Translations under genes and position numbers: made by a program
The notes under the pieces: model-generated
The model's input: the letters and a program-made list of their open reading frames with translations, nothing else
What the model was told of the DNA's origin: nothing
Database searches by the model: none
In this document: positions 1 to 64,000 of the stretch, in pieces
How positions within the stretch are numbered: position 1 is the stretch's first letter
How the letters are laid out: the number at the start of each line of letters is the position of its first letter
From: Selenomonadales bacterium
Lineage (GTDB): Bacteria; Bacillota; Negativicutes; Sporomusales; UBA7701
Direction: 5' to 3'
DNA: 64,000 nt
Assembly (NCBI GenBank): GCA_029976065.1
Contig: JARKNV010000071.1
Location: forward strand, 62,001-126,000

Positions 1-315
1 ATTATCGGGCGTCTTGTAGATCGATTTCACCAGCGGGCTGTGCTCCATGATCGCCTGCTTCATTGCCGCGTCGCTGCTGAACCGGGCCTCGCCGCTTACT
101 CTCGCCGTAACCATTTCCTTCGACGTCGCGCAGAACTCGACCGCCGGGTTTTTCTGCAGCTGCCGGAACACATCCTTGGTGTTCGCCGTGCAAAACCACA
201 GCTTCCCGCCCCGCTCGAACATGAACCCCCACGGCCTCACCCGCGGCCGGCCGCCGTCCACCGTCGCCAGCACCCCCATAGGGTTGGCGTTCAGAAACTC
301 GATTACCTCTTTCAT
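1..315 (-). CDS. Pyridoxamine 5'-phosphate oxidase family protein (3' end missing)
   Basis: The first 105 codons of a gene that runs off the low end of the window. The protein starts MKEVIEFLNANPMGVLATVD and continues with RPRVRPWGFMFE and KLWFCTANTKDVFRQL. This is the usual N-terminal half of small flavin-binding split-barrel proteins of the PNPOx-like family, which bind FMN or F420 and act as oxidoreductases or cofactor-binding proteins. The substrate cannot be read from the sequence. The start codon overlaps the stop of the upstream marR gene (ATGA), so the two are translationally coupled, and the MarR protein probably controls this gene. An alternative is a general stress protein 26-like member of the same fold. 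Confidence 0.75.
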   Translation of the reverse strand, partial: MKEVIEFLNANPMGVLATVDGGRPRVRPWGFMFERGGKLWFCTANTKDVFRQLQKNPAVEFCATSKEMVTARVSGEARFSSDAAMKQAIMEHSPLVKSIYKTPDN

Positions 316-767
316 CCTTCGTCCTCCTTGTCGTTGGCTAAACAATCCAAGCGGCTTTTCACCGCCGCCAGCGTCCGCTCGAACGCCTCCGCCTCCGCCT
401 CGCTCATGCCGCCGTACACCGCGGCGTTAAGCCGGGCGGAAATCTCCCGGAAGACCGGCTCCAGCCCCAGCCCCCTTTCGGTCGGCCTTACGATTGTCAC
501 CCGGCTGTCGGCGGGGCTTTTTTCCTTCCGCACATACTCCAGGTCGGCGAGTTTATCCACCAGCACGGTGACGGTGGGCTTCGTGCGGTTGATCGCCGCC
601 GCCAGCTCCTGCATAGTGTAATAGCCGTTTTTGTACAAGTGGAACATAATATCGCCGTGGGACGGGACCATTCCCTCCACCCCGCGGGCGGCAAGCTCCC
701 TGACGATGAGCCTGTTGGCGTGTTCCCTTATCCTGCTGATCAAGGCGACGGCATTATTTTTCCTCAT
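312..767 (-). CDS. MarR family transcriptional regulator
   Basis: A 151-residue protein of typical MarR length. A winged helix-turn-helix lies at about residues 40-100: the recognition-helix region is TKPTVTVLVDKLADLEYV, and the wing carries SPADSRVTIVRPTERG with the conserved D-x-R. Members bind palindromic operators as dimers and usually repress their own operon until a ligand or oxidant releases them. A perfect 14-bp palindrome lies inside its promoter, which fits autorepression. The gene overlaps the downstream flavin-binding gene by four bases. The ATG is about seven bases below the -10 hexamer and has no Shine-Dalgarno sequence, so the mRNA is probably leaderless. The ligand is unknown. 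Confidence 0.88.
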   Translation of the reverse strand: MRKNNAVALISRIREHANRLIVRELAARGVEGMVPSHGDIMFHLYKNGYYTMQELAAAINRTKPTVTVLVDKLADLEYVRKEKSPADSRVTIVRPTERGLGLEPVFREISARLNAAVYGGMSEAEAEAFERTLAAVKSRLDCLANDKEDEG

Positions 768-773
768 AGCAAT

Positions 774-802
774 ATTATAGTTAGATATCTAACAAATGTC
801 AA
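774..802 (-). promoter_or_regulatory. Consensus sigma-A promoter of marR operon
   Basis: TTGACA (802-797), a 17-bp spacer and TATAAT (779-774) match the sigma-A consensus exactly. The predicted transcription start falls at about 768-767, on the first base of the marR ATG. Confidence 0.9.
780..793. promoter_or_regulatory. Palindromic operator in the marR promoter spacer
   Basis: GTTAGATATCTAAC is a perfect 14-bp palindrome filling most of the spacer between -35 and -10. A MarR dimer bound here would block RNA polymerase. MarR-type sites are typically AT-rich palindromes of this size. That this MarR binds it is an inference from position. Confidence 0.75.
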
Positions 803-805
803 GGC

Positions 806-839
806 CAAAAACAAAACCGCCCGGCACTCCGCCGCGCGG
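806..839 (-). terminator. Rho-independent terminator after dut
   Basis: A nine-base-pair GC stem with one mismatch (839-831 with 825-817) and a five-base loop, followed on the minus strand by TTTTGTTTTT. It separates the mlpA-dut transcript from the marR promoter. Confidence 0.8.
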
Positions 840-848
840 TCCAAATCC

Positions 849-1295
849 CTATTTTCCCGTACTGCCCAGTCCGCCCTCCCGGCTCGCCGCCGCCCTGTCG
901 CCGTCGGCCCGCAGGTACTTGTAGAAGATGCCCTGGGCGATCCGCTCGCCCCGGCCGATCTTCACAGCCTCGCTCCCGTGGTTGATGACCGCGATCAGGA
1001 TATGGCCCTCGTTGCCGGGGTTGTCGTAGTAGTCGGCGTCGATGATCCCCTGGCCGTTGGCGAGGCTCAGGACGTGCTTCACCGCCAGGCCGGAGCGGAT
1101 ATGGATGCCGAGGTATTCGTCCGGCTGCATGTATGCCTTCAGCCCGGTCGGCACGAGCGTGACCCTGCCCGGCGGCAGCAGCGCGTCGCCGGCGGCCACG
1201 ATGTCGTAGCCGGCGCTGGCGGCCGTCTTGCGCTCCGGAAGCGGCAGGCCGCAATCCTTATACTCGGCAACGAACTCGAATCCGCGGTTTCTCAT
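849..1295 (-). CDS. dut: dUTP diphosphatase
   Basis: Hydrolyses dUTP to dUMP and pyrophosphate, keeping uracil out of DNA and feeding dTMP synthesis. The 148-residue protein has the five trimeric dUTPase motifs: AGYDI (28-32), RSGLA (67-71), GIIDADYYDNPGNEG (83-97), GERIAQ (116-121) and the C-terminal GGLGSTGK (141-148), which closes over the nucleotide. Motif 3 is longer than the standard GxIDxxYRG form, and motif 2 has SG rather than SS. Similar variants occur in clostridial dUTPases as far as I recall. It starts seven bases after mlpA stops and is the last gene before a terminator. Confidence 0.93.
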   Translation of the reverse strand: MRNRGFEFVAEYKDCGLPLPERKTAASAGYDIVAAGDALLPPGRVTLVPTGLKAYMQPDEYLGIHIRSGLAVKHVLSLANGQGIIDADYYDNPGNEGHILIAVINHGSEAVKIGRGERIAQGIFYKYLRADGDRAAASREGGLGSTGK

Positions 1296-1302
1296 GGCGC
1301 CC

Positions 1303-2556
1303 TCAACCCCTCAGGCCCTTCGGCAGCACATCGTCCTTCACCGGACCGAGGGCGGTGAAGGACAGCTTATCGGCCACGAAAATATCGTCCATCATCTTTT
1401 GCAGATCAGCCGGCGACACCCGCTCGATCTTGGCGACGACCTCGTCGAGGGTGGTGTACTTGCCCATCGTTATCTCCATCTTGCCCAGCCGCGACATGCG
1501 GCTGCTGGAGCTTTCCAGGCCGAGGAGCAGGTTACCCTTCAGTTGCTCCTTGGTCTTGTTCACCTCGGCGATTGTCAGATCGCCGTTCTTAAGCTGCTCA
1601 ACTTCCTTGAGGACGAGCTCGACGACCTGGTCGAGATTGGCCGGGCGGGTGCCGGCGTAAATGGTGAACAGGCCGCAGTCGCTGTAATTGCTCAGATAAG
1701 AATAAATCGAGTACGCCAGGCCGCGCTCCTCGCGGATCGACTGGAACAGGCGCGACGAAATGCCGCCCCCCAGGATATTGTTCAGCACATGGGCGACGTA
1801 AATATCCGGCGAATCCTGGGGCACGCTCGCCGTTCCCAGGCAGAAGTGCACCTGCTCGCTGTCGCGGGCGTGGATGCGACGGGTGGCCTGAAGCGCCGGC
1901 GGTTTGGGCGCCGGTGCCCGCCTGTGGCCGCCGAAGCCGCCGAAAAAGCGGCCGATCAGCTCCTCCACCCTGCCGTGCGTCAGGTTGCCGGCAGCGGCGA
2001 TTACCACGTTGTCCGGGCGATAGAAATTATCGTAGTACTCGCACACCAGGCCGCGGTCGAAGCGGCCGATGGCCTCCGTGGTGCCGAGGATGTTGCGTCC
2101 CAGGGGATGGTGCGGCCAGACGTTGTCGAGGTAAAAATCATGCACAAGCTCGTCAGGCGAGTCCTCGTACATATTCACCTCTTCCAGCACCACCTCTCGC
2201 TCGCGGGCGATATCCTCTGGCGCGTAGCGGGAAACCAGCATCATGTCGCTCAGAATGTCGAGCGCCAGCTCCAGGTGATTGTCCAACACCTTGATATAAT
2301 AGCAGGTATACTCCTTGGCGGTGAACGCATTAAGCTGCCCGCCCACGGCATCGACCGTTTCCGCGATGTCTTTGGCCGAGCGTTTTTCCGTGCCCTTGAA
2401 CATCAGGTGCTCGATAAAATGGCTGATACCGTGGTTGTGATCCTCTTCGTTGCGCGAACCCGTCCCGACCCATACGCCCACCGTCACCGACTTGACGTAC
2501 GGAATCGCTTCCGTAACAACCCTGATACCGTTCGGGAGTGTCGATTTTTGATACAT
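1303..2556 (-). CDS. mlpA: M16 family zinc peptidase (MlpA/YmxG-like)
   Basis: A 417-residue single-chain member of the insulinase/processing-peptidase family. The inverted zinc motif HFIEH is at residues 46-50 (H-x-x-E-H), with the third ligand expected in the acidic stretch near 120-127 (EDSPDELVHD). Both M16 halves appear present, including the C-terminal region with the typical RxxRGLAYSIYS segment. In Bacillus the orthologue sits near pnp and ylxY and has been linked to control of extracellular protease; the physiological substrate is unclear. It shares an operon with dut. A good sigma-H-type promoter lies about 40 bases upstream and AAAGGAG precedes the ATG. Confidence 0.9.
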   Translation of the reverse strand: MYQKSTLPNGIRVVTEAIPYVKSVTVGVWVGTGSRNEEDHNHGISHFIEHLMFKGTEKRSAKDIAETVDAVGGQLNAFTAKEYTCYYIKVLDNHLELALDILSDMMLVSRYAPEDIAREREVVLEEVNMYEDSPDELVHDFYLDNVWPHHPLGRNILGTTEAIGRFDRGLVCEYYDNFYRPDNVVIAAAGNLTHGRVEELIGRFFGGFGGHRRAPAPKPPALQATRRIHARDSEQVHFCLGTASVPQDSPDIYVAHVLNNILGGGISSRLFQSIREERGLAYSIYSYLSNYSDCGLFTIYAGTRPANLDQVVELVLKEVEQLKNGDLTIAEVNKTKEQLKGNLLLGLESSSSRMSRLGKMEITMGKYTTLDEVVAKIERVSPADLQKMMDDIFVADKLSFTALGPVKDDVLPKGLRG

Positions 2557-2593
2557 AGAAAACTCCTTTGTCTTGGCGATAAGCTTTACTTAT

Positions 2594-2618
2594 ATTCGCC
2601 CGCCGCGTCGCAAATCCT
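2594..2618 (-). promoter_or_regulatory. Candidate sigma-H promoter of mlpA-dut
   Basis: AGGATTT (2618-2612, preceded by GC), 11 bp, then GGCGAAT (2600-2594). This fits the sigma-H consensus RnAGGAwww-N11-12-RnnGAAT at every fixed position. The expected start is about 30 nt upstream of the mlpA ATG. No good sigma-A promoter was seen in the same gap. Confidence 0.6.
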
Positions 2619-2670
2619 GCTTTTGGCCATATATTATTATTACTTTGTCGCCAGGATAAAAAACGCGCCA

Positions 2671-2705
2671 AGGCAAAAAGGAGCCTCCGCATGCGCGGAG
2701 GCTCC
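2671..2705 (-). terminator. Rho-independent terminator after amidase
   Basis: Perfect 11-bp stem (2705-2695 with 2690-2680) with a four-base loop, followed on the minus strand by TTTTTGCC. It begins a few bases after the amidase stop codon. Confidence 0.9.
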
Positions 2706-2708
2706 CCG

Positions 2709-3584
2709 TTAGTTAGCCTGGAAATACTTCACGATCCCGTTGAAAACCCCCTGGGCCACCTTATTGCGGTACGCGTCGCTCTGCAGCTTCGCCGCCTCGG
2801 CGTTGTTGCTCACGAAGCCCATCTCCACAAGGATAGCGGGCATCGCCGCATTGCGGAGCACGTAAAACGTGGCCGGCTGGAAGCCCTTGTTGACGGCCGC
2901 GGTCTCGCGGATAAGGGCGCTCTGCACCTCCATGGCCAGCTTCGAGGACTTGCCGTTGGGGTAGAACGTCATCGCGCCGACGATCGACGGATCGGGATTC
3001 GAATTGGAATGGACGCTCACAAACAGATCGGCGTTGTTGCGCGCGGCGATATCCAACCTGGCCTGCAGCTCCTGGCCGAGCGAGCTGCCCACCGCCGCCA
3101 CGTTGCGGTCGGTTTCCCTGCTCATCACGACCTTGGCGCCCGCCTGGCGCAGCCGGTCGCGCAGCTTCAGGCCGACGGCCAGATTGTTGTCGCTCTCGCG
3201 GCTACCATTGGCGACCGCGCCCGGATTATTGCCGCCATGCCCCGGGTCGACCACGATCACCTTGCCGCGCAGCACCCCGCTGTCCAGCACCGGGCCGCCG
3301 CCGCCCGACGGCTTGGGCGGCAGGGAGGCCGGCGGGGCGCCCGTCGAGGACGAGCCGCCGCCGAAGATATTCAGGATGGGGCCGAGGACCTTGTCGAACA
3401 GGAAACTGAACAGCGTATTCAGGATGCCGCCGCCGTCCGACGTGGGCGCCGTCGGCGAGGTCAACGCGCCGAGCACGTCGCCGACGCCGGCCGCCTGGCT
3501 GACCGAAAGCGGGGCGAGAATAGTCAGCGCCACGACCAGCAGCAGTATCCAGGTCAGCATTTTATGGCGATATATCTTAGACAC
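2709..3584 (-). CDS. N-acetylmuramoyl-L-alanine amidase (Amidase_3)
   Basis: Secreted zinc amidase that cleaves the bond between N-acetylmuramic acid and the stem peptide of peptidoglycan. A Sec signal peptide occupies residues 1-31 (hydrophobic core LTWILLLVVALTILAPL). It is followed by a glycine-rich segment with a hydrophobic stretch at 51-76, then a Ser/Pro linker. The catalytic domain starts near 108 with VDPGHGG (112-118), the second ligand E130, SVHSNS and the C-terminal LVEMGF containing the catalytic glutamate. The start is GTG with AGGAGG eight bases before it. It lies 33 bases downstream of the GH18 gene, so the two form a wall-lysis operon, probably for sporulation, germination or cell separation. 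Confidence 0.9.
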   Translation of the reverse strand: MSKIYRHKMLTWILLLVVALTILAPLSVSQAAGVGDVLGALTSPTAPTSDGGGILNTLFSFLFDKVLGPILNIFGGGSSSTGAPPASLPPKPSGGGGPVLDSGVLRGKVIVVDPGHGGNNPGAVANGSRESDNNLAVGLKLRDRLRQAGAKVVMSRETDRNVAAVGSSLGQELQARLDIAARNNADLFVSVHSNSNPDPSIVGAMTFYPNGKSSKLAMEVQSALIRETAAVNKGFQPATFYVLRNAAMPAILVEMGFVSNNAEAAKLQSDAYRNKVAQGVFNGIVKYFQAN

Positions 3585-3617
3585 GATGGACCTCCTGTAC
3601 TGTTGTTATTGCGCGGC

Positions 3618-4814
3618 TCACAGGGCGAACTTGTCCTGGACGACCCGCCAATAGCCCGGGTCCTCCTCGCCGAGCTTCCACAGCGCCGCGCCGGCGATAT
3701 CGTACTTGCGGACAAGGTCCAGCTTGTACGCCACGCTCTTGCTGTTCTCGAACCAGACGTCGTGCTTCACGCCGTCGGCGCCCGTATAGCTGAAATGCGG
3801 CGACTTGGACGCCTCGTCCCACGCAACCGTTGCGCCGAATTTATCGGCCAGCTCCATGAGCGGGGCGTACTCGAGGCTTTCCACCCCTTTGCTCGACCAG
3901 TCGTAGCCGTAACCGGCCACCCCGAGATACAACTTGTTCTTGGGGATGAACTTCAGGGCGTACTTGAGATTGTTCTCCACCCAGTTGATATCGGCAATCG
4001 GGCCGGCGCCGCTCCACACCCCGTGATTGTCGTAGGCCATTATCACGATGCGGTCGGCGTACTGGGCCAACTGGCCGTAATCGTACGCCACGGAAACATC
4101 GTTGTTCTCATCCGTCTTCGGGAAAACGTCGATCGACACGATATACCCCTGCGGTTTCAGGCGCCCGTACAGCTCCTTCATGAAAGCCGTCAGCCCGGCG
4201 CGGTCGCCGGCCGGCACCATCTCGAAGTCGATGTTGACGCCGTCGAGGCCGTATTTCTTCACATATGCCTCGATGTTATCGATCGCCGTCCTGCGCAGCG
4301 CCGGGCTGGCCAAAACGGTGTGGATAGGCGTAGTCGCGCCCGTCTGCTTGGCGTTGTTTACCATCAGCAGCACCTTGACGCCATTCGCGTGGGCGTATTT
4401 GACCACCGAAGCGTGATCGTTGCCGCCACGGTCGGTCAGAGCGCCGTTCGCCTCGATCGTCCCCCAGAACGGGATGATCGTCTTGATCTTGTCGACGTTC
4501 TTGGCCAACGCCGTGTACGACGACGTATCGGTCGGCCACCACTCGGCGTAGAAACCCATCATCTCCTTGCCGCCCGTCGCCGAACCCAGCGTCGCCGGCG
4601 AACCGCCAGCCGACGAATTTGTGTCGACCATATTGCCAAACAGCTTGCCGAGCAGCAGCCCCAGCAAGATGTTCAGGAGCCCGTTGCTCGAAGGCTTGTC
4701 CGCGTCGGTCGTCTGGCCCACGGCAGCAGCGTGCGCCGGCGCCACCGGCATGAGGACGGTGGCGAAAACGACGACAAGGGTAATCCAGGCGATATACGAC
4801 TTGTATTTGATCAT
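3618..4814 (-). CDS. Secreted glycoside hydrolase family 18 protein
   Basis: A 398-residue GH18 enzyme, similar in type to the YaaH/YdhD spore-cortex glucosaminidases but without LysM repeats. A signal peptide ends near AHA (27-29). It is followed by a short hydrophobic segment (44-63) resembling one in the downstream amidase. The TIM barrel starts at about 84 (MMGFYAEWW). The catalytic motif DGVNIDFE is at 191-198, with E198 the acid/base residue; AYDNHG and a C-terminal GAALWKLGEEDPG complete the fold. The likely substrate is peptidoglycan glycan chains, inferred from the amidase next to it. The start at 4814 has GGGGAGG nine bases upstream. Confidence 0.88.
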   Translation of the reverse strand: MIKYKSYIAWITLVVVFATVLMPVAPAHAAAVGQTTDADKPSSNGLLNILLGLLLGKLFGNMVDTNSSAGGSPATLGSATGGKEMMGFYAEWWPTDTSSYTALAKNVDKIKTIIPFWGTIEANGALTDRGGNDHASVVKYAHANGVKVLLMVNNAKQTGATTPIHTVLASPALRRTAIDNIEAYVKKYGLDGVNIDFEMVPAGDRAGLTAFMKELYGRLKPQGYIVSIDVFPKTDENNDVSVAYDYGQLAQYADRIVIMAYDNHGVWSGAGPIADINWVENNLKYALKFIPKNKLYLGVAGYGYDWSSKGVESLEYAPLMELADKFGATVAWDEASKSPHFSYTGADGVKHDVWFENSKSVAYKLDLVRKYDIAGAALWKLGEEDPGYWRVVQDKFAL

Positions 4815-4842
4815 TCCGCAACCTCCCCTTTCGACAATTTTA

Positions 4843-4882
4843 AAGTGGCTACCCGGCAGCCTGAACCGTCAGATAGCCACTT
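4843..4882 (-). promoter_or_regulatory. Inverted repeat upstream of GH18 gene
   Basis: AAGTGGCTA and TAGCCACTT form a perfect 9-bp inverted repeat separated by 22 bases. It abuts the possible -10 element of the GH18 gene. It could be an operator or, if transcription starts further up, an RNA hairpin. No known riboswitch core could be matched. Confidence 0.45.
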
Positions 4883-4910
4883 GTTATGTAAACATAGTAA
4901 CACAAATTGC
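4881..4910 (-). promoter_or_regulatory. Weak sigma-E-like promoter for GH18-amidase operon
   Basis: GCAATTT (4910-4904), 15 bp, CATAACAA (4888-4881) resembles the sporulation sigma-E pattern KMATATT / CATACAMT at 5 of 7 and 5 of 8 positions. It is plausible for cortex-lytic enzymes but weak. Confidence 0.25.
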
Positions 4911-5087
4911 CCCCATTTATCAATAACAATTACCGGTAATCATCTGCAGTCATGCTTGCCCGCTAACCCAGAAGCGGCCTGGAAAGCTCCAGATGCAAGG
5001 CGCACCGGATAAGCAAACACACAACGCTTTAGCGTTGATATGAACGCTTACACCCGAAAGGGTGCGAGCGCAAGCTCTTGGCCACTT
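4911..5087. repeat. Hairpin-rich intergenic segment, possible dispersed repeat
   Basis: No coding frame is supported here. The segment contains CACCCTTTCGGGTG, AACGCTAAAGCGTT and several GC-rich short inverted repeats packed in about 180 bases between the deacetylase stop and the GH18 promoter. The density of small stem-loops suggests a REP- or MITE-like dispersed element or a structured RNA. No terminal repeats or target duplications were identified. Confidence 0.35.
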
Positions 5088-5810
5088 CTATTGGATTATA
5101 GCAGAAACCGGCTTGATCGTATAGCCCTTTCCCTGAATGCGGAACAGCAGTTCAGGCAGCGCCTGGGCCGTCGGCTCGGTCGGATGCATCAGGATGATCG
5201 CGCCGTTGTGGAGCTTGCCGAGCACCCGCTCCAGGATGGTCTCGGCCGGCGGCCGCTTCCAGTCGATGGTGTCGATACTCCACATGATCGTCGTGTAGCC
5301 GAGTTCGGCGGCCGCCGTCAGCACCACGGCGTTGAACTCGCCATACGGCGGCGCGTACAAAGTCGTCTTAACCCCCGTAAGCTCCTCGACCAGCTTTTCC
5401 GTGCGCAGGATCTGGTCCTTGTTCTGCGCCAGCCCGATGCTGTTCGGGTGCGGGTGGCTGTAAGTATGGTTGCCGAGCTCGTGGCCCCTGGCCGCCAGCT
5501 CCTGCACCAGGCCGGGATGGCGCTTAGCCCAGCTGCCGCCGATGAAAAACGTCGCCTTCACGCCGGCGCGGTCCAGCGCGTCCAGCATCGACGGCAGGTA
5601 TTCCTCGCCCCAAAACACGTTGCAGGCCAGCGCCACCTGCCGCTGGCCGGGATGGCCGTTGTAAATCGGGCGCGGCGCGTTCTGCACCGTTGCCAGGTGC
5701 GACGCCAGTCCCGGCAGCAGGCAAACGAGCAGGAAAAAACCGGCGGCAAAGCCCAAATACCAGCGAGGCACCCTGCCGAACAAAAACAGCCGCATGGACG
5801 CGATCACCAT
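5088..5810 (-). CDS. ylxY: Polysaccharide deacetylase family protein (YlxY/PdaB-like)
   Basis: A 240-residue NodB-homology protein with an N-terminal membrane anchor or signal (residues 16-36). The motif order is HTYSH (115-119), APPYGEFN, WSIDTIDW and ILMHP. The first catalytic motif, normally TFDD, reads ACNV at 62-65, so the base and metal-ligand aspartates are not in their normal place; enzymatic activity is therefore doubtful. In Bacillus ylxY lies between pnp and mlpA, as here, which supports orthology. The family includes spore-cortex deacetylases. The start is uncertain: ATG at 5810 has GGGGGG directly against it, so GTG at 5807 or ATG at 5795 is also possible. Confidence 0.85.
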   Translation of the reverse strand: MVIASMRLFLFGRVPRWYLGFAAGFFLLVCLLPGLASHLATVQNAPRPIYNGHPGQRQVALACNVFWGEEYLPSMLDALDRAGVKATFFIGGSWAKRHPGLVQELAARGHELGNHTYSHPHPNSIGLAQNKDQILRTEKLVEELTGVKTTLYAPPYGEFNAVVLTAAAELGYTTIMWSIDTIDWKRPPAETILERVLGKLHNGAIILMHPTEPTAQALPELLFRIQGKGYTIKPVSAIIQ

Positions 5811-5859
5811 CCCCCCTCATTCTCCTACAATCTATTACCTTGCCGGCGCTTTCATGAAA

Positions 5860-5896
5860 CAAAAAAACCGCCCCTGCGGACGTGCCGTAGGGGCGG
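5860..5896 (-). terminator. Rho-independent terminator after pnp
   Basis: A 12-bp GC-rich stem (5896-5885 with 5879-5868, one G-U pair) and a five-base loop are followed by seven T on the minus strand, 15 bases after the pnp stop. Confidence 0.9.
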
Positions 5897-5910
5897 CCTG
5901 ATGCTTGCCG

Positions 5911-8013
5911 TTATTCTTCCTTGTTTTTCGCCGCCTGCTCCTGCCGGAGCAGATCCTTGCGCGACAGGTTGATGCGGCCCTGCCGGTCGATCTCCGTGAC
6001 CTTGACGAGAATCTCGTCGCCCGGTTTCACCACATCCTCCACCTTCGCGACCCGTTCGAGCGCCAGCTGCGAGATATGGACGAGGCCCTCCTTGCCGGGG
6101 AGAATCTCCACGAACGCGCCGAAATTCATCAGGCGGGTAACCTTGCCCAGATAGGAGGCGCCGACTTCCACGTCGCGCACCAGCGTTTCGATAATCGCCA
6201 CGGCCTTCTTGGAGGCCTCCTGGTCGACGGCGGCGATGAACACCTTGCCGTCGTCCTCGATATCGATGGTAACGCCCGTATCCTCGATAATCTTCTTGAT
6301 AATCTTGCCGCCCGGGCCGATGACGTCGCGGATCTTGTCGGGGTCGATCTGGAGGGTGATGATCCGCGGGGCGAACGGCGACAGGTCGGGGCGCGGCTTG
6401 TCGATGGCCTCGAGCATCTTGCCTAGGATATGCATGCGGCCGCGGTGCGCCTGGGCGAGAGCCGTTTCCAGGATAGCGCGGTTGATGCCGGCGATCTTGA
6501 TGTCCATCTGAATGGCGGTGACACCCTTCGCCGTCCCGGCCACCTTGAAGTCCATATCGCCGAGGGCGTCCTCGAGCCCCTGGATATCGGTGAGGATGGT
6601 GAAATAATCGCCGTCCTTAACAAGGCCCATCGCCACGCCGGAAACCGGCGCCTTGATCGGCACGCCGGCGTCCATCAGCGACAGCGTGCTGGCGCACACG
6701 CTGCCCATCGACGTCGAGCCGTTGGACTCGATCGCCTCGGACACCAGGCGGATGGTATACGGGAACTCGGTCTCCGACGGGACCATCGGCAGCAGCGCCC
6801 GCTCGGCGAGGGCGCCGTGGCCGATCTCGCGCCGGCCGGGCCCGCGCATCGGCTTCGTCTCGCCGACGCTGTACGGCGGGAAATTGTAATGATGAATATA
6901 GCGCTTGTGGTCCTCCACGCCGAGGCCGTCGAGGAGTTGGTCGTCGCTGAGCGTCCCCAGCGTGAGAGCGTTCAGGATCTGGGTCTGGCCGCGGGTGAAC
7001 AGGGAAGAACCGTGGACGCGGGGCAGCAGGCCCACCTCGCAGGTTATCGGCCGCACCTCTTCGAGCTGGCGGCCGTCGGGCCGAATCTTATCGACGGTGA
7101 TCATCTTGCGGACGATCTCCTTGAGGATCTTGCCGAGCATATAGGAGACTTCCTTGGGATTGTCGGGAAAGATCTCCTTGAAGTGGGCGACGGCGTCTTC
7201 CTTGACCTGCTTGGTCTGCTCCTCGCGGGCCACCTTGTCGGCGTTGGCCACAGCGGTTTTCAGGCCTTCGGTCGCGTATTCCCGGACCGCCTGGGCGATC
7301 TCCGCGGGCACTTCGTATTTCTTCATTTCTCGTTTGGGGTTGCCGATCTGGGCCATCATGTCTTCCTGCAGGGCCACGACTTCGCGGATGACGTCATGCC
7401 CGAACATGATAGCGTCGAGAATAGTATCTTCCGGAACCTCCTTGGCGCCGGCCTCGACCATGAGGACGGCGTCCTTGGTGCCGGCTACGACCAGGTTGAG
7501 CTCGCTCTTCTCCTGTTGTTCGACGGTAGGATTGATGATGAACTGGCCGTCGAGCAGGCCTACCCTCACACCGGCTATCGGTCCTTTGAAGGGTATGTCC
7601 GAGATGGACAGCGCGCAGGACGCGCCGATCATCGCCGGGATGTCGGGCGGGTTGTTCTGGTCGACCGACAGGACGGTGGCGACGACATGGACGTCGTTGC
7701 GGAAGCCCTCGTCGAACAGCGGCCGGATAGGACGGTCGATCAGGCGGCACGACAGGATGGCGGCTTCGGTGGGGCGGCCTTCACGCTTGATGAAACCGCC
7801 GGGAATCTTGCCGACGGCATACATGCGCTCCTCATAGTCGATGGTAAGCGGGAAAAAATCGATGCCTTCGCGTGGTGCGGCGGAAGCAGTTGCGGCAACG
7901 AGCACCACGGTGTCCCCATAGCGGACAAGCACCGAGCCGCTCGCCTGCTTGGCCATCTTGCCGGTCTCGATAACGAGTTGCCGGCCGCCAAGCTGCATTT
8001 GGAATGTGTGCAT
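5911..8013 (-). CDS. pnp: Polyribonucleotide nucleotidyltransferase (PNPase)
   Basis: Phosphorolytic 3'-to-5' exoribonuclease that degrades mRNA to nucleoside diphosphates; it also adds tails in reverse. The 700-residue length is standard. Two RNase PH-like cores are present ([21 protein letters not shown] and the second core with TRGQTQ and [21 protein letters not shown]), separated by the all-alpha domain. A KH domain ([15 protein letters not shown], about 552-566) and an S1 domain (about 620-690) follow. AGGAGG precedes the ATG. It has its own terminator and lies downstream of rpsO, as in most bacteria. A possible sigma-H promoter lies in the 100-base leader. Confidence 0.98.
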
Positions 8014-8065
8014 ATTCTGTTTTCCTCCTCTAAATCCCTCATTCTTCTTTTTCCAAAGCTTATGA

Positions 8066-8091
8066 CTTCGACATTTTTTGTATTATTCCCT
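8066..8091 (-). promoter_or_regulatory. Possible sigma-H-type promoter of pnp
   Basis: AGGGAAT (8091-8085), 12 bp, GTCGAAG (8072-8066): one mismatch in each half of the sigma-H consensus. The right half also contains TGTCGAA, the core of the Spo0A box, so it could instead be a Spo0A site. Confidence 0.35.
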
Positions 8092-8119
8092 TTTTTCCAG
8101 GGCGTAAACCGAAAGAAAC

Positions 8120-8147
8120 AACAAAAAAGCGGGGTGCCCCCCGCTTT
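8120..8147 (-). terminator. Rho-independent terminator after rpsO
   Basis: A 9-bp stem AAAGCGGGG/CCCCGCTTT (8147-8139 with 8134-8126) with a four-base loop; the T-rich side continues as TTTTTTGTTG. It starts four bases after the rpsO stop. Confidence 0.9.
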
Positions 8148-8150
8148 CCG

Positions 8151-8417
8151 TTACTTTCTAAGGTTGAGTTTTTCGAGGATAACCCGGTAGCGAGCAATAT
8201 CGTTATCCCGCAGGTAGTTGAGAAGGCCCCGGCGCTGGCCGACCATTTTCAAAAGGCCGCGGCGCGAATGATGATCCTTCTTGTGCTCCTTGAGATGTCC
8301 GGTGAGGTAGTTGATGCGCTCCGTCAGGATGGCGATCTGGACCTCAGGCGAACCGGTATCGCTGTCGTGCAGGCGATACTTTTCGATGAGCTGCTGCTTC
8401 AGTTCCGGTGTGAGCAT
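8151..8417 (-). CDS. rpsO: 30S ribosomal protein S15
   Basis: An 88-residue S15 protein with the signature [20 protein letters not shown]; it binds 16S rRNA at the central-domain three-way junction early in 30S assembly. The reading frame is open further upstream, but the start chosen at 8417 (MLTPELKQQ) matches the family and has AAAGGAGGG at the right distance. The gene has its own promoter and terminator between ribF and pnp. Confidence 0.97.
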
Positions 8418-8485
8418 GTGGTATTCCCTCCTTTTCCGTTGATCCCCAGTGGCCAAGACAATCGTCGGAGAGTCGATAATCCTCG

Positions 8486-8522
8486 CCATGGTTCCGCAGA
8501 TATTATACCCGGCCGGAACGGC
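8486..8522 (-). promoter_or_regulatory. rpsO leader stem, possible S15 autoregulatory site
   Basis: In the roughly 130-nt rpsO leader, GTTCCG (8519-8514) can pair with CGGAAC (8496-8491). Autogenous S15 leaders of varied structure are known in several bacteria, but the match to any specific class was not established. Confidence 0.25.
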
Positions 8523-8553
8523 AAAATTCACCGTCGGCTCGTGTACGCACTAT

Positions 8554-8583
8554 ATTCTACCATAAAAACTTTGCCCTTGTAAA
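8554..8583 (-). promoter_or_regulatory. Promoter of rpsO
   Basis: TTTACA (8583-8578), 18 bp, TAGAAT (8559-8554) on the minus strand. This is a fair sigma-A promoter in the gap after ribF. Confidence 0.6.
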
Positions 8584-8597
8584 CAAAACCGGGAAAC

Positions 8598-9518
8598 TTA
8601 TTTGTAATATTCTTCAGCGGCGGCAACATCGCGGGCTATCTGGCTTTTCAGCTCCTCTTCGCCGGCGAAGGCACGCTCGTCGCGGAGTTTGGCGAGAAAA
8701 TCGACCGCGATGGTATGGCCGTAAAGATCGGCGGTAAAATCGCGCAGATGGACCTCGATGCGGTGCGAATTGTCCGCGAATGTCGGGTTGTTGCCGATGT
8801 TCACCACGCCGCGGTAACGGCGGCCGCCGGTATGCACATAAGCGGCGTACACGCCGTCAGCGGGAACGATCTGCCCATCGGCAGCGGCGATGTTGGCGGT
8901 GGGGAACCCGAGGCCGCGGCCCCTGCCCTCCCCCGGGGCGACCGTGCCGGCTACCCGGAAAGGCCGCCCGAGCAGCGGCGCTGCCTCGGCCACGTTGCCG
9001 GCGAGGATGAGCTGGCGGATAAGCGTGCTGCTGACCAGGACGCCGTCCACTTCCACAGCGGGGTGGATGAGCACTTCAAAACCGAGGCGGCGGCCGGCGG
9101 CGGCCAGGAACTCGGGCGTGCCTGCACCGCGGTGCCCGAAGGAATAGTTCGGGCCGACCACCACCAAAGCGGGGCGGAGATTATCGACAAGCAGGCCGAT
9201 AAAAGCGTCGGGGCTTAGCTGCAGGAAAGCGCGGTCGAAATCGACCGACAGCAGTACGTCGGCGCCGAGGCCGGCGATTAAGTCGCTCTTGTACTCTGGC
9301 GTCGCCAGGAGTGGTGGGCAACGGTCGGGTGCGATGACCGACAACGGATGATTGCCGAAGGTGAACACGACACTCGTGCCGCCGGCCTCCTGGGCGCGGG
9401 AGACGGCCTGTCGGATGATCCGCTGGTGGCCGACGTGCAATCCGTCGAATGTGCCCAAAGCAACGGCGGTTTTGTTGAATCGGCCGTTTACTTCGGACAG
9501 CCGGGAAAAAACTTCCAT
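8598..9518 (-). CDS. ribF: Bifunctional riboflavin kinase / FAD synthetase
   Basis: Makes FMN from riboflavin and ATP, then FAD from FMN and ATP. The N-terminal nucleotidyltransferase domain has GTFDGLHVGHQ (22-32) and NYSFGHRGAGTPEFL; the C-terminal kinase domain has GRGLGFPTANI and EVHLRDF. The 306-residue length is normal. It lies 18 bases after truB, which it follows in the nusA operon, and AAAGGAG precedes the ATG. Confidence 0.97.
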   Translation of the reverse strand: MEVFSRLSEVNGRFNKTAVALGTFDGLHVGHQRIIRQAVSRAQEAGGTSVVFTFGNHPLSVIAPDRCPPLLATPEYKSDLIAGLGADVLLSVDFDRAFLQLSPDAFIGLLVDNLRPALVVVGPNYSFGHRGAGTPEFLAAAGRRLGFEVLIHPAVEVDGVLVSSTLIRQLILAGNVAEAAPLLGRPFRVAGTVAPGEGRGRGLGFPTANIAAADGQIVPADGVYAAYVHTGGRRYRGVVNIGNNPTFADNSHRIEVHLRDFTADLYGHTIAVDFLAKLRDERAFAGEEELKSQIARDVAAAEEYYK

Positions 9519-9536
9519 AACCTTCTCCTTTAGTGT

Positions 9537-10418
9537 TTAAGGGGTCGGGGCGAGAACTTTCAAGGGGCTGAGCATATCATCATCATCGGCGCGTCTCGCG
9601 ATGCCGAGCAGACCGCCGCGGCGGGAGTAGACCGCGTACAGCCCGGGCCCATCGGCGACGCCGCAGGCGATCGTCTGGCCGTGCCCAAAGCGGGCGGCCT
9701 CATCCTCGTCCAGCATGACGCGGGGCAAATGGCGGACGGCGTAATCGCCAGGAAGCACGGCAGCATCCGGCGCGGCGGCAATTTCCTCAAGCGTTTTCGC
9801 CTCTGCGAGGGTAAAGTCCCCCACCCTCGTCCTCACCAGGAAGGTCATAACCGCCGGAATACCGCAGCGGGCACCGACGTCGGCGCACAACGAACGGATA
9901 TAAGTGCCTTTGGAACAGGTTACGTCGAACAGGATCGCCGGCGCGGCGACCCTCACGATACTGATGGCGGAAATCGTAATGGCGCGGGGCCGGCGCTCGA
10001 CTTCGACCCCGGCACGGGCCAGCTCGTACAGCTTGCGGCCCCCGACCTTTATGGCCGAGTGCATGGGCGGCACCTGCTCGCTTTCCCCCAGGAAGGAGGC
10101 AAGGACGGCGGCTGCCTGCTTTTCCGCCGGCATGACAAAACTGGGGCAAGAATCGATCACCTCGCCGCTGTCGTCCCCGCTGTCGGTGGCGTAGCCGAAA
10201 GTAAGTTCAACCCGATAGTCTTTGTCGGCCTCGGCGGCAAACTCGATCAGCCTGGTGGCTTGTCCGATAAACACCGGCAGCACGCCGGCCGCAGCCGGGT
10301 CCAGCGTGCCGGCGTGACCGACTTTTTTGAGACCGTAAACCCGTCGCAGGAATGACACCACGTCGTGGGACGTCATCCCCGGAGGTTTGAGCACATTTAC
10401 GATGCCGGCGGCGTTCAT
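9537..10418 (-). CDS. truB: tRNA pseudouridine(55) synthase
   Basis: Isomerises U55 in the T-loop of tRNAs. Motif I is KVGHAGTLDPAAAGVLPV, with the catalytic aspartate at residue 40. KGTYIRSLCADVG and a C-terminal PUA-like segment follow. 293 residues, normal length. The ATG overlaps the nrnA stop as ATGA, so translation is coupled. Confidence 0.97.
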   Translation of the reverse strand: MNAAGIVNVLKPPGMTSHDVVSFLRRVYGLKKVGHAGTLDPAAAGVLPVFIGQATRLIEFAAEADKDYRVELTFGYATDSGDDSGEVIDSCPSFVMPAEKQAAAVLASFLGESEQVPPMHSAIKVGGRKLYELARAGVEVERRPRAITISAISIVRVAAPAILFDVTCSKGTYIRSLCADVGARCGIPAVMTFLVRTRVGDFTLAEAKTLEEIAAAPDAAVLPGDYAVRHLPRVMLDEDEAARFGHGQTIACGVADGPGLYAVYSRRGGLLGIARRADDDDMLSPLKVLAPTP

Positions 10419-11371
10419 AGCCCGGACTCGGCCAGGAGCTGCTCGGCGGCCTTCAGAACCTCTTTTTTTGCTGCCTTAAGCCCCTTCCCCACCGTGCAGC
10501 CGGAAGCGCGGGCGTGGCCGCCGCCCCCGAAGGCGAGCGCCAGGCGGCTGACATCGCAGCGGCGGGAACGAAAACTGACCCGGGTGGCGGTATCGTCCAC
10601 CGGCTTGAACATGATGGCGATCTCCACCCCTTCGATGTTGCGGGGATAATTGATGTAGCCTTCAGTTGTCTCGGCGGCGTTCTCGATACTTTCGGCAGCG
10701 ACCGTTATAGCCGCGATGCGGCCGGCGGCAAACACTTCCAGGCTGTCGAGCACGCTGCGGAGGGTCATGATGCTGTCGAGCGGCTTGGTATCCAACTGTT
10801 CGGAAATGATGTGAGGCTCGGCGCCGCAGTCGATGAGGTCGGCGGCATGGCGCAGGGTGGCGGCCGTCGCGTTCGCGTAGCGGAAAAAGCCGCAGTCGGT
10901 GGCGATGGCGGTGTAAAGATTGACGGCCATGTCCGCCGTAATCGGCAGCTTCATGAGGTGGAGAAGGTCGAGGACGATCTCCCCGGTAGCGGCAGCTTGG
11001 CTGTCGATATACCAGAAATCGGCGAACTGCGTGTTGGAGATATGGTGATCGATATTGAGCATATTGGTGCTTGCAGCTGCCTCTTTGACGCCGGTTATCC
11101 GGTCGGCATCGCTCGCGTCGAGGACGACAAGCAAGTCGGCCTCGACCGGGCCGTCCGGACGGCGGATCAGTTCGGAACCGGGCAGGAAGCGGTATACGGC
11201 CGGCACCTCGTCGTCGAGGAGCAGGGTCACCTGCTTGCCTTGCGCCGTCAACGGGGCATAAAGAGCCAGCATCGAGCCCAGCGAATCGCCGTCAGGATGG
11301 ATGTGGCCGGTGATTATGATGCTCCGGGCATCGAAAATCATTTTCGCCGCGCGACGAAGGGAAATCTCCAT
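10415..11371 (-). CDS. nrnA: DHH-family oligoribonuclease / pAp phosphatase NrnA
   Basis: Degrades short oligoribonucleotides left by PNPase and other RNases, and dephosphorylates 3'-phosphoadenosine 5'-phosphate. The DHH domain has GHIHPDGDSLGS (22-33), VLDASDADR and DHHISNT; the DHHA1 domain ends with GGGGHARASGC, which binds substrate. The start at 11371 (MEISLRRAAK) is two bases after the rbfA stop with GGAGAGG before it; the open frame upstream of that overlaps rbfA and is not used. 318 residues. Confidence 0.95.
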   Translation of the reverse strand: MEISLRRAAKMIFDARSIIITGHIHPDGDSLGSMLALYAPLTAQGKQVTLLLDDEVPAVYRFLPGSELIRRPDGPVEADLLVVLDASDADRITGVKEAAASTNMLNIDHHISNTQFADFWYIDSQAAATGEIVLDLLHLMKLPITADMAVNLYTAIATDCGFFRYANATAATLRHAADLIDCGAEPHIISEQLDTKPLDSIMTLRSVLDSLEVFAAGRIAAITVAAESIENAAETTEGYINYPRNIEGVEIAIMFKPVDDTATRVSFRSRRCDVSRLALAFGGGGHARASGCTVGKGLKAAKKEVLKAAEQLLAESGL

Positions 11372-11373
11372 CG

Positions 11374-11730
11374 TTACCTCTCCGCCTCTTCGCGCTTGAT
11401 TTTCGCCAGCAGTTCGTTGATGCGGACGCTGTGTTCGAAGGACTCGTCGAGATGAAGGGTCAGTTCGGGGGTGAACCGCAGCTTGATGCGCTTGCCGATC
11501 TCGCTGCGGAGATGCCCCACAGCCTTCTGCAGCGCCTGCCAAGTAGCCGCCTTCTCCTCCTCGCTGCCCATCAGGCTCATAAACGCCTTGGCGGCGCGCA
11601 GGTCGCCGGTGACCTCCACCCGCGTGACGGTGACGAAGCCGATCCGCGGGTCTTTAAGCTCGGTGAGGATTATTTTGCTGAGCTCTTGTTTGATGAACTC
11701 CTGCACCTTTTCCGTGCGTAACTGGCTCAT
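11374..11730 (-). CDS. rbfA: 30S ribosome-binding factor A
   Basis: Assembly factor that binds the 5' end of 16S rRNA in immature 30S subunits. The 118-residue KH-fold protein has LKDPRIGFVTVTRVEVTGDLR-like family sequence near residues 25-45 and a C-terminal FDES-like LDESFEHSVRI. ATG at 11730 was preferred over 11736 because GGGGG is then about seven bases away. It is next to infB in the nusA operon. Confidence 0.95.
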   Translation of the reverse strand: MSQLRTEKVQEFIKQELSKIILTELKDPRIGFVTVTRVEVTGDLRAAKAFMSLMGSEEEKAATWQALQKAVGHLRSEIGKRIKLRFTPELTLHLDESFEHSVRINELLAKIKREEAER

Positions 11731-11748
11731 TGTCATTCCCCCGCTTTG

Positions 11749-14292
11749 TTAGCTGGGCTTAACCTGTTCCATCGTGAACGCCTCGATGACGTCGCCTTCC
11801 TTGATGTCGCGGAAGCGCTCAATGGTAATGCCGCATTCGTAGCCGGCGGCGACCTCTTTGACATCGTCCTTGAAGCGCCTCAGCGACTCGATCTTGCCCT
11901 CGTGGATGACGATGCCGTTGCGGATGATGCGCACCTGCGACGAATTGGTGATTTTGCCTTCCAGCACGTACGAGCCGGCGACGATCGCCTTGGGTACGGA
12001 AATAAGCTGCCGCACCTCTACACGGCCGAGCACGACCTCCTTGAACTCGGGGGCGAGCATGCCGGTCATGGCGGCCTCGACGTCGTTGATCGCCTCATAG
12101 ATGACGCGGTAGAGACGGATGTCGATCTTTTCCTTGTCGGCAGCCTGGCGGGCATTGGCGTCCGGGCGGACATTGAAGCCGATAATCAGCGCGTTGGCGG
12201 TCGAAGCCAGCATGACGTCCGTCTCGTTGATCGCGCCTACGCCGGCGTGGACGATGTTGACCCGCACCTCTTTGTTCTTCAGGTTGAGCAGCGACTGGCG
12301 CAGAGCCTCGATCGAGCCCTGTACGTCGGCCTTGACGACGATGTTCAGGTCCTTGAGGCTGCCCTCCTGGATGTGCTTGAACAGATCGTCGAGGGAAACC
12401 TTCTGGGTCTGGGCCTGCTCCTCGGTCCTTTTTTTGGCGACCCGCTTCTCGGCGACCGCCCTGGCAACCCGCTCGTCGACGGCGTACAGCACGTCGCCGG
12501 CCTGGGGGACGTCGGACAGGCCGAGCACCTCCACCGGCGATGACGGCAGCGCTTTCTTCACCTTGTCGCCGCGGTCGTTGATCATCGCCCGCACCTTGCC
12601 GTAAGCCACCCCGGCGATAATCGAATCGCCAACATGGAGGGTGCCTTTCTGCACGAGGACGGTGGCCACCGGACCGCGGCCCTTGTCGAGCTGGGCCTCG
12701 ATGATCGTGCCGAGAGCCTGCCGGTTGGGATTGGCCCTCAGGTCGCCCATCTCGGCGACCAGCAAGATCATCTCCATCAGATCGGGAAGGCCCTGTTTCG
12801 TGTACGCGGAGACAGGCACCATGATCGTATCGCCGCCCCAATCCTCGGGCAGCAGGCCGTGATCGGACAACTGTTGCTTGACCCGGTCGGGGTTGGCGCC
12901 GGGACGGTCCATCTTGTTGATCGCCACGATCACCGGCACCTTGGCGGCCTTGGCGTGGTTGAGAGCCTCGATCGTCTGGGGCATGACGCCGTCGTCGGCG
13001 GCCACGACCAGGATAGCGATGTCGGTTACGTTGGCGCCGCGGGCCCGCATGGCGGTAAACGCCTCGTGGCCGGGCGTGTCAAGGAAGACGATGCGCTTGC
13101 CCTGATGGTTGACCTGGTAAGCGCCGATATGCTGGGTTATCCCGCCGGCTTCCGAGGCGGTGATGTTCGTCTGGCGGATGGCGTCGAGCAGCGACGTCTT
13201 GCCGTGGTCGACATGGCCCATGATCGTGACGACCGGCGGACGCGGCAGAAGGCTGGCGGGATCGTCCTCGATGGCGGCGATCTCGGTCGGGTCGGCCTCA
13301 GGCGGCAGTTCCTCGACGGTCACGCCGAACTCGCTGCCGAGGATAACGGCGGTTTCGAAGTCGATCTCCTGGTTGATGGTCGCCAGAATACCGAGGCCCA
13401 TGAGCTTCTTGATGATCTCGCTGACCTCACGGCCCATCTTGGCCGCCAGGTCTTTAACGGTGAGCAGCGGGCCGACCTTGATGTTTGTCGGCCGCTGCGG
13501 TTCAGGCTTAGCCGTCTGCGGGCGGAATTGGCCGCCCGGGGCGTGACGGGATGGGGCCGACGACCCTCTGCGGCCGTTGCCGCCCCGGTCGGAATACGGT
13601 TTACCCTGACCGCCGCGCTGCGGGCCGCCTCGCGGCGGTCCACCGGCCGGTCTTCCGCCCTGCGGCGGCTGGCCGGGCCTGGGCGGTCCGCCGGCCGGTC
13701 TTCCGCCCTGCGGCGGTTGGCCTGGCCTGGGGGCTCCCATGGGGGGGCGGCCCTGCTGCTGCCCCATCGGCGGACGGGGCGCGCCCGGACGCGGTCCCTG
13801 GCCCTGATAAGGCGGCTGGCCGGGGCGCGGTCCCTGACTCATGGGCGGGCGGGGCGCACCGGGGCGCTGCGGGCCGACGGCAACCTGGCCGCCGGGACGC
13901 GGTCCCTGGCCCTGATAAGGCGGCTGGCCGGGACGCGGACCGCCGCCCACCGGCGGACGGGCACCGGGCTGCTGAGGCGGCTGGCCGGGACGTTGCGGGC
14001 CGACGGCTACCTGGCCGCCGGGGCGTTGACCCTGGGCCTGGAAAGGCGGCTGCCCAGGACGCGGACCCTGAGGTGGGAGCGGCGGTCGGCCGGGCGCCTG
14101 CGCAGGTTTGGGCGCGTCTTCCGGCGTGCCGGTTTTGCGCGCGAAGGTGCGGTCGATGATCGCCTTCTCGGCATCTTCAAGGCTTGCCATATGGTTCTTG
14201 ACGGTTATGTTGTTGCGAGCAAGGATGTCGATGATAACCTTGCTTGTAGTGTTATAATCTTTAGCTAATTCGTAGACACGGTATTTGGACAT
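11749..14292 (-). CDS. infB: Translation initiation factor IF-2
   Basis: GTPase that places fMet-tRNA in the 30S P site and promotes subunit joining. 847 residues. The N-terminal IF2_N domain (residues 1-50, [18 protein letters not shown]) is followed by a long Pro/Gly/Gln/Arg linker from about 60 to 265, then a second IF2_N ([19 protein letters not shown]). The G domain has [20 protein letters not shown] and NKMDRPGAN; the remaining domains end with the fMet-tRNA-binding C2 domain. The linker is built from near-identical repeats. The gene is co-transcribed with nusA upstream and rbfA downstream. Confidence 0.98.
13560..14110 (-). repeat. Degenerate tandem repeats encoding the IF-2 linker
   Basis: The DNA repeats variants of units encoding [36 protein letters not shown] and [10 protein letters not shown]. 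At least two copies of the [16 protein letters not shown] unit and three of the [12 protein letters not shown] type are seen. Such regions change length by slippage and are often misassembled. Confidence 0.8.
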
Positions 14293-14326
14293 TCATCCAC
14301 CCCCAAAATTTTCCCGCCGATAAAGC

Positions 14327-14632
14327 TCAGCCCTTCAGCGCCTCTCCGATCGCCTTGGCGAAGCCGGCGTCGGTAACGGCGAGCGCGGCCCGGGACGGTC
14401 TCCCGGTGGCGTGGCCCAGCTCGTCTTTGGAAAGTCCTTCATGGTACGCGACCTGATGATATGCCGCCAGGTCGCGGTAACTTTTTTTCGTGTTGTCGGA
14501 GGCATCGGCAGCGATCAGCACGAGCCTGGCTTTGCCGGCCCGCACGGCATGCTCGACGGCCACTTCGCCTGAAGCAAGCTTGCCGGCTTTCTGGGCAAAA
14601 CCGAGCAGCGGCAGCAGCTTGGCGCGGTTCAT
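14327..14632 (-). CDS. ylxQ: L7Ae/L30e family RNA-binding protein (YlxQ)
   Basis: A 101-residue kink-turn RNA-binding protein of the ribosomal L7Ae type: [40 protein letters not shown] and DASDNTKKSY. It always sits between ylxR and infB in Firmicutes; its RNA target is not clearly defined. The start at 14632 overlaps the rnpM stop as ATGA. Confidence 0.9.
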   Translation of the reverse strand: MNRAKLLPLLGFAQKAGKLASGEVAVEHAVRAGKARLVLIAADASDNTKKSYRDLAAYHQVAYHEGLSKDELGHATGRPSRAALAVTDAGFAKAIGEALKG

Positions 14633-14895
14633 GGCTGCCTGAGGCCGGCCCTGAGCGCGGCGAACACTTCTTCGCTGATCGCATGCTCCAGCGCCTTCTC
14701 CAGGCGTTTCGCCTTGACCGCCTTCGCCAAGCATTCCTCGCTCGGGCAGACATAGGCGCCACGCCCGGCCTTCTTGCCGCTGGGATCGAGAAGGATCTCA
14801 CCTTCGGGGGTCCGCACCACCCGCAGCAGCTCCTTCTTCGTCTTCATACTCTGGCAGCCTACGCACATCCGCTGGGGAATCTTCTTCTGCTTCAT
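14629..14895 (-). CDS. rnpM: RNase P modulator RnpM (YlxR)
   Basis: An 88-residue protein of the YlxR family (DUF448): [20 protein letters not shown], followed by [18 protein letters not shown]. Its four cysteines resemble a zinc-ribbon but the family fold binds RNA. YlxR/RnpM has been reported to bind and modulate RNase P. ATG at 14895 was chosen because AGGGG lies eight bases upstream; GTG at 14904 is the longer alternative. Confidence 0.92.
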
Positions 14896-14910
14896 CCGAT
14901 TCACCCCTTA

Positions 14911-15957
14911 TTACAGCGGCGCCGTCTGGACCTGGGACTCGCTCTTGATATCGATCTTCCAGCCGGTCAGCTTGGCGGCCAGCCGGGCGTTTTGCCCTTC
15001 CTTGCCGATGGCGAGTGACAGCTGGTAATCCGGGACGACAACCCGCGACGCTTTTTCGGTCTCGTTGACGTCGACGGCGACCACCTTCGCCGGGCTCAAA
15101 GCGTTGGCAATGTATTTGGCCGGGTCGGCGTTCCACTTCACGATGTCGATCTTCTCGCCTTTGAGCTCGTTGACGATCGTCTGCACCCGCATGCCCTTGT
15201 GGCCCACGCAGGCGCCGACCGGATCGACGTTCTCGTCGCGGGAATGGACGGCAATCTTCGAACGCAGCCCGGGCTCGCGGGCCACCGACTTGATCTCGAC
15301 GACGCCGTCGTGGATCTCGGGAACCTCGAGTTCGAACAGGCGTTTAAGCAGACCGGGATGAGTGCGGGAAACAAGTATCTGCGGCCCTTTGGTCGTCTTC
15401 TTGACCTCGATGATATACGTTTTTATCCGGTCGCTGTGGCGGTACACCTCGCCGGGAATCTGCTCGGACGGCTGGAGGATGGCCTCCGCCTTGCCAAGAT
15501 CGACGAAAACGTTCTTGGCTTCGATACGCTGCACGATGCCGGTGACGATATCGCTCTCCCGGTTGGAATACTCTTCGTAGATTATGCCGCGTTCAGCCTC
15601 GCGGATACGCTGCACGACAACCTGCTTGGCGGTCTGGGCGGCGATGCGGCCGAAATTCTTCGGTGTAACCTCAAGCTCGACCACATCCTCGAGGATGTAA
15701 CGCGGGTCGATCTCCTTCGCCTCGGCGAGGGAAATCTCCAGCCGCGGATCGGTAACCTCCTCCACGACTGACTTGCGGGCATAAACGTGAATCTCGCCGG
15801 TTTCGCGGTCCAGTGCCACGCGGACATTCTGGGCCGAACTGAAATTACGCTTGTAGGCCGAAATCAGGGCCGCCTCGATGGCGTCGAACAACACCTCCGG
15901 CGCGATCCCCTTCTCCCTTCCCAACTGTTCGAAAGCCTGCATAAACTCTGCATTCAT
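14911..15957 (-). CDS. nusA: Transcription termination/antitermination protein NusA
   Basis: Binds RNA polymerase and nascent RNA to modulate pausing, termination and antitermination. 348 residues: N-terminal RNAP-binding domain (1-125), S1 domain (about 135-200, [20 protein letters not shown]), then two KH domains ([15 protein letters not shown] and [20 protein letters not shown]). It lacks the acidic C-terminal repeats of enterobacterial NusA, as is normal for Firmicutes. Confidence 0.97.
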
Positions 15958-15992
15958 TTTGGTTCTCTACCCCCTATTCAATTTTCGCTATG

Positions 15993-16451
15993 TTAAAACT
16001 CCACGTGCAGCCTCACCAGCGAGGCCTGATCACGGGAAATGCTCATAGGGCTGCCGTCGATATCGAGGCTTATGGCACCGTCGTCGGCGGACAGCAGGGT
16101 GCCGACGAGCGTCTTCTTGCCGTTGACCGGGGCAAACGTGTGGACTTCGACCTTGTCGCCGATGTGGCGGGCGAAATCCTTGGCCTTCTTCAGCGGCCGG
16201 TCGAGACCGGGCGACGATACCTCCAGGAAATAGCTGTCCTTGATGGGGTCGAGCTCGTCGAGCTTCTGCTCGAGGCGCTCGCTCACCCACTGGCAGTCGT
16301 CGACGCCTATGCCGCCGTCTTTGCCGAGGAATACGCGCAGATACCAGTCGCGCTCCTTGACGTACTCGACATCTACAAGCTCCAGGGCCGTACCTTTTAT
16401 AATCTCGGTTACCAGTTTCTCCACCAGGCTTTCGATATCTTTCGCCGCCAT
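15993..16451 (-). CDS. rimP: Ribosome maturation factor RimP
   Basis: Needed for 30S maturation, acting at the S12/S5 assembly stage. 152 residues with ELVDVEYVKERDWYLRVFL and FLEVSSPGLDRPLKK, the RimP signature. ATG at 16451 has GGAG nine bases upstream; the in-frame TTG at 16460 lies directly on that Shine-Dalgarno and was rejected. First gene of the nusA-infB operon, with a strong promoter 160 bases upstream. Confidence 0.95.
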   Translation of the reverse strand: MAAKDIESLVEKLVTEIIKGTALELVDVEYVKERDWYLRVFLGKDGGIGVDDCQWVSERLEQKLDELDPIKDSYFLEVSSPGLDRPLKKAKDFARHIGDKVEVHTFAPVNGKKTLVGTLLSADDGAISLDIDGSPMSISRDQASLVRLHVEF

Positions 16452-16563
16452 ATAGATCAACTCCGTCCGTTTCAGATTAGCGGCCGCAGAACCGGCCTCG
16501 TCTTAGTTTAGCCTGGGCAGTTGCCCCTCATACTGTCAGGCAGCGCCGCGGCCATAAGATGAA

Positions 16564-16585
16564 AGAGTGGGTTTATACCCACTCT
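16564..16585 (-). promoter_or_regulatory. Perfect hairpin in the rimP leader
   Basis: AGAGTGGGT/ACCCACTCT forms a 9-bp stem with a TTAT-type loop about 25 nt after the predicted transcription start, followed on the minus strand by TTCATCTTAT. It could be an attenuator or a 5' stabilising hairpin; the U-tract is too weak for a confident terminator. Confidence 0.5.
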
Positions 16586-16614
16586 CACTCGTGCAACAGC
16601 TGCATACCAGAAAT

Positions 16615-16643
16615 ATTATAACACTTCAGGGTAGAATTTACAA
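16615..16643 (-). promoter_or_regulatory. Promoter of the rimP-nusA-infB operon
   Basis: TTGTAA (16643-16638), a 17-bp spacer and TATAAT (16620-16615) on the minus strand, just downstream of the polC stop. This is a strong sigma-A match. Confidence 0.85.
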
Positions 16644-16661
16644 CCTTGGAATGCAAATAAA

Positions 16662-19600
16662 TCAAGCGAACAACGCTATTTGATCGTCTTCCGGCAGGTC
16701 GCCCAGCGCGCCGTGTTCGCGGAGGGTATCGACGACCGGTTTGGCCGCCCGCCCGCGCAGGCGGAGATCCTCGGCCGACGTGAACGGTTTCCCGCTCCTC
16801 GCCTGGACGATGTTGCGGGCCGCGTTGTCTCCCACCCCCTGCAGAGCGGCCAGCGGTGGGAGAAGCCCGCCGTCGACGATCAGGAAGCGCGTGGCGTCAG
16901 AGCGGTACAGATCGACTTTCTCGAACGTATAGCCGCGCAGATACATCTCCAGCGCCATCTCGATGATGGTCGCCAGCCCCTTCTCCTTGGCCGACGCGGC
17001 CGGGCCCTTCTGCTCGAGTTCGGCCAGCTTCTGGCGCAGCGCCGGCACGCCTCTGACGATCAGATCGGCGTCGAATTCCGTCGCCCTCACGCTGAAATAC
17101 GACGCGTAAAAGGCCAGCGGGTAATGTATCTTGCAGTAGGCAATCCGGAAAGCCATCATCACGTAGGCGACGGCGTGGGCCTTCGGGAACATGTACTTGA
17201 TCTTCTGGCACGATTCCACATACCAGCCGGGAACGCCGCTGGCGGTCAGCGTGGCCACGACCTCGGGCTTGATCCCCTTGCCCTTGCGGACGTCCTCCAT
17301 CACCTTGAAGGCTGTCAGCGGCTTGACCCCCTTGTGGAGGAGATAGATCATGATGTCGTCGCGGGCCGAGATGGCCTCCGACAGTCTGGCTGTCCCGTTC
17401 TTGATAAGGTCCTGGGCGTTGTTCAGCCAGACGTCGGTGCCGTGGGAAAAGCCGCTGATGCGGACAAGCTCGCTGAAATTCTTCGGCTTGGTGTCCTCGA
17501 GCATCTGGCGGACGAACTTAGTCCCGTACTCGGGGATGCCGAACGTGCCGACCGTCGAGCCAAGCTCCTCCGGGGTCAGGCCGAGGGCCTCGGTCGACGA
17601 GAACAGGCTGAGCGTCTGCGGGTCGTCGAAGGGGATGCTCTTCGGATCGCGGCCGGTCAGGTCCTCCAGCATCTTTATGACCGTCGGGTCGTCGTGGCCG
17701 AGGATATCCAGCTTGACAAGCCGGCTGGAGATGGAGTGGTAATCGAAATGGGTGGTTATCGTGGCCGAATTCTTGTCGTCGGCCGGGTACTGGATGGGCG
17801 TGAAATGATGGACGTCCATGTCCCGCGGCACGACCATGATGCCGCCCGGGTGCTGGCCGGTGGTGCGCTTTACCCCCGTGCAGCCGTTTATCAGGTGATT
17901 GATATGAGCGTTGCGGGCGGTCACGCCCTTGTCGGTGAAATAATTGCGCACGAAGCCGTAAGCCGTTTTATCGGCGATCGTGGCGATCGTGCCGGCCCGG
18001 AAAACGTTGTCGCGGCCGAAAAGCTCCTCGGTGTACTTGTGCGCCACCGGCTGATAATCGCCGGAGAAGTTGAGGTCGATATCGGGCACCTTGTCGCCGT
18101 CGAAACCCATGAAAACCGCGAACGGTATCGTGTGGCCGTCCTTCTTCGCCGGGCCGCCGCACTGCGGGCAGTCACGGTCTGGCATGTCGAAACCGCTGCC
18201 GTAGGAGCCGTCGGTCACGAACTCGCTCCACTTGCAGGCCGGGCAGCGCCAGTGCGGGTGCAGCGGGTTGACCTCGGTGATGTCGGTCATCGTGGCCACG
18301 AACGACGAGCCGACCGAGCCGCGGGAGCCGACCAGGTAGCCGTCGTCGAGCGACTTTTTCACAAGCTTGTGGGCGATGAGGTACAGCACGGCGAAGCCGT
18401 GGTTGATGATCGAGTCAAGCTCCAGCTTAAGGCGATCGGCCACAAGCGCGGGCAACGGGTCGCCATACAACTCGCGGGCCTTGGCGTACGCCATCGACTC
18501 GACCTGCTCCTCGGCGCCGGGGATCTTCGGCGAATACAGCTCGTCCGGGATTGGCTTGAAAGACTCTATTCCCTCGGCGATGCGGCGCGAATTCACGACG
18601 ACCACCTCATATGCTTTGTCCTTGCCGAGATAGGCGAACTCGGCAAGCATCTCCTCTGTCGTCCGGAAATACAGGGGAGGTTGGCGGTCGGCGTCGTCGT
18701 AACCCTGGCCTGCCATGAGGATGCGGCGGTAAGCCTCGTCCTCGGGCTGCAGGAAATGGACGTCACAGGTCGCGACAACCGGCTTGCCGAGCTCGTCGCC
18801 GAGCGCGCACAGCCTCCGGTTGAGGTCGCGCAGACCTTCTTCGCCGGCGATTTTGCCCTGGCGGATAAGAAACTCATTATTGCCGGTCGGCTGGATTTCC
18901 AGATAGTCGTAGAACGACGCCAGGCGGCGGAGGGTTTCCTTGTTTTCGCCATTTATGAGCGCTTGCATGCATTCTCCTGCCTCGCAAGCGGAACCCAATA
19001 TCAAGCCCTCGCGGTGCTCGTCAAGAACGGCCCGCGGGATGCGCGGCGAACGGTGGAGATACTTGAGATGCGACAGCGACACAAGGCGATAGAGGTTGCG
19101 GAGGCCGATATTGTTCTTGGCCAGGATGATGATATGGTAAGACTGGGTAATGTCATCGTCGAACAGGTAGCCCTCCATGCCGTAGATGACTTTGATGCCG
19201 GCCTTGGACGCCACCTCTTCCGCCTCCGGAAAGGCCTGCACCACCCCGTGGTCGGTGATCGCCACCGCCGGGTGCCCCCATTGCGCCGCCGTCTTTACCA
19301 GCGCCTTGGTGGCGACGACGGCGTCGAGGGCGCTCATGCGCGTATGGGCGTGCAGCTCGACCCGCTTGACATCTGCGTTATCGGACCGTTCCGGCTTGGG
19401 CAGCCGGACCATAGTGTCGGCGAACATCACCAGCTCGTTGGCGTACTTGTCGAACTGCACCGTTCCCTTGACCTTCACCAGCATGCCGTCGGCAAGCCCC
19501 TCGGCCAGCTTGGCGATCTGGGCCTTATCGTCGAAAAACGCCTTGCCGCTTATGCCGCCGCCAAGGTCGGCGACATCGAAGGTCAACAGCGTGCGTCCCG

Positions 19601-20327
19601 ACTTGAGCTCGCGCAGCTCGTGCTTAACCAGCTGCCCGGCGATGACGATATTGCGGCCTTCCTCCACGACGCTCTCCAGGGGAACGGGGTCGCCCTTAAC
19701 GCCGCGGCCGAACAGCAGCGGGTTCTCGGGTTTCTTCTTCGCCGCCGGAGCCTTGGCGGGGAGCGGCGCCTGGTATTCCGGCGCGGCCTGCTCTTCGTCG
19801 CAAGTATCGGGTTCGCCGGCAGCGATGCTCAGGAATGCGACCGCGCACGTCCGGGCGAACTTCTCGGCGACGAAGGCGCCGATAGCCTTGTCCAAACCGC
19901 GGGCGGTCAGGAGCTGGGCCGAGAGGTCGCCTGCCGTCTCCAGTGCCAGGGTGTGGCCGTCGTACTGCCACCTGGCAGTGGACAGCAAGTGGCGGACGGT
20001 GGGGTTGCCGTTGGCGACATTGGCAACGAAATCCTGCCAATCCTCGGTTAGATACTGCTCGAAATCCTTCGTGACACTGACGGTGAACGCGGCCCGCGCC
20101 AAGTCACAGCGCCGCCTCAGATGCTCGGCGGCCCGGTCGAGCAGCCCGGCCGGCAGCGTCGTGGGCGCTGCGAGCTGGACCTCCCATCCGGGAGCGGCGG
20201 TATCGACGAGCACCTTAGTGACCTTCGCCGCGGCCAGTTGCTCGCGTTCGGCGTCCGCCAGCTCAAGTTCGGGCAGCAGTTCGAGCAGGTTTTGGGATGT
20301 GTCGGGGACAATACAGTAGGTATGCAA
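16662..20327 (-). CDS. polC: DNA polymerase III alpha subunit PolC, lacking the exonuclease insert
   Basis: Replicative polymerase of low-GC Gram-positive type. From the chosen TTG (20327, AGGAG eight bases upstream) the protein has 1221 residues. An N-terminal domain is followed by an OB fold (about 205-310) and a PHP domain with HAHTR (326-330), TDHG (358-361), YGME and CDVHF. A zinc finger (CPACKW ... CPQCGG), the palm with PDIDLNFSG and QHPGGIMVVPRDMD, and C-terminal helix-hairpin-helix sequence complete it. In Bacillus PolC a DnaQ-like exonuclease interrupts PHP just after YGVE; here the chain runs YGMEGYLFDDDITQSYHIII with no DxE exonuclease motif. The protein is about 200 residues shorter than Bacillus PolC, which fits loss of that insert. 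Confidence 0.95.
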   Translation of the reverse strand: MHTYCIVPDTSQNLLELLPELELADAEREQLAAAKVTKVLVDTAAPGWEVQLAAPTTLPAGLLDRAAEHLRRRCDLARAAFTVSVTKDFEQYLTEDWQDFVANVANGNPTVRHLLSTARWQYDGHTLALETAGDLSAQLLTARGLDKAIGAFVAEKFARTCAVAFLSIAAGEPDTCDEEQAAPEYQAPLPAKAPAAKKKPENPLLFGRGVKGDPVPLESVVEEGRNIVIAGQLVKHELRELKSGRTLLTFDVADLGGGISGKAFFDDKAQIAKLAEGLADGMLVKVKGTVQFDKYANELVMFADTMVRLPKPERSDNADVKRVELHAHTRMSALDAVVATKALVKTAAQWGHPAVAITDHGVVQAFPEAEEVASKAGIKVIYGMEGYLFDDDITQSYHIIILAKNNIGLRNLYRLVSLSHLKYLHRSPRIPRAVLDEHREGLILGSACEAGECMQALINGENKETLRRLASFYDYLEIQPTGNNEFLIRQGKIAGEEGLRDLNRRLCALGDELGKPVVATCDVHFLQPEDEAYRRILMAGQGYDDADRQPPLYFRTTEEMLAEFAYLGKDKAYEVVVVNSRRIAEGIESFKPIPDELYSPKIPGAEEQVESMAYAKARELYGDPLPALVADRLKLELDSIINHGFAVLYLIAHKLVKKSLDDGYLVGSRGSVGSSFVATMTDITEVNPLHPHWRCPACKWSEFVTDGSYGSGFDMPDRDCPQCGGPAKKDGHTIPFAVFMGFDGDKVPDIDLNFSGDYQPVAHKYTEELFGRDNVFRAGTIATIADKTAYGFVRNYFTDKGVTARNAHINHLINGCTGVKRTTGQHPGGIMVVPRDMDVHHFTPIQYPADDKNSATITTHFDYHSISSRLVKLDILGHDDPTVIKMLEDLTGRDPKSIPFDDPQTLSLFSSTEALGLTPEELGSTVGTFGIPEYGTKFVRQMLEDTKPKNFSELVRISGFSHGTDVWLNNAQDLIKNGTARLSEAISARDDIMIYLLHKGVKPLTAFKVMEDVRKGKGIKPEVVATLTASGVPGWYVESCQKIKYMFPKAHAVAYVMMAFRIAYCKIHYPLAFYASYFSVRATEFDADLIVRGVPALRQKLAELEQKGPAASAKEKGLATIIEMALEMYLRGYTFEKVDLYRSDATRFLIVDGGLLPPLAALQGVGDNAARNIVQARSGKPFTSAEDLRLRGRAAKPVVDTLREHGALGDLPEDDQIALFA

Positions 20328-20346
20328 GTAAGACTCTCCTGTTTTA

Positions 20347-20391
20347 CACCTAGGTGATATCAATACATTTTGTGGTAACCGATTCGTTACC
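20347..20391. promoter_or_regulatory. Two palindromes between polC promoter and start
   Basis: CACCTAGGTG (20347-20356) is a perfect 10-bp palindrome. GGTAAC-N6-GTTACC (20374-20391) is a 6+6 inverted repeat. Both lie in the short leader or start region and may be operator sites; no regulator is suggested. Confidence 0.35.
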
Positions 20392-20398
20392 CTACAAT

Positions 20399-20424
20399 AT
20401 TTGGCGGTTTTTGCGCCAATTCCT
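20399..20424 (-). promoter_or_regulatory. Possible sigma-H-type promoter of polC
   Basis: AGGAATT (20424-20418, preceded by GC), 12 bp, GCCAAAT (20405-20399). The -35 half is exact and the -10 half has A in place of G in GAAT. No good sigma-A promoter was found in this gap. Confidence 0.35.
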
Positions 20425-20469
20425 GCTATAGTCGTAAATCATCGAATTAATACTACTAACAATATTTTC

Positions 20470-20507
20470 AGAAATAAAAATCCCCGACTGCAAAGCCGGG
20501 GATTTTT
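20470..20507 (-). terminator. Rho-independent terminator after proS
   Basis: An 11-bp stem AAAAATCCCCG/CGGGGATTTTT (20507-20497 with 20486-20476) with a 10-base loop, five bases after the proS stop. It ends the pyrH-proS operon before polC. Confidence 0.9.
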
Positions 20508-20512
20508 ACTCG

Positions 20513-22216
20513 TTATAGCGTTGCCAGCAGGGCCTTGATGCCGGACGTCGCCTCCGCCAGCGGTAAGAATCTGACCTCGCCGCTGCGGCGCGTCTTGACC
20601 TCCACCTGCCGCTCGGCGACAGCCTTGGCGCCTACGGTGACCTTTAGCGGATAGCCGATGAGATCGGCGTCCTTGAACTTCACCCCCGCCCGCTCGTCGC
20701 GGTCGTCGAGCACGACCTCCACCCCGGCGGCGGCAAGATCGCCGTACACCTTCTCGGCTAGTTCGCGCTGGCCCTGGTCGGCGTTGTTTACCGGGATAAC
20801 GACGGCCTGGAACGGCGCTATGGCCGCCGGCCAGATTATGCCGTTGGCGTCGTTGTTCTGCTCGATCGCCGCCGCCATCGTGCGCGTGACGCCTATGCCG
20901 TATGTGCCCATGACCATCTCATGCTCCTGGCCGTTCTCGTCGAGGTAGGTGGCATGCAGCTTCTTGCTGTATTTGGTGTACAGCTTGAACACCTGCCCCA
21001 CCTCGATGCCGCGGGTCGCCTTCACCGGCGCGCCGCAGCGCGGGCAGGGGTCGCCCTCCTGGATGAGGCGGATATCGGCCACGATGTCGGGCTTGAAATC
21101 GCGGCCGGGGTTGACGTTAATATAGTGGCGGTCGGGCTGGTTGGCGCCCACCACCGTGTTGTGCATCTTCATCACCGTGGCGTCGGCGACGACGATGGCA
21201 TTCTTGATGCCGATCGGCCCCATGAAACCCGGCGAGGTCCCGGCCGCGGCTATCGACGACTCGTCGGCCATCTCCAGGGCGATGCAGCCGACCGCGTTCT
21301 GGACCTTGATCTCGTTGACCTCGTGGTCGCCACGCACCAGGGCGATGACCAGTCCCTTTTCGGTCGTATAGGCCAGCGTCTTGACCGTCCTGTCGGCAGG
21401 CAGGCCGAGGAAAGCCGCCACCGCCGCAATCGTCTTCGTGCCGGGCGTGTCTTTGAGCTCCATCGGCGCTGGCGCCTCGTCCGGAGCCTCGATAGGATGG
21501 AGTTCGGCCTTCTCGACGTTGGCGGCGTAGTCGCAGCCGCCAACGCAGTAAACGATGGCCGCCTCGCCCGATTCGGCGATGACCATGAACTCGTGGCTGC
21601 CCTTGCCGCCTATGGCGCCGGGGTCGGCCTCCACCGGCCGGTAGGTCAGGCCGCAGCGGTCGAACACCCGCGAATAGGCGTCGTACATTTTCTTATAGCT
21701 CACATCGAGACCGGCCTCGTCGCGATCGAAGGAATACAGATCCTTCATGATAAACTCGCGGCCGCGCATCAGCCCGAAACGCGGCCTGCGCTCGTCGCGG
21801 AACTTGTTCTGGATCTGGTACAGCAGCAGCGGCAACTGACGGTAGGAGCGGACCTCGTCGCGGATCAGGGTCGTAATCATCTCCTCGTGGGTCGGCCCCA
21901 GGCAGAAATCGCGCCCGTGGCGGTCTTTGAGGCGGAACATCTCATCGCCGTAAACATCCCAGCGCCCGGTCTCCTGCCACATCTCGGCCGGCAGGACGAT
22001 CGGCAGCAGCAGCTCCTGGCCGCCGGCGCCGTCCATCTCCTCGCGGACGATCTTCTCGATCTTGCGGATGACCCGCCAGGCCAGCGGCAGGTAGTTGTAA
22101 ATACCGCCAGCCGCCTTGCGGATGAACCCGGCCCGCAGCATGAGCTGGTGGCTGATGACCTCGGCCTCGGCCGGCGTTTCCCGCAGCGTAGGGGCGTAAA
22201 GAAATGATGCGCGCAT
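20513..22216 (-). CDS. proS: Prolyl-tRNA synthetase (bacterial type, with editing domain)
   Basis: Charges tRNA-Pro. 567 residues with class II motifs: [20 protein letters not shown] (motif 2 region) and [18 protein letters not shown] (motif 3), plus an internal YbaK-like INS editing domain around 230-390 ([19 protein letters not shown]) and a C-terminal anticodon-binding domain. Start [13 protein letters not shown] at 22216, with AGGAGG formed over the ispG stop codon one base away; the open frame upstream is not used. Confidence 0.97.
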
Positions 22217-22217
22217 C

Positions 22218-23294
22218 TTATTCCTCCTCAACAAGTTTGTCTATTTCCGCGAACAGAGCGGCTGTCAGCTGGTCCTCGGGCACCTTGCGCACGATCTCGC
22301 CCTTGCGGAAGATTATCCCCTGCCCCTTGCCGCCGGCGATGCCGATATCGGCCTCTCTCGCCTCGCCGGGCCCGTTGACCACGCAGCCCATCACCGCCAC
22401 CTTCAGGGGCTTCTTCACAGTCTTGAGCTTGTCCTCCACCGCTTTGGCGATTGCTTCGAGGTCTATCTCCGTGCGGCCGCACGTCGGGCAGGAGACGAGC
22501 GTCGGACCGTATTCGCGCAGGCCGAGGGCCTTGAGAATCTCGAATCCCACCCGCACCTCCTCCGCCGGGTCGCCGGTCAGCGAAACGCGGATGGTGTCGC
22601 CGATGCCTTCGGCCAGCAGGGCACCGATGCCGACTGCCGAGCGGATTATGCCGGTGTTGACCGTGCCGGCCTCGGTAATGCCAAGGTGAAGGGGGTAATC
22701 GACGGCGGCGGACATCACGCGGTAGGCGGCTATCGTCAGCGGCACGTCGTGGGCTTTCAGAGAAATCTTGATATCGTAAAAGTCCAGTTTTTCGAGGATG
22801 CGCACATGGCCGAGGGCGCTCTCCACCAGCGCCGCCGGTGTGGCGTGGCCGCCGTGCCTGGCGAGCATATCTTTGTCGAGCGACCCTGCGTTCACGCCGA
22901 TGCGGATAGGTACGCGGCGCTTTCTGGCCGCCTTGACGACGGCCGCCACCTGCTCGGGGTCGCCGATATTGCCGGGGTTGAGACGCAGGCCGTCAACACC
23001 GCGCTCAAGGGCCGCAAGGGCCAGCCGGTAGTCGAAATGGATGTCGGCGACGAGCGGCACGTCCCCCACCCGCTCCTTGATGGCGGCCAAAGCCTCGGCG
23101 GCCGCCATGTCGGGCACGGCCAGGCGGACGATATCGCAGCCGGCCGCGGTGAGGCGGCCGATCTGGGCCACGGTGGCCGCGACGTCGCTCGTCTTCGTGT
23201 TGGTCATCGACTGCACGGCCACCGGCGCGTTGCCGCCGACGGTCACCCGGCCGATGCGGATCGGTACGGTGCGTTTGCGGTTCATGTTCATCAC
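22218..23294 (-). CDS. ispG: 4-hydroxy-3-methylbut-2-enyl diphosphate synthase (flavodoxin), IspG
   Basis: Fe-S enzyme of the MEP isoprenoid pathway that reductively opens MEcPP to HMBPP. 358 residues: TIM barrel with [13 protein letters not shown] and [13 protein letters not shown], and C-terminal 4Fe-4S ligands in [11 protein letters not shown] and [11 protein letters not shown]. The GTG start overlaps the rseP stop as GTGA and has GAGG eight bases upstream; ATG at 23291 or 23285 is possible. dxr, two genes upstream, belongs to the same pathway. Confidence 0.95.
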
Positions 23295-24322
23295 CAGAAA
23301 ATCCTCGTTATGTCTTTGAAGGTTGCCAGCAGCAGCAGTGTCATCAGCAGGGCGAAGCCGATCGTCTGGATGATCTGCAGCTTGCTGCGGCTGAGCGGCT
23401 TGCCGCGCACCGCCTCGACCGCCAGGGTCATGAGGTGGCCGCCGTCGAGTACCGGCACCGGCAGGAGATTTATCAGCCCCAGGTTGATACTGAGGAAGGC
23501 GGCAAACTGCAACAGCGGCAAAAAGCCCATTTGGGCCACCTGGCCGGTCATCTGGGCGACGCCGATCGGGCCGGCCACGTCCGGCGGAGCCTGACCGACG
23601 ATCATCTGCACCAGGCCGGTGAAAATGGTCGCCGTTACGGTCGCCGTCTGCTTGACGGCCATAGCGAACGCTTCGCCCGTGCCGGGCTGGTATTTCGTTA
23701 TCACCGGCGTAACGCCGATCACGCCGCGGTTGGCCTTGGCGTCGAACTCGGGCACGAGCGCCACCGAACCGAGAACGCCGTTGCGCTCGTACGCGATCAT
23801 AACCTGCTTGTCAGCGCTCACCCTGATAACCTGGACAAACTGCATCCAGGTCTCGATCTTCTCGCCGTCTACCGACAGGATACGGTCGCCGGCGTTGATG
23901 CCAGCCCGGGCCGCCGGCCTGTCGGGCAGAATGCCGCCGATGATCGGCTTGTCGGTCACCTGCTCGACGCCGGAGCCGAGAAGAACAATGAAAAACAGCA
24001 GCACAGGCAGGAGAAAATTCATAACCGAACCGGCGGCGATGACGATCATCCTTGCCCAGATCGGTTTGCTGCCGTAAGATTCCGAAGTTTGCTCCTCGTC
24101 CGGGTCCATGCCGGCGATCTTCACGAAACCGCCCAGCGGCACGAGGTTGAGGGAATAAACCGTTTCACCCAGCTTCCGACTGACCAGGGCCGGGCCGAAG
24201 CCGATGCCGAACTCGCGCACCCCCATGCCGGTAAGACGGGCGGTGATGAAATGCCCGAACTCATGGACGAGGACCAGCAGCCCGAGAACGAAAATTGTGG
24301 CGACTATCGTGGTCGTTAACAA
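23291..24322 (-). CDS. rseP: Site-2 intramembrane zinc metalloprotease RseP
   Basis: M50 protease that cleaves membrane-embedded anti-sigma factors and other substrates. The TTG start at 24322 gives a 343-residue protein with HEFGH in the first transmembrane helix, a periplasmic PDZ domain (about 115-200, [18 protein letters not shown]) and [11 protein letters not shown] with the third zinc ligand. AGGTG lies ahead of the TTG. The upstream frame continuation is not conserved-looking. It lies between dxr and ispG, a common Firmicute arrangement. Confidence 0.94.
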
Positions 24323-24342
24323 GCTCTCACCTCTTCCGCGAG

Positions 24343-25500
24343 TTATATGCCGTCGATGATAGTCGCGGCGACGAAGGATCTCGCCCATTCGTCGGCCGCG
24401 CACAGGTCGTCGAGCGATGGCGCGGCGACGACCTCGTGGGCGTCAAGCGCCCGCCGGATCAGCGCGGCGATCGACAGGAAGGAAATCTGCTCGGCAAGGA
24501 AAGCGAGCACGGCCGCTTCGTTGGCGGCGTTAAAGACACAGGGCGCTGTTCCGCCGCGCCGTCCCGCCTCATAGCCCATGGCCAGGGCCGGGAAGCGGTC
24601 GGTGTCCGGCGGTTCGAAGGTCAGGTCCGCCAGTGACGTGAAATCGAGACGGCCGAAATCCGCCGGCCAGCGACCGGGGTAACTGAGGGCGTACTGGATG
24701 GGCAGCCTCATATCGGGTCGGCCGAGCTGGGCCTTCACCGACCCGTCGGCGAACTCAACCATAGAGTGGATGATGCTCTGCGGGTGGACGACGACGGTGA
24801 TGCGGTCGTAATCCACGCCGAACAGCCAGCGGGCCTCGATGACCTCCAGGCCTTTGTTGGCCAGGGTGGCCGAATCGACGGTAATCTTGCGGCCCATCGC
24901 CCAGTTCGGGTGGCGCAGGCACTCGGCGACCGTTACCGCGGCAAGGGATTCTCTGGGCCGCGTGCGGAATGGACCTCCGGAGGCAGTGAGGATGATGCGG
25001 CCGACGTTCTCCGCCCCCTCCCCCTGCAGGCACTGGAGGATGGCGCTGTGTTCGCTGTCCACCGGCAGAATGGCGACGCCGTGCTTCTTGGCCGCGGTCG
25101 TCACAAGTTCGCCGGCGGCGACCAGCGTCTCCTTGTTGGCGAGGGCGATGTCCTTGCCGGCCTCAATGGCGGCAAGCGTCGGCCGCAGGCCGGCGAAGCC
25201 CACCAGCGATGTCAGGACGGTATCCGCCTCGGCAAGAGTTGCGGCGGCGTTGAGCCCCTCTTCTCCGGTCATGATCCTGGTTGGGCCGTCGTAGCGGCTG
25301 CGCAGCCGGTCGGCAGCCGCGCCGTCGGCGAGCACCGCCAGCGAGGGCCTGAAGCGTTCGAGCTGCTCGGCCAGGAGACTGTCGTTGTGGTGGGCCGCCA
25401 GGGCGACGACCCTGAACTTGTCGGGATGGACGGCCGCCACCTCAAGGGCCTGGGTGCCGATCGAGCCGGTCGAGCCTAGAATGGCCAGACGTTTGGGCAT
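24343..25500 (-). CDS. dxr: 1-deoxy-D-xylulose-5-phosphate reductoisomerase
   Basis: Converts DXP to MEP with NADPH, the committed step of the MEP pathway. 385 residues. NADPH motif GSTGSIGTQALEVA at 9-22, ANKETLVAAG, DSEHSAI with metal ligands, and the HPNWAMGRKITVDSATLANK signature. Start at 25500 with AAGGAG upstream; the reading frame stays open into cdsA but that part is not coding. Confidence 0.97.
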   Translation of the reverse strand: MPKRLAILGSTGSIGTQALEVAAVHPDKFRVVALAAHHNDSLLAEQLERFRPSLAVLADGAAADRLRSRYDGPTRIMTGEEGLNAAATLAEADTVLTSLVGFAGLRPTLAAIEAGKDIALANKETLVAAGELVTTAAKKHGVAILPVDSEHSAILQCLQGEGAENVGRIILTASGGPFRTRPRESLAAVTVAECLRHPNWAMGRKITVDSATLANKGLEVIEARWLFGVDYDRITVVVHPQSIIHSMVEFADGSVKAQLGRPDMRLPIQYALSYPGRWPADFGRLDFTSLADLTFEPPDTDRFPALAMGYEAGRRGGTAPCVFNAANEAAVLAFLAEQISFLSIAALIRRALDAHEVVAAPSLDDLCAADEWARSFVAATIIDGI

Positions 25501-25520
25501 GGCTTTCTCCTTAAAGCCCA

Positions 25521-26348
25521 TCAGCGGATGCTGAAAAGCTGCAGATAATAATATACGGCCGGAGCGGCAAACATGACACTGTCGAACCGGTCGAGCACAC
25601 CGCCGTGACCGGGCAGCAGCCGCCCGGAATCCTTGACCCCGCAGTAGCGTTTTATCGACGACTCCACGAGGTCGCCGAACGGGGCGACGACACCTACCAG
25701 CAGGCCAATGGCAGCGCTGTGGCCGAGGGAAAACTGGCACGCCGCCCCCATCGCGGTCACGCCAATGATGCTGCCGGCGACGCCGCCGAACGTGCCTTCC
25801 CATGTCTTCCCCGGGCTTACCGCCGGCGCCAACTTGTGCTTGCCGAACTTTCTGCCGACGAAGAACGCGAACGTATCGGCCGACCATGTGCCCACAAATG
25901 CCAGCCACAGGTACGCCGCCCCCGCCGACAGCGGGCCGAGCGAGGTCGCGAGCACGAGCGACTGGTCGGTGTACCGCAGCAGGACGAGGTGAGCGAACGC
26001 CAGGCCGACATAGATGACGCCGGCGATCGTGCAGGTCGCGTCCCGCAGGGTGAAGGTCGCGTGGGCCAGCACCATCTTCGCAAGGATGACAAAGGATACC
26101 AGCAATACGACCGCCACGGTCTCGTGGGGGTTGCCAAGCCAGGCCGTGCCCCACAGCAGTACGATGCCGGACGCGCCCAGCCGGAAAGAGAGTTCGATCT
26201 CGCGCAGGAACAGCATGGCGGTGAATTCACGCCAGGCCAGCAGCGTGAGGGCGAGGGCGGCTGCGGCAAAAACCCATCCCCCGTAGTTTACGATGAATAC
26301 GGCGGCGATTATGCCCACCACCGCCGTGACAATCCGTTGCGTTAACAT
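25521..26348 (-). CDS. cdsA: Phosphatidate cytidylyltransferase
   Basis: Makes CDP-diacylglycerol from phosphatidate and CTP, the branch-point lipid for phospholipid synthesis. 275 residues with about seven membrane helices and the C-terminal signature KDSGRLLPGHGGVLDRFDSV. Eight bases after uppS; AGGTG precedes the ATG. Confidence 0.95.
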   Translation of the reverse strand: MLTQRIVTAVVGIIAAVFIVNYGGWVFAAAALALTLLAWREFTAMLFLREIELSFRLGASGIVLLWGTAWLGNPHETVAVVLLVSFVILAKMVLAHATFTLRDATCTIAGVIYVGLAFAHLVLLRYTDQSLVLATSLGPLSAGAAYLWLAFVGTWSADTFAFFVGRKFGKHKLAPAVSPGKTWEGTFGGVAGSIIGVTAMGAACQFSLGHSAAIGLLVGVVAPFGDLVESSIKRYCGVKDSGRLLPGHGGVLDRFDSVMFAAPAVYYYLQLFSIR

Positions 26349-26356
26349 CTATGCAC

Positions 26357-27151
26357 CTACTTGTTCAGCCCGCCGAACCGACGGTCGCGCTTCTGAAAAT
26401 CGGCCACCGCGGCGATGAGATGTTCGGGCCGGAAATCGGGCCAGTTGGTATCGGTGAACCAGAACTCCGCGTACGCCGCCTGCCAGAGGAGGAAATTGCT
26501 GATCCGCAGGTCTCCGGCCGGCCTGATGATCAGATCTGGGTCGGGCAGTCCGGCAGTGAAAAGACGGCGGCTGATGGCCTCCTCGTCGATGTCGTCGGGC
26601 GCGACGGAACCGGCCTGAACGTCGGCGGCGATGAGCCGCACCGCCCGGGTGAGCTCCGCCCGGGCGCCGTAATTCACGGCGATGTTCAGAACCAGACCTG
26701 TGTTGGCGGCCGTGACCTTTTCCGCATGGACGATTTTTTCCTGCAGGCCGGGGGCGAGCGCGTCGGTCTGGCCGCAGAAACGGACCCTGATGCCGTTGGC
26801 ATTCAGTTCCTCGATCTCGGTATCGAGATAATCGGAAAACAGATTCATAAGCAGGTCGACTTCCTCCGCCGGCCGTTTCCAGTTCTCGGTCGAAAAGGCG
26901 TACGTTGTAAGCACGGCGATGCCGAGCTCGGCAGTCGTGCGGACGATCGCCCGCAGAGCCTCGGCGCCGGCCCGGTGACCGAAGGTTCGCGGCAGGCCGC
27001 GCTTCTGCGCCCAGCGTCCGTTGCCGTCCATGATGATGGCCACATGACGCGGCACGCGCGCCGGGTCAAGGTCGTCGTAAGGCTTGTCCGTCTGCTGTTC
27101 TGTCCGTCCGAACCATTCTTTCCATACCACGGTATCAGGGCTCCTCGCCAT
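26357..27151 (-). CDS. uppS: Isoprenyl transferase (undecaprenyl diphosphate synthase)
   Basis: Cis-prenyltransferase that builds the C55 lipid carrier for peptidoglycan and other wall polymers. 264 residues: HVAIIMDGNGRWAQKRGLPR, FGHRAGAEALR, YAFSTENWKRP and DLIIRPAGDLRISNFLLWQ. Start MARSPDTVVWKEW at 27151; the 30-residue N-terminal extension before the core is common in Firmicutes. The Shine-Dalgarno lies in the 3' arm of an 8-bp hairpin. Confidence 0.95.
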   Translation of the reverse strand: MARSPDTVVWKEWFGRTEQQTDKPYDDLDPARVPRHVAIIMDGNGRWAQKRGLPRTFGHRAGAEALRAIVRTTAELGIAVLTTYAFSTENWKRPAEEVDLLMNLFSDYLDTEIEELNANGIRVRFCGQTDALAPGLQEKIVHAEKVTAANTGLVLNIAVNYGARAELTRAVRLIAADVQAGSVAPDDIDEEAISRRLFTAGLPDPDLIIRPAGDLRISNFLLWQAAYAEFWFTDTNWPDFRPEHLIAAVADFQKRDRRFGGLNK

Positions 27152-27162
27152 CGTAATTATAA

Positions 27163-27182
27163 GCCCCCTCTCACGAGGGGGC
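27163..27182 (-). promoter_or_regulatory. Hairpin covering the uppS ribosome binding site
   Basis: GCCCCCTC/GAGGGGGC form a perfect 8-bp stem with a four-base loop. The 3' arm contains the GAGGGGG that must act as Shine-Dalgarno for uppS, about 11 bases before the ATG. Folding would hide it. Confidence 0.5.
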
Positions 27183-27237
27183 CCCAGGCCGGCGAAAAAG
27201 GGCCATCTGCGGCGTTGCTCAGCCAGCCTGATCTTGT

Positions 27238-27435
27238 CTATTTCCCCATCATCTTTGCGGCAACGAGCAAACGGCGTTCGCCTTCCGGGACGCAAAGCTC
27301 CCTGACGACATACAACTGCTCTTCCGCCAGCGGGAAACTCCGTCGCGACGGTCTGGTCACGGCCACGGTATACGCGATTCCCCGCGCCGCAAGCAGTTCC
27401 TCGGCGGCAGAGAGCGGCAGGCCAACAGTTTCCAT
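27238..27435 (-). CDS. Small conserved-context protein between frr and uppS
   Basis: A 65-residue ORF beginning two bases after the frr stop. The sequence is METVGLPLSAAEELLAARGI, then YTVAVTRPSR and a C-terminal YVVRELCVPEG..LLVAAKM. Composition and codon use match the neighbours. The pattern G-L-P-x5-A-x2-L-L-x3-G-I-x-Y-x-V is loosely like a PASTA-type repeat, but I do not recognise the family. Its position inside the pyrH-frr-uppS operon favours a real gene. Function unknown. Confidence 0.65.
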   Translation of the reverse strand: METVGLPLSAAEELLAARGIAYTVAVTRPSRRSFPLAEEQLYVVRELCVPEGERRLLVAAKMMGK

Positions 27436-27437
27436 GA

Positions 27438-28743
<1,306 letters not shown>

Positions 28744-28751
28744 TCAAGTCT

Positions 28752-28777
28752 TTTCTACGAAATAATGGTCAAATCCT
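28752..28777 (-). promoter_or_regulatory. Candidate sigma-H-type promoter of pyrH-proS operon
   Basis: AGGATTT (28777-28771, preceded by AA), 12 bp, GTAGAAA (28758-28752): one mismatch to the sigma-H consensus. It is the best promoter candidate between the tsf terminator and the pyrH ATG. Confidence 0.45.
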
Positions 28778-28796
28778 TTATTTCCCTTGACAGCGG

Positions 28797-28830
28797 TTTA
28801 GAAAAAAGAGAACACTTGGTGTTCTCTTTT
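28797..28830 (-). terminator. Rho-independent terminator after tsf
   Basis: A 12-bp stem AAAAGAGAACAC/GTGTTCTCTTTT (28830-28819 with 28815-28804) with a three-base loop, continuing TTTTTTC on the minus strand. Confidence 0.9.
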
Positions 28831-28845
28831 CCGCCAGCGGTTCTG

Positions 28846-29496
28846 CTAGCACTTGTTGACCGTCGCCATGACTTCGGCGGCGAAATCGTTGCTCTTCTTC
28901 TCGAGGCCTTCACCGAGCTGATAACGCACAAAACGGCGCACAGAGATGTTTTCGCCGATCTTGGCGATCTTCGCGGTGATGAGCTGGGTAACGGTCGTAT
29001 CCGGATCCTTGATGAAAGGCTGCTCCATCAGGCAGTTTTCCTTGTAGTACTTCTCCAGGCGGCCTTCCACCATCTTCTCGGCGATATGGGCAGGTTTGCC
29101 CTCGTTCATCGCCTGGGCCCGCAGGACTTCGCGCTCATGGGCGATCACCTCGGCCGGCACTTCCTCCCGGCGGACGAAGCTGGGGTTGGCAGCCGCGACC
29201 TGCATCGCCAGATCCTTGGCCAAGGCCCGGAAATCGTCCGTCTTGGCGACGAAGTCGGTCTCGCAGTTCAGCTCCAGCATGACACCGATGCGGCCGGCGC
29301 CGTGTATGTAAGCCTCGACGACACCCTCGGCGGCGACGCGGCCGGCCCGCTTGGCAGCAGCGGCAAGGCCCTTTTCGCGCAGGAAGTCGATCGCTTTTTC
29401 CATATCGCCGCCCGTTTCGGTCAGCGCCTTCTTGCAGTCCATCATGCCGGCGCCGGTGCGCTCGCGCAGATCTTTAACCATTTCCGCAGTTATCAT
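28846..29496 (-). CDS. tsf: Elongation factor Ts
   Basis: Nucleotide-exchange factor for EF-Tu. 216 residues: [20 protein letters not shown] near the start, then the core with [15 protein letters not shown]. It is of the shorter type with a reduced core, as in clostridia and cyanobacteria. ATG at 29496 is preceded by AGGAGG with a six-base spacing; the ATG six bases earlier overlaps that Shine-Dalgarno. Confidence 0.97.
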
Positions 29497-29552
29497 ACCC
29501 ATCCTCCTGTCAATTATTAAAACCCGGCTCACGCCAAGCTTAATGCCATAAG

Positions 29553-29594
29553 GGAAAACTAAGGTAAGGGGCTGGGGCGCCATCCTTACCTTAG
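29553..29594 (-). terminator. Terminator or attenuator between rpsB and tsf
   Basis: CTAAGGTAAGG/CCTTACCTTAG is a perfect 11-bp stem with a 14-base loop, followed by TTTTCCCTTAT on the minus strand, six bases after the rpsB stop. It would reduce tsf relative to rpsB unless tsf has its own promoter. Confidence 0.75.
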
Positions 29595-29599
29595 CAGAC

Positions 29600-30310
29600 T
29601 CACTCGCTCGCGCCGGCTTCCATCTGTTCGCCCTGCTTGCCTTCGAGGATAGCGTCAGCGACCTTGCCGGTCAGCAGCTTGACGGCGCGGATGGCATCAT
29701 CGTTGCCGGGGATGATATAGTCGATTTCGTCCGGGTCGCAGTTGGTGTCGACGATGGCGACGATCGGGATACCGAGCTTGCGGGCCTCGGCCACCGCGAT
29801 CCTCTCCTTGCGCGGGTCGATGATGAACAGCGCGCCGGGCAGCTTATGCATATTCTTGATCCCGCCGAGGAATTTATGCAACCGCTCCTGCTCATGGCGC
29901 AGCGCGATGACTTCCTTCTTCGGCAGCACCTCGAACATGCCCTTCTCTTCCATCGTCTCCAGTTCACGCAGGCGGTTGATACGCCGCTGGATGGTCTGGA
30001 AGTTGGTCAGCATACCGCCCAGCCAGCGCTCGTTGACGAAATACATCTCGCAACGCTGGGCTTCTTCGCGGACGGCCTCCTGCGCCTGCTTCTTCGTGCC
30101 TACGAACAGCAGTGTCTTGTTGTCGGCGGCCAGATCGCGCACGAAATTGTACGCTTCCTCCACCTTCTTGACCGTCTTCTGCAGGTCGATGATGTAGATA
30201 CCGTTGCGCTCCGTGAAAATGAACGGAGCCATCTTGGGGTTCCACCTTCTGGTCTGATGGCCGAAATGGACACCAGCCTCCAGAAGCTGTTTCATGGAAA
30301 TAACCGACAT
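29600..30310 (-). CDS. rpsB: 30S ribosomal protein S2
   Basis: 236 residues: [44 protein letters not shown] and [14 protein letters not shown], all S2 signatures. Start at 30310 with AGGAGG nine bases upstream; the open frame above it is leader. It has its own promoter with a leader of about 100 nt that may be structured. Confidence 0.98.
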
Positions 30311-30349
30311 ACTTGGGCACCTCCTGTTTTTTCCTCCGCCCGCCGCATG

Positions 30350-30387
30350 TTCCGCCTTCACCGGGCTTGCCGGCACAGTGGGCGGAA
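30350..30387 (-). promoter_or_regulatory. Stem in the rpsB leader
   Basis: TTCCGCC (30387-30381) pairs with GGCGGAA (30356-30350), enclosing CCGG-N5-CCGG. rpsB leaders are autoregulated by S2 in some bacteria; whether this one is cannot be told from the sequence. Confidence 0.3.
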
Positions 30388-30420
30388 TTGGCAGGCGTGT
30401 GTGATATTACACCAACAGCT

Positions 30421-30449
30421 AGTATAGCATAATTAGCGTCTTGCCACAA
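30421..30449 (-). promoter_or_regulatory. Promoter of rpsB
   Basis: TTGTGG (30449-30444), a 17-bp spacer and TATACT (30426-30421) on the minus strand, about 105 bases before the rpsB ATG. Confidence 0.75.
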
Positions 30450-30490
30450 GCATAATAGCCGGCAATTCGCTTAATAGTATCCAAAAAATT

Positions 30491-31021
30491 TCATTTTTTA
30501 TTCAGCTGCAGCAAAAGCATGATCTCGCCCTTGCCGGTGCCGGTAGACTTGGCGATTTCCGTCACGCTGTACCCCTGCTCGGCCATGGCGAGTATCTGCT
30601 TGCGTCGGTCGGCGCCAGGCGTCTCGCGGGCCGGGGGCTCCTCCGGGGGCGGCGGGGCGGTCGCGGCCACAACAGCAGGCGGCGGCTCGGGGGCAAGGCG
30701 CACATCGACGCTGGTCGCAGGCTGCGGCTGCGGCTGCACCGGCGGAAGCCCGGCCGGCGCCAGGCCCTCTGTGGCCTTCAGCCGGGCGTCGAGCTCGGCG
30801 ATCCTCGCGTCGGCCTCGTCCAGCAGCAGCTCCAGGTGGGCGATCTGCGTCTCCAGGCGCCTTATCGCCGCATCAGCCGTCTTCTCGAGCTCCTGGCGGA
30901 ATTCCCCGGCCGGCGTCGCGGCGTTCAGCGTGAACATCCGCACCAGCATATCGCGCTTATAAACGGCAAAAAAAACAAAAAAAAGGATAACGACAATAAA
31001 GGCGATCATCCCTGTGAACAT
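30491..31021 (-). CDS. SwrB-like membrane protein (DUF6115 type)
   Basis: A 176-residue protein with one N-terminal membrane helix (about 4-20), a coiled-coil (about 38-85, LETQIAHLELLLDEADARI), a Pro-rich linker and a C-terminal helix-turn-helix-like segment RRKQILAMAEQGYSVTEIAK. This layout matches the SwrB/YlxL family at the end of fla/che operons; Bacillus SwrB promotes activation of the flagellar export apparatus. It is the last gene of the operon here. ATG at 31021 preferred to TTG at 31033 because GAGGTG is then well placed. Confidence 0.7.
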   Translation of the reverse strand: MFTGMIAFIVVILFFVFFAVYKRDMLVRMFTLNAATPAGEFRQELEKTADAAIRRLETQIAHLELLLDEADARIAELDARLKATEGLAPAGLPPVQPQPQPATSVDVRLAPEPPPAVVAATAPPPPEEPPARETPGADRRKQILAMAEQGYSVTEIAKSTGTGKGEIMLLLQLNKK

Positions 31022-31029
31022 AACACACC

Positions 31030-31347
31030 TCAAGTCTTGATATCGATGGTATGGCCGCGGATCGGGTCGGCGCCTTCGATCTCGGCTTCCGCCTCCTCTG
31101 CCGGCCGGCGGCGGTCACGCTGATTAGCTTCATGCTCCCGGCCGCCTTCCTGGGAGTCGGGATCGATACGGCCGCCGGCGTTCTGCGGCGACTTCTGGAC
31201 CTGCTGCTGCCGGTTGGCGGCAAGGCGCTGCCATTCGGCAGCGCTCTGCTGCTGCTGCAGCGCCGCCTGCTGATCGTTGAGCTGCTGGATCCTGCTTACC
31301 TCGGTAGTCCGGGGAATAAGAACCTGGAGGTCAATGGAACGGACCAC
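31030..31347 (-). CDS. Hypothetical protein, Gln/Arg/Glu-rich, fla operon
   Basis: A 105-residue protein beginning VRSIDLQVLIPRTTEVSRIQ, followed by a Gln-rich predicted helix (DQQAALQQQQSAAEWQRLA) and a charged tail ending GHTIDIKT. No signal peptide or membrane helix. There is no ATG; GTG at 31347 has AGGGGGG about eight bases upstream, just after the fapA-like stop. Found between the DUF342 gene and the swrB-like gene; I cannot assign a function. Confidence 0.6.
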   Translation of the reverse strand: MVRSIDLQVLIPRTTEVSRIQQLNDQQAALQQQQSAAEWQRLAANRQQQVQKSPQNAGGRIDPDSQEGGREHEANQRDRRRPAEEAEAEIEGADPIRGHTIDIKT

Positions 31348-31372
31348 GCCCTCCACCCCCCTGCTATTATTA

Positions 31373-32992
31373 CTAGCGGAAGGAGCCGATCTTGATCTCG
31401 CCTTCCTCCGCGTAGAAAGATGCAAACTTCAGTTGTTCGCGGATCGGCTTCACCAGCGTGCCGATAACAATCTTCACCCCGGGATAAACCACCTCCGCGA
31501 CCCGGATGCGTCCATAGCGCATCTCCTCGAACAGAAGCTCGATCTCCGTAATCCGCCGGCGCATGGTCTCAACCTGGCCGGCCAGATGAAACTGCGCCTT
31601 CGTCAGCTTCAGCATCAACTCGCGCTTATCGGGCGGCAGGTCGGCCGGATTGACGCCCTTGAGGACGTTCAGAGCCTTCTGCGCCTGGTCGAGCGTCACC
31701 TCGTTCTTCTTGACCTCTTTGCGCAGTTCGGTATACTCGGCACGGATCGCGGGATTGACCCCCACCTCTAGATCGGTGGCCACCGCCAGATGCGTGCCGA
31801 CCGTCTTCGCGCGGATCTCCTCGGCAGCGATCACATGCCCGCCGGCGATAAACCCGCGGCGCCCTTCAACGATGACCCGCTTGCCGGCGCTCACGTTGCT
31901 GTGGAGGATAACGTCGCTGACCATCACGTCACCCTCGGCGGAAACGACCGCGTTTTCGATAAACTTAGTCGTCAGATTATCCTTGGCCTTTACATAGCCG
32001 CGCTGCATCCCCTGGATGCCCATCTTGATAACGATGTTGGCGCCTTCGACCGTGCCGCCGCTCACCGAGCCGTAGATCTCCACGTTGCCGTCGGCCTTAA
32101 CCGTGAAACCGGTCTGCACTGAGCCGCGGACGAGCACGTTGCCGACGAACTCCACATTGCCTGTCGAAAGGTCGACATCGCCCTTAATCTCGATGACCGG
32201 CGAAACATGCAGCTTATTGTTCTGCACCTGCAACTGCCCGGCGATGCCGGCGCGGATATTGTTCTCGTCCGCGTAAACGTTCTTACCAAGCGGCAGTGGT
32301 ATGTCCTTGCCGGGTTTGGGGAAAATCGGCTGCCCGAGAACATCCACCCCGGGCGTTCCCTGCGTGGGAGGGATCTTCTCTGCCAGCAGGTCGCCCTCGG
32401 CGACCACCGTGAAGAGATTGAGATCCTTGAAATCCACCCGTCCGTCCTCGAGCTCCACTGGGCGGCCCTTGTTATTCATATCATATGCGTATTTGATGAC
32501 CGCGTCAGAGCCGTTCACGGGCGAATCCCCACGGGCGGCGGTCACCGGGGTGCCAGGCCGGTCGTAAGCCCGTTTGACTGACTCCATATCGATGCCCTGG
32601 ACGACACCAGCCGAATGAATCTTCTCCAAAACCTCTTCGAAAGCCAGCGGCCGGCTGCCCTTGGGCTTGATGATCTGCAGCGAAGCCGACATCCGGTCGC
32701 GATCCACCAGCACCTGAATCTCCGGTTCCGACGGCGGCGCCTGTTTCTCGGCAATCTTCACCGGCGCGCCTGAAGACTCCTTGACAACGCGGATGATCGT
32801 CGAAAAATTGACGTCCTGGATATCGCGGCTCTTGAGCTCCTCCATCACCAGCGGCTCCCGCACCGGCGTGCCTTCGCCCTGCGCAGGCTTAACCGTGAGG
32901 TAAACCCCGTCGTCCTTCTGCTCTATCTGGAAAGAACCGTCGACAGCTGTCGTCTCCTCAGTCGCTTTGGTCGGATTTTCCGCTTCGCTCAT
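31373..32992 (-). CDS. FapA-family protein (DUF342)
   Basis: A 539-residue cytoplasmic protein with an N-terminal region with KH-like and acidic sequence, and a central right-handed beta-helix of polymer-like repeats (about 225-400, NVEFVGNVLVRGSVQTGF, NVEIYGSVSGGTVEGANIVI). A C-terminal coiled-coil (about 400-480) follows. DUF342/flagellar assembly protein A members are common in clostridial and proteobacterial motility operons and are thought to be polar landmark-type proteins; the exact role is unclear. It directly follows sigD. Confidence 0.85.
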   Translation of the reverse strand: MSEAENPTKATEETTAVDGSFQIEQKDDGVYLTVKPAQGEGTPVREPLVMEELKSRDIQDVNFSTIIRVVKESSGAPVKIAEKQAPPSEPEIQVLVDRDRMSASLQIIKPKGSRPLAFEEVLEKIHSAGVVQGIDMESVKRAYDRPGTPVTAARGDSPVNGSDAVIKYAYDMNNKGRPVELEDGRVDFKDLNLFTVVAEGDLLAEKIPPTQGTPGVDVLGQPIFPKPGKDIPLPLGKNVYADENNIRAGIAGQLQVQNNKLHVSPVIEIKGDVDLSTGNVEFVGNVLVRGSVQTGFTVKADGNVEIYGSVSGGTVEGANIVIKMGIQGMQRGYVKAKDNLTTKFIENAVVSAEGDVMVSDVILHSNVSAGKRVIVEGRRGFIAGGHVIAAEEIRAKTVGTHLAVATDLEVGVNPAIRAEYTELRKEVKKNEVTLDQAQKALNVLKGVNPADLPPDKRELMLKLTKAQFHLAGQVETMRRRITEIELLFEEMRYGRIRVAEVVYPGVKIVIGTLVKPIREQLKFASFYAEEGEIKIGSFR

Positions 32993-33010
32993 AAAATAAC
33001 CCCTCTCTCC

Positions 33011-33763
33011 TTACAATAGGCTGGATTTAATCCGGGAGAGCGCGCCACGCAGGCGGAAAATCGCCTTGGTGTGCAATTGGGAAATACGGGCCTCGGTCAA
33101 CTTCAAGATTAGGCTGATCTCCTTCAACGTCAAGCCCTCGTAATAATACAGCGTAACCACCAGACGCTCCTTCTCCGTCAGCCGCTCGATGGCCTTCGCC
33201 AACGTGGCCTTAACCTCCTCATCCTCGAGGAACTGGGAAGGATTCGGTGCCATGCTGTTGGGCGACTCCGTCTTTACGTAATCCTCCAGCGGGACGAGCG
33301 TGCAACCGTTCAACGTGTTGATAAGATTGTGCAGTTGCGGCACCGTCACGCCCATCGCCCCGGCGACCTCGTCATCGCTGGCCGAACGTCCCAGGCGGTT
33401 CTCCAGAACGGTCAGCGTCTGCTCATACTGGCGGGCCTTCTGCCTGACCGTCGCCGGAATCCAGTCCTGAGCACGGAGCGAGTCGAGCATCGCGCCACGG
33501 ATGCGGGCCACGGCGTAAGTCTCGAACTTCACCCCGCGGGAAAGATCGTAACGCTCGATAGCTTCCAGCAGTCCGAAAAAGCCGTTGCTGATAAGATCGT
33601 CCTTATCGACATGCTGCGGCAGTCCGATGGCGATACGTCCCGCGACAAGCTTAACCAGAGGCAGGTACTGCTCGATCAGCTTTTCGCGTATATCGGCCCG
33701 CCGGGTTTCCCGGTATTCGGACCACAAGTTCTGTTGCGTTCCCGCCGTTTCGATTTCAGCCAC
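33011..33763 (-). CDS. sigD: RNA polymerase sigma factor SigD/FliA
   Basis: Motility sigma factor (sigma-28) for late flagellar and chemotaxis genes. 250 residues. Region 2: LVKLVAGRIAIGLPQHVDKD and GFFGLLEAIERYDLSRGVKFETYA, then RIRGAMLDSLRAQDWIP. Region 3 spans about 115-165; region 4 has LTEKERLVVTLYYYEGLTLK with the HTH LKLTEARISQLHTKAI. GTG start at 33763 with GGGGGTGG upstream. Position after cheD matches Bacillus. No FlgM anti-sigma gene is in the window. Confidence 0.95.
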   Translation of the reverse strand: MAEIETAGTQQNLWSEYRETRRADIREKLIEQYLPLVKLVAGRIAIGLPQHVDKDDLISNGFFGLLEAIERYDLSRGVKFETYAVARIRGAMLDSLRAQDWIPATVRQKARQYEQTLTVLENRLGRSASDDEVAGAMGVTVPQLHNLINTLNGCTLVPLEDYVKTESPNSMAPNPSQFLEDEEVKATLAKAIERLTEKERLVVTLYYYEGLTLKEISLILKLTEARISQLHTKAIFRLRGALSRIKSSLL

Positions 33764-33780
33764 TCATGCCACCCCCATCC

Positions 33781-34122
33781 CTAAACCTGATCCTTCGTAG
33801 TCGACTGCGTTAAGTTGTCGGGAGTAAGGGGGCTGAATTGGGGCGAAGCGTGCGCTGGATTAAGAAGCTCATCGTTCTCGATAATGCCATCCTTACTAAT
33901 AATATCGATATTTTGCCGTTTGGGCTTAACGTCAGCAAAGCGGCGCCGGTAATACGCCTCGACCACCAGGAACGCGACATAACCGCCGAGCGAAAAACCG
34001 GCGAACGTTATCGCGACACGGTACAGCACGGTCAGCGGCCTCGCCCCCTGCACCAGACCGACAATGGCTGTCAGAGCGGCGACGGCCAAGGCTAACAAGA
34101 GCGCTATGCGCAGCTTCAGCAT
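33781..34122 (-). CDS. Small membrane protein, cheD-sigD interval
   Basis: 113 residues with two membrane helices (about 4-25 and 34-57, ALLLALAVAALTAIVGLVQG) and a hydrophilic, probably cytoplasmic tail with KPKRQNIDII and a polar C-terminus. Good GGGGG upstream of the ATG, 13 bases after cheD starts its neighbour. The gene is absent from the Bacillus operon. Function unknown. Confidence 0.65.
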   Translation of the reverse strand: MLKLRIALLLALAVAALTAIVGLVQGARPLTVLYRVAITFAGFSLGGYVAFLVVEAYYRRRFADVKPKRQNIDIISKDGIIENDELLNPAHASPQFSPLTPDNLTQSTTKDQV

Positions 34123-34135
34123 GATAACCCCCGGC

Positions 34136-34624
34136 TTACAATTCTTTCTCGCCCTTGTCGATCGTCTTGACGCGGAAAACGCCGCTGTCCAGCTTCAATT
34201 CCACCGTGCGGCCGTAATTGCCGCCGCAGTCCTCGGCGACAAGCCGCAGATCGAGCTTCTTCAGCACCGCACGGACAGAATCGCTGTTGCGCTCGCCGAC
34301 GCGCATGATATCGGTCGCATTCGCGAACGCGAACATCTGCGCCCCTCCGGCTATCTTGGCCACCAGGCGGCTCTTGTTCGCGCCCTGTTTCAGCATCTCG
34401 CCGATCATCAACGGCAAGCAGGTGTCGGCGAACTTCGCCGGGTTCTCGGAAGAACGGGCTTGGGTGCTATCAGGCAGCATGATATGGGCAAGGCCGCCTA
34501 CCTTGGAAACCGGATCGAACAGGGCGATACCCACGCAGGAGCCAAGGCCGTAACTGATAAGGCTGGCCGGCGTACGGCCGACTTTATAATCAGCCATCCC
34601 CACCTTAATCAAATCAGCCATCAT
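34136..34624 (-). CDS. cheD: Chemoreceptor glutamine deamidase CheD
   Basis: Deamidates receptor glutamines and stimulates CheC phosphatase. 162 residues: SYGLGSCVGIALFDPVSKVG with the catalytic Cys, GGLAHIMLPDS with the catalytic His, and KIAGGAQMF. The ATG overlaps the cheC stop as ATGA, consistent with CheC-CheD complex formation. Confidence 0.95.
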   Translation of the reverse strand: MMADLIKVGMADYKVGRTPASLISYGLGSCVGIALFDPVSKVGGLAHIMLPDSTQARSSENPAKFADTCLPLMIGEMLKQGANKSRLVAKIAGGAQMFAFANATDIMRVGERNSDSVRAVLKKLDLRLVAEDCGGNYGRTVELKLDSGVFRVKTIDKGEKEL

Positions 34625-35244
34625 TCCTTCACCCCTATTGCCGAGAGAATCGTTCCCAGCGAACCGGGATCGGGGATCAGGAAAAAGTGGCCTTTGACGC
34701 CGCCGTCGCCCTCGGTCGTAAACTCCGTCTCGATAACCAGAGCATGGTCGCCCATCTGACCGAGCTGGATCAGGATCACGCTGAGGATAGCCCCGGCCAT
34801 ATCCATCGCCAGGGCGGGGATAGACGGCAGCAGCGTGAACTTCGTGAAGAACGATAATGCGTTGAGATATGCCCCGGCGAGAATATTGCCGATCTCCAGC
34901 AGCGCCGACTCGTCCATCGCGTCAAGTACCTCGTTCGAACCGCGCTCCCGCCCCATCAGCATGTCGACAAGGGCAAAGGCGCTTTCCTTCGGCAAAAGAA
35001 ACAGGATACTGCTCGGCGCCGGACCGAACACGCGCAGGAACACCCCGGCCACCATCACATCGGGGCCGCCGACGACATCGGGCACGTCGCCCAGGGGCAG
35101 GATGGACACCTCCGGCACCGTCATATCGATCTTGCGGTTGATAATCTGGGAAAGCGCCGTAGCCGCGTTGCCGGCCCCCACGTTGCCGACTTCCCGCAAC
35201 GCGTCCAACTGAATAGAAGTTAGTTTCAAGATATCCTCATCCAA
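34621..35244 (-). CDS. cheC: CheY-P phosphatase CheC
   Basis: Hydrolyses CheY-P in the Bacillus-type adaptation system. About 207 residues with two phosphatase motifs: LREVGNVGAGNAATALS near the N-terminus and ALLEIGNILAGAYLNALS in the middle, both with the E-x2-N signature. No ATG is available: TTG at 35244 has AGGTGG six bases upstream and is preferred; GTG at 35247 is the alternative. Confidence 0.93.
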   Translation of the reverse strand: MDEDILKLTSIQLDALREVGNVGAGNAATALSQIINRKIDMTVPEVSILPLGDVPDVVGGPDVMVAGVFLRVFGPAPSSILFLLPKESAFALVDMLMGRERGSNEVLDAMDESALLEIGNILAGAYLNALSFFTKFTLLPSIPALAMDMAGAILSVILIQLGQMGDHALVIETEFTTEGDGGVKGHFFLIPDPGSLGTILSAIGVKE

Positions 35245-35279
35245 CACGTTCCACCTCACTTGGTCAGAATCGACATGGT

Positions 35280-35747
35280 TTAACCGGCCTTGCCGCTTTC
35301 GGCCCCTACGCCTACGATGGCCGCCAGGTTCAGCAGGATAAGCAGACTATCGTTGTGCTTACCCACACCGCTCAGATACTGAGCGCTGACCCCGCTGACC
35401 ACCGTATTGGGAGGCTCGATATTGTCGCCGCTGATCGAGGTAACCTCGGAAACGCCGTCCACGATCAGGCCGACGACGATCTCCTCGACCTTGACGATAA
35501 TAATACGGGTATCGTCCGTGTCGTCACTGGGCGGCAAAGCCAGCCGATTCTTAAGGTCGATGACCGGCAGAACACTGCCGCGCAGATTTATTACCCCTTT
35601 GATATAATCGGGTGAATTGGGAACGCGGGTGATATCCATAATCCGCTTGATTTCCTGTACCTGCAGGATACTGATGCCGTAATCCTCGCGCCCGAGTTTG
35701 AAAACAACCAACTGGATCACATTTTCATCGTATGTATTTTCGGCCAT
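35280..35747 (-). CDS. cheW: Chemotaxis coupling protein CheW
   Basis: Links chemoreceptors to CheA. 155 residues, SH3-like double barrel: QLVVFKLGREDYGISILQVQ, IMDITRVPNSPDYIKGVINL and RGSVLPVIDLKNRL. ATG at 35747 with GGGGGG seven bases upstream; the GTG two codons earlier is too close to it. Confidence 0.95.
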   Translation of the reverse strand: MAENTYDENVIQLVVFKLGREDYGISILQVQEIKRIMDITRVPNSPDYIKGVINLRGSVLPVIDLKNRLALPPSDDTDDTRIIIVKVEEIVVGLIVDGVSEVTSISGDNIEPPNTVVSGVSAQYLSGVGKHNDSLLILLNLAAIVGVGAESGKAG

Positions 35748-35760
35748 GTTCACACCCCCC

Positions 35761-37827
35761 TCACTGCATTAGCGAACCGACGTCGAGGATAAGCGCCACC
35801 CGGCCGTCGCCGAGAATCGTCGCCCCGGCCAGGACCTTGATGGAAGCCAGAAGCTTGCCGAGAGACTTGATGACGATTTCCTGCTGGCCGATAAGCGTAT
35901 CGACAATCACGCCGGCCTTCTGATCGCCCATATGAACGATAACCACGTACAGCTCCTCCTGGCTTTCGGTCTCGGTAGCAGGCACGCCGAGCACGTTCCC
36001 CAGGCGGACGATCGGGATTATCTGCCCGCGCAGCAGGATGACCTCCTGGTTCTGGATCGTCTTGATATCCCCCGGCGTAATATTGATCGTACTGTCGATC
36101 GACCCGAGGGGGATGGCGTAGATCTCCTCGCAAACCTTCACAAGCAGCGCCTGGATGATCGCCAGCGTAAGCGGCAGGCGGATGGTGAATTTCGAACCCT
36201 CGCTTACCTTCGTTTCGATATCGACCATGCCGCCCAGCGATTCGATCTTCGTCTTCACCGCGTCCATGCCCACGCCGCGCCCGGAAACGTCCGTGACCAC
36301 TCTCGCGGTCGAAAAGCCGGGAACGAACAGCAGCTTCACGGCTTCGGCCGTTTCCATCTTCTCGGCCTCGGCCTGGGTTATAAGCCCCTTCTCCAGCGCT
36401 TTCTGCTTGACGACCTCCGGGTTGACGCCTGCCCCGTCGTCCTCCACCATGATGATGACATTATTGCCCTCATGCCGGGCGATGAGGCGGATCTCGCCGA
36501 CCGGATTCTTGCCCTTGGCCTCGCGCTCCGCCGGCTCCTCCACCCCGTGGTCGATGGCGTTGCGCAGCAGGTGCACCAGCGGGTCGCCGATCTCGTCGAT
36601 TACCGTGCGGTCGAGTTCGGTCTCCTCGCCCTGAATGATCAGATTGACCTCCTTATTCAGATCGCGCGACAGATCGCGGACCATGCGGGGGAACCGGTTG
36701 AAAACCTGGCCGACCGGCACCATGCGGACCTTCATGACCACTGCCTGCAGATCGGTCGTGACCCGGTCCATCTGCTCGATAGTCTCAGTAAGGTCGGCGA
36801 GATGGTGACTCAGGCCGATCTGCTCAAGGCGGGTCTTATTAATGACAAGCTCGCCGACCAGATTCAAAAGCGTATCTAGCTTATCGATATCCACCCGCAC
36901 CGACTGGCCGCCGCGGAGCTTCTTCTCCGCGTGAGCCGGCGCGTCGGCGGATGCTTTTTCCTCGGCTTTGACCTCCGGTACCGCATCCGCAGCCGGTTTT
37001 TCGTCCTGCTTCGCGGCCGGAGCTTCCGGGTCGGCAGCCGGCTGAGCGGCCTCGGGAACCGCCAGCGGCACGACGGTGACCGTCTCCACCTCAGAAATCG
37101 CCAGCAGCGTGTTCTGGATCTTCTCCGCTTCGGCGTCGCTGAGAGCCACGACCGTAAACCCGAAATCGAAATTCTCCTTTTCGAGCTCCTCGGCCGGCGG
37201 CACACTCTTGATAACGTCGCCAAGCTCGTCGAGAGCGTTCATTACCATATAAGCGCGGGCCGACTTCAGCAGGCAGCCCTCGCGCAGGCGCACCTGGACC
37301 TCGTAAGCCGCGTACCCTTGCCGGGCGGCGGCCCGGACGACATCGGTCTCCGTATCGTTCAGTTCGATGCTAGAAGATATGGTGACCGCCGGAGCGGCCG
37401 GCGCCTTGGCAGACGCAATGGCGGGAGCCGCGGCCTCCTCTTTCCCCGGGCCGCCCGCGAGCTTGGCGAGAATAGCGACCAGCGGCTTGATATCGACCGT
37501 CGCCTCCGAATTGCTGGCGATGCTCTCCACCGACTGTTCCAATGTATCCAGGCATTTGAACAACGTGTCGATAATCGTCTGATTGGCCGACAGCTGCCCT
37601 TTTCGCAGCAAGTCGAGGACATTCTCCATCTCATGGGTGAGTTCGGCGATGGCCGTAAAGCCCATCGTCGCCGACATCCCTTTGATAGTGTGAGCGCTGC
37701 GGAATATTTCGTCCAGCACGGACAAGTTGCGCGGATCGTTCTCCAGACTCAGGAGGCAACTGTTGAGGGTCTGCAAATGTTCCCGCGACTCCTCGAGAAA
37801 CATCCCCATATACTGGTTTAATTCCAT
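35761..37827 (-). CDS. cheA: Chemotaxis histidine kinase CheA
   Basis: Receptor-controlled kinase that phosphorylates CheY and CheB. 688 residues: P1 Hpt domain with IFRSAHTIKGMSATMGF (H46), P2 region (about 155-250), an acidic Ala/Pro linker, and P3 dimerisation (RVDIDKLDTLLNLVGELVIN). The P4 ATPase has LRNAIDHGVE, MVEDDGAGVN and DVSGRGVGMDAVK; the P5 CheW-like domain is C-terminal. ATG at 37827 chosen for GGAGG eight bases upstream. Confidence 0.97.
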   Translation of the reverse strand: MELNQYMGMFLEESREHLQTLNSCLLSLENDPRNLSVLDEIFRSAHTIKGMSATMGFTAIAELTHEMENVLDLLRKGQLSANQTIIDTLFKCLDTLEQSVESIASNSEATVDIKPLVAILAKLAGGPGKEEAAAPAIASAKAPAAPAVTISSSIELNDTETDVVRAAARQGYAAYEVQVRLREGCLLKSARAYMVMNALDELGDVIKSVPPAEELEKENFDFGFTVVALSDAEAEKIQNTLLAISEVETVTVVPLAVPEAAQPAADPEAPAAKQDEKPAADAVPEVKAEEKASADAPAHAEKKLRGGQSVRVDIDKLDTLLNLVGELVINKTRLEQIGLSHHLADLTETIEQMDRVTTDLQAVVMKVRMVPVGQVFNRFPRMVRDLSRDLNKEVNLIIQGEETELDRTVIDEIGDPLVHLLRNAIDHGVEEPAEREAKGKNPVGEIRLIARHEGNNVIIMVEDDGAGVNPEVVKQKALEKGLITQAEAEKMETAEAVKLLFVPGFSTARVVTDVSGRGVGMDAVKTKIESLGGMVDIETKVSEGSKFTIRLPLTLAIIQALLVKVCEEIYAIPLGSIDSTINITPGDIKTIQNQEVILLRGQIIPIVRLGNVLGVPATETESQEELYVVIVHMGDQKAGVIVDTLIGQQEIVIKSLGKLLASIKVLAGATILGDGRVALILDVGSLMQ

Positions 37828-37828
37828 T

Positions 37829-38881
37829 TTACACACCTCCCTGTTTGTCTTGCAGATGGCGGACGATTTCAGCGGCTATTCCCGGCAGCGGCACCACCTT
37901 GTCAATCGCCCCGATCTCGATGGCCGCCTTCGGCATACCGAATACCACGGTTGTCGATTGGTCCTCGGCGATGGTAAAACCCCTGGCGTTCTTTACCGCC
38001 TTCATCCCGCGGGAGCCGTCGTGGCCCATGCCCGTCAGGATGACGCCCACCGCCCGCGGCCCGTAGATTCGCGCCACTGACTCCAGCATCGGTTCGACCG
38101 ATGGCCGGTGGCCGCCGACCGGCGGCTCCTGATTCAGTCTAACTACCGTTTTGTAGCCCTCGCGTTCAAGGGTCATATGGAAATCTCCGGGAGCGATCAC
38201 CGTCAGGCCGGGCGTCAGCACGTCGCCGTGCTGGGCCTCCTTAACCGTCAGCGCCGACAGGCTGTTGAGGCGGTCGGCGAGCGACTTGGTGAATCCCGCC
38301 GGCATATGCTGGACGATCACCACCGGGCAGGGCAGGTTCCCCGGCAGGCGGGTGATGACCTCCTGCAAAGCCCGCGGGCCGCCTGTAGAGGTGCCGATGG
38401 CAACAATGCGCTCATCGGTGGAAGGCGCAAAAGCCGGTGGCTTGGGCGGCGGCGGCGGCGGCGCCGGCGGGCGGACCAGCTGCCTGACATTTGCGCGGGT
38501 GGCCGCACGGCACTTGGCGAGGATCTCGGTACGAATCTGATCTATGCTCGAAATCGGGCCGGCCGTCTTGGCGACGAAATCCACCGCCCCTTTTTCCAGC
38601 GCTTTGAGAGTAGCATCAGCTCCCTCGCGGGTAAGACTGCTCACCATAACGACGGGAACGGGCGACTCCTTCATAATCGTCTCCAGGGCGCTGATGCCGT
38701 CGAGCACGGGCATCTCCACGTCCATCGTCACTAAGTCCGGTTTGATCCGTTTGACTTTGTCAATGGCCTCCTTGCCGTTGCGGGCCGTATCGACGACGGT
38801 GAAGTCGGCATCAGCGGTGAAAAGGTCGGATAACACCTTGCGCATGAATGCTGAATCGTCAACCACCAAAACCTTGATCAC
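37829..38881 (-). CDS. cheB: Chemotaxis methylesterase/deamidase CheB
   Basis: Response regulator that removes methyl groups from receptors. 350 residues: receiver domain (VLVVDDSAFMRK, TMDVEMPVLDG), linker, then the catalytic domain with GTSTGGPRALQ (Ser), QHMPAGFT (His) and TGMGHDGSRG (Asp). GTG start at 38881 with AGGTGG upstream. No cheR is in the window, so the methyltransferase must lie elsewhere. Confidence 0.96.
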   Translation of the reverse strand: MIKVLVVDDSAFMRKVLSDLFTADADFTVVDTARNGKEAIDKVKRIKPDLVTMDVEMPVLDGISALETIMKESPVPVVMVSSLTREGADATLKALEKGAVDFVAKTAGPISSIDQIRTEILAKCRAATRANVRQLVRPPAPPPPPPKPPAFAPSTDERIVAIGTSTGGPRALQEVITRLPGNLPCPVVIVQHMPAGFTKSLADRLNSLSALTVKEAQHGDVLTPGLTVIAPGDFHMTLEREGYKTVVRLNQEPPVGGHRPSVEPMLESVARIYGPRAVGVILTGMGHDGSRGMKAVKNARGFTIAEDQSTTVVFGMPKAAIEIGAIDKVVPLPGIAAEIVRHLQDKQGGV

Positions 38882-38928
38882 GGCTATCCCACCTCTCGTC
38901 AAATTTCCAGGCCGCCATGACGGCGTTC

Positions 38929-39120
38929 CTATTGTCTCCTAAAGATATATTTGATAATTTTGTCCCGCTCCCTTTCGGAAATATCGACAATTTTCATCGC
39001 GGCGGTATAAAAATATCGTGTTCGACATCACGTTCGCCCCTGAAACCTCACCTGTGGCCTTAAAAATCCCCCTATCCTCCAGGTCGATAGGCACCTCTTC
39101 ACCGGCATGCTCGGCAGCCT
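38929..39120 (-). pseudogene. Remnant of a YcgR/PilZ flagellar brake gene
   Basis: Between flhG and cheB there is no intact ORF, but two adjoining frames encode PIDLEDRGIFKATGEV and then, after a shift near the T-run around 39010, DISERERDKIIKYIFRRQ followed by a stop at 38929. The latter resembles the conserved C-terminus of YcgR-type PilZ proteins, and the former their beta-barrel strand. Only about 60 codons remain of a gene that is usually about 220. GGGAGGGGAGG with an ATG at 39108 remains at the front but in a frame that hits TGA. Intact YcgR binds c-di-GMP and slows flagella. Identification rests on two short segments. Confidence 0.5.
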
Positions 39121-39140
39121 CCCCTCCCTGGGCTGGCAGG

Positions 39141-40028
39141 CTAACGCATCATATCAAGGAACCGGGAGAAGAAACCTTTGATCCCCGTAGGCTGATTGAC
39201 CTCCTTGCCGTACAGCAGACGCTGCGCGATATGATCGATGCAGCGGGCGGATATCGTATCGGGATGGGCCACCATGACCGGAACCTGCCCCTTGACGGCC
39301 TTCAGCACATTCGGGTCCTCGTAAATGAAGCCGAGATTGGTGACACCGATGCCGAGGAAACGCTGGGACACCTTGCCGAGCTTGTCGACGGCCGTCTGGC
39401 CCTCGTCCATCTCCAGCACCCGGTTGACCACCAGCCGCAACGGGGCGCGGCCGTGGTGAGCGGCGTAGGCCTTCATGACCGCATACGCATCAGCGATCGC
39501 CGTTGGCTCCGGCGTGGTGATGATTATAACCTCGTCTGCAGCCATCACAAAACTCAGCACATTGCGGTGGAGGCCGGCGCCGGTATCGATAAGAATTATG
39601 TTGGCCCACTTGTCGAACAGGACGACCTGATTCACGATCCGCTGGAGCTGGCCCTCGGTGAGGTTGGCCAACTGATATATGCCCGAACCGCCGGACATGA
39701 ATTTGATGCCCCGCGGGCCGTCCATCACGATATCGGACAAACGGTAGCCGTCGTCCAGGAGATTGAGAAGATTGTAGCGGGGTGAAGAGCCCAATACGAA
39801 CTCCACGTTCGCCAGCCCCAGGTCGGCGTCGATCACCAGCACCTTCTGGCCCAGATTGGCCAGGGCCAGGGCCAGATTCACGGTGAGGTTGGTCTTCCCC
39901 ACCCCGCCCTTGCCGCTGGTGACGGTGATGACGCGCGCCCGCGATTCCGGCTGCTTTAAGACCGGGCTTTTGGCCGTGGCCTGGTAGCCCCGCGCGAGCT
40001 CCCGTAGTTTTTCAGCCTGATCGCGCAT
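39141..40028 (-). CDS. flhG: MinD/ParA-type ATPase FlhG (YlxH)
   Basis: Controls flagellar number and placement together with FlhF. 295 residues: deviant Walker A VTSGKGGVGKTNLTVNLALA, ADLGLANVEFVLG, and the switch region IDTGAGLHRNVLSF. The N-terminal QAEKLRELARGYQ is the segment that activates FlhF GTPase in Bacillus. It starts one base after flhF ends. Confidence 0.95.
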   Translation of the reverse strand: MRDQAEKLRELARGYQATAKSPVLKQPESRARVITVTSGKGGVGKTNLTVNLALALANLGQKVLVIDADLGLANVEFVLGSSPRYNLLNLLDDGYRLSDIVMDGPRGIKFMSGGSGIYQLANLTEGQLQRIVNQVVLFDKWANIILIDTGAGLHRNVLSFVMAADEVIIITTPEPTAIADAYAVMKAYAAHHGRAPLRLVVNRVLEMDEGQTAVDKLGKVSQRFLGIGVTNLGFIYEDPNVLKAVKGQVPVMVAHPDTISARCIDHIAQRLLYGKEVNQPTGIKGFFSRFLDMMR

Positions 40029-40029
40029 G

Positions 40030-41133
40030 TCAGTCCCTCAAAACCATATTCGCCAATTTTGCCGGGTTGGCAAGCTCAATATCGTCCGGCACATTCTGGC
40101 CGGTGGTGATGTACGAAAGCGTCGTCGGGAACTGGTACAGCAAATTGAACAGCGTGCCGAGATTGCTCGCCTCGTCGATCTTGGTGAACAGGAATTTCTG
40201 CGGCGAGCAGACCGAAAAACGGTTGACGGTGTCGAGCGCGTCGGCGTACTTGGTCGTCGTGCTCAGCACCAGATGCGTCTCGATGTACGGATCGACGGCC
40301 AGCAGCGCCTGCAGCTCGGCCAACTGGTACTGGTTGCGGGGGCTGCGGCCGGCGGTATCGATGAGCACCAGCCGCTTGTCGCGGTGCCGGAAAAGCGCGG
40401 CCTTCATCTCGTCGGGGGTATATACGATCTCCAGCGGCACATCGATGATGTCCGCGTAGGTCTTGAGCTGTTCAACGGCGGAAATCCGGTACGTGTCAGC
40501 GGTGACGATCGCCACCTTCATCCCCTGTCCGAAAGCGAAATTGGCGGCCAGCTTGGCGATCGTCGTCGTCTTGCCCACGCCGGTCGGGCCGATGAACGCG
40601 ACGATCTTGCTGCCGGTCTCCGGTACAACGATGCCCTCCACCCGCTGCAGGTGATTGGTCAGCCGTTCCATGAGGAGCTGGCGGACGAACGCCGGGTTGT
40701 TGCCGGTGAGCGGCCCCTCGTCCGGCAGGCCCTGGACGAGATTCTCGGCGATTGCAGGCTCGATATCGTTCTTGACGAGCAGATCATACAGCGGCGGCCG
40801 TTGTTTCTCCTGGCGCGGCAGCTTGGCCAGCACCTGCTCGATCATCTTGCGCATATTAGCCATCTCCAGCTGGAGGGCGGTCACCTTGGCGTCCTCGTCG
40901 CCGGGCCGCGGCAGAGTCACGACCTGCGGCACGGGCTTACGTTCCGGGGCCGGGGCCGGCGGCGGCGTATCGAGAGCCGCCATCACCTCGACCATCTCCC
41001 GGCCGAAAAAGCCCAGGAAACCGCCTTTGCGGAAGCGGCGGGTATGAAGAATCACCGCATCGCGGCCGAGGTCTCCCTTCACCTGAGCCATGGCGTCCTG
41101 TATGTTGCTGGCGGTAAACACTTTGACCTTCAC
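40030..41133 (-). CDS. flhF: Flagellar SRP-type GTPase FlhF
   Basis: SRP-family GTPase that positions new flagella. 367 residues: N-terminal basic B domain (MKVKVFTASNIQDAMAQVKG), N domain, then G domain with FIGPTGVGKTTTIAKLAANF, TADTYRISAVEQLKTYADI and DTAGRSPRN. GTG start immediately after the flhA TAA, with GAAGG inside flhA. Confidence 0.96.
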   Translation of the reverse strand: MKVKVFTASNIQDAMAQVKGDLGRDAVILHTRRFRKGGFLGFFGREMVEVMAALDTPPPAPAPERKPVPQVVTLPRPGDEDAKVTALQLEMANMRKMIEQVLAKLPRQEKQRPPLYDLLVKNDIEPAIAENLVQGLPDEGPLTGNNPAFVRQLLMERLTNHLQRVEGIVVPETGSKIVAFIGPTGVGKTTTIAKLAANFAFGQGMKVAIVTADTYRISAVEQLKTYADIIDVPLEIVYTPDEMKAALFRHRDKRLVLIDTAGRSPRNQYQLAELQALLAVDPYIETHLVLSTTTKYADALDTVNRFSVCSPQKFLFTKIDEASNLGTLFNLLYQFPTTLSYITTGQNVPDDIELANPAKLANMVLRD

Positions 41134-43197
41134 TTATACCTTCACCATCCCCAGGGCTTGTACCTCGATCTTCGGATCGAGCTCGGCATAGGAAAGCACG
41201 ATAAGATTGGGCGCCACCCGCTCTGTCACTTTGCGGAAATAAAGCCTGGTGGCAGGGCTCGCCAGCACGATCGGCTGATAACCGAGCCCGGTCAGCTTGG
41301 GCAGTTCGTTCGTCAGACTGGCGATAAGCGCCTGCACCGTCGGCGGATCGAGGGCCACATACGAACCGTGCTCCGTACGCTGCACGGCGTTGTTGATCGC
41401 CGTCTCCAGCTGGGGGTCGACCGTCAGGCAGGCGAGAACATTGTTGAATACATACTGGCGGGAAATCTGCCTGGACAGAGCATGGCGCACGTACTCGGCC
41501 AACACCTCGGTATCCTTCGTCACCGGCGCGAAATCGGCCAGTGTTTCGAGAATCGTCACCATATCGCGGATGGAAATGCGTTCGCGGAGAAGGTTGGCCA
41601 GCACCTTCTGGATGTCGCCGACAGACATGAGGTTGGGGACAAGCTCCTCCACCACCGCGGGATTGCTCTGCTTGATGGCGTCGATAAGCGTCTGGACCTC
41701 CTGACGGCCGATAATCTCGGACGCATGGGCCTTAATGACCTCCGTGAGATGGGTTGCCAGCACCGAAACCGGGTCGACGACCGTGTACCCGGTCAGCTCG
41801 GCCCGCTCGCGCTCGCTCTCCTGGATCCACAGGGCCGGCAGGCCGAAGGCCGGCTCGAACGTCTCGACGCCGCTGATCTCCTCGGCGGCCGTGCCTGGGT
41901 TCATCGCCATATAATGGTCGGGGAGAAGTTCGCCCTTAGCCACCTCCACCCCGCGCAGCTTGATAACGTAAGCGTTGGGCTTGAGCTGGATGTTGTCGCG
42001 GATGCGGATAGTCGGCACTACCAGACCGAGCTCCAGAGCGCACTGGCGACGGATCATCACGATCCGGTCGAGCAGATCGCCGCCTTGGGTCGCGTCCACC
42101 ATCGGGATGAGGCTGTAGCCGATCTCTAGCTCCATCGGGTCGACCGCCAGCAGGGAAACGACGTTCTCCGGCTTGCGGACATCCTCGATCTCCTTCTCCT
42201 CGCGGCGCGTTATCTCCGTAGCCGCCTCGCTCGCCGCCGTGCGGCGGAGAAGGAAAGCCACCGTGCCTGCCAGGACGCTCAGCACGATGAACGGCACGCC
42301 GGGCAGGCCGGGGACCATGCCGAGGCCGAGGAGCACGGCCGCGGCGATCATGAACACGCGGGGATTGGTAAGCAGCTGGCCGACGATATCGTGGCCGAGG
42401 TTGGCGTCAGAAGCGGCCCGGGTTACCACAATGCCGGTGGCCGTCGAAATCAGCAGCGCCGGTATCTGGTTCACGAGACCCTCGCCGACCGTCAGGAGCG
42501 TATAAGTGGACAGCGCCTGGGTAATCTCCATGTTGCGCTGGATCATGCCGACCGCGAAGCCGCCGACGATATTGATGATGATGATGATGATGGCCGCGAT
42601 CGCGTCCCCTTTGACGAACTTGCTGGCGCCGTCCATCGCGCCGTAGAAATCGGCCTCGCGCTGGATGTTGCGGCGGCGCTGGCGGGCGTCGGCGTCGCTG
42701 ATGAGGCCGGCGTTAAGATCGGCGTCGATGCTCATCTGCTTGCCGGGCATGGCGTCCAGCGTGAACCTGGCCGCCACCTCGGCCACGCGCTCGGCGCCGC
42801 GGGTGATGACGATAAACTGGATGATGATCAGGATGACGAATACGATGAACCCGACCAGCGCGTTGCCGCCGACGACGAAATTGCCGAACGCCAGGATGAC
42901 GTCGCCGGCGTAGCCGTCCAGCAGGATCAGTCGCGTCGACGACACGTTCAGCGCCAGGCGAAACAATGTCGTAACCAAAAGCAGCGACGGGAAGACCGAG
43001 AACTGCAGCGGCTCGGTATTATAGATCGACACCATAATGATGATGAGGGCGATCGTGATGTTCAGGGTCAGCAGAATGTCCAGGAGCAGAGGCGGAACGG
43101 GAATAACCAGCATAACCACGATCGTGACGATCGCGATGGCGATGAGTATGTCGCTGTATCGTAAAATCGAAGCAAAAGGTGAAGTCTGTGCAGCCAA
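41134..43197 (-). CDS. flhA: Flagellar export gate protein FlhA
   Basis: Inner-membrane nonameric ring of the flagellar type III export apparatus. 687 residues: eight membrane helices (about 15-310), the FHIPEP-type segment with RGAERVAEVAARFTLDAMPG, and a large cytoplasmic domain that binds chaperone-substrate complexes. The start is TTG at 43197, with AAAAGGAGCGGAG upstream and no ATG nearby. Confidence 0.97.
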   Translation of the reverse strand: MAAQTSPFASILRYSDILIAIAIVTIVVMLVIPVPPLLLDILLTLNITIALIIIMVSIYNTEPLQFSVFPSLLLVTTLFRLALNVSSTRLILLDGYAGDVILAFGNFVVGGNALVGFIVFVILIIIQFIVITRGAERVAEVAARFTLDAMPGKQMSIDADLNAGLISDADARQRRRNIQREADFYGAMDGASKFVKGDAIAAIIIIIINIVGGFAVGMIQRNMEITQALSTYTLLTVGEGLVNQIPALLISTATGIVVTRAASDANLGHDIVGQLLTNPRVFMIAAAVLLGLGMVPGLPGVPFIVLSVLAGTVAFLLRRTAASEAATEITRREEKEIEDVRKPENVVSLLAVDPMELEIGYSLIPMVDATQGGDLLDRIVMIRRQCALELGLVVPTIRIRDNIQLKPNAYVIKLRGVEVAKGELLPDHYMAMNPGTAAEEISGVETFEPAFGLPALWIQESERERAELTGYTVVDPVSVLATHLTEVIKAHASEIIGRQEVQTLIDAIKQSNPAVVEELVPNLMSVGDIQKVLANLLRERISIRDMVTILETLADFAPVTKDTEVLAEYVRHALSRQISRQYVFNNVLACLTVDPQLETAINNAVQRTEHGSYVALDPPTVQALIASLTNELPKLTGLGYQPIVLASPATRLYFRKVTERVAPNLIVLSYAELDPKIEVQALGMVKV

Positions 43198-43212
43198 CTA
43201 TCTCCGCTCCTT

Positions 43213-44358
43213 TTAAGAGAGGCGCTTTTTGAGCCGGAACACGTAAGCCAGGACCTCGGCGACCGCCTGGTAAAGCTCGGGCGGGATAGCGTCGCCGACC
43301 TCGACGGTGGCGTACAGGGCGCGGGCCAGCGGCTTGTTCTCGACAACCGCCACGCGGTTGTCCTTGGCAACTTGCTTGATGCGCTCGGCCAGGAAATCCT
43401 GGCCCTTGGCGACGACCTGGGGCGCGGACATCGACTTGTCGTACTTTATGGCCACCGCGAAGTGCGTCGGGTTAGTGATGACCGCCGTCGCCTTGGGGAC
43501 CTCCTGCATCATCCGGCGCATCGCCATCGCCCGCTGGCGCTCCTTGATCTTGCTCTTGATCTGCGGATTACCCTCAGTCTGCTTGAACTCTTCCTTGATC
43601 TCGTCTTTTGACATCCGCAGGCTCTTGTTGTACTCCCACCACTGGTAGAAGTAATCGAGCGCGGCCAGCACGAGAATCACGGCGCCGATCTCAAGAGCGA
43701 GGTCGACGACCAGGCCGGCGGAATAACGCAGCGACTCGCTCAGGTCGGCGCCGATAAGCTCCGGCACCTTCGCCGTCTCCCGCATAATGAAACGGTACAC
43801 GAAGTAACCGATGATGGTGAGTTTGCACAGCGACTTCACGAGCTCGGCGATCGAACGCAGCGAGAAAAGGCGTTGGAAGCCGCTGATGGGGTTGATGCGG
43901 TCGAGCTGTGGCATCAGGGGTTCAAGCGAAAATATGAAACCCACCTGGAGGAGGTTCACAGCCAGCGAAATGACCAGAACGACCAGCGCCACCGGCAGTA
44001 CTGTCTTGAGAAAGACGATGCCGAATTCGAGCAAGATGAGGTGAATCTGGTTAATGGTAAAATCGGCGGTCGAAAAATGGGATAACACGAACCGCATGTA
44101 ATCGGCAAGCTCTTTATATATGTAAGGCCCGAGCATCTTCAGGGCGAAGAAAGCGGATAGAATCGCGAACGCCGAACCGATCTCGGGGCTTTTGGCCACC
44201 TGGCCCTTCTTGCGCGCCTCTTCCTTGCGCTTGGGCGTGGCCTCCTCGGTCTTCTCGCCGGCAAAAAGCTGCAGGTCGAGAACGGTCAGCCGGTAGCGGA
44301 GCCCGGCCTCGTCAGCGGACGATGGACAAGAGGCGGTAAACGTCCTTATACATGCCAC
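43213..44358 (-). CDS. flhB: Flagellar export switch protein FlhB
   Basis: Export-gate component whose autocleavage switches substrate from hook to filament. Contains DLQLFAGEKTEEATPKRKEE, four membrane helices, and the autocleavage site NPTH in TAVITNPTHFAVAIKYD. There is no ATG: GTG at 44358, with GGAGGTGGGG nine bases upstream, overlaps fliR by 47 bases. A CTG at 44289 would give 359 residues, the family length. Which is used is unresolved. Confidence 0.93.
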   Translation of the reverse strand: MACIRTFTASCPSSADEAGLRYRLTVLDLQLFAGEKTEEATPKRKEEARKKGQVAKSPEIGSAFAILSAFFALKMLGPYIYKELADYMRFVLSHFSTADFTINQIHLILLEFGIVFLKTVLPVALVVLVISLAVNLLQVGFIFSLEPLMPQLDRINPISGFQRLFSLRSIAELVKSLCKLTIIGYFVYRFIMRETAKVPELIGADLSESLRYSAGLVVDLALEIGAVILVLAALDYFYQWWEYNKSLRMSKDEIKEEFKQTEGNPQIKSKIKERQRAMAMRRMMQEVPKATAVITNPTHFAVAIKYDKSMSAPQVVAKGQDFLAERIKQVAKDNRVAVVENKPLARALYATVEVGDAIPPELYQAVAEVLAYVFRLKKRLS

Positions 44359-45091
44359 CGAACCCCACCTCCAGCATCGCGACATAGAACGGCAGCGCCA
44401 TTGCAAGCGCAAAAACACCTATGACCAGTTTGGCCGGGATACCGACCACGAAAATATTCATCTGCGGCATCGTGCGGGCCAGGATGCCGAACGCCACGTC
44501 GGCGAGCACCAGCGACACCAGCACCGGCACGCTTATCTTGAAAGCGATCGCGAACGCGCCGCTCACCAGATCGAGGATGAAGCCGGCCAGCGACGCGGGG
44601 ATGACAACACCGGTCACCGGGACAAGCTTGAAACTGGCCACCAGTGCGCTGAGCAGGATGTGGTGGCCGTTGGTCGCCAGGAAAACCATCAGCGCCAGGA
44701 TATACTTGAAATTGCCCAGCAGGGGGATCTGCTGTCCGAACTGCGGGTCGAAAATATTAACCATCCCGAAACCGATCTGCGTATCGAGGATATGGCCGGC
44801 CATCTGGATGGCCTGCATGATAAGCGAAGCGACAAAACCGAAAATAAGTCCGAGGAGGAATTCCCCCGCCACCAGGGCGACATAGGCGGGCAGCGCGCTG
44901 GGCAGCGCCGTGCTGGCGGAAAAGACGATCGGAAAAACGATATATGAGATCAGCAGCGACATCCCGGCTTTGGCGTAGGTAGGGATATTGCGGCTGCCGT
45001 AAAACGGCGCCGCCGTAAAAATGCCGCTGATACGGGCAAAAATCAGGAGAAAAAAGCTTGTCTGGCTGAGCAGCACGGTCAAGATGTCCAA
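44312..45091 (-). CDS. fliR: Flagellar export protein FliR
   Basis: Membrane component of the export gate with FliP and FliQ. 259 residues, about six hydrophobic helices, with ISGIFTAAPFYGSRNIPTYA and IGFGMVNIFDPQFGQQIPLL. TTG start at 45091 with GAGGG eight bases upstream. Its end overlaps the likely flhB start. Confidence 0.95.
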   Translation of the reverse strand: MDILTVLLSQTSFFLLIFARISGIFTAAPFYGSRNIPTYAKAGMSLLISYIVFPIVFSASTALPSALPAYVALVAGEFLLGLIFGFVASLIMQAIQMAGHILDTQIGFGMVNIFDPQFGQQIPLLGNFKYILALMVFLATNGHHILLSALVASFKLVPVTGVVIPASLAGFILDLVSGAFAIAFKISVPVLVSLVLADVAFGILARTMPQMNIFVVGIPAKLVIGVFALAMALPFYVAMLEVGFGGMYKDVYRLLSIVR

Positions 45092-45106
45092 ATGAATCGC
45101 CCTCGC

Positions 45107-45376
45107 CTACCGTATCATCTGGGGCAGGTGCATAAAAACCTCACGGGTGTAATCCACCATCAGGCTGAGCATCCAAGGGCCGAACAACAGCACGGCCACG
45201 AAAACGGCGACGATCTTCGGCACGAAGCTCAGCGTCTGCTCCTGAATCTGCGTGATAGCCTGGAAGATACTGACAAGAATGCCCACGAGCAGCCCGAGGC
45301 CGAGCATCGGCGCCGAAACCAGCATAACCATCATCAGCGCGTCGCGGCCGACCTGGATCGCGAAATCGTTCGACAT
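45107..45376 (-). CDS. fliQ: Flagellar export protein FliQ
   Basis: 89 residues, two membrane helices, with MLGLGLLVGILVSIFQAITQ and IQEQTLSFVPKI, the family signature. AGGAGG precedes the ATG. It lies between fliP and fliR, as in nearly all flagellar operons. Confidence 0.96.
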   Translation of the reverse strand: MSNDFAIQVGRDALMMVMLVSAPMLGLGLLVGILVSIFQAITQIQEQTLSFVPKIVAVFVAVLLFGPWMLSLMVDYTREVFMHLPQMIR

Positions 45377-45388
45377 GCCCGTCCCCTC

Positions 45389-46150
45389 CTAACTGAAGCT
45401 CGCGATGAGCGAGCGGATGATAAGATGCCAGCCGTCAACGAGAATAAACAGCAGTATCTTGAAAGGCAGGGAAATCATCACCGGCGGCACCATCATCATC
45501 CCCATCGACATCAGCGTACTGGCGACAACCATATCGATGACGATGAACGGGATGTAAATCAGGAAACCGATCTGGAACGCGGTCTTCAGCTCGCTGATGA
45601 CGAATGCCGGGATGAGCGTCGTCGTCGGGATATCTTCCTGCGAATTCGGCCGGGGCGCCTCGGCGATGTTGACGAACAAGGCCAAGTCGTTCTCGCGCGT
45701 CTGCTTGAACATGAACTCCCGCATCGGCTTCAGCGCCGCCGTCAGCGCCGCGTCCTGGCTCATACGGCCGGCCACGTAAGGCTGAAAGGCGTCCCTGCTC
45801 ACCTGGTCCCAATACGGCGACATCGTGAAGAACGTCAGGAACAGGGCCAGCCCGACGAGCACCTGGTTGGGCGGCATCTGCTGCGTCCCCAGCGCGCTGC
45901 GCAGGAACGACAGCACGACGATTATGCGGGTAAAGGAAGTCATCATTATTAAAATTGACGGTGCCAAAGTCAGCACAGTCAATACGAAGAGGACCTGTAG
46001 GCTAAGCGCCACATCGCGGGGGTTATTGGCCGCATCGACACCGATATTGATATTCGGCACAGGGACAAGGGGAGCGCCCTGAACTGTCGCACCGGCGAAC
46101 AGGCCAAAAAACAATATCAGGCCGGCAACCTTCAAAAAGCGTGTAGACAC
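45389..46150 (-). CDS. fliP: Flagellar export protein FliP
   Basis: Pore component of the export gate. 253 residues with a cleavable signal-like N-terminus ([21 protein letters not shown]), [20 protein letters not shown], and [22 protein letters not shown] at 46150 with AGAGG eight bases upstream; the frame is open above it but overlaps fliO. Confidence 0.96.
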
Positions 46151-46154
46151 TTGC

Positions 46155-46706
46155 TTACCTCTTCTCGCGGTCGATTTCGTTGTCGCCCCGGCGGTAACGG
46201 CCGAAAACACCGGGGAACCTCTGGGACATCTGCTGCAAAGACGCAAGCTGTCTCTGGAAAACGGCATCGAACTGGCTGGGCGGCAAAGAAGGCACCGTCA
46301 CCCGCAGCCGTTCGATCACCTCCGGGTCGGTGATCTCCTGCAAAAAATTTACGCTGTGGTCGGTGACCCCTAATACCAAAAATTTGCCGGCCACCTCCAC
46401 CACGAATACTCCGCGGTTTTGGCCCAGCGGCAGCGAAGCAAGCACCCTGTTGTCGCCCGTCCCGCTGTAACGCGACATCCTCTGCCCCAAAAAGCGGGAA
46501 GTGAAGTACGCCAGCGCGATAACCACGACAAAGGTGACCAGCAATGTAAACAGATAAGCCATCGTCGAAAGCCAGGACGTCCCGGCCGGCTGCGGTTCCT
46601 GATAAGCCAGGTACTCGCCGCCCTGCCCGGCACCGAAAACCGGGCTGCACAGCAGCAGCGCGGCCAGCGCCATGGCCAGCGCCTGCCAAACGCGGAATTT
46701 AATCAT
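46155..46706 (-). CDS. fliO: Flagellar biosynthesis protein FliO
   Basis: Assembly helper for the FliP ring. 183 residues: an N-terminal signal or helix (residues 9-24), an extracytoplasmic loop, one membrane helix (about 45-67, [19 protein letters not shown]), then a cytoplasmic FliO domain with [20 protein letters not shown] and [14 protein letters not shown]. It starts one base after cheY ends. Confidence 0.9.
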
Positions 46707-46707
46707 A

Positions 46708-47070
46708 TCAGCCGATGGCTTTGCGGATCGCTTCCAACACCCGGTCCGGCTGGAAAGGCTTGACAATAAAATCGCGGGCGCCTGACTGGATGGCCTCGAT
46801 AACCATCGCCTGCTGGCCCATGGCGCTGCACATGATGACCTTCGCACCGGCGTCGATCTTCTTGATCTGCTTCACGGCGGTGATCCCGTCCATCTCCGGC
46901 ATCGTGATATCCATGGTCGTAAGGTCGGGGCGCAGTTCCTGGAACTTCTCCACGGCCTTCGCACCGTTCTCCGCCTCGCCGACCACCTCGAAGCCGTTTT
47001 TTGTCAGGATATCCTTGATCATCATCCGCATGAATGCTGCGTCGTCCACGATCAAGACCTTAATTGCCAT
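46708..47070 (-). CDS. cheY: Chemotaxis response regulator CheY
   Basis: Single-domain receiver that binds the flagellar switch when phosphorylated by CheA. 120 residues: VLIVDDAAFMRMMIKDIL, phosphorylation site in TTMDITMPEMDG (D54), and DFIVKPFQPDRV. Located between fliY and fliO as in Bacillus. ATG at 47070 preferred over TTG at 47076. Confidence 0.96.
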   Translation of the reverse strand: MAIKVLIVDDAAFMRMMIKDILTKNGFEVVGEAENGAKAVEKFQELRPDLTTMDITMPEMDGITAVKQIKKIDAGAKVIMCSAMGQQAMVIEAIQSGARDFIVKPFQPDRVLEAIRKAIG

Positions 47071-47107
47071 TGCCAAATCTCTCCCATCACAAATTTTCGT
47101 CCGTGAA

Positions 47108-48259
47108 TTATTGCAGGGCGGTCCGGTCCAACTGGCCGATGATTTCGGTGATTCTCACCCCGAAATTCTCGTCAATGACCACGACCTCGCCTTTGGCGAT
47201 CTGCTTGCCGTTTGCCAGGATATCCACCGGCTCGCCGGCCAGCTTGTCGAGCTCGACAACCGAACCGGGGGCAAGTTCCAGAATCTCGCGGATGAGCTTG
47301 CGGGTCCGGCCGAGTTCCACCGTAACCTGCAACGGCACATCGAGGATAAGCCCTATGTTCGTATCGGCCACCGGCATCATCGCCGGCTTAAGCGGGGCGA
47401 ACTGCACCGGCTGAACCATCACATTGGGCGGCGGCTGGGCCGCGGCCGGCATCGCAACCATCATCGGCTGCTGCATAGGCATCGCCGGCTGGGGCATCGG
47501 CTGCGGCACAGGCTGGGGAGCGGGCTCGGGCGCGGCCGCTGCCGGAAGCGGGGCCGCGGGCGCTGCGGCGGGCTGTGCGGCCGGCGAGGCGTTGGCCTCG
47601 ACCACCCCGATAAGGTTGGCTACCATCTCCTTCGCCACCGCCAGGGAAACCAGTTGCATGATCTCGCTGTCGATGAGGTCCTCCACCTCCATGCGGAAAG
47701 CAACCGCGACGAGGGGCTCCTCGGTGGACGGGACGCTGCCGATCGTGCCCTCGGTGGCGAAATCGAGCAGATTGCATGCCGGCGGCGCGATATCGATCTT
47801 CTTCTTGAACACCGTCGACATCGACGTGGCTACCGAGCCCATCATCTGGTTCATCGCCTCGGTAACCGCGCTCATATACAGCTCGTTCAGCTCGGTAGGC
47901 GGGTTCGTGCCGTCGCCGCCCATCATCAGATCGGAAATGATCAGCGCGTCCGACTCGCGGATGGCGAGGATGTTGCTGCCCACAAGCCCGTGGGTATAGC
48001 CTACCTCGATAACCAGATACGGCAGCGGATACTGCTCCTTGATCTCATTGATACTCGAGATGCGCACCTTGGGCGTGGTGATCGACACGCGGCGGCTCAG
48101 CAGGATCGACAGGGTCGTCGCCGCGCTGCCCATCGAAATATTGCCGATCTCACCCATCGCATCCTTTTCGATATCGCTGAGATCCTGTGGTGAGCCGGCG
48201 ACTGGTTCGCCCCGCAGCAAGGCGTCTATCTCTTCTTGCGAGAGAAAGCCGTTATTCAT
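47108..48259 (-). CDS. fliY: Flagellar switch phosphatase FliY
   Basis: Switch protein with a FliM-like N-terminal CheY-P peptide (LSQEEIDALLRGE), a CheC-like phosphatase domain (DAMGEIGNISMGSAATTLS and AVTEAMNQMMGSVA), a Pro/Ala/Met-rich linker and a C-terminal FliN domain (PLQVTVELGRTRKLIREILE). About 383 residues. ATG at 48259 overlaps the fliM end; an ATG two codons earlier is also possible. With CheC this gives two CheY-P phosphatases in one operon. Confidence 0.94.
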   Translation of the reverse strand: MNNGFLSQEEIDALLRGEPVAGSPQDLSDIEKDAMGEIGNISMGSAATTLSILLSRRVSITTPKVRISSINEIKEQYPLPYLVIEVGYTHGLVGSNILAIRESDALIISDLMMGGDGTNPPTELNELYMSAVTEAMNQMMGSVATSMSTVFKKKIDIAPPACNLLDFATEGTIGSVPSTEEPLVAVAFRMEVEDLIDSEIMQLVSLAVAKEMVANLIGVVEANASPAAQPAAAPAAPLPAAAAPEPAPQPVPQPMPQPAMPMQQPMMVAMPAAAQPPPNVMVQPVQFAPLKPAMMPVADTNIGLILDVPLQVTVELGRTRKLIREILELAPGSVVELDKLAGEPVDILANGKQIAKGEVVVIDENFGVRITEIIGQLDRTALQ

Positions 48260-49256
48260 CACCATCTTCTCCTTTAGTTATAATATTCGTTATCTGGACA
48301 GCCAGCTTTTTGCCGGAAATCCCCGGCGTGCAACGGAACTTCTCGTTGCTGCCGACGACGATCTTCAGTGCCTCGTCCACCCTCGTCTCCAACTGCAGCA
48401 CGTCTCCCGGGACCAGCCCCAGCATCTCGTGGACGTTCACCTTGATGCTGCCGAGCTCCACCACCATCGGAATCAGCGTCTTCTCCAGCTTGCGCTGCAG
48501 GGCGTTGATATTCTCCTCGGTAGACTGCTTGGCCATCGACGAAGCCACCCAGAAGGTCGTCGACAGCTTCGACATGATCGGCTCCAGCACCAGGTACGGG
48601 ATACAGATGTTCAGCAGCCCCTCCGCCTGGCCGATCTTCGTCTGCAGCGTCACGATGACCACCATATCGTTGGGCGGCACGATCTGCGTGAACTGCGGGT
48701 TTGTCTCGATCGCCTCCATGCGTGGTTCGAGGGCGATAACCTGCTTCCAGGCCTCCTGGAAATTCTCCAGCGCCTTGCCAATCACCCGCTTGACGATTAC
48801 CTCCTCGATATCGGTAAGCGGGCGGGGTTTGGCAGGCGGCAGGCCGGGGCCGCCGAAAAGGCGGTCGATGATCGAGAAAACAATATTGGGATTAAGCTCT
48901 AAAAGGACGTTCCCCTTCAGGGGGCGCATCTGAAAAATACTGATCACGCTGGGGTTGGGAAGCGAACGGATGAACTCCTCGTACGTCAACTGGTCGACCG
49001 AAGCGACGCTAATATTCACGAACGAACGCAGGTGAGCGGCGAGATATGTATTGAGCAGGCGGGCGAAATTCTCGTGGAGCATGTACAAGGTGCGGATCTG
49101 GTCCTTGGAAAACTTATCGGGGCGCTTGAAGTCGTAAAGCTTCACCTTGCGCTGGGTCTGCTCGATCTTCATATCTTCCGCCGAAACCACGCCGGTAGAC
49201 AATGCGGACAAAAGCTCGTCTATTTCCGACTGGGACAGCACGTCAGCACCTGACAC
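48252..49256 (-). CDS. fliM: Flagellar motor switch protein FliM
   Basis: 334 residues: N-terminal CheY-binding peptide LSQSEIDELLSAL, middle CheC-like domain without phosphatase residues, and a C-terminal SpoA/FliN domain. YDFKRPDKFSKDQIRTLYML and LELNPNIVFSIIDRLFGGPG are typical. GTG start at 49256 with AGGTGG upstream. Confidence 0.97.
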   Translation of the reverse strand: MSGADVLSQSEIDELLSALSTGVVSAEDMKIEQTQRKVKLYDFKRPDKFSKDQIRTLYMLHENFARLLNTYLAAHLRSFVNISVASVDQLTYEEFIRSLPNPSVISIFQMRPLKGNVLLELNPNIVFSIIDRLFGGPGLPPAKPRPLTDIEEVIVKRVIGKALENFQEAWKQVIALEPRMEAIETNPQFTQIVPPNDMVVIVTLQTKIGQAEGLLNICIPYLVLEPIMSKLSTTFWVASSMAKQSTEENINALQRKLEKTLIPMVVELGSIKVNVHEMLGLVPGDVLQLETRVDEALKIVVGSNEKFRCTPGISGKKLAVQITNIITKGEDGDE

Positions 49257-49292
49257 ATAACCACCACCTTTCGCCGAAAATTACCCCGGACA

Positions 49293-49769
49293 CTACTGCA
49301 GCACGAAATTTGTCACAAAGACCTCGTAAACCCTTTCCTCACCCAAGGCGCGGTTAACCTCGGACTTGATCTGGTCCTTCAGCCGCTCCTGCCTGGCCGG
49401 ATCGAAATCCTCGACCCGCTGGGAACGCAGCAGCTGCACCACCGCGTCTAACGCTTTTATTTCATCGGGAGAGGCGCCTTTTCCTCCTGACGCCTGGCTT
49501 TTCTTGTCGGGTTTAATCTCTAAAACGACACCGATTTTCAAATATCGACCCGAGGTCGGTCCGCCGATGTTCACGATCAGGCCGTCCTTGGGATCGCCGA
49601 GCTTCAGAAAAACCCCCGGCTCGTGGGCCGCCTGCTTGCCGCCCTCGCTCTTCGTATTCATCACCTTCGTGGCGATGTAGTAGGAAATCCCCCCCGCGGC
49701 TATCAACGCTACCACGATCATGCCGACGATCAACATCACCGGAAATTTCCTGCCGCCTTCCTCGGCCAT
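49293..49769 (-). CDS. fliL: Flagellar basal body protein FliL
   Basis: Stator-associated membrane protein. 158 residues: one N-terminal helix (about 10-32, VMLIVGMIVVALIAAGGISY), then a periplasmic domain with GRYLKIGVVLEI and the C-terminal VYEVFVTNFVLQ. ATG at 49769 with AGGAGGGG upstream. Follows motA directly, where motB would often lie. Confidence 0.92.
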   Translation of the reverse strand: MAEEGGRKFPVMLIVGMIVVALIAAGGISYYIATKVMNTKSEGGKQAAHEPGVFLKLGDPKDGLIVNIGGPTSGRYLKIGVVLEIKPDKKSQASGGKGASPDEIKALDAVVQLLRSQRVEDFDPARQERLKDQIKSEVNRALGEERVYEVFVTNFVLQ

Positions 49770-49811
49770 GCTATAACCCCTCCTGTCATCGTTATGCAAG
49801 CGTCCCGGGCG

Positions 49812-50591
49812 TTACTCCTCGCCCGGGTCACGCGGTTGTTTACGTTTCGTGGGTGCCAGGAAAGCCTCCAGCTTCTCCTCGACGATGCGGGGATTGTCGC
49901 CCGCCTGAACAGACAGAATGCCCTCCAGGGTCACCTCATAGACAAGCACCTGGTGGGCGCTGCGGTTCTTCAGTTTTCCCGCCAGAGGCAGGAAAAAGAT
50001 ATTTGCGGAAAAAATGCCGTACAGGGTGGCGAGAAAAGCGGTCGCGATCGCCGGCCCCAACGACTCCGTGTCCGACAGGTTGCCGAGCACATGCACCAGG
50101 CCCATGACCGTACCGATGATGCCCATCGTGGGAGCGTAGCCGCCGGCGGCGTCGAAGATGCTCGCACCCTTGTGGTGGCGCTCCTGGATGAAGGCGAGTT
50201 CGGTCTCCATAATGCTGCGGACAAGCTCGGCGTCCGTGCCGTCGATGACCAACTGCATCCCTTTCTTCAGAAACTTGTCCTCGATGGCGTTGAGGTCTTC
50301 CTCCAGGGCCAGCAGCCCCTCGCGGCGCGCCTTTTCGGCGAAGCTGACCAGCGTCCTGATAAGGCTCGCCACGTCGTGGTGCTCCTCCTTAAAGGCGATC
50401 CGCAGCAGCGCGGGCACGGACTTCAGCTCCTCCACCGTGAAGCCGATTGCCGTGGCGCCGATCGTTCCGCCGGCGATCATCACAAACGCGGGGATGCTGA
50501 ACAGACTGGAGATATGTCCGCCCTCCAGGATGACCGAGAGCAGCAGCGCCCCGATGCCGATGACCAGACCCAGGATTGTCGTTAAGTCCAT
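49812..50591 (-). CDS. motA: Flagellar stator protein MotA
   Basis: Ion-channel subunit of the stator. 259 residues with four membrane helices: MDLTTILGLVIGIGALLLSV, SSLFSIPAFVMIAGGTIGAT, and the C-terminal pair around GGYAPTMGIIGTVMGLVHVL and GPAIATAFLATLYGIFSANI. These match MotA/MotP. Whether it conducts H+ or Na+ cannot be told. No motB follows; the next gene is fliL after 42 bases. Confidence 0.95.
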   Translation of the reverse strand: MDLTTILGLVIGIGALLLSVILEGGHISSLFSIPAFVMIAGGTIGATAIGFTVEELKSVPALLRIAFKEEHHDVASLIRTLVSFAEKARREGLLALEEDLNAIEDKFLKKGMQLVIDGTDAELVRSIMETELAFIQERHHKGASIFDAAGGYAPTMGIIGTVMGLVHVLGNLSDTESLGPAIATAFLATLYGIFSANIFFLPLAGKLKNRSAHQVLVYEVTLEGILSVQAGDNPRIVEEKLEAFLAPTKRKQPRDPGEE

Positions 50592-50604
50592 ACCAGCACC
50601 TCAA

Positions 50605-50802
50605 CTAACGAGAATTGCGAAAAATCGACCGGCGGTAATCCATTACCCGCCGCACCACCTCGTCCATCGACTCGGCCACGATCAGCTTTTTGCCGTTCGT
50701 GAGGGTTATCACCGTATCGGGAGTCTCCTCCACCGTCTCGATGAGCTCGGCGTTTAGGACGAAGTCGTGGTCATGGGTCTTGAATTTCGTGAGTTTTATC
50801 AT
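50605..50802 (-). CDS. flbD: FlbD family flagellar protein
   Basis: 65 residues: MIKLTKF, FVLNAELIETVEETPDTVIT and LTNGKKLIVAES, the signature of the short FlbD/SwrD family. SwrD in Bacillus increases flagellar power by a stator-related effect, and this gene lies next to motA. Good Shine-Dalgarno GGGGGG. Confidence 0.92.
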   Translation of the reverse strand: MIKLTKFKTHDHDFVLNAELIETVEETPDTVITLTNGKKLIVAESMDEVVRRVMDYRRSIFRNSR

Positions 50803-50832
50803 AGCTCAAGCCCCCCGTTATCATCCGCCCGC

Positions 50833-50858
50833 GGGCAGGGGGGGCTACCCCCCTGCCC
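50833..50858. terminator. GC-rich hairpin between flgE and flbD
   Basis: GGGCAGGGGGG/CCCCCCTGCCC is a perfect 11-bp stem with a four-base loop, 15 bases after the flgE stop. There is no U-tract on either side, so full termination is doubtful; it may cause pausing, processing or 3'-end protection. Confidence 0.45.
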
Positions 50859-50873
50859 TACCGGGCGTCAGTT

Positions 50874-52505
50874 TTAGCGTTTCAGGTTCGCCAGCGTGTC
50901 CAGCATCTCGTCCGTCACCGTAATGATCTTCGAGTTGGCCTGGAAACCGCGCTGGGTGATGATCATGTTCGAGAACTCGTTCGCCAGGTCGACGTTCGCC
51001 ATCTCCAGCGTGCCGGGGTTGAACTTGCCGCGGCCGCCGGTGCCGCTCTCGCCGATCTGGGCGACGCCCGAGTTGTTCGACTCGGAGAACAGGTTCTCGC
51101 CCACCTTGTTGAGGCCGGCCGGGTTGTTGAACGTCGCCAGCGCCACCTGGGCCAGGTTCTGGCTCTGGCCGTTCGTGAACTTGCCGACGATTATCCCCGA
51201 CGGGTCGATGGACGTCGTGTCGAGCGTGCCGGCCGTGTAGCCGTTCTGGCTCGTGGCCTGGATGGTCGAGCTGCCGTTGTACTGCGTCAGGTCGGTCAGG
51301 TCGAAGGCCACCGTCATCGCCGCCGCGCCGCCGGTGGGCTGGAAGGCGAGGTCCACAGCCGCTGCCGTAGTGTAATTGGGCGCGTAGGTCAGGCTCGACG
51401 CCGCTCCCGGGGCGGTGCCCGTCCCGGCCGTGTTCGTCATCGTCAGCGTCGTGGCCGGTGTGCCGTAAGTGAAGCTTGTCGGCGTGAAATCATACTGAGT
51501 GTTGACGGCGTCCCAGGCGACCGTGCCGTTGGCGACCGAGGCCGCCGTCGTGTCTTCGCCTTCGTAGATGTTGTAGCCCCAGTCGGTCGTTGCCGCGCGG
51601 TAAGTGGCCACCATCGTGTAGGTGCGGGGGACGGCGTCAGCGGCGCCCGTGCCGTCGAAGATCGTGAAGCTCAGGCGGGAAGTAGCGCCGTCGGCCGTGT
51701 TGTTGAGCTGCATGCCGCCGATGGTCAGCGCCGTCTGCGGCACGGTCGTCGGGGTAACCGAACTGATGCTGTTCAGCGTCCCGTCGGCGTTGAAGGTGAC
51801 CTGGCGAAGTCTGCCGGTCGGCGTGCCGGTCACGTCGGAGACCGTCGTATAGGCCATCCAGGCATTGGTCCCGGTCTTTTGAAACGTCGTCTGCACGTCG
51901 TGCGGGTTGCCGAGCGAATCATACACGTCCCGCGACGTGATCGCCGACGCGCCGATCGTGTCGTTATTCGCCGTCAGGTTGTTGGCGTACGTGAGCGACG
52001 TCGTCGCCAGGGCCGGCATCGTGGCCCCTACCGGTATCTGGATGTTGGAAACGTTGCCCGAGGTGTTGATGTTGCCGTTGGCGTCGGCCATCCAGCCCAT
52101 GACCCGATAACCGGTCCCCGGCACCAGGTAGTTGCCGTCGGTGTCGAAGTCGAAGTTGCCGGCCCGGGTGAAGATCTGCTGGTTGCCGTTCGAGAGCACG
52201 AAGAAACCGGAGCCCTGGATGGACAGGTCGGTGCCCTTGCCGGTGGGCTGGAACGAGCCGTCGGTGAACAGGGTGTCGATGCTGGCCAGGCCCATGCCGA
52301 GGCCGACCTGCATCGGGTTCGTGCCGCCGCGGTTGCCCTGGGCGGAGGCTGCGCCGGTAATCGTCTGGCTCAGCACGTCCTGGAACTGCACGCGGCTGGC
52401 TTTGAAGCCGACGGTGTTTACGTTGGCGATGTTGTTGCCGATGACGTCCATGCGGGTCTGATGGTTGCGCAGGCCCGAGACGCCGGAGTACAATGCGCGC
52501 ATCAT
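50874..52505 (-). CDS. flgE: Flagellar hook protein FlgE
   Basis: 543 residues, forms the hook. N-terminal rod/hook motif MMRALYSGVSGLRNHQTRMD and NNIANVNTVGFKASRVQFQD, central variable domains rich in Thr/Ala/Gly (about 130-440), and C-terminal FSNMIITQRGFQANSKIITV followed by MLDTLANLKR. It is longer than Bacillus FlgG-like hook protein because of the central region. Start at 52505 with GGGAGG upstream. Confidence 0.95.
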   Translation of the reverse strand: MMRALYSGVSGLRNHQTRMDVIGNNIANVNTVGFKASRVQFQDVLSQTITGAASAQGNRGGTNPMQVGLGMGLASIDTLFTDGSFQPTGKGTDLSIQGSGFFVLSNGNQQIFTRAGNFDFDTDGNYLVPGTGYRVMGWMADANGNINTSGNVSNIQIPVGATMPALATTSLTYANNLTANNDTIGASAITSRDVYDSLGNPHDVQTTFQKTGTNAWMAYTTVSDVTGTPTGRLRQVTFNADGTLNSISSVTPTTVPQTALTIGGMQLNNTADGATSRLSFTIFDGTGAADAVPRTYTMVATYRAATTDWGYNIYEGEDTTAASVANGTVAWDAVNTQYDFTPTSFTYGTPATTLTMTNTAGTGTAPGAASSLTYAPNYTTAAAVDLAFQPTGGAAAMTVAFDLTDLTQYNGSSTIQATSQNGYTAGTLDTTSIDPSGIIVGKFTNGQSQNLAQVALATFNNPAGLNKVGENLFSESNNSGVAQIGESGTGGRGKFNPGTLEMANVDLANEFSNMIITQRGFQANSKIITVTDEMLDTLANLKR

Positions 52506-52591
52506 AATAAATGACCTCCCTTTACTGGCACGCGATTGCGCCGGCCGCTTCCGTCATTCCGCGGCCGTGGGGCTTCCTGAGAGGTCCAGCC

Positions 52592-52984
52592 CTACACAAT
52601 CACTGCACTGTCGATGTTGGTGAATACGTTATCTCTGATATTGGCGCCGTCCATGGCCGTGATGACCGTACGGTTCTTTACGCTTACGACCAGAGCCAGG
52701 TTGTCCATCAGGATGAGCGAATCCCTCGCTCCCTTCTGGGCCGCCTTGTCCACCGCCCCGGATATTTTGGCGAGGTCGTCGCGGTCGAGCTGGATATTGC
52801 GGCTCGACAGGCGTTGGATGGCGTGCTGCGAAAACTTCACGCCCGCCAGTTCCTGGGCGAGGACCTGGTCGAAGGATTGCCCGCTGTCAGCGGTCCTGGC
52901 GGCTGGCGACGCCGACGTGCCCTGGCCGGGCTTCTGCACCGGCAAAATGGGCTGCTGCGGATAAAGGATGCGGTTGTCGGTCAT
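52592..52984 (-). CDS. Flagellar operon protein (TIGR02530 family)
   Basis: 130 residues: SFDQVLAQELAGVKFSQHAI, QRLSSRNIQLDRDDLAKI and a C-terminal NRTVITAMDGANIRDNVFTN, the pattern of the TIGR02530 flagellar operon family found between flgD and flgE in Firmicutes and spirochetes. Its molecular function is unknown. AAGGAGG precedes the ATG. Confidence 0.9.
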   Translation of the reverse strand: MTDNRILYPQQPILPVQKPGQGTSASPAARTADSGQSFDQVLAQELAGVKFSQHAIQRLSSRNIQLDRDDLAKISGAVDKAAQKGARDSLILMDNLALVVSVKNRTVITAMDGANIRDNVFTNIDSAVIV

Positions 52985-52996
52985 CGTTTCACCTCC

Positions 52997-53569
52997 TTAG
53001 GCTGTTGTCGTCGTCGGTCGCTGCACCTGCGTGACCTGGTCCAGAGTCACCGTCGGGCCGGCAATCACCACATACGTCGTGCCGTCTACCGTCTTAATGC
53101 CCGTCACATTCCCGGACAACTCAAGGCCTGTCGAGGCATCTTGCCAGCTTACCGTCGTTCCGACAAGATCGGACGCATTGTCGTACTTGTCGTACGTGGT
53201 CAGCTTGCTGATGTCGACCGCCGAATCGTTGATCTGTAACTTCGGCGTGCCGTCGGTGATTGTGACTGCCTTAACGATCCCCGCGTACGCAACGCCGCTG
53301 GAGTCGGTCCAGTACACCTCAGCGCCGATCATGCCCGTCGCCTGCATCGTCGACATCGTCGACGTCAGGTTCATCGTCTGCTCCAGGCTGGTGAACTGCG
53401 CCATCTGGGAAATGAACTCCTTGTCCTCCATCGGCGACATCGGGTCCTGGTAGCGGAGCTGGGCGACCAGCAGATTGAGGAAATCGTCCTTGCCGAGAGT
53501 CGTATTATCGCTCTTGGTCTTGTCTGTGGTACTGGAACCTATGGTTGTTGTTGCTGTGGTAACTTGCAT
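52997..53569 (-). CDS. flgD: Hook capping protein FlgD
   Basis: Scaffold for hook assembly, exported by the flagellar system. 190 residues: LGKDDFLNLLVAQLRYQDPM, SPMEDKEFISQMAQFTSLEQ and a C-terminal beta domain. The N-terminal signature is strong. AGGAGG lies before the ATG. Confidence 0.96.
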   Translation of the reverse strand: MQVTTATTTIGSSTTDKTKSDNTTLGKDDFLNLLVAQLRYQDPMSPMEDKEFISQMAQFTSLEQTMNLTSTMSTMQATGMIGAEVYWTDSSGVAYAGIVKAVTITDGTPKLQINDSAVDISKLTTYDKYDNASDLVGTTVSWQDASTGLELSGNVTGIKTVDGTTYVVIAGPTVTLDQVTQVQRPTTTTA

Positions 53570-53589
53570 GTCAAGTCACCTCCTCCTTG

Positions 53590-55071
53590 CTAAACTCGGT
53601 AGTCGATCCCGCCGGATGCCGTCTGTGTTCCCGGCAGGGTCGCGGCCGCTGCGACCGCCTCTGTGAAAGATTCGTCGCCGCTCTGCCGCTGCACCGTGTT
53701 TAGTTGTTGCTGCTGGGGAGCGTGACGCTGGTCGTTGGCGAAGAAGTGGTCGAGCGAGGTGTAAACACCCACATAATCGACCTTCAGGCCCTGGCTGGCC
53801 ATATCCTGCCTGAGCTGAGGCAGCGAAGCCTCGATGGCGCTGCGCACATCCGCGTTCGGCGTGTGGAACGTCGCTTTCACCGCGCCGTTTTCCACCGCGA
53901 TCTTCAGGGTCAGTTCACCGAGATGCTCGGGTTTGAGCTTTATGACCATCTCGCTGTTGTCAGGCCTCGTGATCAGGCGGGCGTGGTCGACGATCTGGCC
54001 GGCGATGTTGTTGGGATCGGCATTGGCCGGCTGCTGGGCGGCGCTCGCGGTCTGAGTCACATCCGTCGCCGCAGGGGCTGTGCGCTGGTCGACCAGGGCG
54101 GCAAACACGTTCGCCGAAGGCGTGGAATCAGCGACGGCAGCCTGTTGCTCAGGCGCGGTCGCAGGAGTGTCAGCCGTCAGGGCTGTGTCGCCGTCGCCGG
54201 TCTGCGCCTGCGTCATGGCGGCGGTCGGAGGAACGGGCATAGCCGGGGCGGCGGCCTGTTCAAGGGAGCCGGCCTCGGCTTGCGGCATATTCTCTGTCCG
54301 CTTGTCGGTCGGCGCTGCCTGCGGCTTGACTGCCGCCGTCAGCACCTGCGCAGCGGTCGCGGTTTCTGCCGTCGCAACCTGCGGCGAGGCGATCACCGCC
54401 GGTTGAGGAGCAGTCGCGTTCTCCTCAGCTGCTGCCGTCGGTGTAACCTCGGCGGTGGCGGTCGGTTGCGGCGCGGTCGCGGCAGGGACGTTTGGCATCG
54501 CGGGGAAAGTGATCACCTGTACCCCGGGAGCCGCCGTCTGTGTCGGCTGCGAAACGTCCGTTGCCGTATTCGGGTCGGATGCCGCAGCGGACGGCAGCTG
54601 ATTCTGCTGGTTTTGCTCATTCTGCTGGGTCAACTGGGGAACGAGGTCCGCGCCCGCCTTATCCGGCAGGGCGGCCTGCGCGCCTGTGAGCGTTTGCCCG
54701 CGGGCTGCGTCCAGCTGCGTTGTCGCCTGCATCCCCGTCGCGGTCAGCGGTGCTATCGCACTCGTCCCTTCCGCGGCGTTCTGCGCCTGTCCGGCATTCA
54801 TAACCGTCGGCATCAGCGGCACGAAACTCCACATCCCCGGTATCATCCCAGCCGGCATTCCCTGCGGGGGTCCCGTTTGATCGCCCGACGAATCGTCGGC
54901 GGCCACCTTCTTCTCCCCTCCGCCGCCAGGCGTATCAGCCATCGCTCCCGCCATTACCCCGGCGAACCCGCCGCCTTCGTCCCCCGTCCCCGCGTCGGTC
55001 TTGCCGGACGGTTTCTGGGGCTGGGCGGGCGGTGCGGCATCGGCGATATAGGGCATCATCGTCACATCCAT
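53590..55071 (-). CDS. fliK: Hook-length control protein FliK
   Basis: Secreted molecular ruler that triggers the FlhB switch. 493 residues: a long Ala/Gln/Thr/Pro-rich N-terminal region (about 20-365) with little conservation, then the FliK C-terminal domain with VIKLKPEHLGELTLKIAVEN and ATFHTPNADVRSAIEASLPQ. Start at 55071 with AAAGGAGG upstream. Position before flgD supports it. Confidence 0.92.
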   Translation of the reverse strand: MDVTMMPYIADAAPPAQPQKPSGKTDAGTGDEGGGFAGVMAGAMADTPGGGGEKKVAADDSSGDQTGPPQGMPAGMIPGMWSFVPLMPTVMNAGQAQNAAEGTSAIAPLTATGMQATTQLDAARGQTLTGAQAALPDKAGADLVPQLTQQNEQNQQNQLPSAAASDPNTATDVSQPTQTAAPGVQVITFPAMPNVPAATAPQPTATAEVTPTAAAEENATAPQPAVIASPQVATAETATAAQVLTAAVKPQAAPTDKRTENMPQAEAGSLEQAAAPAMPVPPTAAMTQAQTGDGDTALTADTPATAPEQQAAVADSTPSANVFAALVDQRTAPAATDVTQTASAAQQPANADPNNIAGQIVDHARLITRPDNSEMVIKLKPEHLGELTLKIAVENGAVKATFHTPNADVRSAIEASLPQLRQDMASQGLKVDYVGVYTSLDHFFANDQRHAPQQQQLNTVQRQSGDESFTEAVAAAATLPGTQTASGGIDYRV

Positions 55072-55119
55072 CAATTCACCTCCTTTCATGCTTGCTGTAT
55101 ATGCCAAAAGGCGGGCCGG

Positions 55120-55755
55120 CTATGTAGTCGGTATGCCTTTCGGTAACTCCTGGGTCGCCTGCGCCGGCGTGCCTTTCAGCATGTCCTGCGTCAGGCGGGC
55201 CGCGCGGCCGGCATCGAACAGCGACATTATCTTGGCCACCTGGGAGTCCTCCATCTTGCTGAAGATGGCCAGGACCGTCCTGTCGTCGAGCTTGTTGAGG
55301 ATGGGCACCGCCTCGTCCGGCTTCATCTCGCCGTACAGCCTGGCCAGCCGGGAGATGCGCTTTGCCTCCTCCTGCCTGGCCTTGGCCAGCGCCGCCTTGA
55401 CATCCTCGGCCGTCGCCGCGGGCGGCAACGGAGCGGGTGCGGCCTTGGCGGCCGGTTCGGCGGGTTTTTCCTTCGCCGCCGGCGTTTCGGCCGGCACGTC
55501 GGGCGTCTCTGCCTCGGGCGCCGGTCGGACGAAATAGCGGCCGACAACCGGAATCTCGTTAACCTTGTACTCCTCGGCCAGCGCGTACGGATCGAAAAAC
55601 TTGAAATGAATCGCGGCCCACAATCCGCCGCCGGCCATCATCAGCAGCACCAGCAGCACGATGACCGACTTGAGCAGGAAACGGGACTTCTTCTTGACAG
55701 GCGGCGCTTTGTCGCCGGCCTTGTCCTTAGCGGCTTCCTTCTTCTTCTCCGCCAT
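55120..55755 (-). CDS. MotE/YlxF-like membrane protein with MgtE N-domain-like region
   Basis: 211 residues: basic N-terminus, one membrane helix (about 27-49, SVIVLLVLLMMAGGGLWAAI), a Pro/Ala linker, and a C-terminal helical region with RLARLYGEMKPDEAVPILNK and MEDSQVAKIMSLFDAGRAAR. This matches YlxF/MotE proteins that lie between fliJ and fliK; MotE in alphaproteobacteria is a stator chaperone. The role here is inferred from position. Confidence 0.85.
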   Translation of the reverse strand: MAEKKKEAAKDKAGDKAPPVKKKSRFLLKSVIVLLVLLMMAGGGLWAAIHFKFFDPYALAEEYKVNEIPVVGRYFVRPAPEAETPDVPAETPAAKEKPAEPAAKAAPAPLPPAATAEDVKAALAKARQEEAKRISRLARLYGEMKPDEAVPILNKLDDRTVLAIFSKMEDSQVAKIMSLFDAGRAARLTQDMLKGTPAQATQELPKGIPTT

Positions 55756-55783
55756 CTACGGCACCACCACCTTCATCACCGGT

Positions 55784-56320
55784 TCAGCCGGACATACCGA
55801 GTACCTTGCTGACATACTCCCTCGTCTCGGGGTAAGGCGGCACGCCGCCGTACTGCCGGACCGCATCGGGACCCGCGTTATACGCGGCCAGCGCCTTGGT
55901 CACATCGCCGCCGAAAGTGTCCAGCATCTGCTTCAGGTAGCGGACGCCGCCGTCGATGTTCTCCCGGGGGTCGTAGACGTTGCTCACGCCAAGCGTTCTC
56001 GCCGTCCCCGGCATCAGTTGCATGACACCGGTCGCCCCGGCCGGGGAGACTGCGTTCGGCGACAGGTCCGACTCGGCGACCGCAACCGCCAGCGCTAGCT
56101 TGGCGTCGACATTGTATTTTTTTGCGGCTGCCTGGACCATCGCGGCGATATCCTGCCGCGCGGAGTCCGCCGGGCCTATTTTTCTGGCCGCTGCGGCCGT
56201 GCCCTCTGCCTTGTTCAGGGCAGCCGCGAAGCTCGCCGCGCCGGTCTGGGGCTGCATATGTTGGAAACGCTGCTCGATCGCGGCGATACGCTGCATGACC
56301 CGCTGCACGCCTTCCATCAT
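55784..56320 (-). CDS. Lytic transglycosylase (SLT domain) in the fla operon
   Basis: 178 residues. A helical N-terminal region (1-60) is followed by an SLT lysozyme-like domain: LALAVAVAESDLSPNAVSPA with the catalytic glutamate, GATGVMQLMPGTARTLGV, DPRENIDGGVRYLKQML and ALAAYNAGPDAV. It cleaves peptidoglycan glycan strands and would open the wall for the rod, as FlgJ does in enterobacteria. No Sec signal peptide is present, so export may be by the flagellar apparatus. It lies between fliJ and the motE-like gene. Confidence 0.88.
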   Translation of the reverse strand: MMEGVQRVMQRIAAIEQRFQHMQPQTGAASFAAALNKAEGTAAAARKIGPADSARQDIAAMVQAAAKKYNVDAKLALAVAVAESDLSPNAVSPAGATGVMQLMPGTARTLGVSNVYDPRENIDGGVRYLKQMLDTFGGDVTKALAAYNAGPDAVRQYGGVPPYPETREYVSKVLGMSG

Positions 56321-56328
56321 GATAACCT

Positions 56329-56772
56329 CTAACTATTGCGGCTGAAGGCCTGAAGTCCCAGCTCGTCAAGCAGCTTCTGCTCTTCTAGCAGCTCTTCGGC
56401 CTGATACTGGGCCAGGCGCTTTTCCTTCAGCTTTTCCACCAGCTTGCGGGCCTTCGCCGCCTCCTCCAGGACTGCCAGGCATTCCCGGCGTTTCCCGTCC
56501 GCGGCCGCCACATTCTCTTGCTGGCGGGCAATATCCCCTTTAAGTTTATCGTAATAATCCCTTAACATCTTAAGTGTCGCCACCGGCACAGTTTCCCGCA
56601 GTTGCCGGCGGTAATCGGCGACATGCCCGGCAAGGTCTACCTCCAGCGCGGTCAGCAGTTCCTGCTCGGCCACGAAAGCGGCCGTAGCCTCGGCCAACTT
56701 GACCTGGGCCTGCTCCTCCTGCATGCGGCGGACTTTCAGCAGCGTCTCTAGCCGGAACTGGAACGGCCGCAT
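56329..56772 (-). CDS. fliJ: Flagellar export chaperone FliJ
   Basis: 147 residues, almost entirely coiled-coil: FRLETLLKVRRMQEEQAQVK at the start, then a long helical hairpin. FliJ links the FliI ATPase ring to FlhA. GAGGTGAG precedes the ATG and it follows fliI by 11 bases. Confidence 0.9.
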   Translation of the reverse strand: MRPFQFRLETLLKVRRMQEEQAQVKLAEATAAFVAEQELLTALEVDLAGHVADYRRQLRETVPVATLKMLRDYYDKLKGDIARQQENVAAADGKRRECLAVLEEAAKARKLVEKLKEKRLAQYQAEELLEEQKLLDELGLQAFSRNS

Positions 56773-56783
56773 AAAAACTCACC

Positions 56784-58097
56784 TCACCGCGCCAGCGCCA
56801 GCAGCCGCTCGACCGACTCGTCGAGCTGGGTATGCTCGCGGATATCCTGGCGCAGATAATCGCGGATCGGGCCGATCATCCTGATAGCCTCGTCGATGCC
56901 CGGATTGCTGCCGCCCACGTACGCGCCGATATTGATGAGATCCTCGGCGTCGCGGTAAGTCGCCAGCATCGTCCGCACCTTCTGGGCCGCGTCCCAGTGC
57001 TCCTCGTCGACGATCTCCAGCATCAGCCTGCTGATGCTCTGGAGGACGTCGATGGCCGGATAATGGTTCTGCGACGCCAGCGCCCGCGACAGCACTATAT
57101 GGCCGTCGAGGATGCTGCGGGCTGCGTCGGCGATCGGTTCGTTCATATCGTCGCCTTCCACCAGCACCGTGTAAATGCCGGTGATCGACCCCGTCTCCCC
57201 CGCCCCAGACCGTTCAAGCAGCCTGGGCAGCAGCGCGAACACCGACGGCGTATAGCCGCGCGTCGCCGGCGGCTCGCCGACCGTCAGCCCGACCTCACGC
57301 TGGGCGACCGCGAACCGGGTCACCGAATCCATCATCAGCATCACATCGAGGCCCTGGTCGCGGAAGTACTCCGCTATGGCCGTGGCCGTCATCGCCCCTT
57401 TGAGGCGGAGCAGCGCCGGCTGATCGGAAGTCGCCACGATGACCACCGACCGTTTGAGGCCCTCCTCGCCGAGATCGCGCTCGATGAACTCGCGCACCTC
57501 GCGGCCGCGCTCGCCGACCAGCGCGATAACGCTGACGTCGGCATCAGTGTTGCGGGCCACCATCCCCAGCAGCGTGCTCTTGCCCACGCCGCTGCCGGCC
57601 ATGATACCCATGCGCTGGCCGCGGCCGATCGTCAGCATGCCGTCGACGGCGCGGATACCAACAGAAATCCTGTTCGCGATCCGCTGGCGGGCCAGCGCCG
57701 GCGGAGGGACGGCATGCAGCGGGTACTCGCCGGAAGCATTGAGCGGGCCCTTGCCGTCGATGGGATTGCCCAACCCGTCGAGGATACGGCCGAGCAGGCC
57801 GCGGCCCACCTTCACCTTCAGCGTCTTGCGGGCGGAAATCACCTGACAGCCCGGCCCGATGCCGTGGAACTCGCCCAGCGGCATCAGCAGCACCCTGCTC
57901 TCGCGGAAGCCCACCACCTCGGCCGGCAGGTTGAACCCGTCGTCCGGCGAAGTGATGTAACACAGATCCCCAAGGTTGACCCGGGGCCCCTGCGACTCGA
58001 TCAGCAGGCCGATAATCTTGCTCACCTTGCCCACCTGCTGGATCGAATCGATATTGTCAAGCGCAGCAATGTAGCGCTTCACACTCACATCCGTCAT
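56784..58097 (-). CDS. fliI: Flagellar export ATPase FliI
   Basis: Hexameric ATPase of the export apparatus. 437 residues: P-loop GSGVGKST at 168-175, LVGERGREVREFIERDLG, DSVTRFAVAQREVGL and the family signature PATRGYTPSVFALLPRLLER. The ATG overlaps the fliH stop as ATGA. Confidence 0.97.
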   Translation of the reverse strand: MTDVSVKRYIAALDNIDSIQQVGKVSKIIGLLIESQGPRVNLGDLCYITSPDDGFNLPAEVVGFRESRVLLMPLGEFHGIGPGCQVISARKTLKVKVGRGLLGRILDGLGNPIDGKGPLNASGEYPLHAVPPPALARQRIANRISVGIRAVDGMLTIGRGQRMGIMAGSGVGKSTLLGMVARNTDADVSVIALVGERGREVREFIERDLGEEGLKRSVVIVATSDQPALLRLKGAMTATAIAEYFRDQGLDVMLMMDSVTRFAVAQREVGLTVGEPPATRGYTPSVFALLPRLLERSGAGETGSITGIYTVLVEGDDMNEPIADAARSILDGHIVLSRALASQNHYPAIDVLQSISRLMLEIVDEEHWDAAQKVRTMLATYRDAEDLINIGAYVGGSNPGIDEAIRMIGPIRDYLRQDIREHTQLDESVERLLALAR

Positions 58098-58861
58098 GGC
58101 ATCAGATCCTTAAGCGCCGCCTTCACCAACTCGAGCTGGGTGTCGATGCGGGCGTCCACCGTCCCGAACGGGGTCTCGACGATGCAGTCCCCGGCCTTCA
58201 GCGCGCTGTCGGCGGTCACGGCGACATTATTGGCGCGGGTCAGGGAAGCCTGCAGGTCGGGACGGGCGGCCAGCACGAGCTCGTAACAATCGGGATGAAC
58301 GCGGATGGTTATCCGCTCCTGGTCCTCCACTTTGGCGAGCGCCGCCTTCACGATCGGCAGGATAACCGCCGGATCCTCGGCTACCTCGCGGGCCAGCACC
58401 TTAGCGGCCACCGCCAGGGACAGCTCGACGATCTGCCGTTCGGCAGCCGCCAGAGCCTCGTCGGCCTGCTGCCGCGCCAGCGCCAGGATGCGATCGGCCT
58501 GTGCCGCGGCGTCGTCGATCGCCCCCCTGGCCTGTTCCATGCCGGCCGCCTCGCCGCGGGCCAGACCCTCGTCGTAGCCGTGGCGGTATCCCTCGTCGTA
58601 CGCCTCGCGGCGCACGCTGTCGGCCTCTTCGCCGGCCGCCGCGATCATCGCCGCAGCCTTGTCGCGGGCGGCGGCCACCAGGCCCATCGCCTCGCTGATC
58701 TCCTCGCCGCCCTTCGGTGCGGCCTCCTCCACGGCGAAGCCTTCCTCCTCATCGCCGGCCGGCGGCTGTTCCGTTTCCTCCGGCTCGGGGAAGCGGGGCA
58801 GGATGGGAGCGACGACATGTGGTGTATCCTGCAGCGAAACGCCCCGGAAAATCTTAGACAA
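58094..58861 (-). CDS. fliH: Flagellar export regulator FliH
   Basis: 255 residues, peripheral stalk of FliI. Glu-rich N-terminus (25-60), a long helix with glycine-zipper-like repeats (AYDEGYRHGYDEGLARGEAA), and a C-terminal V-ATPase E-like domain (LSLAVAAKVLAREVAEDPAV). TTG start at 58861, overlapping fliG by eight bases. Confidence 0.9.
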   Translation of the reverse strand: MSKIFRGVSLQDTPHVVAPILPRFPEPEETEQPPAGDEEEGFAVEEAAPKGGEEISEAMGLVAAARDKAAAMIAAAGEEADSVRREAYDEGYRHGYDEGLARGEAAGMEQARGAIDDAAAQADRILALARQQADEALAAAERQIVELSLAVAAKVLAREVAEDPAVILPIVKAALAKVEDQERITIRVHPDCYELVLAARPDLQASLTRANNVAVTADSALKAGDCIVETPFGTVDARIDTQLELVKAALKDLMP

Positions 58862-59873
58862 TTATCTCGTCTCCTTTACCGCGGGAAACAATGATCTCAC
58901 CCGACTCTTCGAGACGGCGGATAACATTGACAACCTTCTGCTGCGCCTCCTCCACATCGCGGATGCGCACCGGGCCCATATACTGGATCTCTTCGCGCAG
59001 CATCTCGGCGGCGCGCTTGGACATATTCCTGTAAACCTTGTCGGCGACCTCGCTCGACGACGCCTTGAGCGCCAGGGCCAGATCCTTGGAGTCGATCTCG
59101 CGGAGCACCAGCTGCAGCGAACGGTCGTCAAGCAGCACGATATCCTCGAACACGAACATCCGCTTCTTGATCTCCTCCGCCAGCTCCGGGTTCTGGATCT
59201 CGAGATTCTCGATGATCGTCCGCTCCGTCGTGCGGTCCACGCGGTTGAGCACCTCGACGATCGCGTCCACGCCGCCGGCGGCCGTGAAATCCTGCGTCAC
59301 CAGCGACGACAGCTTGCGTTCCAGGATGCGCTCCACATCCTTGATGACATCCGGCGACGTCCGGTCCATCGTCGCGATGCGCTTCGCCACGTCCACCTGA
59401 CGGTCTGGCGGCAACGCCGACAGGATCGTCCCCGCCTGCTCCGGCTGTAGGTAGGCCATGATCAGCGCGATCGTCTGGGGATGCTCGTTCTGGATGAAAT
59501 TCAGAAGCTGGGATGGGTCGGTCTTGCGGGCGAAATCGAACGGCCTGATCTGCAGGCTGGAGGTCAGGCGGTTGATGATCATCATCGCCTTCTCCTGCCC
59601 GAGCGCCTTCTCGATGATCTCGCGGGCGTAATCGATGCCGCCGCTCGAAATATACTCCTTGGCCAGTGCCATCTGGTGGAACTCCACCAGCACCTTGTCC
59701 TTGCTCTCCTGGGTCACCTTCCGCTGGTTGGCGATCTCCAGGGTCAGCTTCTCGATCTCGTCTTCCTTCAAATGCTTAAAAACCTGGGCCGCAACATCCG
59801 GGCCTAGGGAGATGAGCAGGACCGCCGCCTTCTGTTTGCCGTTCAGATCCGAGGACTGCTGATAATTAGCCAT
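58854..59873 (-). CDS. fliG: Flagellar motor switch protein FliG
   Basis: Torque-generating rotor protein. 339 residues: NGKQKAAVLLISLGPDVAAQ, EHPQTIALIMAYLQPEQAG with the EHPQ motif, and the C-terminal charged helix MFVFEDIVLLDDRSLQLVLR with the residues that face the stator. Confidence 0.98.
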   Translation of the reverse strand: MANYQQSSDLNGKQKAAVLLISLGPDVAAQVFKHLKEDEIEKLTLEIANQRKVTQESKDKVLVEFHQMALAKEYISSGGIDYAREIIEKALGQEKAMMIINRLTSSLQIRPFDFARKTDPSQLLNFIQNEHPQTIALIMAYLQPEQAGTILSALPPDRQVDVAKRIATMDRTSPDVIKDVERILERKLSSLVTQDFTAAGGVDAIVEVLNRVDRTTERTIIENLEIQNPELAEEIKKRMFVFEDIVLLDDRSLQLVLREIDSKDLALALKASSSEVADKVYRNMSKRAAEMLREEIQYMGPVRIRDVEEAQQKVVNVIRRLEESGEIIVSRGKGDEIIV

Positions 59874-59879
59874 GCCTTC

Positions 59880-61421
59880 CTACTCCTCGTTGACCCAGGC
59901 TTTGATAAGCTGCGCGACCTCGTCCGGCTTCGCCTTGGCCAGCTTCGTGATCGCCTCCCGTTGCGCCATGCGGTCCTTCTCCTGCGGCGTAAGCTCCTTG
60001 GCCGCCTCCATGATATGGGCCGGTTGCGACTGTACAGGTATCTCCACAGGCTCCTGCTCCTCCACCTGGCGCCGGCGCAGGAACGTCCGGATGACGAACA
60101 GCACGGCGATGACCGCCACCGCTGCCGCCGCCAGCTTCATATACAACTGCATCTTCTGCGCCGCGGCCATTTCCTCTTCTTCCTTGCGCTGCTTGTCCGC
60201 CAGCTCGGTGCTGAACGGGATAGTCTCGACCGAAATCACGTCCCCGCGGGCCGTATTAAGGCCGATCGCCGTGGACACAGCCTTGGAGATGCTGTCCCGC
60301 TGGGCGTTATTCACATTCGCGTCCACCAGCACCGCCACCGTCAGGCGGCGGATAGAACCGGGGGCCACGACCGTCTTTTCCTTCAGTTCATTAATCTCAT
60401 AATTGCGGGTCGATTCCTTCTTCTCGTACTGCGACTGGCCGCCACCGGCGCTCGTCACATAACCGGGGATATTCGAAGTCGTGCCGGGCACGCCTCCCGG
60501 GGAGGGCTGCGTCCCCTTGAAACTCTCGTTCACATCCTGCGAGCTTCTGATGATACCCTTATCGTCCACCACCGGCTCGAACACCTGGCGGTCTACCGTC
60601 TTCTGGTCGAAATTCAGCTCGACGCTTACCCGCACGGCCGACTTGCCCTGCCCGAGCACCTGCTCGAGCAGCGACTGCACACTCTTCTGCAGCCCGTCCT
60701 GCACCTTCTTCGTCATCTCAAGCTGCGTCAGCGACGCCACGCCGCCGTTAGGCTGCTGGCTGTCCTGCTGATCGTTCAGCACGCGGGCGTTATTGTCCAC
60801 AACCGTCACATTCTCCGGCTTGAGACCCTGGATGCTGTGGGCCGTCAGATTGACGATCCCCTTCACCTGCTCGCGGGAAAGCTGCGCCGACGGGCGGAGC
60901 TTCAGCATGATCGACGCCGTCGCCGGCTTCTCGTTCCGCTTGTACAGGCTGTCCTCCGGCAGGACGATATGGACCCTGGCCTTCTCCACCTCGGCCATCT
61001 GCTCGATCGTGCGCGTCAACTCGCCCTGGAGAGCCTGAAGATAATACACCTTATTCTGAAACTCGGTCGCCCCGAACTTCGTCTGGTCGAAAATCTCGAA
61101 CCCCTTATAGCCTCGGGGCAGGCCCTGGCTGGCCAATTCGAGGCGCACCCGGTACACGTCCCTGGACGAAACGAGGATAGCCGTACCGTTGTTGCCAATC
61201 TCGTACGGCACCTTCAGTTCCTTCAGTTTTGCGGCGACCTCGCCGGCATCCTTGGCGTCCATACCCGTGAACAGCGGCACATTGTCGGGGCGGCCCCCCC
61301 ACCACAAGCTCCAGCCGATGATGACGACAAAAAGCAACACCGCAGCCCCGGCGATCATATACCGTTCACGTTTGCCAAGATTTTGCCAGAGGCTTAATGA
61401 CTGTTCCTTCCAGTCGGCCAT
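59880..61421 (-). CDS. fliF: Flagellar MS-ring protein FliF
   Basis: 513 residues: two membrane helices (about 20-43 and 430-448), ring-building motifs (FTGMDAKDAGEVAAKLKEL, ARVHIVLPEDSLYKRNEKPA, ASIMLKLRPSAQLS) and a C-terminal FliG-binding tail. ATG at 61421 preferred; GTG two codons upstream overlaps the GGAGAGG. Confidence 0.97.
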   Translation of the reverse strand: MADWKEQSLSLWQNLGKRERYMIAGAAVLLFVVIIGWSLWWGGRPDNVPLFTGMDAKDAGEVAAKLKELKVPYEIGNNGTAILVSSRDVYRVRLELASQGLPRGYKGFEIFDQTKFGATEFQNKVYYLQALQGELTRTIEQMAEVEKARVHIVLPEDSLYKRNEKPATASIMLKLRPSAQLSREQVKGIVNLTAHSIQGLKPENVTVVDNNARVLNDQQDSQQPNGGVASLTQLEMTKKVQDGLQKSVQSLLEQVLGQGKSAVRVSVELNFDQKTVDRQVFEPVVDDKGIIRSSQDVNESFKGTQPSPGGVPGTTSNIPGYVTSAGGGQSQYEKKESTRNYEINELKEKTVVAPGSIRRLTVAVLVDANVNNAQRDSISKAVSTAIGLNTARGDVISVETIPFSTELADKQRKEEEEMAAAQKMQLYMKLAAAAVAVIAVLFVIRTFLRRRQVEEQEPVEIPVQSQPAHIMEAAKELTPQEKDRMAQREAITKLAKAKPDEVAQLIKAWVNEE

Positions 61422-61471
61422 GCCCACACCTCTCCAAAGCTACGAATAAGGACCGATGCTCATCTCAACCG

Positions 61472-61774
61472 CTAAACCTGCATCCGCATCATTTCCTGAT
61501 AAGCCTCGACGACTTTGTTCCTGACCTGCATAGTAAGCTGCAAGGCAACCGTAGCTTTTTCGGTCGCGATTACGACCTCGGACACGTCCTGGATCTTCCC
61601 GGTGGTAAGGTTGAGCGACGCCTGTTCGGCGTTAAGCTGCAGGTTGTTCACCTCTCCGAGCGCGTCGTTAAGCAGCTGTCCGAAACCCTTGCCGCCGACG
61701 GCGGAGTCCGGCGCGGCCTTCGCGGCGGCCCGGGCGGCGCCGGCGGGCGAGAGCGAAATAGGATCTACGCGCAT
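61472..61774 (-). CDS. fliE: Hook-basal body complex protein FliE
   Basis: 100 residues: FGQLLNDALGEVNNLQLNAE, LTTGKIQDVSEVVIATEKA and VRNKVVEAYQEMMRMQV, typical FliE linking MS ring and rod. AGGAGG precedes the ATG. Confidence 0.95.
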   Translation of the reverse strand: MRVDPISLSPAGAARAAAKAAPDSAVGGKGFGQLLNDALGEVNNLQLNAEQASLNLTTGKIQDVSEVVIATEKATVALQLTMQVRNKVVEAYQEMMRMQV

Positions 61775-61791
61775 ACCGTTACCTCCTCATC

Positions 61792-62226
61792 TCAGCGGCC
61801 GATTTCCAGTGCCTTCGAAACCATCGACTTGGCGGCGTTCACCGCCGTAACATTCGCCTCGTATGCCCGCGTCGCCGTGATCATATCGACCATCTCGGCC
61901 ACGACATTCACGTTCGGCATCGCCACGTAGCCCTCGGCGTTGGCATCGGGATGCTGCGGGTCGAAAACCATCTTCGGCGGCGTCTCGTCGCGGGTGATGC
62001 CCACCACCCGCACCCCTGCGCCGGCATCGAGGCTTGCGGCTAAAGCCTGGCCGAAGCTCGCGCTGCCGCCCCGCGGGGCGAAAACCACGAGCTGCCGGCG
62101 GTACGGGCCGCCCTCTGCCGTGCGGGTAGAATTGACATTGGCGATATTATTGGAAATCACATCCATGCGCAACCGTTCGGCCGTCATCCCTGAAGCCGAA
62201 GCATCAATCGCTCCGAACATGCCCAT
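61792..62226 (-). CDS. flgC: Flagellar basal body rod protein FlgC
   Basis: 144 residues: AIDASASGMTAERLRMDVIS, NNIANVNSTRTAEGGPYRRQ and a C-terminal EMVDMITATRAYEANVTAVN. All are rod-protein signatures. Two bases after flgB stops. Confidence 0.97.
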   Translation of the reverse strand: MGMFGAIDASASGMTAERLRMDVISNNIANVNSTRTAEGGPYRRQLVVFAPRGGSASFGQALAASLDAGAGVRVVGITRDETPPKMVFDPQHPDANAEGYVAMPNVNVVAEMVDMITATRAYEANVTAVNAAKSMVSKALEIGR

Positions 62227-62228
62227 AT

Positions 62229-62639
62229 TCAGCTAGTTCCTCCTCTGATCGCCGACTTCAAATTGGAAAAATACCTGTTCAGTTGCGACGCCACGGCCTC
62301 GTAATACAGCGTATTCTTGGCGACGTTCGCCATCTCGGCGTCGATATCCACGTTATTGCCGTCCGTGCGCAGCGACGTTGTCGTATCCGTCACGACCGAC
62401 GGCGCGAACGCGTCGCCCTGGCGGCCCGGCAGGTGCCCGGCGTGGGTGCGGGCCATCGGCAGCGGCTTGCCGGACATCGCCTCCGCCAGCTTATCCTCGA
62501 AAACCACGTCGCTCTTTTTGAAACCGGGCGTATTGACGTTGGCGATATTATTCGCGATCACCCTATGGCGCAGCGCTGAAGCTCCCAAAGCCTGTTCCAG
62601 AACCGTTTCCTGAGGTGACGATAAAATCGATTTAACCAC
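62229..62639 (-). CDS. flgB: Flagellar basal body rod protein FlgB
   Basis: 136 residues: LGASALRHRVIANNIANVNT, PGFKKSDVVFEDKLAEAM, and a C-terminal DIDAEMANVAKNTLYYEAVA. GTG start at 62639 with GGGGGG nine bases upstream. First gene of the fla/che operon. Confidence 0.96.
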   Translation of the reverse strand: MVKSILSSPQETVLEQALGASALRHRVIANNIANVNTPGFKKSDVVFEDKLAEAMSGKPLPMARTHAGHLPGRQGDAFAPSVVTDTTTSLRTDGNNVDIDAEMANVAKNTLYYEAVASQLNRYFSNLKSAIRGGTS

Positions 62640-62696
62640 AAGATAGCCCCCCTAAAACCGCGAAAATGAGGGTAAAACTACTATATCTTATGCTTC

Positions 62697-62721
62697 ATTC
62701 TACATAATTCAGGAAATTCCT
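62697..62721 (-). promoter_or_regulatory. Sigma-H-type promoter of the fla/che operon
   Basis: AGGAATT (62721-62715, preceded by AA), 11 bp, GTAGAAT (62703-62697). Exact match to RnAGGAwww-N11-12-RnnGAAT. Predicted start is about 50 nt before flgB. Confidence 0.6.
62704..62718. promoter_or_regulatory. CodY-like box in the fla/che promoter region
   Basis: On the minus strand AATTTCCTGAATTAT matches the CodY consensus AATTTTCWGAAAATT at 11 of 15 positions. It fills the sigma-H-type promoter spacer. The neighbouring codY gene and known CodY control of motility in Bacillus make it plausible, but AT-rich matches of this quality also arise by chance. Confidence 0.35.
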
Positions 62722-62771
62722 TTTTACATAAACGCTAATTTTACCAGCTCTTGGCGAAAAATAAACATATT

Positions 62772-62791
62772 TTATGCAAATTGTCGCATAA
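62772..62791. promoter_or_regulatory. Inverted repeat just downstream of the sigma-A fla promoter
   Basis: TTATGC-N8-GCATAA, a 6+6 inverted repeat about 10 bases below the -10 hexamer, where a repressor would block elongation. The regulator is unknown. Confidence 0.35.
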
Positions 62792-62801
62792 TGCCACCCC
62801 C

Positions 62802-62830
62802 ACTATAAAAATCGACACATCCCGCGCCAA
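62802..62830 (-). promoter_or_regulatory. Sigma-A promoter of the fla/che operon
   Basis: TTGGCG (62830-62825), a 17-bp spacer and TATAGT (62807-62802) on the minus strand, about 155 bases before flgB. Confidence 0.65.
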
Positions 62831-62871
62831 CCTTTAGCCGATAATTCGCTGTATACTGCATATCACATATC

Positions 62872-62907
62872 AACAAAAAAACAAGGCCCGCCAAAACGGC
62901 GGGCCTT
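62872..62907 (-). terminator. Rho-independent terminator after codY
   Basis: A 10-bp stem AAGGCCCGCC/GGCGGGCCTT with a five-base loop, followed by GTTTTTTTG on the minus strand. It separates hslU-codY from the fla/che operon. Confidence 0.92.
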
Positions 62908-62921
62908 GCGAACGTTCTCCC

Positions 62922-63707
62922 CTACTTCTTCAGCTTCTTGAGCTCTTCCAGCAGGCGCTCGTTCAGCACCTTGATATACGTCCCCTTCATCCCCAGCGAC
63001 TTCGACTCGATCACGCCCGCGCTCTCGAACTTGCGCAGCGCGTTCACGATCACCGAACGGGTGATGCCGACGCGGTCGGCGATCTTGCTGGCCACCAGCA
63101 GGCCCTCGTTGCCATCGAGCTCACCGAGGATGTGCATGACCGCCTCCAGCTCAGAATACGACAGCGTCCCGAGCGCGACCTGGACGGTGGCCTTCTTGCG
63201 GGCCTCCTCCTCGATCTTCTCGCTGCGGTCGCGGAGGATCTCCATGCCGACTACCGTAGCGCCGTACTCGGCCAGGATCAGGTCCTCGTCGGTGAACTCT
63301 CTTTCGAATTTGGCAACGATCAGGGTGCCGATGCGCTCGCCGCCGCCGTGGATGGGGATTATTGTCGTAAACTTGTCGTTCGAGATGCAGGTCGTGTTCT
63401 CGGCGAAAGCGCACAACCCGTTCTGCAGGCGCAGATTGGGCGAAGTCTCCTGGATCTTCAGCAAAAACTCGACATATCGCTCAGGGAAATGCCCCAGCGA
63501 CAGAACCCGCTCCTTCATGATGTCGCACTCGAACTGGTCGATCAGCGCAAAGCCTAGCACGAGGCCTTCCTTGCTGACGATGTAGACGTTCGAGCACATC
63601 ACCTGGCTCAGAACAGACGCAATATCTTCGTATTTGACTTTGTCCGACTTCTGCAGCAGCTTATTGATTTTCCGGGTACGGTCCAACAGTGAAGTCACTT
63701 TAATCAT
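62922..63707 (-). CDS. codY: GTP-sensing pleiotropic repressor CodY
   Basis: Global regulator responding to branched-chain amino acids and GTP. 261 residues: N-terminal GAF domain ([36 protein letters not shown]) and a C-terminal winged helix with [20 protein letters not shown] and [20 protein letters not shown]. Both are highly conserved. Follows hslU, as in Bacillus clpQ-clpY-codY, and precedes the fla/che operon. Confidence 0.97.
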
Positions 63708-63748
63708 CCGCCTTTCACTAGACTCAGAATTTTCTCAGACCAAAAACC

Positions 63749-64000
63749 TTACAAGATAAACTGGCTCAGGTCCTGATTCACGACAATCGCATCAAGCTTG
63801 CCCCTCACGTACGCCCGGTCGATCACGACATTCCCCGCGGCTGTGTCCGGGGCCTCGAACGCCAGGTCTTCGAGCAGTTTCTCCAGGATGGTGTGCAGCC
63901 TCCTGGCGCCGATATTCTCCGACTGGGCATTAACCCGGCAGGCGATATCGGCAAGCTCATCTATAGCATCTTCGCCGAAGACGATGGTAATCCCTTCCGT
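63749..64000 (-). CDS. hslU: ATP-dependent protease ATPase subunit HslU (C-terminal part)
   Basis: The last 83 codons of a gene that enters from the high end. [20 protein letters not shown] and the C-terminal NQDLSQFIL are diagnostic of HslU/ClpY, whose extreme C-terminus docks into the HslV protease. The stop is at 63749-63751, 41 bases before codY begins. No function-loss sign in the visible part. Confidence 0.93.

Follow-up and report, generated by a model that had tools for sequence, protein, structure and literature searches.

What occupies the place between flhG and cheB in this flagellar and chemotaxis operon, and has the c-di-GMP brake on the flagellar motor gone with it? The window, i.e. 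the whole stretch of 64,000 nucleotides analyzed here, carries on its minus strand flhB, flhA, flhF, flhG, cheB, cheA and further che genes; the gene names were mostly assigned by eye, and flhG and cheB were checked by Pfam. Members of the YcgR/YpfA family, composed of a PilZNR and a PilZ domain, are c-di-GMP effectors that act on the flagellar motor. An earlier note on this DNA described a decayed PilZ/YcgR gene between flhG and cheB, and took it as a sign that the flagellar brake had recently been lost from the operon. The window belongs to a 3.42-Mb MAG-like assembly (G000; 82 contigs, 87.9% complete, 6% contamination), and the lesions described for it therefore rest on one assembly.

The flhG–cheB interval holds the 3' third of a dead ycgR gene

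Counted to the GTG start of cheB at 38881, the gap between flhG and cheB spans 38882-39140, which makes it 259 bases rather than the 258 given earlier; the program that listed open reading frames had started cheB at an in-frame TTG at 38902 instead. The features of the locus are as follows.

39141..40028, minus strand: flhG (MinD-like ATPase, 295 aa; the upstream gene in the operon)
39098..39140, minus strand: the 43 bases after the flhG stop, where the earlier note placed a Shine-Dalgarno and ATG
38902..39097, minus strand: ycgR relic, about 65 C-terminal codons in three frames (tblastn and frameshift-aware alignment)
39042..39043 (about), minus strand: frameshift 1, directly after the GEV strand (frameshift-aware alignment)
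39013..39014 (about), minus strand: frameshift 2, within the T-run (frameshift-aware alignment)
38929..38931, minus strand: premature in-frame TAG in the ycgR relic, with homology going on beyond it
37829..38881, minus strand: cheB, with a GTG start following the conserved AGGTGGGAT

With the intact YcgR of a relative as query, tblastn detects the relic at 48.6% identity over query residues 179-215 (E 1.1e-5), and a frameshift-aware alignment of 39097-38902 to the intact gene of a congener, G002, contains 38/65 identical residues. The alignment score of 172 compares with 33.1±5.4 for shuffled sequences, of which 0/60 scored as high, and with 34 for the reverse complement, which rules out chance similarity and bears out the presence of a decayed ycgR. 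The aligned stretch corresponds to residues 157-221 of the 222 in the G002 frame, that is, to the 3' third of a YcgR-type gene. It retains the tail helix and the C-terminal portion of PilZ; the initial two thirds are gone, PilZNR with them, in line with the earlier statement that the bulk of the gene is missing.

As judged by the alignment to the G002 gene, the relic is broken by two frameshifts and one in-frame stop, and no open reading frame runs through it. Fragments in different frames had been described before, and rightly so, except that there are three frames and not two; a frameshift had likewise been placed near the T-run, where the second one lies. The stop that had been read as the end of the gene is a lesion, since nine more codons align to the G002 gene beyond the TAG at 38929-38931. 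Nor did the supposed 5' signals hold up: compared with the G002 leader and start, the 43 bases at 39098-39140 are matched in score by 218/500 shuffles, they fit the interior of the intact gene no better than 76/500 shuffles, and their ATG opens a frame different from the PilZ frame.

The PilZNR domain (the N-terminal domain of YcgR) is not found in the relic, the alignment beginning at G002 residue 157, and the c-di-GMP motifs RxxxR and [DN]xSxxG are absent from it, because the kept stretch starts after both. The segment 38902-39097 is the dead 3' third of a ycgR gene (PilZNR+PilZ) of the fla/che operon in a genus placed in the Negativicutes (Sporomusa-like), and without PilZNR and the c-di-GMP motifs it cannot work. 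By itself such a pseudogene is ordinary and routine.

An intact ycgR occupies this place in most relatives

We searched 41 genomes, 35 of which carry flhG at the threshold used. An intact ycgR lies between flhG and cheB in 31/35, a count made up of 26 of the 30 retrieved loci and of five genomes in which the coordinates of the flhG and YcgR matches are adjacent. The four genomes without an intact operon copy (G000, G001, G003 and G004) all belong to one genus, and the gene is intact in the fifth genus member, G002, and in the sister genus, G005. The order flhG-ycgR-cheB also occurs in 23/48 named loci of wider origin, both clostridial and Negativicutes; the Bacilli loci among these 48 have no ycgR between flhG and cheB. 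This test covers L034-L081 of 80 named loci, the rest being judged, from their weak or partial matches, to be other ParA/MinD-like proteins.

Two side observations concern these loci. In the named Bacillota MAG SKS3.bin89 (L046), the YcgR-like frame between flhG and cheB is just 131 aa long, perhaps another truncation. The contig of the window also carries another gene of the MinD/FlhG type, with 42% identity to flhG (G000:C49:2930-3763), and genes similar to it are found in G001, G003, G004 and G012.

The operon copy was probably lost twice

The earlier note had pointed to sister genomes as the place to look for an intact ycgR in this gap. Among the five closest relatives, G002 and G005 do have one, and G001, G003 and G004 have a short spacer of 169-171 bases; each of these spacers, however, contains a relic of the same gene. 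The relics score 63 in G004, 41 in G003 and 47 in G001, compared with about 29 for shuffles (0/60 each). An intact operon ycgR masked by faulty assembly of the MAG or by sequencing errors is scarcely credible: the assembly is fragmented, with 6% contamination, and one of the frameshifts falls in a T-run, but the gene lacks around two thirds of its length in addition to having two frameshifts and a stop, and relics are present in three other assemblies, one of which consists of 3 contigs.

Three frameshifts fall at identical positions in all three relics and are absent from G000, and the upstream breakpoint of the relics differs from that of G000. The relic of the trio is more decayed than that of G000 and probably older. 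In G004 and G003 (L005 and L006) the relic happens to contain an ATG followed by some 28 open codons, noted by eye; as the frame is broken in G001, it is probably due to chance.

In a tree of 29 proteins (9097 columns), drawn mainly from flagellar-operon genes, the trio forms a clade with support of 100/100, G000 pairs with G002 (88/92), and a clade of G000 plus the trio is disfavoured at a borderline AU p of 0.044. The codon positions point the same way. Differences between the G000 relic and the intact G002 gene amount to 17/40 at third positions versus 13/80 (Fisher p 0.003), and the intact G005 gene shows the same third-position concentration relative to G002 (p 1e-5); no such bias relative to G002 was found in the trio relics (p 0.21, 0.54 and 0.68). 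The bias that survives in G000 and is absent from the trio implies that the G000 gene died late and on its own branch, and for this genome the word recent in the earlier note was well chosen.

That ycgR was lost just once, in an ancestor shared by G000, G001, G003 and G004, and that its remains then decayed differently, is an unlikely alternative. Identity of flhG does rank these four together (83-87%, versus 78% for G002), and the AU value is borderline; on the other hand, G000 and the trio share no lesion, their breakpoints are unlike, the pairing of G000 with G002 is supported at 88/92, and a coding signature is still detectable in G000 only. Because of the lesions, the codon-position bias and the 29-protein tree (AU p 0.044), we favor two separate losses of the operon ycgR, probably with that of G000 as the younger.

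The remaining spacer might instead have been kept because it now serves cheB in a new role, as a promoter, a leader or the source of a short peptide. In a gapped MAFFT alignment, on which these values depend, the relic regions are 0.80, 0.71 and 0.70 identical (G003-G004, G004-G001 and G003-G001, respectively), compared with 0.74, 0.68 and 0.61 at four-fold sites, but this excess is small. Furthermore, no sigma-70-like promoter or terminator-like site was detected within 38700-39400, and the frames are broken differently in G000 and in the trio, all of which makes a new role very improbable.

A full-length YcgR is retained at a distant locus

All five genus genomes encode a second, full-length YcgR at a distant locus, outside the flagellar loci. 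The copy of the window genome is located as follows.

G000:C68:79112-79768 (= L143:6113-6769): distal ycgR of G000, 218 aa

The five distal copies are 59-89% identical to one another. Judging from their codon positions, with a third-position bias in all 10 pairs, the distal YcgR is under purifying selection. The G000 protein matches PF12945 with 54.2 bits (cut-off 23) and PF07238 with 53.6 bits (cut-off 22.5), and the motifs RxxxR and DxSxxG are intact in 5/5 copies. Its sole match of solved structure is YpfA (5vx6, E 1.3e-11), which we take to be MotI. In a tree of 41 proteins, built without the short PilZ-only proteins L144, L145, L147, L148, L150, L152, L154 and L155, the distal copies group with the second copies of G016, G024, G027 and G036, and this clade is separate from the operon copies (100/100). 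The distal gene is consequently an older paralog, and a relocated operon gene is ruled out.

At least one YcgR-type protein is kept in each of the 35 genomes that carry flhG. Matches to GGDEF number 21 in G000 and 23-34 in its congeners; c-di-GMP signalling is alive in the genus. G016, G024, G027 and G036 carry a second copy of the distal clade yet have not lost the operon copy, and the same is true of G002; possession of a second copy thus does not force the loss of the first.

With the paralog kept in all five genus members, loss of the brake as proposed in the earlier note is not supported. We regard it as improbable that the c-di-GMP brake itself is gone and that the distal YcgR does something unrelated to the motor. 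Such a view would fit the death of the operon copy and the position of the paralog, outside the flagellar loci and in another clade, but PilZNR, a domain specific to YcgR, and the two c-di-GMP motifs are all present in the paralog, the one solved relative found for it is YpfA, and a YcgR-type protein is present in 35/35 flhG genomes. The distal paralog could nevertheless serve another c-di-GMP output.

Other PilZ proteins were seen in these genomes. One of them, present in all five genus members and in G005 (L144, L147, L150, L152, L154 and L155), has a single PilZ domain and, after it, a conserved tail rich in Cys (about 8 or more, zinc-finger-like); in the one copy run, Pfam sees PilZ alone. 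L145:3595-4029 (G000) and L148:5751-6230 (G002) encode short PilZ-only proteins of similar size, with no match in G001, G003 or G004.

A candidate SigH promoter precedes the distal gene

Upstream of the distal ycgR, at -68 to -74, the sequence AGGA-N18-GAAT is found in 5/5 genus genomes. The spacer is 18 nt in all five, within the 17-18 nt of SigH promoters. The box occurs 20 times in 615,428 strand-bases, which corresponds to about 0.01 per 300-base upstream region, and among 28 control genes from the same five genomes (the 29 tree frames minus 44421_44885_+, which is antisense to another frame) it occurs in none of the genomes for 27 genes and in one genome for the remaining gene. Invariant columns make up 8/8 of the box core, 9/18 of the spacer and 124/300 of the upstream region overall. 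A tighter form of the box has 2 matches in the G000 genome, the second of which lies in an unrelated region and is uninformative.

SigH is encoded in G000, the genome searched for it (TIGR02859, 377.5 bits, cut-off 294.8). The genes spo0A and spoIIAA are classic SigH targets, and those of the genus carry the box in 7/10 cases in strict form and in the other three with one base off (these three by eye), at -72 to -77 relative to where the family match begins. For Sporomusa sphaeroides, SigH promoters with mapped transcription starts are given as AGGA and GAAT 17-18 nt apart (PMC12456013). Outside the genus, 0/5 second copies have the box, and any link to SigH is accordingly at the level of the genus only. 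The single SigD-type pattern tried gave no match upstream of the distal copies. Taken together, the distal ycgR looks SigH-controlled, through a candidate promoter box.

Proposed replacement of the operon copy

Based on these observations, we propose, with a probability of roughly 0.7, that the operon ycgR decayed after a SigH-controlled paralog had made it dispensable, and that the brake is kept by means of this paralog. The sequence of events may have been that (i) the second YcgR copy, from an older clade, made the operon ycgR dispensable; (ii) the operon copy decayed, probably twice; (iii) c-di-GMP came to brake the motor through the distal copy; and (iv) YcgR would now be made under SigH, and no longer with the flagellar operon. 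The flagellar brake has, on this evidence, probably been rewired rather than lost. If synthesis of the distal YcgR follows SigH, braking would belong to the entry into stationary phase and sporulation. The fuller version, in which the brake has moved from the flagellar to the sporulation-transition regulon and the SigH-driven paralog has replaced an operon gene that died at least twice independently, is put forward more tentatively, at somewhat less than even odds.

The proposal predicts that c-di-GMP halts swimming in this genus mainly as cells enter sporulation. With both copies in one genome, an intermediate relic in another and old relics in the others, the five congeneric genomes form a small natural experiment on the wiring of the brake, and a missing operon ycgR should not be read as absence of the brake. 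A literature search brought up no report of such an operon-to-paralog replacement of ycgR, although one may exist.

Comparison with known systems

The closest arrangement is that of Bacilli such as Lysinibacillus and Ureibacillus, in which ypfA is located elsewhere. The end state between flhG and cheB is the same, an operon without ycgR, but unlike in the Bacilli the state of the genus is young, with relics that are still readable and one congener that has both copies.

Within the YcgR/YpfA family (MotI, DgrA), the relic can be aligned with the tail helix and the PilZ strands at the C-terminus, and differs from the family in having neither PilZNR nor the c-di-GMP motifs. The distal copy of G000 has both family domains (PF12945 and PF07238), both motifs and the match to YpfA (5vx6), and departs from the operon copies in its separate clade and its SigH-type box. 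YcgR with c-di-GMP is described as acting on rotor and stator, its expression in E. coli as tied to the flagellar regulon, and B. subtilis MotI as a clutch on MotA (PMC12713396). In the literature searched, outside the B. subtilis regulon, no ycgR under SigH came up. To the SigH (Spo0H) transition-phase regulon, the distal ycgR is linked by the AGGA-N18-GAAT box that it shares with spo0A and spoIIAA of the genus.
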